A stretch of 42,275 nucleotides of DNA from Microbacteriaceae bacterium. GTDB taxonomy: Bacteria > Actinomycetota > Actinomycetes > Actinomycetales > Microbacteriaceae. Location of the stretch: contig CANGDL010000012.1 in NCBI GenBank assembly GCA_947452675.1, positions 1-42,275 on the forward strand. Direction: 5' to 3'. The position numbers were made by a program, and so were the translations under genes. The notes below the pieces were generated by a model. It had not been told where the DNA came from, did no database searches, and was given only the letters and a program-made list of their open reading frames with translations. Below, piece after piece: positions 1 through 42,275 of the stretch (positions are counted from its first letter, which is position 1; each line of letters opens with the position of its first letter).

Positions 1-9
1 AGTAAAGCA

Positions 10-210
10 ATGGCACAAGGTACCGTCAAGTGGTTTAACGCTGAAAAGGGTTTCGGCTTCATCACTCAGGATGGCGGAGCAGATGTATTCGTACACTTCT
101 CAGCAATCCAGTCAGAGGGTTACAAGGAGCTTAAGGAAAACCAGCGCGTAGAGTTCGAAGTTAAGAACGGCGACAAGGGTCCTCAGGCAGACAACGTACA
201 CGTAATCTAA
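10..210 (+). CDS. cspA: Cold-shock protein, CspA family
   Basis: A 66-residue single cold-shock domain, the usual length for the family. It binds single-stranded RNA and DNA in the cytoplasm and is thought to act as an RNA chaperone. Both nucleic-acid-binding motifs are visible: RNP1-like KGFGFI near residues 14-19 and RNP2-like VFVHF near residues 26-30. The start is the ATG that gives the canonical [10 protein letters not shown] opening. Only nine bases lie upstream in the window, so the promoter and any long cold-shock 5' UTR cannot be judged. A strong terminator follows at once, so this is probably a monocistronic unit. A second, longer cold-shock gene lies at 8452. Confidence 0.97.
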
Positions 211-227
211 GCGACCGCCTAGATTTC

Positions 228-259
228 AAAAACACCCTCCCTTCGGGGAGGGTGTTTTT
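228..259 (+). terminator. Intrinsic terminator of cspA
   Basis: A 14-bp perfect stem (arms 228-241 and 246-259) is closed by a UUCG tetraloop, with an A-rich left base and a T-run on the right. The symmetric A and T flanks mean it could work in both directions. It separates cspA from groEL. Confidence 0.93.
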
Positions 260-333
260 CTTTCTCCGGTTGCGATCGAATCTTCGCCTGAACGCATTCC
301 TGTGGATGTTCGCTCACAGATGACCAAATGGAT

Positions 334-360
334 TTGGCAGTCGAGCACTGAGAGTGCCAA
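334..360 (+). promoter_or_regulatory. Upstream, imperfect CIRCE operator
   Basis: TTGGCAGTC, nine bases, then GAGTGCCAA: the CIRCE layout (9-N9-9) with one mismatch between the arms, at 340. It lies seven bases before the perfect CIRCE. Its first six bases (TTGGCA, 334-339) also read as a -35 box, with CAAAAT at 358-363 as a possible -10 after an 18-bp spacer, so a bound repressor would cover the promoter. The half-site change (TTGGC instead of TTAGC) resembles operators known from other actinobacterial groEL genes. Confidence 0.75.
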
Positions 361-367
361 AATAGAG

Positions 368-2036
<1,669 letters not shown>

Positions 2037-2051
2037 AGTCAAAATTCAAGG

Positions 2052-2081
2052 GCGGCGATCACTTCGGTGGTCGCCGCTTTT
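2052..2081 (+). terminator. Intrinsic terminator of groEL
   Basis: An 11-bp stem with one G-U pair (arms 2052-2062 and 2067-2077), a UUCG loop, and TTTT after it. It also lies just past the end of the convergent WXG100 gene. Confidence 0.9.
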
Positions 2082-2095
2082 GTTTAAACGTCACA

Positions 2096-2383
2096 CTACA
2101 AAAAGAGACGTTGGTTCGCCAGTTCGATTTCTGAGTAATGGTTTGCTGCAATCGCCAGGGCCGAACCGAGAGACTCGAGCTGGCTTTGCACTGTCGCCTC
2201 AGTTGCCCGCCACCTTTGGGCAAGCTCCTGAAATCCATTGGCAGCGAGCCCTGTCCAGCTATTTTGCAAACCTAGGAGTTGTGCGTGCAATAAATCAACC
2301 TCGTGATTTATCCGCGCAATAGTGGCTTGGATGGCCGCGTTGGCAGCCCATACTTGTTCGCTGTCGACGGTGAATTGGGTCAT
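2096..2383 (-). CDS. WXG100 (ESAT-6-like) family protein
   Basis: A 95-residue, largely helical protein. A central W-T-G turn (W43, T44, G45) lies between two predicted helices, the hallmark of the WXG100 family, and the length is typical. A YSEIE segment near residues 83-87 fits the C-terminal YxxxD/E export signal of type VII secretion substrates. Family members usually act as secreted helical dimers or partners of larger effectors. No EccC ATPase, second WXG100 gene or LXG effector is visible nearby. The gene lies downstream of the histidine kinase but seems to have its own leaderless promoter (AAAACT at -12 to -7) and a palindrome at the expected -35 position. Confidence 0.82.
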   Translation of the reverse strand: MTQFTVDSEQVWAANAAIQATIARINHEVDLLHAQLLGLQNSWTGLAANGFQELAQRWRATEATVQSQLESLGSALAIAANHYSEIELANQRLFL

Positions 2384-2411
2384 GTCTCAAGTTTTGGGGG
2401 AAACTTCCATG

Positions 2412-2423
2412 CCAAACGTTTGG
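2412..2423. promoter_or_regulatory. Perfect 12-bp palindrome upstream of the WXG100 gene
   Basis: CCAAACGTTTGG is self-complementary and lies about 29-40 bases before the WXG100 ATG (minus strand), overlapping the expected -35 region of its leaderless promoter. It is a candidate site for a dimeric regulator; I do not know which. Confidence 0.4.
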
Positions 2424-2443
2424 TCTTCTGGAATTGTGGAGAA

Positions 2444-3922
2444 CTAATCGATTGGCAGAGTAACTCTAAAAGTCGCGCCACCGCCGGCGGTTTCAACGGC
2501 TTCAATCTCGCCTTCGTGTCGCTCAATGATGGTGCTAACTATGGCTAGACCAAGGCCAGACCCGCCGGTTTCGCGGTTCCGTGAGTTGTCGGCCCGATAG
2601 AAGCGCTCGAACACCTTTGAGCGCAGCTCCTTCGGGATTCCTTCGCCATGGTCGCGCACCTCGAAGATTACCTCGTCGTTCCTCAGGCTTCCGAAAGCGA
2701 TTTCGATTTTGCTTCCAACAGGCGAGAATCGACCTGCGTTGTTTAGAAGATTGGTGAAGACCTGGCGAATTGAGTTTGCGTCGACGCTTGCGAATGTCTT
2801 CGCGTCTTTGGCTAAGGCTCCGCCATCTAGGTCGATTATCTCCACATCTCTATGGCCGTCAGTCACTGAGTAGTCCTGGGCTACTTCGGCAGCGAGGCTA
2901 ACCAAATCAGTCTTAGTTGTTTTCAACTTTGCGCCATCATCAAGTCGGGCAAGGGCAAGCAGGCTTTCGACCAGGCTTGTCATTCTGATCGCTTCACTTT
3001 CGATGCGACCCATCGCTTCGGCGACATCGGCCTTCTTTTTTAGGGCGCCCATTCGATAGAGCTCGGCATAGCCTCGCACTGAAACCAGGGGAGTACGAAG
3101 CTCGTGACTTGCATCGGCAACGAAGCGGCGCATCTGTTCCAGTGTCTTGTTTCGCGACGCCATGGCATTCTCAACGCTGCCCAACATGGTGTTCAAAGAG
3201 TGGTTTAGTCGAGCAATTTCAGTGTTACCTGGTCGCTCAATCAATCGTTGTGAAATGTCGCCATCGGCAACGGCTCGGGCTGTGCGCTCCACTTCGTTCA
3301 AAGGCCTTAGCGCTGATGCAATGGTGAGCCAAATACTCATTCCGCTAATCAGCAAGAGGAAAAATCCGAATCCGGCCCCAATGAGTCCGTACTGATTCAA
3401 AATCTCTCGGTTGCCTGAGGTAGGCAATGCCACGACAACGGACCCAGGTGTGTCTTGAAGGGGCAGTGCCACAATTCGCCAATCAGCTAGTTTCGGATCT
3501 GTTAGGTTCACAGCCCCCGACTCGTTGGCATCAAAAGGCTGCCCCTGGGTCGCCAAAACAGCTGCAATTGTGAAGGTTGAAAGGTTCGGCACATTTTTGC
3601 TGTCGTTGGTGGAAGACACCAAACCAATCAACAGGTTCCCAGTAGGGCTAAGGTATGCCACGTAGAAGTCGCTCGGCAGGCGAGGCAAAGTTAGCTGACG
3701 GTTGGCGAGGCGGGCCTCAACCAGAGCTGGATCCTCATGACTCAGGGTTGCAGCGGTTGAAGTCAGCATTGTGTCGACATTCTGCTGAAGGTAGGTGCGA
3801 AGAAGTGAAATAGTTCCGAGGCTTGAAACGATTAGGAGAATTCCAATAAGGGCAACCGAAAGGCTGGTCAGCTTGGCGCGTAGTGAAATTCGTTCCCAAA
3901 TCTTCGAGGCTCGGCTCTGCAT
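2444..3922 (-). CDS. Sensor histidine kinase (EnvZ/BaeS-like class I)
   Basis: 492 residues. Order of parts: a short cytoplasmic start, TM1 (about 20-43), an extracytoplasmic sensor of about 130 residues, TM2 (about 178-203), HAMP (about 204-256), and a HisKA dimerisation domain with the phospho-accepting histidine H273 in ASHELRTP. The HATPase_c domain has an N box (NLLNNAGRF, about 391-399), a G1 box (DHGEGIP, about 424-430) and a G2 box (GGSGLGLAI, about 453-461), so it appears catalytically complete. Its ATG overlaps the TGA of the response regulator gene by one base, so translation is coupled. The overall type resembles mycobacterial TrcS/PrrB kinases. The signal sensed cannot be read from sequence. 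Confidence 0.95.
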   Translation of the reverse strand: MQSRASKIWERISLRAKLTSLSVALIGILLIVSSLGTISLLRTYLQQNVDTMLTSTAATLSHEDPALVEARLANRQLTLPRLPSDFYVAYLSPTGNLLIGLVSSTNDSKNVPNLSTFTIAAVLATQGQPFDANESGAVNLTDPKLADWRIVALPLQDTPGSVVVALPTSGNREILNQYGLIGAGFGFFLLLISGMSIWLTIASALRPLNEVERTARAVADGDISQRLIERPGNTEIARLNHSLNTMLGSVENAMASRNKTLEQMRRFVADASHELRTPLVSVRGYAELYRMGALKKKADVAEAMGRIESEAIRMTSLVESLLALARLDDGAKLKTTKTDLVSLAAEVAQDYSVTDGHRDVEIIDLDGGALAKDAKTFASVDANSIRQVFTNLLNNAGRFSPVGSKIEIAFGSLRNDEVIFEVRDHGEGIPKELRSKVFERFYRADNSRNRETGGSGLGLAIVSTIIERHEGEIEAVETAGGGATFRVTLPID

Positions 3923-4620
3923 CAGTTGCTGCTCTTGCTCGATTTATACATGTATCCGACTCCGCGCTTGGTTTGGATCAGCGGTTCGGAGGTAATCGGG
4001 TCCAGCTTCTTGCGCAAATAGGAAACGTAGGATTCCACGATTCCCATCTCACCGTTGAAGTCATATTCCCAAACATGGTCGAGGATCTGCGCTTTGGTCA
4101 ACACGCGGTTTGGGTTTGACATTAGGAATCGCAAGAGTTTGTATTCGGTCGGACTTAGGTCGACCGGTTGCCCGTTGGCAAATACCTCGTGAGCATCTTG
4201 GTTGATCTTTATTTCACCGACCTCAAGAATCGAGTCTTCCGTCTCAACCTGCTTGGTGCGCCTAAGAATGGCGTTGATGCGAGCGACAATCTCGTCCAGG
4301 CTGAATGGCTTGGTCATGTAGTCGTCCCCACCAACCGTAAGACCGGTGACCTTGTCAGCGGTTTCATCGCGCGCGGTTAGGAACAGAACGGGGGCATTAA
4401 TGCCCATCGATCGAATTTTCTTCGTGACGCTGAAGCCGTTCATGTCTGGCAGCATCACATCAAGAAGGATGATGTCTGGAGCGCCCTTCTCTGCCGCATT
4501 CACTGCATCTGCACCGTTGCCGACGGCATGAACACTGAAACCCGCAAAGCGCAGGCTCGTTGAGAGCAAATCGCGGATGTTTGGCTCGTCGTCGACGATC
4601 AGTACCTTCACGTTTTCCAT
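3922..4620 (-). CDS. OmpR/PhoB-type response regulator
   Basis: 232 residues with an N-terminal receiver domain and a C-terminal winged-helix DNA-binding domain. The acidic pocket D10/D11, phospho-acceptor D54 (LLDVMLPDMNG), T82 and K104 are all in place. The C-terminal half has the expected DLSPTEYKLL and KRGVGYMY segments. It is the first gene of a two-gene operon with the kinase. It seems leaderless: CACACT sits at -12 to -7 and no ribosome-binding site is seen. A perfect inverted repeat just upstream (4636-4653) could be an autoregulatory site. It resembles the TrcR/PrrA group; the regulon is unknown. Confidence 0.95.
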   Translation of the reverse strand: MENVKVLIVDDEPNIRDLLSTSLRFAGFSVHAVGNGADAVNAAEKGAPDIILLDVMLPDMNGFSVTKKIRSMGINAPVLFLTARDETADKVTGLTVGGDDYMTKPFSLDEIVARINAILRRTKQVETEDSILEVGEIKINQDAHEVFANGQPVDLSPTEYKLLRFLMSNPNRVLTKAQILDHVWEYDFNGEMGIVESYVSYLRKKLDPITSEPLIQTKRGVGYMYKSSKSSN

Positions 4621-4635
4621 AACGCCAGTGTGGCA

Positions 4636-4653
4636 CCCATTCCTGAGAATGGG
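4636..4653. promoter_or_regulatory. Inverted repeat in the response-regulator promoter
   Basis: CCCATTC-CTGA-GAATGGG, perfect 7-bp arms, 16-33 bases upstream of the response regulator start. It lies between the expected -35 and the -10-like CACACT, a position that suits an operator. It lacks a T-run, so it is not a convincing terminator for the upstream XPB gene. Confidence 0.45.
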
Positions 4654-4701
4654 CTGAACGCTTACTGGAAGTTATACGAGAAAAAAATGACTCTGTCTCG
4701 A

Positions 4702-6342
4702 CTAGACCAAGTCGTGAGCATCAATGATTTCGTAGCTGTAACCCTGTTCGGCTAAGAAGCGCTGGCGGTTCTGAGCGAAGTCCTGATCTACTGTGTCCCG
4801 AGTTATCAAGGTATAGAAATTCGCGGCTCGGCCGTCAGCCTTAGGCCTGAGCAGTCGTCCTAGTCTCTGAGCTTCCTCTTGTCGAGAGCCGTATGAGCCA
4901 GAAATTTGCAAGGCCACCGATGCTTCGGGAAGGTCGACCGAGAAGTTGGCAACTTTGGAGACCACGAGAGTGGTTATTTCACCGCTGCGGAACTGTTCAA
5001 ACAGACGTTCGCGCTCATCCACCGGTGTTTCGCCGGTTATTTCGGGCACTCTTAGTGCTCCTGAAATCGCATGAATCTGGTCGAGATACTGCCCAATGAT
5101 TAGGGTTGGCTCTCCCAGATGCTTCTTTAGCAGTTTTTGAATGACCGGAATTTTGACCGCTGACGTTGCAGCGAGTCGGTACTTCTCATCCTGGTTTGAG
5201 ATTGCGTAGTTGAAACGCTCTTCCTCTTCCATGTCGATGCGAACCTCGTAGCAGGCCGCCGGCGCGATGTATCCCTGCGCTTCGATTTCCTTCCATGGAG
5301 CATCGAACCGCTTCGGGCCAATTAGTGAGAAAACGTCGCCCTCCTTGCCATCCTCTCGGACCAGCGTGGCGGTTAGGCCAAGTCGTCGCCGTGCTTGGAG
5401 GTCGGCGCTCATTTTGAAAATCGGAGCCGGCAAAAGGTGCACTTCGTCGTAGACGATCAAGCCCCAATCGTTCGCGTTGAGCAGAGCGAGGTGAGCGTAT
5501 TCATTTTTACGCTTGGTGGTCAAAATTTGGTAAGTCGCAATTGTGACCGGCTTGATCTCCTTTACGGAGCCTGAATATTCACCAATTTCATCCTCGGTGA
5601 GTGTGGTGCGCCGCAAGAGCTCGTTCTTCCATTGGCGAGCTGAAACGGTGTTGGTTACCAAGATGAGGGTGTTGGTTTTTGCCGTGGCCATTGCGGCAGC
5701 ACCGACGATTGTCTTACCAGCGCCACAGGGAAGAACAACCACACCCGAGCCACCGGCCCAGAATTTCTCGACTGCCTGCGATTGGTAATCTCTGATTTTC
5801 CAGTCGTCCGCGGTTGATAGTTCAATTTCGTGAGGAGTTCCCTCAGCGTAGCCGGCAAAATCTTCGGCTGGCCAACCCAACTTCAGAAGCTCTTGCTTGA
5901 CCTGGCCACGAGCCCAGTCTTGAATCTTAAAAGCTTCGATTCCAACTGGTCCATCGAGTAGAAGTGAGATTTTCTTGTTGCGACTTGCCTCGAGCAGTAC
6001 AGCACGATCAGTCGAGAAGAGCTCGAGTTGATCCCCTTCGCCGCGACGAATCGAAAGTCGCCCGTAACGAGACATTGTTTCAGCGATATCTTGTCGCACG
6101 GTCGACGGGATAGGGAACTTCGCATACTTGTCTAGGACGCCGATAACAAAGTCAGAATCGTGTCCGGCGGCGCGCGCGTTCCAAAGGCCTAACCGGGTGA
6201 TTCGATAAGTGTGAATGTGTTCGGGAGCGCGCTCGAGTTCGGCGAAAATTGCAAGGTCATGACGCGCATCGCTAGCGTCGGGGTGATCAACCTCGAGAAG
6301 AGCGGTCTTGTCGCTTTGAACGATAAGTGGTCCCATAGTCAT
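4702..6342 (-). CDS. XPB/Rad25-type DNA repair helicase
   Basis: 546 residues, the size of the mycobacterial XPB homologue. It is an SF2 3'-5' DNA helicase. An N-terminal XPB damage-recognition-like region (about 1-180) is followed by the helicase core: Walker A GAGKT (about 207-211), DEVH box (about 299-302), an XPB-type R-E-D element just after LGLTATL (about 329-331), and motif VI QRLGRLLRP near the C-terminus. The start is set by similarity to the mycobacterial opening (GPLIVQSDKT). AGAAGG directly abuts this ATG, so the ATG two codons later (6336) is a possible alternative. It sits 12 bases after the XPB-associated gene and is probably co-transcribed with it. Confidence 0.94.
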   Translation of the reverse strand: MTMGPLIVQSDKTALLEVDHPDASDARHDLAIFAELERAPEHIHTYRITRLGLWNARAAGHDSDFVIGVLDKYAKFPIPSTVRQDIAETMSRYGRLSIRRGEGDQLELFSTDRAVLLEASRNKKISLLLDGPVGIEAFKIQDWARGQVKQELLKLGWPAEDFAGYAEGTPHEIELSTADDWKIRDYQSQAVEKFWAGGSGVVVLPCGAGKTIVGAAAMATAKTNTLILVTNTVSARQWKNELLRRTTLTEDEIGEYSGSVKEIKPVTIATYQILTTKRKNEYAHLALLNANDWGLIVYDEVHLLPAPIFKMSADLQARRRLGLTATLVREDGKEGDVFSLIGPKRFDAPWKEIEAQGYIAPAACYEVRIDMEEEERFNYAISNQDEKYRLAATSAVKIPVIQKLLKKHLGEPTLIIGQYLDQIHAISGALRVPEITGETPVDERERLFEQFRSGEITTLVVSKVANFSVDLPEASVALQISGSYGSRQEEAQRLGRLLRPKADGRAANFYTLITRDTVDQDFAQNRQRFLAEQGYSYEIIDAHDLV

Positions 6343-6354
6343 CCTTCTAGCCTA

Positions 6355-8115
6355 TTAGCCCAGCGAAACTCGAGTGATGCTCGATAATGGCAGGGTCCGC
6401 TCGATGTCAGCCTTTTTATCTTTAGCGCGGAGACGACCATTCGCAAAGCCAATTGGTTCGAGTGTGAATTCGAGCTCTTCGCCGGTGTTAGTTGTGACTC
6501 CAATAACGATGATGGATTTGTTCTTGATTGCAAGTTGAATCGATCGAGCCAGGTCATCCCCGTCTGGCTCGGTGCCGAGCTTCTCTTCCTGTTCGCGAAG
6601 GCGCTTTATGTCGGCGAGGACTGTGCTTACGGTTTCCGAGATTTCGTGGGTGCTAAGTGGTGTGCGTGGCGAAATCACTTTTCCTGTTGCATCGATGCGA
6701 ACGGCACTGAAACCTGCTTCGCGCAGACCGAAATAGACCATCTCGGGTTCGAAGCGGCACCCAATTGATCCATCTGGCATCGCATAGAAAGCAAACGGCT
6801 TGAGTTTTGTTTCATTCAAAATTTGGGCCAAGAGAATCGAATCCAGCGATTTAATCAGGCTCTTGGTTTCAAGTTCACCGGAACCAACCGTTAGTCGTCC
6901 GAAACGTTGGGCTGCTTCTCGAATTAGGTAGTCAACCGGCTGAGGCAAAGCCTTACCAGTCAGTTCCAAAAGCCAACCTCGGATCTCGTCTTCGGTCATT
7001 CCGGTCTCTAAGCCGTGACTGATACTTAGCGCGGACATTCGATAGGTGGAAGCCATGCCTATTTGCTCGGTATCTGCAAATCTGCGAACGGCAATCTCCA
7101 AGTCGGTGGGCAATGGCCCCGGGGCAATCAATGACAAGTCGGCTTGGCAAATTAATTTCCGCTGTGGCGTCGGCAAGAAAGCGCTCGCGGCATTTGCCGC
7201 TAAGTCAAATCGGCCACCCATCGCGTCGGATGCCCAACTGCTAAGCCAACCTCCGTGAGAGAGGCCGATTCTTTCGGCAATTGAAACAACTTTTGCGATG
7301 CGAGAACTAACCGCGCTGTCGGCGTAGGGATAATTTTCTCGAAGCTGACTTGTGAGCGAAACGGCTCCATTAGCAGCCGAATCCTTGATGTTACCTAGCA
7401 AATCCAGTGCCGAAGCCTCGCCAATAAGATCGCGCCAAACCCCCATTAGGTGAAGGTGGCGATTCTCTGGGCTCCATTCGAGCCAGCTCAAGGCCTGTGG
7501 TCCAAGCTGCCAACGACCGTTGGTTAGCCAGATTAGATCTGAAAAGCTTGCAAGTTCAAAGATCTCTCGTGCGAAGTCGTTGCTTTGTCGAACGTGCTGA
7601 GCGAGGCGCTTGATGTCTGGAAGGCCAACGTTCTTTTTCCCAACTTCACGGATGTAACGTTGTTCGGCATCGAAAACCAATTCGGTTAGCGCCTGCATCG
7701 TCTCAAAGGTGGCAATGCCAGAATCTCGGTCAACTTCAACTTGAGTCGGGATGGTCGCCGAGGCCAAGAATGATTCCGCTTCTTCAAACGGAGCCAATGA
7801 CTGCAAGCAAATCGCGGTCGATTCGAAAAGTGAATAATGGCCTTCTGAGAAGTCAATCAGCATTAGGCGGCAAAGAGCCTCGGCTGATTTTGCTTCTGGC
7901 TGTTTTCCATCCAGGATGTCGATCAAAGTCGAAATTTGCTGTTTCGGCAGGCCTGCGACTGTGCTTGCCACCGATTTCGGTTGGCTGAGACTTTCGGCAA
8001 GGTCAAAAAAATCACGCAGACCCGAACTGTTCACCATGCGCTGTGAAATGACCGCCTTCAGGTCATCATCGCTTGCCCGGCGCAAGGCCGATGCAATGCG
8101 AAGCAATTCACTCAT
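6355..8115 (-). CDS. XPB-associated protein with helicase-associated domain
   Basis: 586 residues, no membrane segments or catalytic motifs that I recognise. It matches by context and general character the actinobacterial helicase-associated (Helicase_C_3-like) protein normally encoded next to XPB. The C-terminal part (about 480-586) contains the SIQLAIKNKS and LEFTLEPIGFANG segments typical of a WYL-like/helicase-associated fold. It begins four bases after the small two-TM gene and ends 12 bases before XPB, so the three genes look like one operon. Its role is probably to partner or regulate the helicase; this is inference from conserved adjacency. Confidence 0.8.
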   Translation of the reverse strand: MSELLRIASALRRASDDDLKAVISQRMVNSSGLRDFFDLAESLSQPKSVASTVAGLPKQQISTLIDILDGKQPEAKSAEALCRLMLIDFSEGHYSLFESTAICLQSLAPFEEAESFLASATIPTQVEVDRDSGIATFETMQALTELVFDAEQRYIREVGKKNVGLPDIKRLAQHVRQSNDFAREIFELASFSDLIWLTNGRWQLGPQALSWLEWSPENRHLHLMGVWRDLIGEASALDLLGNIKDSAANGAVSLTSQLRENYPYADSAVSSRIAKVVSIAERIGLSHGGWLSSWASDAMGGRFDLAANAASAFLPTPQRKLICQADLSLIAPGPLPTDLEIAVRRFADTEQIGMASTYRMSALSISHGLETGMTEDEIRGWLLELTGKALPQPVDYLIREAAQRFGRLTVGSGELETKSLIKSLDSILLAQILNETKLKPFAFYAMPDGSIGCRFEPEMVYFGLREAGFSAVRIDATGKVISPRTPLSTHEISETVSTVLADIKRLREQEEKLGTEPDGDDLARSIQLAIKNKSIIVIGVTTNTGEELEFTLEPIGFANGRLRAKDKKADIERTLPLSSITRVSLG

Positions 8116-8119
8116 TGTT

Positions 8120-8377
8120 TTACTTTGAGCCGTTCTCGCGTGACCGTCTGCGTAGGCTTGTGATCAGAAGGGCAATGATGCAGGCTGCCCCGGCAATCAG
8201 TCCAATTTGTGGATAGAACACCATGATTGGCCATAGATTGTGAGTCGATAGTGACAGAAGCAAAGTGATTACCATCACAATGATTGAGGTTCCAATCAAC
8301 CCAACCGCCATGAAAGCGAAGATGTTTTCTAAGCGAGGTGTCTCGGTTTTGTGGGAAGTTTTAGTCTGTTTAGCCAT
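8120..8377 (-). CDS. Small two-TM membrane protein, unknown function
   Basis: 85 residues with a short polar N-terminus, TM1 (about 20-44), a short loop, TM2 (about 50-74) and a basic C-terminal tail that would stay in the cytoplasm by the positive-inside rule. I recognise no family. It is the first gene of the XPB operon, four bases before the helicase-associated gene. A TATCCT box at -12 to -7 suggests a leaderless transcript, although AGAAGG directly abuts the ATG. It is divergent from the cold-shock gene at 8452. Confidence 0.75.
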   Translation of the reverse strand: MAKQTKTSHKTETPRLENIFAFMAVGLIGTSIIVMVITLLLSLSTHNLWPIMVFYPQIGLIAGAACIIALLITSLRRRSRENGSK

Positions 8378-8451
8378 CCTTCTAGGATACCTTGGCTAAA
8401 GAAGCATTCTGCCTTGTAAAATAAAGGTTTGCTATAACGAAAGAGGTCCAC

Positions 8452-8835
8452 ATGCCAACCGGCAAAGTCAAGTTCTTCGACGAAGACAAGGGTTTCGGCT
8501 TCATCGCATCTGACGATGGCAGTGAAGTCTTTTTGCACATCAGCGCTCTTCCAGCTGGAACGACCTCAATTCGCCCAGGTAGCCGCGTTGAATTTGGCAT
8601 CGTGGATGGCAAGCGCGGAGCACAGGCGCTTTCTGTTCGAGTGCTTGATGCACCACCGAGCCTTGCAAAGCTAAGCAGGAAGCCTGCCGATGAGATGGCA
8701 GTAATTGTTGAAGACTTGATTCGACTTCTTGATCACCTTGGTGGGGGTTTGAAGCACGGCAAGTATCCAGAGTCATCAAATGGCAAGAAGATTGCGAGCC
8801 TGCTTCGCAAGTTGGCTGACGAGCTGGATGCCTAA
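8452..8835 (+). CDS. Long cold-shock protein with C-terminal extension
   Basis: 127 residues: an N-terminal cold-shock domain (about 1-66, with KGFGFI and VFLHIS nucleic-acid-binding motifs) followed by about 60 residues of charged, probably helical sequence. The extended form next to DUF3027 and the XPB module is a common actinobacterial arrangement, like mycobacterial CspB. The ATG is preceded by AGAGG at 8442-8446. A TATAAC box at 8433-8438 is a likely -10. The stop overlaps the start of the DUF3027 gene by eight bases, so the two are translationally linked. Confidence 0.92.
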   Translation: MPTGKVKFFDEDKGFGFIASDDGSEVFLHISALPAGTTSIRPGSRVEFGIVDGKRGAQALSVRVLDAPPSLAKLSRKPADEMAVIVEDLIRLLDHLGGGLKHGKYPESSNGKKIASLLRKLADELDA

Positions 8836-9403
8836 GACTTTCGACAACAAAACTTTCGCCTACAACGCCGCTGTTGAGGCTTCTTCGCGATCAGCGGTGG
8901 GCTTCTTTATTGAGTCTTTGGCTGAGGACGAGGGCATTGTCACTTACCTTTTTGACAGCAAACTCAAGGGCTATGTCGGCTGGCGTTGGTCGGTAAGCGT
9001 TTATCAGGTTGAAGAGCATGCTCAGGCGACCATTTCTGAAGTTCTACTTGTGCCAGGCCCTGAGTCTTTGGTTGCTCCTGACTGGGTTCCTTGGTCTGAG
9101 CGTCTTGCCGACTATAAGGCCTTGCAAGCGGAGCTAGAGGCACAGGCTGCGCTCGATGCTGAAGAGGCAGAGGATTCTGAGGATTTGGAGGATTCCGAAG
9201 ACGCTGATGAAGAAGTGAGCGACCTCGAAGTTGAGGTCGAAGACGAAGTCGAAGAGCTGGTGGCTAGCGAATCTGAACTAGCGGTTGCGAACGTGGAAGA
9301 GGGCGTAGAGCCCGAGGCCGATTCCGGCAAGACACGTAAACGTCCAAGATTCTTGCGCCGCCGGAATCGCGGAGCCGGCAAAAAGAAGAACGACGAGAGC
9401 TAG
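8828..9403 (+). CDS. DUF3027 family protein
   Basis: 191 residues from the ATG at 8828, inside the end of the cold-shock gene. A longer reading from 8780 would add 16 residues not expected for the family. The conserved part (about 1-95) contains the GYVGWRWSVSVY and PDWVPWSERL segments typical of DUF3027. Then comes a very acidic stretch (about 105-165) and a strongly basic end (KRPRFLRRRNRG). The function is unknown. The last 41 codons overlap the convergent DUF2530 gene. The clustering with a cold-shock gene and XPB is conserved in actinobacteria and hints at a nucleic-acid-related role; that is inference. Confidence 0.88.
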   Translation: MPKTFDNKTFAYNAAVEASSRSAVGFFIESLAEDEGIVTYLFDSKLKGYVGWRWSVSVYQVEEHAQATISEVLLVPGPESLVAPDWVPWSERLADYKALQAELEAQAALDAEEAEDSEDLEDSEDADEEVSDLEVEVEDEVEELVASESELAVANVEEGVEPEADSGKTRKRPRFLRRRNRGAGKKKNDES

Positions 9404-9502
9404 GGTCCACATACCTAGGCCAACCGAAATCGCCAACTTCGCATTGGTCTTTACAGGTTGCGGGTCTGGCTTTCGCTCAGAATCCTTGATGTAGAACTTC
9501 AT
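9278..9502 (-). CDS. DUF2530 family membrane protein
   Basis: 74 residues with two predicted TM segments (about 24-46 and 52-70) and a basic end, GLYALFHVRNR, which is the normal family terminus. The protein is therefore full length even though its last 126 bases overlap the 3' end of the DUF3027 gene on the other strand. The start ATG lies nine bases after serC. TAGGCT sits at -12 to -7 and there is no ribosome-binding site, so it may have its own leaderless transcript inside the end of serC. Function unknown. Confidence 0.85.
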   Translation of the reverse strand: MKFYIKDSERKPDPQPVKTNAKLAISVGLGMWTLALVVLLFAGSAIPAAQESWTFTCLAGIGLGLYALFHVRNR

Positions 9503-9511
9503 GTCGCTAGC

Positions 9512-10705
<1,194 letters not shown>

Positions 10706-10706
<1 letters not shown>

Positions 10707-11398
10707 TGACCGATCTCATCGACACCACTGAGATGTACCTCCGAACCATCCTGGAACTCGAAGAAGAGGGCCAGGTTCCGATGCGAGCCCGCATCGCAGA
10801 ACGCCTCGACCAGTCGGGGCCAACTGTATCTCAGACGGTTGCAAGAATGGAACGCGACGGCCTAGTTGTGGTTAGCGGTGACCGCCACCTCGAACTCACA
10901 CACCTAGGCAGGCACGAGGCAATCTCTGTCATGCGAAAGCATCGAATTGCCGAGCGGCTACTAGCCGATATTATTGGGCTCGAGTGGGAACTGGTTCACG
11001 AAGAAGCGTGTCGCTGGGAGCACGTGATGAGCGAAACGGTCGAACGCAAGATTTTGTCGATGCTCGACACCCCGGATGTTTCCCCATACGGAAACCCCAT
11101 CCCGGGTCTGGCCGAACTAGGTTTCAAAACGAACGCAAGTTTCAAAGATGGTGTTGTTTCAATTCTTGACTTGCCTAAAGCCATTGCCGAACAGAGCACG
11201 TTCGTTTTGAAACGAATAGGTGAACCAGCTCAATTGGATGTTGAATTTTTGGCCCAGATGCGAAAACTCGGCCTTCTACCGGAATCCAGAATCCAGCTTG
11301 AATTCAAAACCAACGCTGTTTTGGTCTCTGCGGCAGGGGAGGCCGAAGGTCTTGAGCTAAGCAATGGCCTCGCCAGACACATCTTCGTTGAGGCTTGA
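10706..11398 (+). CDS. dtxR: DtxR/IdeR-type metal-dependent transcriptional regulator
   Basis: 230 residues from the TTG at 10706, preceded by GGAGGG at 10696-10701. This start is supported by residue numbering: it puts M10, H79, E83, H98, C102, E105 and H106 exactly where the two metal sites of Corynebacterium DtxR lie. Order: winged-helix DNA-binding domain (1-73), dimerisation/metal domain (74-140), SH3-like domain (about 150-230). It should repress iron uptake, or possibly manganese uptake, when loaded with metal. The presence of C102 points to the iron (DtxR/IdeR) rather than the MntR type. An in-frame TTG at 10676 is less likely because it coincides with the putative -10. Confidence 0.93.
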
Positions 11399-11487
11399 TC
11401 CATCTTTTGCCGGCCGCTCACAGTGCACTATCAGGCATCCTCGGGTAAACTCGAGTTCTGCACAAAGTAAGCCCTGGAGGTTTAGTC

Positions 11488-12399
11488 TTGGCGACCAAAG
11501 CCACCGGTAGACACCGCGCAGATGTTGAAATCAACGTCCTCGAATCTTTCGAGTTGCGCAGCCGTCGATCGATTCGCGAATCGGAGAGGGCTCGCCTGTC
11601 GCGCCTCGCCCGAAAGCAGGCCAAGAAACTTGCTAAAAAACAGGCAGCGGAGCGGGCGGCGAATCCGGAGCGACTTCAAGCTGTTTCATCTGGTAGGTAC
11701 CTGGTTCGCGCTCAAGCCAAAATCAAGTTTTATCAACGCCGCCCGGTGCGAAACATTGTCACAATGACCGTCGCGTCAGGACTATTCGCAACGTTTGCAT
11801 TGCCCGCATATGCCTATAACCCAGATATTGCGGCTATGTCACGATTCACAACTACCGATGCACAGGCAGTTGCATCTGCCGCGGACACCCAAAACCTGAC
11901 CGTTGCTGCGGTCAACACCGTGAAGTATGTGCGAGGTACCTACGAGTCAGCAAGTGCCAGCGAGATCGCCCGTCAGGAAACGCTAAACGCGTATCGCACC
12001 TATAGTGGTCCGACGGCCGCCGACTACATTCTCAACCCGCCATATAGCAAACTCGATGGCGGAACCATCCTGCAAGTTGCCTCAAAATATGTTGGTACGC
12101 CATACGTTTTCGGTGGCGAGACTCCTGCCGGTTTTGACTGTTCAGGATTTGTAGCATTCGTGTTCTCTCAATTCGGCGTTGAGCTACCTCACTCCGTGCA
12201 TGGACAAAATCGACTTGGCATCATGATCAAACCCGAGGATGCAGTGCCAGGTGACCTAGTTGTCTTTGACGACCTCAGCCACGACGGAATCTATGCTGGA
12301 AATGGCAATTTCTATCACTCTCCGCGCCCGGGTGACTCTGTCAAATTGGCTCCAATTTTCACCAGCAATATTCACTTTGTGCGTCTAGCAACCAAGTAA
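11488..12399 (+). CDS. NlpC/P60 (C40) cell-wall hydrolase
   Basis: 303 residues from a TTG preceded by CTGGAGG at 11474-11480; TAAACT at 11446-11451 is a likely -10. The C-terminal NlpC/P60 domain (about 192-303) has the catalytic triad C218 (DCSGF), H265 (HDGIYAGNG) and H277. It should cleave peptidoglycan stem peptides outside the cell. A single TM or signal-like segment lies at about 90-110 and ends in LPAYAY. It is preceded by about 85 very basic residues, unusually long for a secretion signal. Residues 111-190 look like a linker or helical region. It is co-directional with the dtxR gene but 89 bases apart. Confidence 0.92.
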   Translation: MATKATGRHRADVEINVLESFELRSRRSIRESERARLSRLARKQAKKLAKKQAAERAANPERLQAVSSGRYLVRAQAKIKFYQRRPVRNIVTMTVASGLFATFALPAYAYNPDIAAMSRFTTTDAQAVASAADTQNLTVAAVNTVKYVRGTYESASASEIARQETLNAYRTYSGPTAADYILNPPYSKLDGGTILQVASKYVGTPYVFGGETPAGFDCSGFVAFVFSQFGVELPHSVHGQNRLGIMIKPEDAVPGDLVVFDDLSHDGIYAGNGNFYHSPRPGDSVKLAPIFTSNIHFVRLATK

Positions 12400-12530
12400 A
12401 AGTTAAAGTGGCGTTTCATAACGCTTCGCTAAACCTTCATAAAACACGACGCAAATGCGAGGACTTTTGTGATTCGACGGCTCTAATCTTTCACTAATGA
12501 ACTATGAGCGGTTTTTGGATTGGAGTTGCT

Positions 12531-12590
12531 GTGCGCCTTAAGTGCCCTTGTCAATCCATAAACCCTGACCAACAACAACCGGATAGCTAA
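12531..12590 (+). CDS. Candidate 19-codon leader ORF before the HNH gene
   Basis: A GTG-started ORF of 19 codons preceded by GGAG at 12522-12525. The peptide would be MRLKCPCQSINPDQQQPDS, with two Cys, four Pro-region residues and four Gln, all coded by CAA and three of them consecutive (12570-12578). The TAA ends one base before the 5' arm of a strong terminator. TGGATTGG (12516-12523) can pair with TCAATCCA (12551-12558), hiding part of its ribosome-binding site. The ORF is too short for coding statistics. Its placement is what suggests a regulatory leader peptide rather than chance. Confidence 0.4.
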   Translation: MRLKCPCQSINPDQQQPDS

Positions 12591-12591
12591 T

Positions 12592-12623
12592 CGCGTCGCC
12601 ATTTATGGCGGCGCGTTTTTTTT
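12592..12623 (+). terminator. Terminator / attenuator directly before the HNH gene
   Basis: A 9-bp stem with one G-U pair (arms 12592-12600 and 12607-12615), a six-base loop and a run of eight T. It is only 13 bases from the HNH start codon, and the HNH ribosome-binding site (GAGAGG, 12624-12629) begins right after the T-run. No promoter can fit between them, so HNH expression seems to need read-through. Confidence 0.85.
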
Positions 12624-12635
12624 GAGAGGTATTTG

Positions 12636-13130
12636 ATGCGGACACTCGTACTAAATGCGGGCTATGAGCCACTCGCCGTGGTGTCATTCAAGCGAGCGTT
12701 GATTCTTGTTCTAAACAAAAAAGCGACTGTTTTGGCCGGCGCACCCGAGACGACTGTGCATTCAGCAAACGACGAGTATGAGTTGCCCTCGGTCATTCTT
12801 TTATCTCGATACGTTCGAATTCCTGGCAGCAGAAACGTTCCGGTTTCTAGAAGGGGCGTGCTTCGCCGCGACGGCCATGCGTGCGCCTATTGCTCACGCC
12901 CGGCAAACACTATCGACCATGTACAGCCGAAATCTAAGGGTGGTAGAGATACCTGGGAAAACTTGGTGGCATGCTGCTTTGCTTGCAATAACCGCAAGGG
13001 CGATAAGACACTGTCCGAAATCGGGTGGAAATTGGTTTTCACGCCGAGGATGCCAAGCGGCACGGTATGGAGCGTTCGCGGCACTGAGAGACTCGAACCT
13101 GATTGGAATCCTTACCTTCAAGCAGCCTAA
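12636..13130 (+). CDS. HNH endonuclease
   Basis: 164 residues from the ATG at 12636 with GAGAGG seven bases upstream. The HNH core is intact: zinc-binding C83/C86 and C114/C117, metal and catalytic D94-H95, and N109 and N118. The N-terminal about 75 residues (MRTLVLNAGYEPLAVVS) form the region typical of the stand-alone HNH family common in actinobacteria and cyanobacteria. Its cellular role is not established. No methyltransferase or restriction partner is present, so it is not an evident restriction system. It lies between an attenuator-like terminator and a convergent tRNA-Arg. Confidence 0.92.
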   Translation: MRTLVLNAGYEPLAVVSFKRALILVLNKKATVLAGAPETTVHSANDEYELPSVILLSRYVRIPGSRNVPVSRRGVLRRDGHACAYCSRPANTIDHVQPKSKGGRDTWENLVACCFACNNRKGDKTLSEIGWKLVFTPRMPSGTVWSVRGTERLEPDWNPYLQAA

Positions 13131-13159
13131 AGGGGATTGTTTTCGCACTTTCGCACACG

Positions 13160-13232
13160 GTGCCCCCGAGAAGAATCGAACTTCCGCACATGGTTTAGGA
13201 AACCACTGCTCTATCCACTGAGCTACGAAGGC
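13160..13232 (-). tRNA. tRNA-Arg (anticodon CCU)
   Basis: The reverse complement folds as a full cloverleaf. Acceptor GCCTTCG pairs with CGGGGGC (two G-U). The anticodon stem GTGGT/ACCAT encloses the loop TTCCTAA with anticodon CCT. The T-arm is GGAAG-TTCGATT-CTTCT. Only ACC, not a full CCA, follows the acceptor stem. It reads AGG codons. TATATT on the minus strand (13243-13248) is a well-placed -10 about ten bases upstream. Confidence 0.95.
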
Positions 13233-13242
13233 GTGACTACCA

Positions 13243-13248
13243 AATATA
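13243..13248 (-). promoter_or_regulatory. -10 box of tRNA-Arg
   Basis: TATATT on the minus strand, ten bases before the tRNA 5' end. No clear -35 could be picked out. Confidence 0.55.
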
Positions 13249-13317
13249 CGCGCATTCGGGTGATCCTTTCTGGCAAGCCTAAGTCGAATGTGAATGACAA
13301 AAAGTTAGTGTTTAAAC

Positions 13318-16300
13318 ATGGTTGATCGAGCAGAAGCAAGCGGGACCATCTCAAGTTCACAGTGGGATGACTGGCAGGAAGAGATTTCTGCGATTGGGGT
13401 AACCAACCCTCTTACAAACTTTGAAACCAACACCTTTGGGCAAATCGACCTTGAACGCAGTCATCCAGGTGGGTTTTCACAATTTGTGACTGGTCGAGCC
13501 ACCTTGCTCTCGAACCTGGTGCGTGACCCACTGGCCTATTCTCGAGCGCTATCTTCAGCTCGCCGTATAAACGCGAAGGCCGATAAGCTCAGCAATCACT
13601 TCGGATTGCCAACGCTCTTTTTAGCCGGAGGGTTGGCTGACTTCGAGGGCGACGGTTTCGACCTAAAGACACCAATCTTGCTATGGCCTATCACTCTCGA
13701 AAAAAAGGGTGACGATTATGAACTTCAAAAGGCAGGCGCACCTTTGGTCAACCCCGCTTTCGTCGACTCGCTCGAGGTCTGCTATGGCATTCGCCTAAAT
13801 GAGGGTGAACTTCTTGCCCGGCAAAACGAAAGTTCCGACCTTGTACCGGTAACGGTCTTGAATTACCTCGCAAATCTCACCTCGTCAAAAGCCAAGCTTG
13901 ACTTGAGACGCATCCTGGTGATCGCAAATTTCACGACTGCTCCAACCGAAATGTTGCGAGATTTCAAGCGAATTGAAACACCGTTATTGCGAACGCTGGC
14001 CGGTGAACCTCAGGATGGCTTAGCTGAGATTGAACCTGCTGAGATGCTTTTTGTTGCTGATGCTGACTCCACCCAGGTTCGCATCGCTGCACGCGCGCTC
14101 GCAGGTCAGAGCTTCGCAGTGGAAACTTTGCCTGGTTGTGGTTATCTGCAGACGGTCATAAACACCTTGGGTGTTTTGGTCCTTGCCGGAAAGTCTGTGG
14201 TCGTAGTTGCTCCACGCCGTCAAACGCTGAATGAATTGGCCGACCGCTTGGCTTCGACCGGACTAGCTGGTCTAGGTGTGCGCGCACATGCAACGTGGGT
14301 CGATGTTCTAGCCGGAATTTCTCGATCCGAAAAGGCGCAAACAGTTGATCTCGCAGCTGCTCGAGGGCGGAGGCTGGTCGCTGAGCAAGAGTTGGATGCC
14401 TATTTCAAGTCGCTTGATCGTAAGGTCGAATCCCTCGGAGTTTCAGTCGCCGATATTCTGCGCCAGCTTTCAGCGTTGAGCGCAATGCCTCATCCCCCGG
14501 TGACGAATGCACGAATTCCGACTAAGCACCTAACAGATCACCTCGATCGCTCGACGGCGTTGGCTCTTTTGGCCGAAGCCGAGGAGCTCGGTGAGTTCAA
14601 ATTTGGCCCTCAGGATAGTGCCTGGTACCAGGCCCAATTCAGTTCGCCGGGTGAAGTTTCGCAGGCAATTGAATTGGCTAAGAAACTGAGAGACGAATCT
14701 TTCCCAAACCTTTCTAAGCAGCTTTCAGAATTTATCGCGAGTGTCAATTTCAAACCAGCGAAGACCGTCGAGGATTTCGGTACCTACCTCAGGTTGTTCA
14801 TGGGGGTTCGTGAAACTAATGATCGTTTCATAGCAGATGTGTTTGATCGACCACTCACCGAGCTAATTGCAGCAACCGCACCCCGAAAGGGTGTTGAAAA
14901 AGCTGACCGCATCAAGATGTCTGGCGTCAACCGACGAAGACTTAAGAAGTTAGCGAAAGAATATCTGCGCCCAGGAATGCATGTTGCGGACCTTCATGTC
15001 TCCCTGCTGGAGATTCAAAAGCAGCGTGAAAACTGGCAGCGGCTCTCACTTTCACCAGTTAGCCCGCAAGTGCCATCGGGGATTAACGATGCCTTGGTCG
15101 CATACCAATCGTTTGTAGCGGACCTAGAAGCGATCCAGCGACACTTGGATCCTCAATCAACCGAGGTGACTTTAATGCAACTCGAGCTGCCTAAGTTGCA
15201 GCTAAAACTCCACTCATTGGCAGAGGACACAGACGCTCTTGCCAACCTCGGTGACCGCGCAATGCTTGCCAGCCAACTTCGCGCTTCGGGGCTAGGAGAC
15301 CTTGCACGCGACCTAGGGCGGCTTCACACACCCAAGGATCGTTTAGCAGTCGAACTTGATCTGGCGTGGTGGCAATCAGCTCTCGAATATGCCCTGGCTC
15401 AAGATTCCACAATCCTCACGTATTCGGCTGAGCGAATTAACGCAAACGAAGAGAATTTCCAAAAGGCCTACGAAACTCAAATCGCATTAGGTGCCAAATA
15501 TTTGGCAAAGCACCTTGCCGATAACTGGCATGCTTCGCTCAATGCTCACCCAAATGAAGCTCAGGAACTGAAAGCTCTGCTAAAAACCGGAGCCTCAACT
15601 TTCCAGGCGCTTAGAAAAGCAGCCCCATCCATTTGGCCTGTAATTGCACCGGTCCAGCTCCTCTCGCCATACGAAATCTCGGTAAATGTGACCGACCGGT
15701 CTGACGTAGTTCTTGTGCTCGACGCTGCTGGCTCAACAATTGCCGAGAACTTTGGTGCGATCAGTCGATCAAGTCAAATAATTGCCTTTGGCGACGATGC
15801 AATCTCCACACCGATTGGCTTCGAAATTGAACCCAGGGCGCTTCCACTGGGTCACGAGATCGACGGGCATTCGGTGTTTGGTGAGGTTCGGCGAATCTTT
15901 GGTTCCGAAGTTCTTCGTCGCAGTTATCGGACCACCAGCCAGGCACTCGCGGCACTGATTAATCGCGAGTTCTACCAAAACCGCATCGAGTTCGAACCTA
16001 GTGCCGCGGAGTACCTTGGGGATAGGTATTATCACCTTGACCTCGTCCTTAGTGAGAACCGTGCATCGAGCACTATTGAAGGAGCCACCGAAAGCTTAGA
16101 TGCTGAGGTTACCCGTGCGGTTGAGCAGGTCTTTCACCACGCAGCTTGGCACCCAGAAGATTCACTACTTTTGGCAAGCGCATCCGCTGTGCACGCGGAG
16201 CGGGTTCGCGTCGGAATTCGCCAGGGACTAAAGGACCGCTCTGAATTGGCAGAGTTCTTCCACAGCCACGGACGCGAGAAGTTTGAGGTTTTGTCGATCT

Positions 16301-16992
16301 CGGAGCTGACGCATCGAAACGCCGATCGAGTGATTTTCTCAATCGGTTATGGTCGAACTTCTCACGGAGCCGTGCTCTCTAACTTTGGGCAACTTAGCGA
16401 TCAGGAAGGGCGGCGTTCGCTTGCCAACTTGCTGGTTAGTGCACGCAAGGAAATCACAGTAATCTCTTGCTTTTCTGCCAGTGACATCCCAAATGACCGA
16501 CTGAGTAATGGGGCCATGCTGTTGCGAGACTTGCTTAGCGCGGCCGATGCTGCGCCGGAATCTGGTGATGCGGCGCCGGACCCTATGTTAAACGATTTGA
16601 GTCTGCGCCTGAAAAAAATCGGTGCGCGAGTAGACGAAAGTCTTTCGGCGAGCCTGCCGCTTGTGGTTAGCTATGCCAAAAAGGCTGCAGTTATCGAGCC
16701 GGATTGGGCTCTTCGCGCAGAAAATCGTAATGAAAAGTTCAGAATCCGGCCGGGGCTGCTTCGCGCTCTTGGCTGGGAGTACATCAGAGTTCACAGCTTC
16801 GAACTGTTCTCGGATCCGCAGGCGGTAGCCCAGCGAATTGCAGAGCAACTTGGAATGCAAATTTCTAAGCGACCGACACCGCTCTTCGAACCTTCGGATC
16901 GAGCTTTTGAAGATTCCGATGCTGCCTGGGGTGATCGGGCCGATTCCAACGACGCCCGGTTGCGTGGAGATAAGCCGCCGCACTGGGGCTAG
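13318..16992 (+). CDS. Large SF1-helicase-like ATPase, degenerate, with MTES_1575-like C-terminal nuclease fold
   Basis: 1224 residues. The layout resembles actinobacterial DUF4011-type SF1 helicases. About 1-260 form an N-terminal region; the P-loop region near 270 reads LPGCGYLQTVIN followed by VVVVAPRRQTLNELADRL; about 380-760 are helical; the Walker-B-like strand near 795 reads VVLVLDAAGST; a UvrD-like C-terminal core begins near 866 (LRRSYRTTSQAL). The last about 130 residues (RPGLLRALGWEYIRVHSFELF) match the end of the REase_MTES_1575 fold. The P-loop lysine and the DExx box are missing, so ATPase activity is doubtful. No ribosome-binding site is seen; TAGTGT at -12 to -7 suggests a leaderless mRNA. 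Function unknown. Confidence 0.75.
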   Translation: MVDRAEASGTISSSQWDDWQEEISAIGVTNPLTNFETNTFGQIDLERSHPGGFSQFVTGRATLLSNLVRDPLAYSRALSSARRINAKADKLSNHFGLPTLFLAGGLADFEGDGFDLKTPILLWPITLEKKGDDYELQKAGAPLVNPAFVDSLEVCYGIRLNEGELLARQNESSDLVPVTVLNYLANLTSSKAKLDLRRILVIANFTTAPTEMLRDFKRIETPLLRTLAGEPQDGLAEIEPAEMLFVADADSTQVRIAARALAGQSFAVETLPGCGYLQTVINTLGVLVLAGKSVVVVAPRRQTLNELADRLASTGLAGLGVRAHATWVDVLAGISRSEKAQTVDLAAARGRRLVAEQELDAYFKSLDRKVESLGVSVADILRQLSALSAMPHPPVTNARIPTKHLTDHLDRSTALALLAEAEELGEFKFGPQDSAWYQAQFSSPGEVSQAIELAKKLRDESFPNLSKQLSEFIASVNFKPAKTVEDFGTYLRLFMGVRETNDRFIADVFDRPLTELIAATAPRKGVEKADRIKMSGVNRRRLKKLAKEYLRPGMHVADLHVSLLEIQKQRENWQRLSLSPVSPQVPSGINDALVAYQSFVADLEAIQRHLDPQSTEVTLMQLELPKLQLKLHSLAEDTDALANLGDRAMLASQLRASGLGDLARDLGRLHTPKDRLAVELDLAWWQSALEYALAQDSTILTYSAERINANEENFQKAYETQIALGAKYLAKHLADNWHASLNAHPNEAQELKALLKTGASTFQALRKAAPSIWPVIAPVQLLSPYEISVNVTDRSDVVLVLDAAGSTIAENFGAISRSSQIIAFGDDAISTPIGFEIEPRALPLGHEIDGHSVFGEVRRIFGSEVLRRSYRTTSQALAALINREFYQNRIEFEPSAAEYLGDRYYHLDLVLSENRASSTIEGATESLDAEVTRAVEQVFHHAAWHPEDSLLLASASAVHAERVRVGIRQGLKDRSELAEFFHSHGREKFEVLSISELTHRNADRVIFSIGYGRTSHGAVLSNFGQLSDQEGRRSLANLLVSARKEITVISCFSASDIPNDRLSNGAMLLRDLLSAADAAPESGDAAPDPMLNDLSLRLKKIGARVDESLSASLPLVVSYAKKAAVIEPDWALRAENRNEKFRIRPGLLRALGWEYIRVHSFELFSDPQAVAQRIAEQLGMQISKRPTPLFEPSDRAFEDSDAAWGDRADSNDARLRGDKPPHWG

Positions 16993-17007
16993 TTTGACAA
17001 AGCGTTA

Positions 17008-17205
17008 CTAGTCGCTCTTTTTACTAGTGGAACCAGAGTCGTTGCGGTAAAAGCCGCTTCCCTTGAACGTGACTCCAACCTTGCCAAAAACCTTGCGAAG
17101 CTCTCCGCCGCATTCAGGGCACTTCGTCAATGCGGCTTCGGCAAATGACTGTTGCACGTCAAATGTGTGTTCGCACTGCTTGCAGGCATATGAATAAAGG
17201 GGCAT
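17008..17205 (-). CDS. FmdB-family zinc-ribbon protein
   Basis: 65 residues. The N-terminal zinc ribbon has C8-x2-C11 and C29-x2-C32, and the MPLYSYACKQCEHTF opening with the later FKGSGFYRND segment is the FmdB/PF09723 signature. Family function is unclear; it has been called a putative regulatory protein on weak grounds. It starts four bases after ygfA and is probably co-transcribed with it. This adjacency is conserved in actinobacteria (mycobacterial Rv0991c-Rv0992c). It converges with the large helicase-like gene, with only a weak hairpin between them. Confidence 0.92.
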   Translation of the reverse strand: MPLYSYACKQCEHTFDVQQSFAEAALTKCPECGGELRKVFGKVGVTFKGSGFYRNDSGSTSKKSD

Positions 17206-17209
17206 TGTT

Positions 17210-17782
17210 CTAGTTTAACCTTTTGCTGAAGAAGGTCGTACTTGAAGGCGTGATTACCGCATCGAGGGGATGGTCGTGATCTTCAGTCGGTAAGTATTCA
17301 AGCAACTCATCATCGAAAATGACCGCAATAACTGGCGCGACATCCTCGAGGTTTGCAAGCGCTCGATCGTAATAGCCTTTCCCCTTTCCAAGGCGTTGCC
17401 CCTTCTTATCGGCAGCAAGGGCGGGGATAAAGATTAGGTTTGCTCCAGCTAGATCAGCGGTGTGTCCGACGGGTTCGGCAAAACCGAAAATACCTTCCTC
17501 TGTTTCTCCCTCAAAAATTATCCAGTCAAGGTTTCCGTCGGTTTTTGACACCGGCAGGAGAACTTCAATGTCATTCTCAATCGCCCAGTCGATGAAAAGC
17601 TCGGTATCCGGTTCGTCAGCATATGCCAAGTAGCAGGCAACTTTTGTCGCACCGTTGCTGATACAGAGTTCGGCCATGTGAACGCATAGAGCTCCAGCAA
17701 GCTCAGGGTCATATTCGCGAGAGGCCCGATTTTGCTTCAATTTTGCACGCAAATCGCGTTTTTGCTGGTTGACGGCGTTCAT
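17210..17782 (-). CDS. ygfA: 5-formyltetrahydrofolate cyclo-ligase
   Basis: 190 residues from the ATG at 17782. The cytoplasmic enzyme uses ATP to convert 5-formyl-THF to 5,10-methenyl-THF, recycling a storage or inhibitory folate. The GKGKGYYDRAL segment is the nucleotide/folate-binding signature (GxGxGYYDR). A longer in-frame reading to 17857 would overlap the divergent rimJ gene and is not supported. Only 18 bases separate it from rimJ, with no ribosome-binding site, so both transcripts are probably leaderless (CAAGAT at -13 to -8 here). The galU-moeA genes found between these two in mycobacteria are absent. Confidence 0.94.
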   Translation of the reverse strand: MNAVNQQKRDLRAKLKQNRASREYDPELAGALCVHMAELCISNGATKVACYLAYADEPDTELFIDWAIENDIEVLLPVSKTDGNLDWIIFEGETEEGIFGFAEPVGHTADLAGANLIFIPALAADKKGQRLGKGKGYYDRALANLEDVAPVIAVIFDDELLEYLPTEDHDHPLDAVITPSSTTFFSKRLN

Positions 17783-17800
17783 GGGACTAATCTTGCCATC

Positions 17801-18466
17801 GTGCCCCTGACTTTTTCTCTCACCCACGAGGACGTGACGCTGAGATTGTTGCGCCAACGTGATGCAAAAACGCTCGAGCGTCTCATACTAGGCAATCGCG
17901 AGTGGCTTAGACCCTGGGAGGCCACGAATCCCTTCGGGCCCAATTCGTTCGACATCAAAGCCATGGTCAAGGGGCTGATTCGGCAACTCGATGACCAAAG
18001 CGGCTTGCCCTGTGTAATCGAACATAAGGGGCAGGTGGTGGGTCAACTGAATGTTGCAAACATCCTGTATGGATCGGTGTCAAGTGCTGTCCTCGGATAT
18101 TGGGTGGTTCCGGAAGTTGCCGGCAAAGGGGTGACCCCAACGTCTGTTGCATTGATCACCGATTATCTCTTCAACGTCGTCGGCCTTCATCGAGCCGAAA
18201 TCGATATTCGACCGGAGAACCTTGCTTCACTGCGAGTGGTTGAAAAACTCGGCTTTCGTTACGAAGGATTGAAAGAGCGTTACATTCACATAAATGGTGC
18301 TTGGCGCGATCATTTTGTTTTCGCTTTGACCCAGGACGAGGTTTTCAGCGGTGTTTTGAATCGCTGGGTTAAGGGCCAAGTTCCTGCGCTCGTTTACCCC
18401 TGGAACGATAAATCTCACTATCGAATTAAACACACCGAATTAAATGCCGATGAGTTGGGTAGCTAA
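17801..18466 (+). CDS. rimJ: GNAT acetyltransferase, RimJ-like
   Basis: 221 residues from the GTG at 17801. It is a GNAT-fold N-acetyltransferase of the RimJ/RimL group (ribosomal protein N-terminal acetylation is the namesake role). The family opening (LTHEDVTLRLLRQRDA), the substrate loop (REWLRPWEATNP) and the acetyl-CoA region (ENLASLRVVEKLGFRYEG) are evident. TAATCT ends seven bases before the GTG, fitting a leaderless transcript from the 18-bp divergent region. The exact substrate cannot be inferred from sequence. The sepX-like gene follows 16 bases later. Confidence 0.92.
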   Translation: MPLTFSLTHEDVTLRLLRQRDAKTLERLILGNREWLRPWEATNPFGPNSFDIKAMVKGLIRQLDDQSGLPCVIEHKGQVVGQLNVANILYGSVSSAVLGYWVVPEVAGKGVTPTSVALITDYLFNVVGLHRAEIDIRPENLASLRVVEKLGFRYEGLKERYIHINGAWRDHFVFALTQDEVFSGVLNRWVKGQVPALVYPWNDKSHYRIKHTELNADELGS

Positions 18467-18482
18467 CTCATATCTTTGAACT

Positions 18483-18905
18483 ATGAACTTCGATGGATTC
18501 GGCGGATTGGCCCTAGCGGTAGTGGCGGGCTTATGGCTGATGGTCTTCGTTCCCTCTTGGTTTAAGCGAGCTCAAGACCGAGAACGCGGAATCGATGTGA
18601 ATCGCCCAACGCGTAAAAAAAATAAGTCGGCAAAGACCCCTGCGCGCCGACCTTCGGTCGACAACTTCGTGGCACTTGCGAGGGAGTATGCCGGTGTTGC
18701 AGAGGAAGTTACCAGCGAGGCAGTTGATCCGCGAGCGTGGCAGCGAAATGCGCTTCCAGCTCCTAGATCCTTCGAAGGAACTCTCGAAGTTGTTTCGCTA
18801 GCGGAAGTGACTTCACTGGAGAGTGCCAGAGAAAATCAGGTTTCTCGAAAGCTGGAGCAGCACGAACTCGACGAAATTCTTCGTCGCCGGCGCGCCAACG
18901 GCTAG
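18483..18905 (+). CDS. SepX/GlpR-like membrane protein, short form
   Basis: 140 residues with one N-terminal TM (about 8-25), then VPSWFKRAQDRERG and a long basic, probably disordered tail. The start and its place directly after rimJ match the actinobacterial SepX/GlpR divisome protein (mycobacterial Rv0996 position; SepX in Streptomyces, GlpR in Corynebacterium, an FtsZ-associated membrane protein). It is much shorter than those homologues and lacks a second TM. The call rests on synteny and the N-terminal 45 residues. TATCTT at -12 to -7 and no ribosome-binding site suggest a leaderless mRNA. Confidence 0.68.
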   Translation: MNFDGFGGLALAVVAGLWLMVFVPSWFKRAQDRERGIDVNRPTRKKNKSAKTPARRPSVDNFVALAREYAGVAEEVTSEAVDPRAWQRNALPAPRSFEGTLEVVSLAEVTSLESARENQVSRKLEQHELDEILRRRRANG

Positions 18906-18912
18906 TGCTTGA

Positions 18913-18929
18913 CTAGCCAATATGGCTAG
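18913..18929. promoter_or_regulatory. Perfect inverted repeat before the Ala/Lys-rich gene
   Basis: CTAGCCA-ATA-TGGCTAG: 7-bp arms around a 3-bp centre. TTGACT (18909-18914) and TAGACT (18927-18932) overlap its two ends, but they are only 12 bp apart, too close for a standard promoter. TAGACT alone would place a transcript start about 35 bases before the gene. No T-run follows, so a terminator is unlikely; an operator is more plausible. Confidence 0.45.
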
Positions 18930-18973
18930 ACTTGGAAAGATTTCACAATCCCACAAATTTAAGGAAATACATA

Positions 18974-19567
18974 ATGGGCATTTTCGACAGCGCAAAGAAG
19001 CTTTTTGCTAAGAACGCAAAGAACATTGCAAAGGACGCAGGCAAACTTGCCGCAGAGGTAGTGGACGAAGCAGCAAAGGTTACGGCCGATCTGGAGAAGA
19101 AGGTCGAAAAGACCGTTGCAACTGCTGAGAAAAAGGTTGCCGCCGCGGCTAAGACCGTCGAGAAGAAGGTCAACGCAACTGCAAAGACTGCTTCAAAGGC
19201 AACTCAGACCGCAACCAAGACTGCGGGCACCGCAGTAAAGAAGGTTGCTAAGACTGCTGCAAAGACCACCGCAAAGGCAGCTGCTCCAAAGCCAGCAGCT
19301 AAGAAGCCAGCAGCTAAGAAGCCTGCTGCTAAGCCGGTTGTGAAGGCGGCTGTTAAGGCTGCCGCTAAGCCTGCTGCTAAGCCGGTTGTGAAGGCGGCTG
19401 TGAAGGCTGCTGCTAAGCCTGCTGCTAAGCCGGTTGTGAAGGCCGTTGTTAAGGCTGCTGCTAAGCCTGCCGCCAAGCCGGTTGTGAAGGCCGTTGTTAA
19501 GGCTGCCGCTAAGCCTGCCGCTAAGCCTGCCGCTAAGCCTGCCGCCAAGAAGCCTGCTGCTAAGTAA
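18974..19567 (+). CDS. Ala/Lys-rich histone-H1-like repeat protein
   Basis: 197 residues from the ATG at 18974 with AAGGAAA upstream; a longer in-frame reading from 18932 lacks support. Residues 1-60 (MGIFDSAKKLFAKNAKNIAK) look like an amphipathic or coiled-coil helix. The rest is almost only Ala, Lys, Pro, Val and Thr, ending in a 16-residue unit (KPAAKPVVKAAVKAAA) repeated four times. The composition resembles the C-terminal tails of bacterial H1-like and HU-tail proteins (HctB, mycobacterial HupB), so binding to DNA, RNA or polyphosphate is plausible. The MGIFDSAKKLF start also recalls small membrane-surface or phasin-like proteins. A strong terminator follows. Confidence 0.82.
   Translation: MGIFDSAKKLFAKNAKNIAKDAGKLAAEVVDEAAKVTADLEKKVEKTVATAEKKVAAAAKTVEKKVNATAKTASKATQTATKTAGTAVKKVAKTAAKTTAKAAAPKPAAKKPAAKKPAAKPVVKAAVKAAAKPAAKPVVKAAVKAAAKPAAKPVVKAVVKAAAKPAAKPVVKAVVKAAAKPAAKPAAKPAAKKPAAK
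19321..19512 (+). repeat. Four 48-bp tandem repeats in coding sequence
   Basis: Units at 19321-19368, 19369-19416, 19417-19464 and 19465-19512, differing mainly at third codon positions plus GCG-GCT versus GCC-GTT (Ala versus Val) in units 3 and 4. Shorter 12-bp derivatives (GCCTGCCGCTAA) follow to about 19560. The length is a multiple of three, so unit gain or loss keeps the frame. Confidence 0.95.
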
Positions 19568-19578
19568 CTGAAACTAAT

Positions 19579-19612
19579 AAAAAACCCGCTACCAATTGGT
19601 GGCGGGTTTTTT
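19579..19612. terminator. Bidirectional intrinsic terminator
   Basis: Arms 19579-19593 and 19598-19612 pair over 15 bp with one G-U and an AATT loop. A six-A left base and six-T right base make it usable by both the Ala/Lys-rich gene and the convergent epimerase gene. Confidence 0.93.
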
Positions 19613-19614
19613 AT

Positions 19615-20508
19615 TTACTTCTGCGTTACCCAGGCGGAGGCTTCCCGCAGGGTGGGGTGTTGAAATTTGAACCCAGTCTTGAGAAGCCGGTCTGCCGTCA
19701 TGTTTTGGCTGCAAAGAAGCAACTCAACAGCTGCTTCGCCGATAAAGAGTTTCAAGGCAAATGTCGGAACGGCAAGGAGGCTCGGGCGTTTAAGGTTTTT
19801 TGCCAAGGCTTTTACTATTTGACCGCAAGTTGCCGGCTCGGGTGCCGTGAGGTTGTAGGCACCCTTGGCGCTCGAGGTTTTGATTAGGTGAATAATTGCA
19901 GCAGCCTCATCCGGAAGCGAAATCCAAGCCCACCACTGTTTTCCCGTACCAAGTGGGCCGCCAATGCCTAGTTTGATCAGTGGCAACAACCTGCCCAATG
20001 CGCCAAGCTTGCGTGACATGACCATCGTGGTCCGGGCGAGCACAACGCGAACTTCGGTCGGAGCCTTCAGGGCTTCCTGCTCCCAGGCGTGAGCCAGGTC
20101 GCTCAGGAATCCGGTGCCCTTTGGTGAGGACTCGGATAAAATCTTTTCGCCGCTGTCTCCATAGAAACCCGAAGCCGAGCCGCTAACCAGAACATTTGGC
20201 TTCTTCTTTGCCGCAGTCATCGCTGCCACCAGGGTTCGAGTTGAGTCTAGGCGCGAGTTCACAATCTCATCCTTGTACCTTGAGGTCCAAGGAATCTTTC
20301 CCGTAGTGGCTCCTGCCATATTGACTACGGCATCGACCGTTTCCATGATGCCTTCTTGCAAGTAGCCGCTTGCTGGATCCCACTGAACTTCGTCAGCTGC
20401 TCTTGCTTCGCGCCGGACGAGTCTTAGCGGCTCGTGGCCCTCGACCTTAAGTTGTCGGATTACCTCGGAGCCCACCAGGCCGCTGGCGCCAGAAACTAAA
20501 ACTCGCAT
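19615..20508 (-). CDS. TIGR01777-family NAD(P)-binding epimerase (SDR)
   Basis: 297 residues. An N-terminal Rossmann fold opens with MRVLVSGASGLVGSEV (GxxGxxG), and VNMAGATTGK and SGSASGFYGDSG are typical of the TIGR01777 (YfcH-like) group. The C-terminal DUF1731-like end is present. These are extended short-chain dehydrogenase relatives of unknown substrate; a role with sugar nucleotides is guessed at for the family. It is the last gene of the pmt-MFS-YciI-AKR operon, two bases after the aldo/keto reductase, and ends at the bidirectional terminator. Confidence 0.92.
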   Translation of the reverse strand: MRVLVSGASGLVGSEVIRQLKVEGHEPLRLVRREARAADEVQWDPASGYLQEGIMETVDAVVNMAGATTGKIPWTSRYKDEIVNSRLDSTRTLVAAMTAAKKKPNVLVSGSASGFYGDSGEKILSESSPKGTGFLSDLAHAWEQEALKAPTEVRVVLARTTMVMSRKLGALGRLLPLIKLGIGGPLGTGKQWWAWISLPDEAAAIIHLIKTSSAKGAYNLTAPEPATCGQIVKALAKNLKRPSLLAVPTFALKLFIGEAAVELLLCSQNMTADRLLKTGFKFQHPTLREASAWVTQK

Positions 20509-20510
20509 GA

Positions 20511-21347
20511 CTAGTTAAACTCCTCTGGATTTGGTCCGGTACGAAAGCCCGAGTCCAAGGTTGAAATTGCTGCCATGTCGGGCTCGTCCAAATTGAAATC
20601 GAAGACTGAGATGTTCTCCAAAAGTCTCTCGCGGTGAGCGGTCTTTGGAATCACAAGGTTTCCTAGTTGGACGTGCCAGCGGATGATCACCTGGGTTGGA
20701 GTCTTGCCGTGCTTTTGGGCAATCTTCACGATCAGTGCTTCGTTGTGGAACCGACCTCGAGCCAATGGTGACCAAGCCTCGGTCGCGATGCCGTGCGAGC
20801 TGTTGTAAGCACGCAATTCTGGTTGCTGAAGAGCTGGGTGCAGTTCCACCTGGTTTAGAGCCGGAACCGTGCCACCGGCCTCGAGGAGCCGGTGAAGGTG
20901 CATCGGGTGAAAGTTAGAAACTCCAATGCCACGAACCTTGCCGGTTTTAATAACTTCCTCAAAGGCTGCCCAGGTGTCGACAAATTTGTCTTGAGCTGGG
21001 GCCGGCCAGTGAATAAGCAGCATGTCAACATATTCGATGTTTAGGCGCTCGAGGCTCTCTTCAACTGCATCAAAAGTGCTTTCGTAGCCCTGGCGATCGT
21101 TCCAAATTTTGGTGGTTACATAAATGTCTTCGCGCGGAACGGAGCTTTGCCTAATTCCTTGCCCAACTTCGGTTTCGTTCTGATATATCGCTGCCGTGTC
21201 GATTCGGCGGTAACCGGTGTCTAGGGCAGCAGCAACAAGGTCTGCTGCTCCTGCGGCTTCCAGTTTGTAAACGCCGAGACCAAGTTGAGGGATTCGCTGA
21301 CCGTTATTGAGCTGAATCAAGGGCATGTGCTTTGGGTCGAATGACAT
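20511..21347 (-). CDS. Aldo/keto reductase
   Basis: 278 residues from the ATG at 21347, which overlaps the TAA of the YciI gene by one base (TAATG). It is a TIM-barrel NADPH-dependent oxidoreductase of the 2,5-diketo-gluconate reductase type (AKR5-like). The catalytic tetrad is visible: D in YRRIDTA, Y in AIYQNE, K in VTTKIW and H in LLIHWPAP. The NADPH-binding end (VIPKTAHRERL) is present. A reading 11 residues longer upstream is less likely given the coupled start. The physiological carbonyl substrate is unknown. Confidence 0.93.
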   Translation of the reverse strand: MSFDPKHMPLIQLNNGQRIPQLGLGVYKLEAAGAADLVAAALDTGYRRIDTAAIYQNETEVGQGIRQSSVPREDIYVTTKIWNDRQGYESTFDAVEESLERLNIEYVDMLLIHWPAPAQDKFVDTWAAFEEVIKTGKVRGIGVSNFHPMHLHRLLEAGGTVPALNQVELHPALQQPELRAYNSSHGIATEAWSPLARGRFHNEALIVKIAQKHGKTPTQVIIRWHVQLGNLVIPKTAHRERLLENISVFDFNLDEPDMAAISTLDSGFRTGPNPEEFN

Positions 21348-21628
21348 TAGTTGCTCCAAGGTCCGAATACGGGGTTCCACTGGTTGATCACTCGTTCACC
21401 AATGCAACCGGCTTGATCAAATGGGTCTTGGTCTAATAAACCAGCTAGCGCTTCAACTGATTCCGCTTTGAAGATTAAAAGTGCTCCCGGGTTATCAACT
21501 AGGGGTCCGCTTGCCAGCATGATTCCGGCATCGAGCAGCCCCTTGAGCCAGACACGATGAATCGGCCGTACTTCGGCCATGGTCTCATCATCAGCTACAT
21601 AAAAATAGTTGACCGCATAGGTGTTCAT
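21347..21628 (-). CDS. YciI-like protein
   Basis: 93 residues from the ATG at 21628, which overlaps the MFS gene stop by one base. A ferredoxin-like alpha-beta fold with the family's conserved His (H24 in RPIHRVWLKGLLDAG) and the ASGPLVD segment. YciI relatives are small, possibly enzymatic or stress-related proteins without a settled function in this class. The tight coupling on both sides places it as an accessory to the transporter/reductase operon. Confidence 0.9.
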   Translation of the reverse strand: MNTYAVNYFYVADDETMAEVRPIHRVWLKGLLDAGIMLASGPLVDNPGALLIFKAESVEALAGLLDQDPFDQAGCIGERVINQWNPVFGPWSN

Positions 21629-22788
21629 TAGTCCCGCTTTCCAGATGGTGACATGATGTCGACGGCCATGATCGCAACCAGGATGGCTCCGACACCGAAA
21701 ACTATTGATACGAGAAAAGCCGATGTGTTTGATACGGAGTCGATCGCGATTCCGGATAGGGCTGCGCCTGCCGAATATCCCATCAGCTGCCCGGTGCTTG
21801 CCCAGCCATTTGCTTCGGCGGCGTCTCCAGCTTTTAGATTTCCGGCGATTGCCGCACCGAGAATTCCGAGCGAAGGTGCAACGCCGAGTCCGGCAATAAA
21901 CAGGCAGACGGAAATCCAAATCGGGTTACTCGGTGAGAACCAAAGCATCGCATAGCCGACGAAGACCAGTAGCAGCAAGAGAGTGAGTGACCAGCGCGAC
22001 TTGACGCGGTTGCCCAAGAAGATTCCACCAACAATAGACCCGAGCGAAAGTGCGCCAATCACGACGCCGGCAAGTGCTTTGGGAACAATTGCCACTGTGC
22101 CCACTTCTACACCGCTAAAGCCCCCGATCAGGAGTAAGCCGAGAACGGCGGTGGTCAAGACAATCTTGTTTGTCAGCACACCACCCATCCTGCGGTTCGA
22201 GCTAGGGATGACCATCTGGCTAACTTCTTTGTTCGAACAGAACCAAATTGCACCCGTAACTTGAACAATGGCCATTAGCAAAACCACGAAAGCGGTGTTC
22301 ACCTGTGCGGCAAGCACCGTGGCAAGCACTGGTCCAATGACCCAGATCAATTCCTGTGAGGTCGCATCGAGAGAATAGACCGCAGGCAAATCCTTTTTCT
22401 TCACAAGGCTTGGATAGATGGTTCGAGCAGCCGTTTGAATCGGAGGTGAAGTTAGTCCGACAATTAGGGCGAGTCCGATCATCACAACAGGGGCTGCGTT
22501 TAGCAGGCCGATGCCGGCCATTGCTGCCGCGCCAATTGACGCCGTAGTGATCAGCACTCGACTCGTGCCGTAGACGCCCAAGAGGCGCCCCAGAACCGGG
22601 CCTGATATTGCTGCTCCAATTGTGTCGGCGCCTAGCGCAAGACCTGCCACAGCATAGGAGTGATGAACGTGTTGGATGTGCATTACGAAGGCCAGAGTCA
22701 TCATGCCAAATGGAAAACGCGCGTAGAGCTGTGAGCCAATCACCCTAAGAAAGCCCGGGGCTCGGAACAAGGTTCCGTAACTACTCAT
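21628..22788 (-). CDS. Major facilitator superfamily transporter
   Basis: 386 residues with about 12 predicted TM segments and a central cytoplasmic loop (about 185-205, SNRRMGGVLTNK). This is the size and pattern of a proton-linked MFS permease or efflux pump. A loop between TM2 and TM3 carries GRLLGVYGTSRVL, a degenerate form of the MFS motif A. The substrate is unknown. It starts three bases after pmt and is coupled to YciI by a one-base overlap, so all five genes from pmt down look like one transcript. Confidence 0.92.
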   Translation of the reverse strand: MSSYGTLFRAPGFLRVIGSQLYARFPFGMMTLAFVMHIQHVHHSYAVAGLALGADTIGAAISGPVLGRLLGVYGTSRVLITTASIGAAAMAGIGLLNAAPVVMIGLALIVGLTSPPIQTAARTIYPSLVKKKDLPAVYSLDATSQELIWVIGPVLATVLAAQVNTAFVVLLMAIVQVTGAIWFCSNKEVSQMVIPSSNRRMGGVLTNKIVLTTAVLGLLLIGGFSGVEVGTVAIVPKALAGVVIGALSLGSIVGGIFLGNRVKSRWSLTLLLLLVFVGYAMLWFSPSNPIWISVCLFIAGLGVAPSLGILGAAIAGNLKAGDAAEANGWASTGQLMGYSAGAALSGIAIDSVSNTSAFLVSIVFGVGAILVAIMAVDIMSPSGKRD

Positions 22789-22791
22789 TTA

Positions 22792-24270
22792 TTAGATCCA
22801 ACTCGGAAGCCACATATGGAGGTGCCAGTACCAATAAGGAGTCCACGTGCCAATCCAGATTGGTAAGAAGAATAGGCTAACCGCAAACGTGAGGCCCAAA
22901 TAACCGCCGACGAATCTGATGGCTCGGGGTTGCTCCTCGCTAGTCCTGGTGTGCACATACATTCGCAAGACATAAACCAAAGCCAAAATCATCCAAGGCA
23001 AAAATGCGATTGCGTAAAACTGGAAAACCGTGCGGTTCATAAAAGCGAGCCACGGCAAATAACCCCCGGCGATGCCAAGCAAAATTAACCCACCAACCTT
23101 ACTTTTGCGGGTTGCAAATAGGTAAGCCAAGAACAACACGGATGCGGCAGCGGGCAGCCAGATCAGCGGATTACCCAAGGCCGTTATGGCACTCGAGCAA
23201 CCAGAAGTAGAGGTGCAACCATCTTGTCCGGCGGAGAGACCTTCATAGAAGAAACTCGTCGGGCGGATTGCCAGCAACCAAGTGATTGGGTTAGAGGCGT
23301 AGGCGTGCGGCGTGTGTAAGTTGACGTGAAAGTTGAACGCATCCTGGTGATATTTCAAGAGGGCCAGGAGCGGGTTTGCGTTGGCATCTCGGTCATAACC
23401 GCCCGAAGTCACTAGCCAGCCCGCCCAGCTCGCTAGATAGGTTGCCAAGGCAATCGGAATCATCAAAATAAAGCTAATCAAAGCTTGGGCACCGCTGGGC
23501 AGCAGCCAAGCCTCGGCTCTCAGAATTTCATCCGGCTTCAGGTTTGAGATGGCTTGCTTTCGACGTTCGATAGCGTCACTCAGTGCTACGTAGAGACCAA
23601 AGGCTGCCAAGAAATAGACGCCAGACCATTTCACAGCGCTTGCCGCGCCGAGAGCTATCCCCACTGCTATTAGCCAAGGCTGTCGCCAAGTCGGGGTTGC
23701 CAGGCTTCTGGTTTGCAAATGTCGTAGCAAGAAGTAAAAAGCCAGCAGGGCGAAGAACATCAAGATTCCGTCAAGTAAGCCGGTTCGAGCCAAAACGATT
23801 GCGTGACCATCAATTGCGAAAAGCAAACCAGACACTAGGGCCCAAACTCGAGTTTGAAACAGGATTCTTGCGATGAGCATAATCAGCCCGACCGCGGCAA
23901 TTCCCAAGATTGCCACGCTTATTCGCCAAGAAAAACTGTTGCTTGGGCCGAAAAGCCACATCCCGAATCCGATAATCCATTTGCCGAGAGGTGGGTGCAC
24001 GACAAAGCTGGGGTCAACTAGATAGCCATTTACGTGACCTGCTTCGAATGCAGTGTTCGCATTCTGCGGCCAGGCCTTTTCGACCCCCGTATTCCAAAGG
24101 GTCCAGGCGTCCTTCACGTAATAGGTTTCGTCGAATACCAATTTTTTTGGGTAACCGAGGTTCCATAACCGCAGGAATGCTGCGAGCGCGATTATCAACC
24201 AAGGGGCGGTCGAGTTAAATCTGCGACGACTTTTTTCGTCAGCGAAGATTTGATTAAGTAATGCAATCAC
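22792..24270 (-). CDS. pmt: Polyprenyl-phosphate-mannose protein mannosyltransferase
   Basis: 492 residues, GT39 family, like mycobacterial Rv1002c. It is an integral membrane enzyme that transfers mannose from polyprenyl-phosphate-mannose to Ser/Thr of proteins during Sec export. The catalytic DE in the first extracytoplasmic loop (LVFDETYYVKD, about residue 44), the VHPPLGKW segment (about 91) and many TM segments are visible. The start is a GTG with TAGCAT at exactly -12 to -7 and no ribosome-binding site, so it is probably leaderless. It is divergent from rsmI, an arrangement conserved in actinobacteria. Confidence 0.95.
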   Translation of the reverse strand: MIALLNQIFADEKSRRRFNSTAPWLIIALAAFLRLWNLGYPKKLVFDETYYVKDAWTLWNTGVEKAWPQNANTAFEAGHVNGYLVDPSFVVHPPLGKWIIGFGMWLFGPSNSFSWRISVAILGIAAVGLIMLIARILFQTRVWALVSGLLFAIDGHAIVLARTGLLDGILMFFALLAFYFLLRHLQTRSLATPTWRQPWLIAVGIALGAASAVKWSGVYFLAAFGLYVALSDAIERRKQAISNLKPDEILRAEAWLLPSGAQALISFILMIPIALATYLASWAGWLVTSGGYDRDANANPLLALLKYHQDAFNFHVNLHTPHAYASNPITWLLAIRPTSFFYEGLSAGQDGCTSTSGCSSAITALGNPLIWLPAAASVLFLAYLFATRKSKVGGLILLGIAGGYLPWLAFMNRTVFQFYAIAFLPWMILALVYVLRMYVHTRTSEEQPRAIRFVGGYLGLTFAVSLFFLPIWIGTWTPYWYWHLHMWLPSWI

Positions 24271-24293
24271 GCCCTAATGCTAGACAATAGAGC
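24271..24293. promoter_or_regulatory. 23-bp divergent pmt / rsmI region
   Basis: Two GTG-started genes face away from each other across 23 bases that contain no ribosome-binding site for either. TAGCAT (minus strand, 24277-24282) suits pmt; GACAAT or TAGACA (24281-24288) may serve rsmI less well. Confidence 0.5.
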
Positions 24294-25121
24294 GTGCTCA
24301 TCCTCGCTGCGACTCCCATCGGAAACCTTTCAGACGCATCCCCGCGCCTTGTGGAACACCTTGTTTCTTCAAAGTTCATTGCGGCGGAAGACACTCGCAG
24401 CCTTTTGAAACTTGCTAATGCGCTGGGCATCAAGCTGAACGCTCGCCTGTTTAGCCTTCACGAGCACAATGAAATGGATCGAATCGAGCAAATTCTTGAA
24501 ATTGCTGGCGAGGACGATGTTCTTGTTGTCAGCGATGCCGGAATGCCCACTGTGAGTGACCCAGGGTTTCTGTTGGTTCGGGCTGCGGTGAAGGCCAAGG
24601 TCGCAGTGACAATAATCCCCGGACCTTCGGCCGTGCTTTCGGCGCTCGCCGTGTCAGGGCTACCCACCGACCGTTTTACTTTCGAGGGTTTCTTGCCCCG
24701 CAAAACTGGCGACCGCAAAAAGACATTCGAGGCGCTTTCTCGAGAACCCCGCACGATGGTTTTCTTTGAATCGCCGCACCGCATCCTTGAATCTTTAGAG
24801 GATGCCGTGTTTGTGTTCGGCAAAGAGCGTCAGGCCAGTGTTTCTCGTGAGTTGACTAAGAAATTCGAGCACACCCAGCGCGGCACTTTGCCAGAGCTGG
24901 TCGAGTGGGCCAGAAGCGAGCCTAAGGGTGAGATGGTTTTTGTGCTCTCTGGCGCAGAGGCGCTTGAGGTTAAGAGCGAGGACCTAGTGCAACAGGTTTT
25001 AGCGCTGATCGAGGATGGCATCGGTCTAAAGCAGGCGGTGGCTGAAATCGCCGGTGCCGCAGGTGCCGGCAAAAGCGAGCTCTACCAGTCGGTTCTAGAG
25101 GCCCGTAAAGCTTTAAGATAG
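24294..25121 (+). CDS. rsmI: 16S rRNA (cytidine1402-2'-O)-methyltransferase
   Basis: 275 residues from a GTG at 24294. It belongs to the tetrapyrrole-methylase (class III SAM methyltransferase) fold. RsmI methylates the ribose of C1402 in the ribosomal P site. The family signatures are clear: LAATPIGNLSDASPR at the start, AEDTR (about 32-36), LVSDAGMPTVSDPG (about 78-91) and FFESPHR (about 160-166). It starts a long plus-strand gene run and lies four bases before metG. Confidence 0.96.
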   Translation: MLILAATPIGNLSDASPRLVEHLVSSKFIAAEDTRSLLKLANALGIKLNARLFSLHEHNEMDRIEQILEIAGEDDVLVVSDAGMPTVSDPGFLLVRAAVKAKVAVTIIPGPSAVLSALAVSGLPTDRFTFEGFLPRKTGDRKKTFEALSREPRTMVFFESPHRILESLEDAVFVFGKERQASVSRELTKKFEHTQRGTLPELVEWARSEPKGEMVFVLSGAEALEVKSEDLVQQVLALIEDGIGLKQAVAEIAGAAGAGKSELYQSVLEARKALR

Positions 25122-25125
25122 AAGA

Positions 25126-26739
25126 ATGCCAAACTCCAAAGGTCAGTCGTTCTATGTCACGACCCCTATCTTCTATGTCAACGACGCACCTCACATCGGC
25201 CACGCCTATACCGAGGTAGCTTCTGACGTATTGGCGCGATGGCACCGTCAGCGCGGAGAGCAGAGTTTCTTGCTCACCGGCACGGATGAGCACGGCGAGA
25301 AGATTTTGCGCACTGCATCTGCCAATTCTGTTTCTCCGCAGGAGTGGGCAGACAAGCTTGTTTCTGAGGCTTGGTTGCCATTGCTCGAGACGATTGACAT
25401 CGACAACCAAGACTTTATCCGAACCACCGAACCGCGTCACGAAAAGAACGTTCAGAAGTTCTTGCAAAAGCTTTATGACACCGGATTCATTTATCGTGGT
25501 GAATTCGAAGGTAACTACTGTGTTGGTTGTGAGGAATACAAGACAGAAGCAGACCTCATGCCTGGCGAGGGCGCATTCGCCGGCCAGCCGGTATGTGCGA
25601 TTCACTCGAAGCCGGTTGAGAAGCTGGCCGAAACCAACTACTTCTTCAAGCTGAGTGAGTTTGAGCAGCCACTGCTCGACTTCTATGCGGCGAACCCTAA
25701 GTTCATTCAGCCTGAATCGGCTCGCAACGAGGTTGTTTCGTTTGTCCGACGCGGCCTTACCGATTTGTCGATCTCGCGCTCTAAGGAAAAGTTCGACTGG
25801 GGCATCGACATCCCTTGGGATGACAGCCACATCACCTACGTCTGGTTTGACGCGTTGTTGAACTACATAACCGCAATCGGCTACGGCGAAGACACTGCCG
25901 AAGCGAAGGCAAAGTTTGATTCACTTTGGCCTGCGACCGTTCAGGTGGTGGGCAAGGACATCCTTAGATTCCATGCGGTTATTTGGCCGGCAATGCTGAT
26001 GGCCGCCGAGTTGCCTCCAGCCAAGCAGGTATTCGGTCATGGCTGGCTTCTCGTGGGCGGCGAAAAGATGTCAAAGTCAAAGCTCACCGGAATCGCCCCT
26101 AGCCAGATCACCGACACCTTCGGCTCTGACGCATTCCGTTATTACTTCATGAAGGCAATCGCTTTCGGCCAGGATGGCTCGTTCTCTTGGGAAGACCTTT
26201 CGGCTCGTTACCAGGCTGAGCTTGCCAATGGTTTCGGTAACCTTGCTTCGCGAGTTGTCGCAATGATTCACCGCTATTTTGATGGAGTCTTGCCAACCCC
26301 GGGCGCACCCTCAGAAGATGACCTAAAGGTTCAGGCCGTCGCTGCCGCCGGAGTCTCAAACGCAGATAGCGCGATCGACGAAGTCGCCATCCAGGATGCC
26401 TTGATAGCAATTTGGACCTTGGTTGACGAGCTGAACAACTACATCACCGTGCAGGAGCCTTGGGTTCTGGCAAAGGACGAAGCCAAACGCGAGCGTCTAG
26501 GCACCGTGCTTTACACAGCCGCAGAAGGTCTTCGCATTTTGGCCACACTGATGGCGCCGGTTACTCCAAAGGTCGCTGAGAAGCTTTGGTCGACTGTTGG
26601 TCAGGGCTCTCTCGGAGATCTAGCCATGCAGCCGCTTTCGGCAGCCGCAAACTGGGGTCAGCTAAAGGCTGGCCAGGCCATCGGCGAGCTTGAGCCACTG
26701 TTCCCGCGCATCGAAACCGACGCAACCGAAGCGAAGTAA
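25126..26739 (+). CDS. metG: Methionyl-tRNA synthetase
   Basis: 537 residues, a class I aminoacyl-tRNA synthetase that charges initiator and elongator tRNA-Met. The HIGH signature (PHIGH, about 22-26) and KMSKS signature (GEKMSKSK, about 310) are intact. The connective peptide has one zinc knuckle type (CVGCEEY ... CAIH). There is no C-terminal dimerisation domain, as usual for the shorter actinobacterial form. TAAGAT, formed across the end of rsmI, lies at -11 to -6 and might give an additional leaderless start. It ends three bases before tatD. Confidence 0.97.
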   Translation: MPNSKGQSFYVTTPIFYVNDAPHIGHAYTEVASDVLARWHRQRGEQSFLLTGTDEHGEKILRTASANSVSPQEWADKLVSEAWLPLLETIDIDNQDFIRTTEPRHEKNVQKFLQKLYDTGFIYRGEFEGNYCVGCEEYKTEADLMPGEGAFAGQPVCAIHSKPVEKLAETNYFFKLSEFEQPLLDFYAANPKFIQPESARNEVVSFVRRGLTDLSISRSKEKFDWGIDIPWDDSHITYVWFDALLNYITAIGYGEDTAEAKAKFDSLWPATVQVVGKDILRFHAVIWPAMLMAAELPPAKQVFGHGWLLVGGEKMSKSKLTGIAPSQITDTFGSDAFRYYFMKAIAFGQDGSFSWEDLSARYQAELANGFGNLASRVVAMIHRYFDGVLPTPGAPSEDDLKVQAVAAAGVSNADSAIDEVAIQDALIAIWTLVDELNNYITVQEPWVLAKDEAKRERLGTVLYTAAEGLRILATLMAPVTPKVAEKLWSTVGQGSLGDLAMQPLSAAANWGQLKAGQAIGELEPLFPRIETDATEAK

Positions 26740-26742
26740 CAC

Positions 26743-27678
26743 ATGACTGCAGAGCAGTTTGTGCGAAGTTCAAAGGCTGGCGAAGACGTGGGGGCCAAAG
26801 CCGCCCAGAATCCAGCCAAGGAAAAGAAGGCACCTAGCTTTCCGCCAAACCCTGAGCCGCTCGACGTGGCCGTTTATGACAACCACTGCCACCTAGAGTT
26901 TGAGTTTGATGACGAACTCGGAGTAATGCCTTGGCGCGAGAATCTAGAGCGAGCGCAGTCAGTCGGCATCAAGGGTGTAGTTCAAGTCGGCGTGACGCTC
27001 GAGAGCTCTAAGTGGTGCGCCGAGTTGGCAACCAAAGACAAGCGCGTTCTGGCCGCCGTTGCACTGCACCCCAATGAAGCCCCCCTCTATAAAACCCGTG
27101 AAAACTTGGATGCCGCAATCGCGGAGATTGAAGCGCTTGCAACACAGCCTCGCGTTCGTGCCATCGGCGAAACCGGTTTGGATTTCTTCAGAACCGAGGG
27201 TGAGAACTCCCTAGAGCTTCAACAGCACTCATTTGAAGAACACATTCGAATCGCCAAGCAAAACAACATCGCGTTGATGATTCACGACCGTGATGCTCAT
27301 GATGAGGTTGTCGAAACTCTGCTTCGCCTTGGTGCGCCCGAGAAGGTTGTCTTCCACTGTTACTCCGGCGAGACCGACCTGGCTCAGATCTGCATCGAAA
27401 ATGGCTGGTACATGTCATTCGCCGGAAACATCACAATCAAGCGAAACCAACACCTTCGTGACTCGCTAATCATGGCGCCGAAGGAACTCATCCTTGTTGA
27501 GACAGATGCCCCATTCCTTGCCCCGGAGCCATTCCGGGGTCGCCCGAACGCTCCATATCTGGTGCCCATCACCGTCCGCTTCATGGCCGAGCAGCGTGGG
27601 GTCGACGTGAACGAGCTGGCAGCTCAGTTAGCCTTGAACACGGAGCGCGTTTATGGCTCATGGGATGAGGGGTTCTAA
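26743..27678 (+). CDS. tatD: TatD-family metal-dependent DNase
   Basis: 311 residues with a TIM-barrel amidohydrolase fold. Metal ligands are visible: HCH near the start of the barrel (DNHCHLEF), E in GETGLDFF, H in VFHCYSGE and D in VETDAPFLAPEP. TatD proteins act as 3'-5' exonucleases or repair nucleases. The first about 42 residues are an extra, low-complexity N-terminal extension (rich in Lys, Ala and Pro) ahead of the barrel. Its stop overlaps the rsmA ATG by one base. In mycobacteria rpfB lies between these two genes; it is absent here. Confidence 0.95.
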   Translation: MTAEQFVRSSKAGEDVGAKAAQNPAKEKKAPSFPPNPEPLDVAVYDNHCHLEFEFDDELGVMPWRENLERAQSVGIKGVVQVGVTLESSKWCAELATKDKRVLAAVALHPNEAPLYKTRENLDAAIAEIEALATQPRVRAIGETGLDFFRTEGENSLELQQHSFEEHIRIAKQNNIALMIHDRDAHDEVVETLLRLGAPEKVVFHCYSGETDLAQICIENGWYMSFAGNITIKRNQHLRDSLIMAPKELILVETDAPFLAPEPFRGRPNAPYLVPITVRFMAEQRGVDVNELAAQLALNTERVYGSWDEGF

Positions 27679-28517
27679 TGGCCGATGTGCAGTTGCTCGG
27701 CGGTGTAGATATCCGTGAACTAGCCTCGCGTCTCGACGTTACGCCAACCAAGAAGCTTGGCCAAAACTTTGTCACCGACCCAAACACCATTCGGAGAATT
27801 GTCACCGCGGCCAAGCTGACCGGTGCCGAGACAGTCGTCGAGATTGGCCCCGGTCTTGGCTCGCTGACCCTAGGTCTACTCGAGGTTGCCAAGAAGGTAA
27901 TCGCGGTTGAAATTGACCCGAAGATGGCAGCTGAACTCGAATCGACTATTGCCAAGCGCGCACCTGGAACCGACTTCACGCTGGTTCGCAACGACGCCCT
28001 GAAGGTCACCGAACTTCCGGCAAACCCGGATGCCTTGGTGGCCAATTTGCCTTACAACATCTCGGTTCCGGTGCTCCTGCACTTTCTCGAGCACTTCTCA
28101 AGCCTCCAAACCGGGCTAGTGCTGGTTCAAGCCGAGGTTGCTCACCGCTTGGCCGCTGCTCCTGGTTCGAAGATTTACGGCGTGCCTAGCGTGAAGCTCG
28201 CCTGGTATGCAGATTCGGCGCTCGCCGGAAACGTAGGTCGCAACATTTTTTGGCCGGTCCCAAATGTTGACTCGGCGCTGGTTTATTTCTCAAAGCGCGC
28301 GGTTCCACTTGGCGATGAAGCACTTCGCTTGGCCACCTTTGAAGTTGCCGACGCGGCCTTCGGGCAGCGCCGCAAGACCCTTCGACAGGCACTCGCGGTT
28401 TGGGCCGGTTCGCCAGCAGACGCCGAGCGCATTCTGATCGCCGCCGGCGTAAGTCCACAAGCCCGCGGCGAAGAACTAGACGTGCACCAATTTGTAGGGA
28501 TAGCGAAGGCAAAATAA
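27678..28517 (+). CDS. rsmA: 16S rRNA (adenine1518/1519-N6)-dimethyltransferase
   Basis: 279 residues (KsgA). It dimethylates A1518 and A1519 in helix 45 of 16S rRNA during late small-subunit assembly. The SAM motif EIGPGLGSLT (about 56-65), the start region KKLGQNFVTDPNTI and the catalytic NLPYNIS (about 121-127) are present. The ATG lies in TAATG shared with the tatD stop. The stop overlaps the next gene in the same way, so translation through this block is likely coupled. Confidence 0.97.
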   Translation: MADVQLLGGVDIRELASRLDVTPTKKLGQNFVTDPNTIRRIVTAAKLTGAETVVEIGPGLGSLTLGLLEVAKKVIAVEIDPKMAAELESTIAKRAPGTDFTLVRNDALKVTELPANPDALVANLPYNISVPVLLHFLEHFSSLQTGLVLVQAEVAHRLAAAPGSKIYGVPSVKLAWYADSALAGNVGRNIFWPVPNVDSALVYFSKRAVPLGDEALRLATFEVADAAFGQRRKTLRQALAVWAGSPADAERILIAAGVSPQARGEELDVHQFVGIAKAK

Positions 28518-29074
28518 TGGCTCTGTTCCGTCGCGGTTTACCACCTATCGATCCACACATTGAGGCCGACAAGGTGGTCAAAGAGACCGGCCACCAGCGC
28601 GAAGAGTGGTTCAAATTGCTCGATGAGCAGCAGGCCTTCATCTGGACTACCAAGCAAATCATCGCGTGGTTGAAAAAGCGCACCAAATTGAATGACTGGT
28701 GGGCCGAATCTATCGGTGTTGCCTACGTAGAGGCGCGTGGTTTAGCGAAGACTTCACAGCAACCAACCGGCCGCTTCACCTTCACCATGAAGCGTGAGTT
28801 TGAAGTTGAAATGTCGCGCCTGTTTACTGTGCTCAACGACGTACAGTCATGGGCAGTCTTTGATCGTCCGCGCGTGTTGACGGCCAAGGGTGGCAAGATT
28901 TCACTGGCTTTTGACGATAAGACTCGGGCGCACGTTCAGTTCGTGGTTAAGGACAGCGGGTCCATCGTTCTTCAGATTCAGCACGAATTGATTCCATCCG
29001 AGGCGGGCATCAAACCTCGCGACCTCTATTGGCGCGAAGTTCTCAACGGCGTTCAACGCAGACTCGAGGTCTAG
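28517..29074 (+). CDS. DUF4287-like protein with SRPBCC-like C-terminus
   Basis: 185 residues from the ATG at 28517, which overlaps the rsmA stop by one base; an in-frame reading from 28400 lies inside rsmA and is rejected. Residues about 24-75 (TGHQREEWFKLLDEQQAF to WWAESIGVAYVEARG) match the DUF4287 pattern. The rest (about 85-185) looks like a START/SRPBCC-type domain of the kind found in AHSA1 proteins. Its place between rsmA and ispE is unusual. Function unknown. A second, single-domain DUF4287 gene lies at 40474. Confidence 0.78.
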   Translation: MALFRRGLPPIDPHIEADKVVKETGHQREEWFKLLDEQQAFIWTTKQIIAWLKKRTKLNDWWAESIGVAYVEARGLAKTSQQPTGRFTFTMKREFEVEMSRLFTVLNDVQSWAVFDRPRVLTAKGGKISLAFDDKTRAHVQFVVKDSGSIVLQIQHELIPSEAGIKPRDLYWREVLNGVQRRLEV

Positions 29075-30006
29075 TGCCAGCGATGCATTCTGTCACCGCC
29101 TCGGCGCCGGGTAAGACCAACCTGTTTTTCGCGGTCGGCCCACTGCGAGAAGACGGTTTCCATGACGTTGCCAGTGTCTATCTAGCTTTAGATTTGCGGG
29201 AGGAGGTTAGTGTTTCGGCGGCCGATTCTTGGTCGGTGTCGGTTTCGGGGAACATCTCGGTCGAACAAATCGCTATGGTGCCAACCGGCGAGGAAAACCT
29301 CGTAGTGAGTGCCGCAAAACACGTGGCAGATCTCGCGAAAGTCTCACCCCAGCCGACCGCATTCTCAATCGACAAGCACGTTCCAGTTGCCGGGGGTATG
29401 GGCGGTGGTTCAGCAGACGCCGCGGCCGCGCTGGTTGCCGTAAACGCGCTTTGGTGCACGGGTGTTGAATCACAACTTTCAAACTCGGTTTCACTTGGGG
29501 CGGATGTTCCATTCGCCCTAACCGGTGGAATTGCTGTCGGCCTCGGGCGCGGCGAGGTGCTGACCCAAATTGATTCTGTTCCCGCTATCCATGTTGTCCT
29601 GGTTACCAATGACGAAGGTCTGAACACCCCCGCGGTCTACAAGCGCCTGGACGAACTTAGAGCTGCTCGCGGCATTGACCCAACCGTTGCTCCTGCAGCG
29701 TTGGTGCCTGAAACGCTAATCCGCGCCCTTCAGAGTGGCGATAAAGCCGAAATTGCATCCATGCTGCGCAATGACTTGCAAGAAGCAGCCCTCGACCTTC
29801 GCCCCGACCTCGGGCAGACAATCCAGGATGGGCTTGCGGCAGGAGCGCTAACTGGTTTCGTCTCCGGTTCTGGCCCGACCATCGCGTTCTTGGTTTCCGA
29901 TGCCGATGGCGCCGAAGCCCTCGCTCAGAAGCTACACATAAAGGGTTATCGAGCCCTAGCTGCCGCAGGCCCGGCCCGCGGCGCCTTCATCCGAGAAGAG
30001 GACTAA
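29074..30006 (+). CDS. ispE: 4-diphosphocytidyl-2-C-methyl-D-erythritol kinase
   Basis: 310 residues from the GTG at 29074, which shares a base with the upstream stop (TAGTG). The ATG at 29083 is an alternative. It is a GHMP kinase that phosphorylates CDP-methylerythritol in the non-mevalonate isoprenoid pathway, feeding undecaprenyl phosphate and menaquinone. The ATP loop GGMGGGSADAAAAL and the start SAPGKTNLFF are typical. Its TAA overlaps the next ATG by one base. The rsmA-ispE linkage is widely conserved. Confidence 0.95.
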   Translation: MPAMHSVTASAPGKTNLFFAVGPLREDGFHDVASVYLALDLREEVSVSAADSWSVSVSGNISVEQIAMVPTGEENLVVSAAKHVADLAKVSPQPTAFSIDKHVPVAGGMGGGSADAAAALVAVNALWCTGVESQLSNSVSLGADVPFALTGGIAVGLGRGEVLTQIDSVPAIHVVLVTNDEGLNTPAVYKRLDELRAARGIDPTVAPAALVPETLIRALQSGDKAEIASMLRNDLQEAALDLRPDLGQTIQDGLAAGALTGFVSGSGPTIAFLVSDADGAEALAQKLHIKGYRALAAAGPARGAFIREED

Positions 30007-31850
30007 TGGCTCACCTGCTCGGTGCCGAATCACTCACCCTTGAGTTTCCGACCAAAAAGGTTTTTGACAACATCACCATCGGCGTTAACGAGGGTGACCG
30101 AATTGGCATCGTCGGCCGCAACGGCGATGGCAAATCGACGCTTCTGAAGCTGCTCAATCGACGCCTTGAGCCAGACGAAGGCCGAATCACTCACCGAAAT
30201 GGTCTGACCATAGGCCTGCTAGATCAGGCCGACGTGATTGACCCGGGTCAGACCATCGGGCAGGCAGTGGTTGGCGACATGCCTGAGCACGAATGGGCCG
30301 GCAACGCCAAGATCCGCGATGTCATCGGCGGCTTGCTAAACGACCTGGATTGGCAACAGCAGGTCGGCTCACTTTCCGGTGGGCAAAGACGTCGCGTAGC
30401 CTTGGCCAAATTATTGGTTCAAGACCTTGACATCGTCATGCTCGATGAACCCACCAACCACCTAGACATCGAGGGTGTCGCATGGCTGGCTCGGCACCTT
30501 AAGTCGCGCTGGTCAAACACTTCGGGTGGCCTGATCGTGGTTACACACGACCGTTGGTTCCTCGATGAAGTTTGCAATCTGACCTGGGAAGTTCACGACG
30601 GAGTCATCGAACCGTTCGAAGGTGGCTACGCTGCCTACATCTTGCAGCGCAACGAGCGTGATCGAAGCGCAGCAGCTTCCGAGGCCCGTCGTCAGAACCT
30701 CATGCGCAAGGAACTTGCGTGGCTTCGTCGCGGCGCCCCAGCTCGCACCACAAAGCCGAAATTCCGCATGGATGCTGCCGCAGAACTAATTGCCAACGAA
30801 CCCGAACCACGCGACCGCGTCGCGCTATCCAAGCTGGCGACTCAGCGCCTCGGCAAGGACGTCGTCGACGTCGAAGACATGAGCTACTCGGTCGATGGCA
30901 AAGAGCTGCTTCACGACGTGACATGGCGTCTAGGTCCCGGTGATCGAGTCGGGCTGGTCGGCGTCAACGGAGCCGGCAAGACAACTCTCTTGAAGCTCAT
31001 CCAGGGAAGCCTTGAACCGACGGCAGGTCGTATCAAGCGCGGCAAGACTGTAAACATCGCCACCCTCAGCCAAGAGGTGCGCGAGCTTGACGAGTTCCAC
31101 GGCGAGCGCATTTTCAGCCTGATAGCTCGCGAGAAGTCATTCTTCGTCGTCGATAAGAAGGAAGTCGGCATCGGCCAATTGGTAGAGCAACTCGGTTTCA
31201 CCCAGTCGCAGTTGCAGACGCCAATCGAGGATCTTTCGGGTGGCCAGCGACGTCGCCTGCAGTTCTTGCGTCTGCTTTTTGGCGAACCAAACGTGCTCAT
31301 CCTTGATGAGCCAACCAACGACCTTGACACCGACATCCTGGCTGCCATGGAAGACCTCTTGGATGGTTGGCCGGGCACCCTGATTGTGGTCAGTCACGAC
31401 CGTTATCTGCTCGAGCGAGTTACCGATCAGCAATATGCACTGCTTGGAGACGGCAGGCTTCGTCACTTGACCGGCGGTGTTGATCAATACCTAGAACTGC
31501 GCAAACACTCGTTGAGCGGCAAAGCGGCTCAGGCCGAGAGCAGTCGCTACGGTGTGGACACAGCTACGGGTGCCTCGCCGGAACCGTTGCCTTCGAATTC
31601 TTCGCCAGGTGCACCTCGTCTGTCGGGTGCTGCGCTGCGCGACGCAGAGAAGAATCTGGCCCGCCTCGAACGTGCACTCGAGAGGCTTTCAGCTGACGAA
31701 GCTAAACTTCACCTCGACATGGCGGCCCACGACCAAGGTGACTATGAGGGTCTAGCCAAGCTAGTTGTCAGGCAATCCGAGCTCAATGACAAGCGAGATG
31801 AAATGGAACTCGAGTGGCTTGAGACTTCTGAGCTGTTAGGGCAGCAATAG
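30006..31850 (+). CDS. ABC-F family ATPase (Uup-like)
   Basis: 614 residues, two ABC domains and no TM, as in ABC-F translation factors. The first domain has Walker A GRNGDGKST (about 37-45) and LSGGQRRR; the second has GVNGAGKTT (about 317) and LSGGQRRR; both have LDEPTN. A charged linker joins them, and the last about 90 residues form a predicted coiled coil (AEKNLARLERALERL), as in Uup. It probably acts on ribosomes; antibiotic protection versus general translation or DNA roles cannot be told apart here. It is coupled to ispE by TAATG. Confidence 0.93.
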   Translation: MAHLLGAESLTLEFPTKKVFDNITIGVNEGDRIGIVGRNGDGKSTLLKLLNRRLEPDEGRITHRNGLTIGLLDQADVIDPGQTIGQAVVGDMPEHEWAGNAKIRDVIGGLLNDLDWQQQVGSLSGGQRRRVALAKLLVQDLDIVMLDEPTNHLDIEGVAWLARHLKSRWSNTSGGLIVVTHDRWFLDEVCNLTWEVHDGVIEPFEGGYAAYILQRNERDRSAAASEARRQNLMRKELAWLRRGAPARTTKPKFRMDAAAELIANEPEPRDRVALSKLATQRLGKDVVDVEDMSYSVDGKELLHDVTWRLGPGDRVGLVGVNGAGKTTLLKLIQGSLEPTAGRIKRGKTVNIATLSQEVRELDEFHGERIFSLIAREKSFFVVDKKEVGIGQLVEQLGFTQSQLQTPIEDLSGGQRRRLQFLRLLFGEPNVLILDEPTNDLDTDILAAMEDLLDGWPGTLIVVSHDRYLLERVTDQQYALLGDGRLRHLTGGVDQYLELRKHSLSGKAAQAESSRYGVDTATGASPEPLPSNSSPGAPRLSGAALRDAEKNLARLERALERLSADEAKLHLDMAAHDQGDYEGLAKLVVRQSELNDKRDEMELEWLETSELLGQQ

Positions 31851-31876
31851 CGTCGATTATCTGGCAGACTTGAGGG

Positions 31877-31892
31877 GTGGGCGAAAGCTCAC
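31877..31892 (+). other. GNRA-loop hairpin before tRNA-Gln
   Basis: GTGGGC-GAAA-GCTCAC: a 6-bp stem with one G-U pair and a GAAA tetraloop, three bases before the tRNA 5' end. It may be part of the tRNA 5' leader read by RNase P or chance. Confidence 0.3.
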
Positions 31893-31894
31893 GT

Positions 31895-31965
31895 TCCCCT
31901 ATGGTGTAATGGCAACACTCCGCCCTTTGGAGGCGGCTTTCTAGGTTCGAGTCCTGGTGGGGGAG
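31895..31965 (+). tRNA. tRNA-Gln (anticodon UUG)
   Basis: Full cloverleaf. Acceptor TCCCCTA pairs with TGGGGGA. The anticodon stem CCGCC/GGCGG encloses CTTTGGA, giving anticodon TTG. The T-arm is CTAGG-TTCGAGT-CCTGG. A discriminator G at 31965 is followed by CAG, so CCA is not encoded. It lies 14 bases before glmU and is probably co-transcribed with it. Confidence 0.95.
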
Positions 31966-31979
31966 CAGTTAGGAGAAAA

Positions 31980-33404
31980 ATGACCGAACAGCACCTAGCA
32001 GTAGTTGTCTTGGCAGCTGGTGCGGGCACTCGAATGAAGTCTTCGAAGCCGAAGGTGATGCACGAGATCGCCGGCCTGCCGCTTCTAGGTCATGCTCTAG
32101 CCACCGCGAGCTCGCTTGGTGCCGCACATGTCGTGCCAGTCATTCGTCACCAGCGAGACTTAATAGCCAACTATATCGAAACTTATTTTCCCCACGCAGT
32201 AATCGCAGACCAGGATGAAATTCCAGGCACCGGGCGTGCTGTTGAATGTGCGCTCAATGCTCTGCCCGAAGATTTTAATGGTGCAGTGGTTGTTACCAGC
32301 GGCGATGTCCCGCTATTGGATGTAGCGACTCTCGAATCACTCATCGATGCTCACCTGGCTGGCGGCTTCTCTGCCACCATTTTGACCTCAATCGTTGAAG
32401 ATCCGGCCGGCTATGGTCGTATCATCCGGTCTAACGACGGCAAGTTCATTCAAATCATTGAAGACCGAGATGCCGATGCCGAACAGCTTTCAATCAATGA
32501 GGTAAACGCCGGGGTTTACGTCTTTGACGCGGCGCTACTTCGCAATGCCCTGACAAAAATAGGCTCACACAATGCCCAGGGTGAAAAATATCTAACCGAT
32601 GCAGCCGCAGAACTCATCCATGAAGGTTTTAGAGTTCAGGCGCTCGCCGTGGAAGATAACTGGTTGGTCGCAGGAATCAACGATCGGGTGCAACTCGGCG
32701 AGGTTGCAGCTGAGTTGAACTTTCGAATTTGCGAGGCCTGGCAATTAGCAGGAGTAACCATCCAGGACCCATCTTCGACTTGGATTGATGTAACCGTTCA
32801 GCTTGCTCAGGATGTCACCATTTTGCCTGGCACCTACCTTCAAGGTTTTACCAAAGTTGAGACTGGGGCAGTTGTTGGTCCAGAAGTGGTCTTGATGGAT
32901 GTTCAAGTTGGCGAAGGCGCAAAGATTGTGAAGTCGCACGCAACCGGATCAAAAGTTGGGGCCGGCGCCTCGGTTGGCCCTTTCTCGTATCTTCGCCCGG
33001 GCACTGAACTTGGTGCAGACGGAAAGATTGGAACTTTCGTGGAAACCAAGAACGCCAAGATTGGCGCGGGCAGTAAGGTTCCGCACCTAAGTTACGTTGG
33101 TGACGCCACTATCGGCGAGGCTTCAAACATCGGTGCGGGCACTATTTTTGCCAACTACGACGGCGTAAATAAGCACTCGAGCGTGATCGGTTCTCACGTT
33201 CGAACCGGCTCGCATAACGTCTTCGTTGCACCTATTACGATTGGAGATGGAGCATACACAGCTGCCGGAACCGTCGTTCGCAAGGATGTCGAATCCGGCG
33301 ACCTAGCCATGAATGTTGCTCCGCAGCGCAATCTCGCCGATTGGGTAATCGCCAAGCGACCTGGAACAGCTGCAGCAGAAGCTGCCCACAAGGCAAAAAA
33401 CTAA
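31980..33404 (+). CDS. glmU: Bifunctional UDP-GlcNAc pyrophosphorylase / glucosamine-1-P acetyltransferase
   Basis: 474 residues. The N-terminal uridyltransferase (about 1-230) has LAAGAGTRMKSSKPKV; the C-terminal left-handed beta-helix acetyltransferase (about 255-450) has hexapeptide repeats and the NIGAGTIFANYDG segment. It makes UDP-GlcNAc for peptidoglycan and wall polymers. AGGAG at 31971-31975 precedes the ATG by four bases. It follows tRNA-Gln directly, the usual actinobacterial order, and prs follows 30 bases later. Confidence 0.97.
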   Translation: MTEQHLAVVVLAAGAGTRMKSSKPKVMHEIAGLPLLGHALATASSLGAAHVVPVIRHQRDLIANYIETYFPHAVIADQDEIPGTGRAVECALNALPEDFNGAVVVTSGDVPLLDVATLESLIDAHLAGGFSATILTSIVEDPAGYGRIIRSNDGKFIQIIEDRDADAEQLSINEVNAGVYVFDAALLRNALTKIGSHNAQGEKYLTDAAAELIHEGFRVQALAVEDNWLVAGINDRVQLGEVAAELNFRICEAWQLAGVTIQDPSSTWIDVTVQLAQDVTILPGTYLQGFTKVETGAVVGPEVVLMDVQVGEGAKIVKSHATGSKVGAGASVGPFSYLRPGTELGADGKIGTFVETKNAKIGAGSKVPHLSYVGDATIGEASNIGAGTIFANYDGVNKHSSVIGSHVRTGSHNVFVAPITIGDGAYTAAGTVVRKDVESGDLAMNVAPQRNLADWVIAKRPGTAAAEAAHKAKN

Positions 33405-33434
33405 ACAAACCCCTTAAGACTGGAGACCAACCCC

Positions 33435-34409
33435 TTGGAAGTTACGACGAACAACTCGAAACGTCTAGTCCTGGTCAGCGGTCGCGCTCATCAAGAACTC
33501 GCACAAGAGGTTGCCGAAATTCTTGGCACCAAGCTTCTGCCAACCACCGCTTACGACTTTGCTAACGGCGAGACCTTCGTTCGTTACGAAGAGTCGGTTC
33601 GAGGTGTTGACGCGTTCGTCATCCAAGCTCACCCAGCACCAATCAACCACTGGATTATGGAGCAGTTGCTCATGGTTGATGCTCTAAAGCGCGCCAGCGC
33701 AAAACGCATCACAGTGGTGGCCCCATTCTTCCCATATGCCCGCCAGGACAAGAAGCACAAGGGACGTGAGCCAATTTCGGCTCGCCTAATGACTGACCTT
33801 TTCAAGGCGTCCGGTGCAAACCGATTGATGTCGGTAGACCTCCACACCCCACAGATTCAGGGTTTCTTTGATGGCCCGGTAGATCACCTCTGGGCGTTGC
33901 CAATGCTTGCCGATCACGTCAAGGAGCGCTTTGGTCACGAGGCCATCACCGTGGTTTCACCAGACTCAGGCCGCGTGCGCGTGGCCGACATCTGGGCAGA
34001 TCGTCTAGGTGCGCCGTTGGCGATCATTCACAAGCGTCGCGACCCAGACCGTCCAAACCAGGTTGAAGCTCACGAGCTTGTTGGTGATGTCAAGGGACGC
34101 ACCTGTCTATTGGTTGACGACATGATCGACACCGCTGGCACCATCGTCGCCGCAGCCCAAGCGCTAAAGGCCAACGGGGCGGCACGCGTGATCGTTGCCG
34201 CTACCCACGCCGTTTTCTCGCCTCCTGCAGTAGAGCGTCTTTCTAGCGGTGCGGTAGACGAGGTTATCGTGACGAACACATTGCCAATCACTCCAGACAA
34301 GCAGTTCGCAAACCTAACCGTGCTTTCGATTGCTCCGCTTATCGCTGCGGCAATCAGCGCCGTTTTCGGTGATGACTCGGTCAACTCGCTGTTCCCAGGT
34401 CACGCATAA
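33435..34409 (+). CDS. prs: Ribose-phosphate pyrophosphokinase
   Basis: 324 residues from a TTG at 33435, with TGGAGA eight bases upstream. It makes PRPP from ribose-5-phosphate and ATP for nucleotide, histidine and tryptophan synthesis. Class I signatures are clear: ARQDKKHKGREPIS (ATP-binding loop), DLHTPQIQGFF and the PRPP loop VDDMIDTAGT. It is probably co-transcribed with glmU. A hairpin follows that is both terminator-like and promoter-bearing. Confidence 0.97.
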   Translation: MEVTTNNSKRLVLVSGRAHQELAQEVAEILGTKLLPTTAYDFANGETFVRYEESVRGVDAFVIQAHPAPINHWIMEQLLMVDALKRASAKRITVVAPFFPYARQDKKHKGREPISARLMTDLFKASGANRLMSVDLHTPQIQGFFDGPVDHLWALPMLADHVKERFGHEAITVVSPDSGRVRVADIWADRLGAPLAIIHKRRDPDRPNQVEAHELVGDVKGRTCLLVDDMIDTAGTIVAAAQALKANGAARVIVAATHAVFSPPAVERLSSGAVDEVIVTNTLPITPDKQFANLTVLSIAPLIAAAISAVFGDDSVNSLFPGHA

Positions 34410-34426
34410 ATAAAAGCATTGAAGTT

Positions 34427-34460
34427 CTAACGGGTTGCCCATTCGCGGGCAGCCCGTTAG
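34427..34460 (+). terminator. Terminator-like hairpin after prs
   Basis: A 14-bp stem with one G-U pair (arms 34427-34440 and 34447-34460) and a six-base loop. The following bases (ACTTTAAG) are a poor U-tract, so termination may be incomplete. A promoter for rplY is embedded in the same bases. Confidence 0.65.
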
Positions 34461-34463
34461 ACT
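34435..34463 (+). promoter_or_regulatory. Putative rplY promoter inside the prs hairpin
   Basis: TTGCCC (34435-34440), a 17-bp spacer, and TAGACT (34458-34463). Spacing is ideal and the -10 is the motif seen before mfd. It predicts a transcript start near 34470, just before the structured leader. Confidence 0.6.
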
Positions 34464-34469
34464 TTAAGT

Positions 34470-34592
34470 AGACAACGGCGAGGGCTCCAAACGGAGCCGT
34501 TATCGACGGGGCATTTAGCTGGTTTTCCAGCCGGTATCCTCGCGTTTTAGCTTGAGTTGAGACCAAACAAACATCCGATTGGAAATATTCTT
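34470..34592 (+). ncRNA. Structured RNA leader of rplY
   Basis: Three helices can form together. P1 is GCGAGG (34478-34483) with CCTCGC (34538-34543). P2 is GCTCC-AAAC-GGAGC (34484-34497), stacking on P1 without a gap. P3 is GCTGG-TTTT-CCAGC (34518-34531). The joiners are about 20 and 6 bases, giving a three-way junction. A rival helix AACGGC (34474-34479) with GCCGTT (34496-34501) would disrupt P1 and P2. I do not recognise a known riboswitch or ribosomal-protein leader family here. Autoregulation by L25 is a natural hypothesis. All pairings were found by eye. Confidence 0.5.
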
Positions 34593-35165
34593 ATGAACAC
34601 TGCTGCAAAGCTAGACGCAACTCTTCGCACCAAGTTCGGTAAGGGCGCATCACGCCAGGACCGCATGAAGGGCCGCACCCCGGCTGTAATTTACGGCCAC
34701 GGTGCCGAGGCTCGTCACATCACTGTAGACGCACATGAAGTTGCAAAGATCTTGCGTCACAAGAACGCTGTTATCGACCTAAACCTAGACGGCAAGGTCG
34801 AGTCAGTTCTAGTGAAGAGCGCAACCAAGGACCCTGTAACCCAAGTCATCGAGCACATTGACCTAGTTGGCCTTTTGGTCGGCGAGCGCGTGCACGTTGA
34901 GGTTCCTGTTCACGTTGTTGGCGAGTCGCTTTCAGGCACCGTCATCGACCTAGAGCACAAGACTGTGAAGCTAGAGGTTGCTGCAACCAGCATCCCTGAC
35001 TTCGTAGAGGCAATCTTCGACAAGCAGGGCGCTGGTTTCCACGTTCTTGCGAAGGACCTAATCGTTCCTGCAGGTGCAAAGCTTGAGCTGGCCGCTGACG
35101 AACTAATCGCGTCGGTTGTTGCAACTGCAGCTGGCCACGCAGCAGACCTAGCAGCAGCAGAGTAA
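34593..35165 (+). CDS. rplY: Ribosomal protein bL25 (CTC form)
   Basis: 190 residues from the ATG at 34593; an in-frame ATG 12 codons earlier falls in the leader and does not fit the family opening. The N-terminal L25 domain (about 1-95) binds 5S rRNA near loop E; the C-terminal beta domain (about 96-185) is the general-stress CTC extension. The RTPAVIYGHG segment and the end of the first domain (IEHIDLVGL) are typical. Leu codons are mainly CTA, as in groEL, which fits high expression. pth follows after four bases. Confidence 0.96.
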   Translation: MNTAAKLDATLRTKFGKGASRQDRMKGRTPAVIYGHGAEARHITVDAHEVAKILRHKNAVIDLNLDGKVESVLVKSATKDPVTQVIEHIDLVGLLVGERVHVEVPVHVVGESLSGTVIDLEHKTVKLEVAATSIPDFVEAIFDKQGAGFHVLAKDLIVPAGAKLELAADELIASVVATAAGHAADLAAAE

Positions 35166-35169
35166 TCAG

Positions 35170-35754
35170 CTGTCTAACTCGGCTTATCTAATAGTCGGGC
35201 TCGGTAACCCCGGGCCCGACTATTCTGCTAACCGGCACAATGTTGGCCAGATGGCGCTTTCGGTTTTAGCCGACCGCCTCGGGGCAACGTTCAAGAGTCA
35301 CAAGTCAAACGCCTCCGTGGCTGAGGCCCGATTAGGCGCGGGTGGCCCAAAGGTCATCCTGGCTAAGCCTGGCTCATACATGAACACCAGCGGTGGCCCA
35401 GTCACTTCGCTGATGAAGTTTTACGACATTGATGTCGCTCATCTGGTGGTTTTACATGACGAGTTGGACATCCCAGCCGAAGATGTTCGTATAAAACTCG
35501 GCGGTGGCCATGGGGGTCACAACGGGCTCCGGGACATTATCGCTGCCTCAGGTTCGAACGAGTTCTCACGTGTGCGAATCGGAATCGGTCGGCCACCAGG
35601 TCGCATGGACACCGCGGATTTTGTGCTCAAAGATTTCTCCTCTGCCGAGCGAAAAGGTCTTCCCGTGACCCTTGAAATTGCAGCAGATTCCGTTGAGGCA
35701 ATCGTCCTTGATGGTGTTCTCGCGGCTCAGAACAAGTTCAACACCGCTAGTTAG
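35170..35754 (+). CDS. pth: Peptidyl-tRNA hydrolase, probable CTG start
   Basis: The conserved N-terminus lies upstream of the first ATG (35251). In frame, CTG at 35170 starts (M)SNSAYLIVGLGNPGPDYSA and then NRHNVGQM, giving 194 residues, the normal family length. This includes catalytic N13 and H23; D97 lies in LVVLHDELD. There is no ATG, GTG or TTG in frame between the upstream stop (35149-35151) and 35251. Starting at 35251 would remove both catalytic residues. The CTG lies four bases after the rplY TAA, suggesting translational coupling; no good Shine-Dalgarno is visible. Pth frees tRNA from dropped-off peptidyl-tRNA. Confidence 0.9.
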   Translation: MSNSAYLIVGLGNPGPDYSANRHNVGQMALSVLADRLGATFKSHKSNASVAEARLGAGGPKVILAKPGSYMNTSGGPVTSLMKFYDIDVAHLVVLHDELDIPAEDVRIKLGGGHGGHNGLRDIIAASGSNEFSRVRIGIGRPPGRMDTADFVLKDFSSAERKGLPVTLEIAADSVEAIVLDGVLAAQNKFNTAS

Positions 35755-35811
35755 GCACCTCGCTGGGATGAAGGCGCCTCGTCTTCGGAATACTCACCGG
35801 CTAATCGAACT

Positions 35812-35817
35812 TAGACT
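35812..35817 (+). promoter_or_regulatory. -10 box of mfd, leaderless position
   Basis: TAGACT at exactly -12 to -7 relative to the GTG start at 35824, with no ribosome-binding site between. No convincing -35. Confidence 0.6.
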
Positions 35818-35823
35818 TACCTT

Positions 35824-38800
35824 GTGAGTGAAGAAAATCTCAAGGCCCTTTCGCGCCTTGGTGCACTCATTTCCGAGGGATATCCTTTCGCTGCACTGCA
35901 GTCCAAAATCAAAGCCAAACGCGTCGATTTGATAGCTCCGCAGGGTGCGATGGCCCCGGTAATCGATGTGATTTCAAGATTTCGCGCGGAGGCAAAACTC
36001 TCTCCCGTGCAGCTCCTCGTGGTTTCTACCGGCAGAGAGGCAGAGGACGTAGCCGCTACCTTGCGTTCGCTTGACCCAACCGCCGAGATCCTTGAGTTTC
36101 CATCTTGGGAGACTCTCCCGCACGAACGACTAAGCCCAAGCCCAGAGACGGTTGGTCGACGCCTCAAGGTGCTGCACCGCCTTAATGAATTGTCCCAAAT
36201 GAAATCTTCGCCTGACCACGCTGTTTATGTTTTGGCTTCAGTGCGTGCAGTCTTGCAACCAGTTGTTGCGGGCCTAGCCAACCATCCTCCGCTTACCCTC
36301 GAGCAAAGTCGCGACTATTTGCTGTTCGAGCTTTCGTTGAAGCTCATCGAGATGGCCTACCACCGGGTTGACATGGTCACCAAGCGCGGCGAGTTCGCGG
36401 TTCGCGGCGGCATCCTCGACATTTTCCCGACCACGGCAGAACATGCGCTTCGACTCGAATTTTTTGGCGACGAGTTAGATGACATCCGAGAATTTTCGGT
36501 CGCTGACCAGCGTTCGCTTCATAACCCGGACGGCACAATCGCCAATATAAAGTCGGTTGAGATATACCCGGCACGTGAAATCATCATCACGCCAAAAGTG
36601 GCAAGCCGTGCGCGCGAGATGTTGCATGAGTTCCCGAACATTTCCACGATGCTAGCAAAAATTGCCGAAGGCATCCCGGTTGACGGAATGGAGTCTCTGG
36701 CTCCGGTCTTGGTGGACGCAATGATTCCTTTCACCGATTATTTGCCTAAGGATGCGTTGGCGACGTTACTGTCGCCAGAGAAGTCTGCCGCCCGAGCTCA
36801 CAGCCTTGTTGAAACCAACGACGAGTTCTTGCACGCCGCCTGGGATGCGGCTACCGAGGGCGCGCAGGCTCCGATTGACCTTAGCTCTGGTGGATTCGTC
36901 GAGATGTCGCAGTTCAAAGATGCTCTCGATGGTCGGCAACTATTCACTATTTCTCAGTTTGGCGCTGACGATGACACGCTAATCAACCTGGGACTGTTCG
37001 AAGTTCCAAACTTCAAGGGCCTTGAGACCACCTCAATCGAGTGGCTCGAAGATCAGGCTAAGAATGGGCAACAAATCATCCTGGTCGCGGAAGGCCATGG
37101 AACCGTCGAGCGTCTGAACGAGCAACTTAATGCCGCTGGCATCAAGGCTCAGATCGCGCAGGGCAGTTTGCGCAAGGGTTTCACCGCTCCGGATGCCAGG
37201 CTGATTGTGCTGACCGAGGGTGAGTTTTATGGCAAAAGCACTGCCTACGTAAGCCCGCAGGTTCGCAAGCTAGCCGCAAAGCGCGGGCAGGCGGTTGACC
37301 CGCTAAGCCTCAAAGCCGGCGACTACGTCGTTCACGAAACCCATGGCATCGGTCGTTTCGTTGAACTTGTGCAGCGCGCCAGTGGGGTTGGCCGTCAGCA
37401 GCACCAGCGTGAATACCTGCTGATTGAATACGCGCCATCGAAGCGCGGCTACCCGGGCGACACCCTTTTCGTGCCAACCGACCAACTTGACCTGCTGACC
37501 CGTTACGTTGGCGGCGAGGCGCCAGTGCTATCAAAGATGGGTGGCGGCGACTGGGCACGCGCGAAGGGCAATGCCCGCAAGGCAATTCGCAAGATCGCGA
37601 TCGACCTTGTCAAGCTTTATTCGGCTCGCATGAAGTCTCGCGGTCACGCATTTGGCCCAGACACTCCTTGGCAGCACGAGCTTGAAGAGGCATTCGCTTT
37701 CGTCGAAACGCCTGACCAATTGACCACCATCGACGAGGTTAAACGAGACATGGAGCGCGAGATTCCAATGGATCGCCTGCTCGCCGGTGATGTTGGCTAT
37801 GGCAAGACCGAGGTGGCTGTTCGTGCGGCCTTCAAGGCCATCCAGGATGGCAAACAGGTGGCAATGCTAGTGCCGACTACGTTGCTTGCACGTCAGCATA
37901 CCGACACCATCGAAGCCAGATTCGCTGGCTTCCCGGTTGTGGTTCGTTCACTTTCGCGCTTCCAAACCGCCAAAGAAGTCAAGGAAACGCTTGCCGGTTT
38001 GGCTGATGGTTCGGTTGATATGGTCATCGGAACCCACCGACTGCTCGCCGAATCGGTGAAGTTTCGCCAGCTCGGTTTAATCATCATCGATGAAGAGCAG
38101 CGCTTCGGTGTTGAGCACAAGGAAAAGCTGAAGGAGATGAAGACCAACGTCGACATTCTCTCGATGTCGGCTACTCCTATTCCGCGAACGCTCGAAATGG
38201 CCATCACCGGCATCCGGGAAATGTCCACCCTGGCGACCCCGCCGGAAGAGCGTCACCCGATTCTCACCTACATCGGTGCCTACAGCGAGAAGCAGGTTGC
38301 CGCCGCCATTCGACGTGAACTCATCCGTGAGGGGCAGGTTTTCTTCGTGCACAACCGGGTTAGTTCAATCGAGGCGGTTGCTCATCAGCTCGCCGAATTG
38401 GTGCCTGAGGCTCGCATCGCAGTGGCCCACGGTCAGATGTCTGAATCGGCCCTCGAGCAGGTGGTGGTCGACTTCTGGGAAAAGAAATTTGACGTCTTGG
38501 TCTCAACCACCATCATCGAAACCGGAATTGACATTCCGAATGCCAACACTTTGATCATCGACCGTGCCGAGAACTTCGGTTTGAGCCAGTTGCACCAGAT
38601 TCGTGGACGCGTCGGCCGCAGCCGCGAACGCGCATATGCCTACTTCTTCTATGCCCCGGATAAACCGCTAACCGAGACAGCCCATGACCGTTTGGCGACG
38701 ATTGCCCAAAACAATGAGGTCGGTGGCGGCATGCAAATTGCGATGAAGGACCTCGAAATTCGCGGTGCCGGAAACCTCCTTGGTGGCGAACAGTCGGGGC

Positions 38801-39384
38801 ACATTGCCGGCGTTGGTTTCGACCTGTATTTGCGCATGATTGGTGAAGCAGTTGCCGATTTCAAGGGTGAAAAGGTAGAAGCACCGGCAGAACTCAAACT
38901 CGAACTTCCGGTTGATGCGCATATTCCGAGCACCTACGTTGACTCCGAGCGCCTGCGGCTCGAGGCCTATCACAAGCTTTCGGCTGCCTCGGGGGAGAAG
39001 GGCTCTCGTGTGCAGCTTGACGCCATCCTTGCCGAACTCGAAGACCGCTACGGGACCGCTCCAGAGGCAGTCCGCAACCTAATCGAGGTCACCGAGCTGC
39101 GTCAGCAGGCTAACCGCCTGGGTCTGAAGGATTTCAATGTGCTCGGCCTTCAGGTTAAGTTGCAGCCGGTGGACCTATCTGAGGCGCAACAAGTGCAGTT
39201 GACCCACCTCTTTCCTGGAACTCGCTATTTGCAATCGGCCCAAACCTTAATTGTTCCGGCCCCGCGGGATGCTAACTTCGAACCACTGCGAGATAAACCA
39301 ATCATCGATTGGGCATGGGCCTTCTTGGCCAGAGTCTTCCCGCCGGTTCCACCAAACACCGAAAACGACAAGGCAGCAAAATGA
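35824..39384 (+). CDS. mfd: Transcription-repair coupling factor
   Basis: 1186 residues from a GTG. Mfd removes RNA polymerase stalled at DNA damage and recruits UvrA. Order: UvrB-homology region (about 1-330), RNA-polymerase interaction domain (about 490-560, DYVVHETHGIGRF), SF2 translocase (Walker A GDVGYGKTEVA near 655; DEEQ box IIDEEQRFG near 755; motif VI QIRGRVGRSRERAYAYF near 925), and a C-terminal TRCF domain (about 1010-1150). The mRNA seems leaderless. The stop overlaps the mazG ATG by four bases (ATGA). Confidence 0.97.
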   Translation: MSEENLKALSRLGALISEGYPFAALQSKIKAKRVDLIAPQGAMAPVIDVISRFRAEAKLSPVQLLVVSTGREAEDVAATLRSLDPTAEILEFPSWETLPHERLSPSPETVGRRLKVLHRLNELSQMKSSPDHAVYVLASVRAVLQPVVAGLANHPPLTLEQSRDYLLFELSLKLIEMAYHRVDMVTKRGEFAVRGGILDIFPTTAEHALRLEFFGDELDDIREFSVADQRSLHNPDGTIANIKSVEIYPAREIIITPKVASRAREMLHEFPNISTMLAKIAEGIPVDGMESLAPVLVDAMIPFTDYLPKDALATLLSPEKSAARAHSLVETNDEFLHAAWDAATEGAQAPIDLSSGGFVEMSQFKDALDGRQLFTISQFGADDDTLINLGLFEVPNFKGLETTSIEWLEDQAKNGQQIILVAEGHGTVERLNEQLNAAGIKAQIAQGSLRKGFTAPDARLIVLTEGEFYGKSTAYVSPQVRKLAAKRGQAVDPLSLKAGDYVVHETHGIGRFVELVQRASGVGRQQHQREYLLIEYAPSKRGYPGDTLFVPTDQLDLLTRYVGGEAPVLSKMGGGDWARAKGNARKAIRKIAIDLVKLYSARMKSRGHAFGPDTPWQHELEEAFAFVETPDQLTTIDEVKRDMEREIPMDRLLAGDVGYGKTEVAVRAAFKAIQDGKQVAMLVPTTLLARQHTDTIEARFAGFPVVVRSLSRFQTAKEVKETLAGLADGSVDMVIGTHRLLAESVKFRQLGLIIIDEEQRFGVEHKEKLKEMKTNVDILSMSATPIPRTLEMAITGIREMSTLATPPEERHPILTYIGAYSEKQVAAAIRRELIREGQVFFVHNRVSSIEAVAHQLAELVPEARIAVAHGQMSESALEQVVVDFWEKKFDVLVSTTIIETGIDIPNANTLIIDRAENFGLSQLHQIRGRVGRSRERAYAYFFYAPDKPLTETAHDRLATIAQNNEVGGGMQIAMKDLEIRGAGNLLGGEQSGHIAGVGFDLYLRMIGEAVADFKGEKVEAPAELKLELPVDAHIPSTYVDSERLRLEAYHKLSAASGEKGSRVQLDAILAELEDRYGTAPEAVRNLIEVTELRQQANRLGLKDFNVLGLQVKLQPVDLSEAQQVQLTHLFPGTRYLQSAQTLIVPAPRDANFEPLRDKPIIDWAWAFLARVFPPVPPNTENDKAAK

Positions 39385-40082
39385 CCCAACTTGATGATCT
39401 GATTGCCGTTGCGCACCAGTTGCGAGCCCCGGGCGGTTGCCCTTGGGATGCCGAGCAGACCCACAATTCGTTAACCAAGTATCTGCTCGAGGAAACATAC
39501 GAGCTGATCGACGCTATCGAGTCTGGTGACCGCGACGAGGTCATCGAAGAGCTTGGCGACGTGCTCTACCAGGTGATCTTCCACAGCGACCTCGGCGCCA
39601 CCGGCACACTCGGTGATCCTTTCGACATCGAAGAAGTTGCCCGCGTTTCAGCAGCGAAGATGAAGGGCCGCCACCCACACGTTTTCGGCAATGCCGAAGA
39701 ACTCGAGAAGTACGCGGCCAAGACCGGCGACGACGTGATGGTCAACTGGGATGAGCATAAGAAGAAGGAAAAGCCTCACCGCCAATCCATCTTGGATGGT
39801 ATTCCTCAGGCCATGCCGGCACTTGCCCTGGCCGACAAGATCATTGGCAAGGCCGAGAAAATCGGTTTGCTTGATGCCGACGCACCTGGCCCGTTCACCG
39901 TGACCAGCGAGGCAGAACTGGGGGCCATCCTGCTTGCAATCGTTTCATCCGGCCGCTCGGCTGGCTTCGATTCAGAGCGCGCACTTCGCGAAGCTGTTCG
40001 CGAACTTCAGGTTGAAATTCGCGAGGTTGAAATTGAGGACGGTTTCGACGCCGGTGTGATTGCAGTTCCGAGTCAGGGCTAA
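39381..40082 (+). CDS. mazG: Nucleoside triphosphate pyrophosphohydrolase MazG
   Basis: 233 residues from the ATG at 39381, in the ATGA overlap with mfd; a reading starting 24 codons earlier lies inside mfd. All-alpha NTP pyrophosphatase with the N-terminal CPWDAEQTHNSL and the EELGDVLYQVIFH metal-binding (ExxED-like) segment. It hydrolyses NTPs, including damaged or non-canonical ones. Pairing with mfd and eno follows the mycobacterial order (Rv1020-Rv1021-Rv1023). Confidence 0.95.
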   Translation: MTQLDDLIAVAHQLRAPGGCPWDAEQTHNSLTKYLLEETYELIDAIESGDRDEVIEELGDVLYQVIFHSDLGATGTLGDPFDIEEVARVSAAKMKGRHPHVFGNAEELEKYAAKTGDDVMVNWDEHKKKEKPHRQSILDGIPQAMPALALADKIIGKAEKIGLLDADAPGPFTVTSEAELGAILLAIVSSGRSAGFDSERALREAVRELQVEIREVEIEDGFDAGVIAVPSQG

Positions 40083-40092
40083 GCGACGTCAA

Positions 40093-40464
40093 ATGACAAA
40101 TATCCTGATCTTTGATGGCGATTGTGGTTTTTGCACCACAACCGCCAACTGGATTGTGAAAAATTCAAAGGTTAAGATCTATGCTCAGCCATATCAGTGG
40201 GCGCAACTCGATGACTTCGGACTCACCGAGGTCGAGGCTGCTGAGAAGGTTCAACTCGTTTCGGGCGGCAAGATTTATGCTGGCCATCACTGTGTGGCAA
40301 AGCTGCTTATGATTCAGCCGAACCCCATTCTCAAGCTGCTAGGCGCCGGCATGGTCATGCCGGGTCTCGACCAGATCAGTGCGAAAGTTTATGACTTGAT
40401 AGCGGCAAATCGTCAGAGGCTTCCGGGTGGAACCGCTGCTTGCAAGATGCCCAAAAAAGACTAG
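40093..40464 (+). CDS. DCC-family thiol-disulfide oxidoreductase-like protein (DUF393)
   Basis: 123 residues from the ATG at 40093. The family's DxxCxxC signature is near the N-terminus (FDGDCGFC, C11 and C14) and the fold is predicted thioredoxin-like. The VSGGKIYAGHHCVAKLL segment is also typical of DUF393. Cellular substrate unknown. It starts ten bases after mazG. Its TAG stop is reused as part of the -10 box of the next gene. Confidence 0.9.
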   Translation: MTNILIFDGDCGFCTTTANWIVKNSKVKIYAQPYQWAQLDDFGLTEVEAAEKVQLVSGGKIYAGHHCVAKLLMIQPNPILKLLGAGMVMPGLDQISAKVYDLIAANRQRLPGGTAACKMPKKD

Positions 40465-40473
40465 ATTTTTCGC

Positions 40474-40683
40474 ATGGATGAAAAAGTCAAAGGCCCAGCC
40501 TCCTACTTCCCATCGATCGAAAAGAAGTATGGCAAGCCAATCGATTTCTGGATGAACGAACTTCTGAAGGTTTTAGGTCAAAAGCACATGGAGCAGGTTA
40601 AGTTCTTGCAGACCGAACACGACATGGGGCAGGGTCACGCAAATGCTCTGGTTCACGTGTTCCGCGCAAACAACCCGCACTAA
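40474..40683 (+). CDS. Small DUF4287 family protein
   Basis: 69 residues that fit DUF4287 over the whole length: KGPASYFPSIEKKYGKPIDFW at the start (the conserved part is SYFPSIEKKYG) and HDMGQGHANALVHVF at the end. Function unknown; in other bacteria the domain is often next to or fused with AHSA1/SRPBCC proteins. TAGATT at exactly -12 to -7, overlapping the previous stop codon, with no ribosome-binding site, suggests a leaderless transcript. Confidence 0.9.
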   Translation: MDEKVKGPASYFPSIEKKYGKPIDFWMNELLKVLGQKHMEQVKFLQTEHDMGQGHANALVHVFRANNPH

Positions 40684-40724
40684 AACCTCCAAGGTGGCTT
40701 GTGCTCATGTGGCAAACTTGAGTC

Positions 40725-41954
40725 ATGGCTAAAGACGTGCACCCACCTCGCGGAATGCGCGATTTTCTTCCCCTCGAGAAGACTCGTCGCGATCAGGTTT
40801 TGACCACTATTCGCGAGACCTACCTGGGCCATGGTTTCCAGGAGATTGAAACCCCGGCCCTTGAAGACCTCGACCGACTCACCTCTGGCCAGGGCGGGGA
40901 TAACGAAAAGCTCGCCTTCCGCGTCATGAAGCGTGGCGCCGAGCTTGAGAACGCTCTGGCCTCAAACAACGGCGAAGATGACCTCGCCGACCTCGGGCTG
41001 CGCTATGACCTGACCGTGCCGCTAACTCGTTATTACGCGACCAACCGCGCGAAGTTGCCAACAGTTTTCAAAGCCCTCCAAACCGGGCCGGTATGGCGTG
41101 CCGAGCGCCCGCAAAAGGGTCGATATCGCCAGTTCGTGCAGTGCGACATCGACATCATCGGCGATGCCAGCATCCTTGCCGAGATTGAACTTTTGAACGC
41201 CTCGCTTGATGCCTTGACCGCCATCGGGTTGAATGATGCCACCATCCGTGTGAACCACCGGGTCTTGCTCGCCAACCTGCTTGAGCAGTTGGGCGTACCA
41301 GAGGCTGGCAAGGGTTCGGCGATGATCACAATCGACAAGCTCGACAAGATTGCGGCTGAAGGCGTAGTTTCCGAGCTGACCGAGAAGTTTGATGCTGGTG
41401 TAGGCGAGCGCGCCGCCGCCTGGTTGAAAGCTATCTCCGGAGATCTGCCGATTCCGAACGAACTTGCCGAGATTTTCGTCGCTATCGAGGCACGCTTCGG
41501 TGCCGGTCGGCTTCGCTTCGACCCAACTTTGGTCCGCGGCATGGGCTACTACACCGGAACCATATTTGAGATCGAGCATCCGGAATCCGGCTCGTCAATC
41601 GGTGGTGGCGGACGCTATGACGGCATGGTCGGTCGCTGGTTGGGCACCGACGCTCCGGCAGTTGGAATTTCAATCGGTTTCGAACGTGCCGTTGACTTGG
41701 TTGAGTCAAGTGCCGACAACAGCAAGTCACTCGTGCTGGTTCTAGACAGCGCAAGTCCATCCGTGATCGGCAATGCGCTCAAGGTTCAGCAGCAAGCAAT
41801 CGACGCAGGCTACCGAGTTCGTCTTGAGCAGCGCCCAAAGAAGCTCAACCTCTTGCTCGACAGCATGGCCGAACAGGGCTTTGGTTCGTTCGCAGCGGTG
41901 GGTGAAGAGTTTGTGAATTTCACCGACTTGTCGCTTCGCAACATCGCTAACTAG
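40725..41954 (+). CDS. hisS: Histidyl-tRNA synthetase
   Basis: 409 residues, class II aminoacyl-tRNA synthetase. Motif 1 region (PRGMRDFLP at the start), motif 2 (VWRAERPQKGRYRQFVQCD), the histidine-specific RGMGYYTGTIFEI and motif 3 (GGGRYDGMVG ... GISIGFERA) are visible, followed by a C-terminal anticodon-binding domain (about 325-409). CAAACT sits at -12 to -7 from the ATG in CAAACTTGAGTCATG, with no Shine-Dalgarno, so it is probably leaderless. Confidence 0.96.
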   Translation: MAKDVHPPRGMRDFLPLEKTRRDQVLTTIRETYLGHGFQEIETPALEDLDRLTSGQGGDNEKLAFRVMKRGAELENALASNNGEDDLADLGLRYDLTVPLTRYYATNRAKLPTVFKALQTGPVWRAERPQKGRYRQFVQCDIDIIGDASILAEIELLNASLDALTAIGLNDATIRVNHRVLLANLLEQLGVPEAGKGSAMITIDKLDKIAAEGVVSELTEKFDAGVGERAAAWLKAISGDLPIPNELAEIFVAIEARFGAGRLRFDPTLVRGMGYYTGTIFEIEHPESGSSIGGGGRYDGMVGRWLGTDAPAVGISIGFERAVDLVESSADNSKSLVLVLDSASPSVIGNALKVQQQAIDAGYRVRLEQRPKKLNLLLDSMAEQGFGSFAAVGEEFVNFTDLSLRNIAN

Positions 41955-41961
41955 CTCGTAA

Positions 41962-42275
<314 letters not shown>

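Follow-up and report, generated by a model that had tools for sequence, protein, structure and literature searches.

Autoregulation of bL25 through the rplY leader is established in E. coli and its relatives, as set out in the rplY passages of a review (PMC10931766). The E. coli-type rplY translational operator (Aseev et al., 2015) consists of an irregular hairpin upstream of a ribosome binding site whose Shine-Dalgarno sequence, GAGA, is weak (cited in passages of PMC10931766 and PMC7247131), and the same review passages state that the autoregulatory features occur only with a short bL25. Among the r-protein leader candidates of Eckert and Weinberg (2020; PMC7247131), Table 1 has no L25 leader in its rows L2 to S15, and the passages of that paper on L25 leaders concern Enterobacteria or L25 leaders in general. 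According to the relevant passage of PMC8470358, hardly anything has been learned about how actinobacteria regulate their r-proteins. A search of the open-licence literature found no account of an actinobacterial rplY leader, which is no proof of absence.

The region upstream of rplY was analyzed in DNA of a Microbacteriaceae bacterium (GenBank assembly GCA_947452675.1, contig CANGDL010000012.1, forward strand; the whole stretch of 42,275 nucleotides is called the window). Like the E. coli operator, the region holds a structured 5' leader before rplY, with bL25 feedback shown there and presumed here. Unlike E. coli, where the operator accompanies only a short bL25 (rplY passages of PMC10931766), the window encodes a two-domain bL25 of 190 aa, and 81 nt separate the conserved core of its leader from the start codon. 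The 20 nt next to the window's rplY start contain no GAGA. Membership in the E. coli-type operator was rejected, as both the short one-domain bL25 and the hairpin before the ribosome binding site with GAGA are missing here. The leader resembles the candidates of Eckert and Weinberg (2020; as described in passages of PMC7247131) in being a clade-specific cis RNA before one r-protein gene, and it has the conserved, covarying structure in an r-protein gene 5' UTR that marks r-protein leaders, with the probable extent of the UTR taken from the -10 element.

Rfam 15 was searched at three thresholds. At the gathering score, the only matches in the window are cspA and two tRNAs, and the leader matches no family, in keeping with the first-pass annotation, which had recognized no known leader family. 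At E<=10, the leader region gave one sub-threshold match (13.8 bits, other strand), and at E<=5 four sub-threshold matches were obtained in 15 other loci, all of them off the leaders. The leader is filed here as a predicted new RNA family within r-protein leaders, distinct from the E. coli-type rplY operator. The cspA thermoregulator match (positions 1-261, + strand; 81 bits vs a gathering score of 78) is truncated by the window start, and the two tRNA genes lie at 13161-13232 (- strand) and 31895-31965 (+ strand).

Table 1. Features of the rplY leader region, in window coordinates.
Feature	Position	Strand	Remarks
prs	33435-34409		gene preceding the rplY leader region
Inverted repeat, 12 pairs	34429-34440/34447-34458		overlaps -35 and spacer
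-35-like TTGCCC	34435-34440	+	letters confirmed; TTG at 17 or 18 nt spacing in 60/125 leaders
-10 hexamer TAGACT	34458-34463	+	letters confirmed; 17 nt from TTGCCC
Probable transcription start zone	34469-34472	+	placed from the -10 position
Core hairpin, putative bL25 site	34473-34511	+	covariation in P2 and the outer pairs; P1b almost without change
P1a	C34473-G34511	+	outermost pair of core hairpin
P1b	34476-34481/34503-34508	+	G34478.A34506 mismatch
P1 5' strand of the first-pass annotation, GCGAGG	34478-34483	+	partner 34538-34543; alternative to core hairpin
Internal loop, 1x4	G34482 / 34499-34502 (GUUA)	+	between P1b and P2
P2	34483-34488/34493-34498	+	upper stem of core hairpin
P3 hairpin, GCTGG/CCAGC	34518-34531	+	optional, variable
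P4 hairpin	34539-34556	+	CTC 34539-34541/GAG 34554-34556 and GC 34542-34543/GC 34550-34551; UU bulge 34552-34553
GAGTTGA	34554-34560	+	GAGTNGA in 33/35 ACAAC-flank, 6/7 ACUUC-flank and 0/4 Aquiluna-type leaders
Small hairpin, TCC-GATT-GGA	34574-34583	+	could hold weak Shine-Dalgarno GGA (34581-34583); from sequence, identical in near relatives L002 and L061
rplY	34593-35165	+	two-domain bL25, 190 aa; Pfam Ribosomal_L25p and Ribosomal_TL5_C; ATG at 34593

Leaders for comparison were gathered by the exact core pattern GGCGAGG ... ATCGAC. An rplY match was present in 170 oriented sequences, counting duplicates, of which 8 lacked the core; deduplication left 129 and then 125, and the related sequences in these counts are not independent. 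The promoter proposed in the first-pass annotation, TTGCCC-N17-TAGACT, is present in the window, and in 125/125 leaders a TANNNT has its last base 11-18 nt ahead of GGCGAG, vs 1/125 and 8/125 in two control zones. Its commonest form is TAGACT (50/125). The position of this -10-like hexamer makes the core, or a site within a few bases of it, the probable start of transcripts. The same annotation had placed this promoter inside a prs terminator hairpin. The inverted repeat exists, but it is followed by no T-run and a scan of 33800-35400 found no + strand terminator, so the terminator was not borne out. Among the fetched loci, the 12-pair repeat is confined to the window (L001, L093) and three relatives (L002 = L031, L061 and L062).

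The folding energy of 34462-34596 (-39.2 kcal/mol, z -1.68; 14/200 shuffles as good) gives it only a slight edge over shuffled sequences, so that the argument had to be built on comparison, and the window-alone energy model gives P1b a pair probability of <=0.015 and prefers other registers. The conserved fold predicted by comparison is a single long hairpin, in which P1b and P2 are separated by a 1x4 internal loop; the first-pass annotation had assigned its 5' strand to P1. The core pattern recurring before rplY is GGCGAG, then P2, then GUNAUCGAC. Its lower stem and internal loop are almost invariant (CGGCGAG / GUNAUCGACG, with a loop consensus of G against GUNA), and P2 above them is free in sequence. 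The invariant GGCGAG strand is able to pair locally with UCGACG, and the hairpin is framed by covarying pairs.

Covariation was measured in two alignments: A1 (55 of 65 cores) and A2 (106 of 123 references, near-duplicates omitted). Within A2, four of the five pairs of P1b (CGGCGA/UCGACG, one G.A mismatch) are invariant. Pair 1 of P2 is G-C throughout and pair 2 is GC in 102, AU in 3 and CG in 1. Pair 3 (columns 17-79) is AU in 55, UA in 27, CG in 18, UG in 1 and other in 5. Pair 4 (columns 18-78) takes all six standard types (GC 30, UA 24, CG 15, UG 11, AU 9, GU 2; other 14). The outer columns 5-94 covary as well (CG 84, UG 9, UA 4, GC 2, GU 1, other 6). The covariation score was 0.287 vs 0.114 for shuffled alignments (0/500 as high) and <=0.096 when the pairing was slid. 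Pairs with changes on both sides numbered 8 vs 6.3 shuffled, an only moderate excess (27/500 as high), and in the 55-sequence alignment neither these counts nor the counts of pair types rose above shuffles (443/500 and 435/500 as high). The covariation among relatives that the first-pass annotation had asked for was found in P2 and in the outer hairpin pairs of the 106 sequences, and P2 covaries in the 55 sequences too. The length of P2 plus its loop ranges from 11 to 49 nt with the base of P2 still paired, and since G.U pairs occur in P2, the core probably acts as RNA. P1b, GGCGAG and ATCGAC hardly vary, partly because the leaders were collected by the exact core pattern; the case for P1b therefore rests on its framing by covarying pairs together with conservation.

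The distribution of the core was followed from near relatives outward. A rplY gene was found in 52/59 relatives and at 32 loci of named records (titles e.g. Rhodoluna, Aquiluna, Microbacteriaceae). The core stands in 61/62 rplY loci, many of which are duplicates of one contig; the exception, L060, begins inside the gene. The 38 distinct leaders follow one scheme, consisting of ACAACGGCGAG (few changes), a variable hairpin, GTNATCGACG, an optional second hairpin, CCTCG, and GAGTTGA or GAGTAGA, and 8 loci do not match the full scheme. Across the order, the core pattern was present in at least 98/248 genomes (37/86 genera), which is a lower bound because the pattern requires a GT absent from the window's own copy; the reversed pattern had no match in the same 248 genomes.

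Model R1, built from 55 sequences, gave one strong match in the window's genome (85% complete) at 8.1e-15, followed by the next at 0.0014. On 346 genomes of the phylum, 75 matched at E<=0.01, and the strong matches were almost all from the same class as the window. All of the fetched R1 phylum matches from that class, the window aside, were loci with an rplY match and the core before rplY (23/23). Six fetched matches from other classes (L108, L116, L119, L121, L122 and L124) were counted as chance, 6/6 being without an rplY match. Within the class, 164 of 236 genomes matched the model at E<=0.01, and rplY was found in 235. Covariance-model matches at E<=1e-6 numbered 79. The place of rplY was available for 65 among the matches listed, and 64/65 lie 61-182 nt upstream of it on the same strand, the exception being a second copy at a contig end. 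Four genomes gave a second match (L179-L182; L179 read in part); by eye these resembled coding sequence and were set aside, none having been observed upstream of rplY. Among genomes that gave no model match, 21 rplY upstream regions were read, of which 8 carry the core (L164-L171) and 13 lack it, so the element is widespread, sometimes missed by the strict filter and truly absent in some families. Two upstream regions of family f100 (L153, L154) have no core and share another possible leader, GTTGCGCTCG ... GAGCGCG. As judged from these searches, the element is conserved through much of the window's class, in many actinobacteria.

Taken together with the structure, this distribution makes it probable that the leader is a cis-acting RNA of the rplY mRNA through which bL25 autoregulates its synthesis. 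Since the checkable strong matches sit before rplY, bL25 would be the likeliest ligand, and the first-pass suggestion of a structured leader with L25 autoregulation as a reasonable model agrees with a conserved, covarying RNA placed in this way. After a transcription start within a few bases of the core, as suggested by the -10 element, the first ~45 nt would fold into the core hairpin, which bL25 in excess of 5S rRNA would bind, lowering rplY expression. The direction of this output is expected from the usual feedback logic of r-protein leaders, and the output itself would vary by lineage.

The same leader might instead sense 5S rRNA, another protein or a small molecule. The core has an aptamer-like appearance, with 16 invariant columns (partly so by construction) round one internal loop, and the downstream outputs are variable. 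The core does not evidently resemble 5S rRNA: when it was compared by eye with relatives' 5S, no likeness to helix IV / loop E was seen. A search of the window's own assembly, which is incomplete, with a 5S model recovered no 5S gene. A metabolite sensor, however, would be expected before other genes too, which is hard to reconcile with the 64/65 placement, and we regard a ligand other than bL25 as unlikely.

The first-pass annotation had itself described a different fold, namely a three-way junction closed by P1 (GCGAGG/CCUCGC) that switches with a rival helix (AACGGC/GCCGUU). Each of its helices can form in the window letter for letter (P1 GCGAGG/CCTCGC, P2 GCTCC/GGAGC, the P3 pairs of Table 1 and the rival AACGGC/GCCGTT). 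The window energy model places the P1 fold at -36.4 kcal/mol vs -31.9 for the core hairpin (minimum -38.7), and CCTCG occurs in 33/35 leaders of the ACAAC-flank class, to which the window belongs, vs 22/90 others. Comparison points to the long core hairpin instead. The full 3' strand of P1, CCUCGC, is present in 30/35 ACAAC-flank and 4/4 Aquiluna-type leaders, but in only 6/79 of the remaining classes and in 0/7 ACUUC-flank leaders, where CCUCACGC takes its place in 7/7 while the core is unchanged; CCTCG is missing from L025 and L026. P1 as a conserved element is not supported, given this replacement and the use of the same strand in P4, described below. The rival helix, real as a set of pairs in the window, has 6/6 pairs in only 15/125 leaders and so is not confirmed as a conserved element. 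A pseudoknot of the rival helix with P1 was rejected, neither helix being conserved beyond the window's clade. The P1-closed switch is accordingly judged very unlikely, and the single core hairpin is retained.

The CCUCGC strand is predicted to belong to a second, covarying hairpin, P4, in Microbacteriaceae-type leaders, where CCUC pairs with GAG and a 2-nt bulge occurs in 35/42 pattern matches. Alignment A3 comprised 30 distinct P4 segments from chosen flank classes; 95.3% of its cells pair and its score was 0.174 vs 0.086 shuffled. Changes on both sides were seen at two pairs (GC to AU in 7; UA to CG or GC in 8), but they are confined to few clades and thus count as few events. Counts of changed pairs and of pair types were not above shuffles in these 30 sequences. 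Directly 3' of P4, GAGTNGA is nearly invariant across Microbacteriaceae-type leaders.

A switch model was also examined that takes the 5' strand of the core out of the hairpin and into a helix with downstream sequence, with z computed vs dinucleotide shuffles by 5'-flank class. This core/downstream pairing was pronounced in Aquiluna-type (mean z -2.36; 4/4 leaders at <=-1.5), GUUCC (-2.58; 4/5), UCCUC (-2.35; 4/6) and GCUC leaders (-2.18; 2/3). GUCAC (-1.61; 4/9), GCCUC (-1.35; 19/41) and 'other' leaders (-1.00; 1/3) followed, then GUCUC (-0.63; 1/3) and GCCCC (-0.31; 0/9). The pairing was weak in the window's own ACAAC class (-0.68; 1/35) and absent from ACUUC (+0.35; 0/7). Overall, 40/125 leaders reached z <=-1.5. 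The first core/downstream energy matrix was not diagonal, and a swap test ranked the native flank first in 5/5 GUUCC, 2/3 GCUC, 17/41 GCCUC, 4/9 GUCAC and 3/9 GCCCC leaders, and in none of the ACAAC (0/35), Aquiluna-type (0/4), ACUUC (0/7), UCCUC (0/6) or GUCUC (0/3) leaders. As a universal rule, the core-to-downstream helix was rejected, as it holds only in part (40/125; class-dependent swap test). For some lineages such alternative pairing is likely; for that of the window it is unproven.

The Aquiluna-type leaders (L052, L053, L054 and L058) carry a CCUC after the core that matches, as its complement, the GAGG Shine-Dalgarno sequence immediately upstream of the start codon, and the neighbouring letters change in matching fashion. 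Mean z for Shine-Dalgarno pairing was -2.37 in these leaders vs -0.26 in the window's class, and the window's clade, which has P4 after the core, shows no such signal. Predicted Shine-Dalgarno pairing is thus supported in Aquiluna-type leaders and not in the window's own clade. The CCUC strand of Aquiluna-type leaders has two possible partners, GCGAGG in the core and the GAGG Shine-Dalgarno sequence. With the core hairpin held, presumably by bL25, CCUC would be free and translation would be blocked. Other leaders suggest termination: L025 and L026 have an intrinsic terminator-like hairpin and six T after the core, and in these two and in L173 holding the core hairpin could lower expression. 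L173, from a 1.4 Mb genome, has a hairpin and six T that end just before the start codon and include the Shine-Dalgarno; it could terminate and sequester at once.

A bolder form of the bL25 reading would make the leader a class-wide bL25-sensing switch with GGCGAGG as a Shine-Dalgarno decoy. The anti-Shine-Dalgarno strand would rest on the decoy when bL25 is scarce (ON); once bL25 held the decoy within the core hairpin, that strand would occupy the genuine Shine-Dalgarno sequence (OFF). Outputs would have been re-invented per lineage, and the switch would operate in two-domain bL25 species thought to be without such control. The overlap of the anti-Shine-Dalgarno strand with the strand that pairs with the core was at chance (70/125 vs 71.2 expected from mononucleotide shuffles), which tells against this form and, slightly, against the plainer bL25 reading. 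We consider this form doubtful. A constitutive 5' element, such as a stabilizing hairpin or a promoter-proximal DNA site with no regulation, would suit a position right at the inferred start site in 125/125 leaders, but it is hardly credible given a P2 that keeps its base paired at every length and admits G.U pairs, a conserved internal loop, and class-specific alternative pairings in some classes.

An autoregulatory bL25 leader is therefore the reading we carry forward. A leader this conserved before a two-domain bL25 would be a ready, testable regulator and a new RNA family for annotation, and through it one could study how the supply of a 5S-binding protein is matched to that of 5S rRNA.
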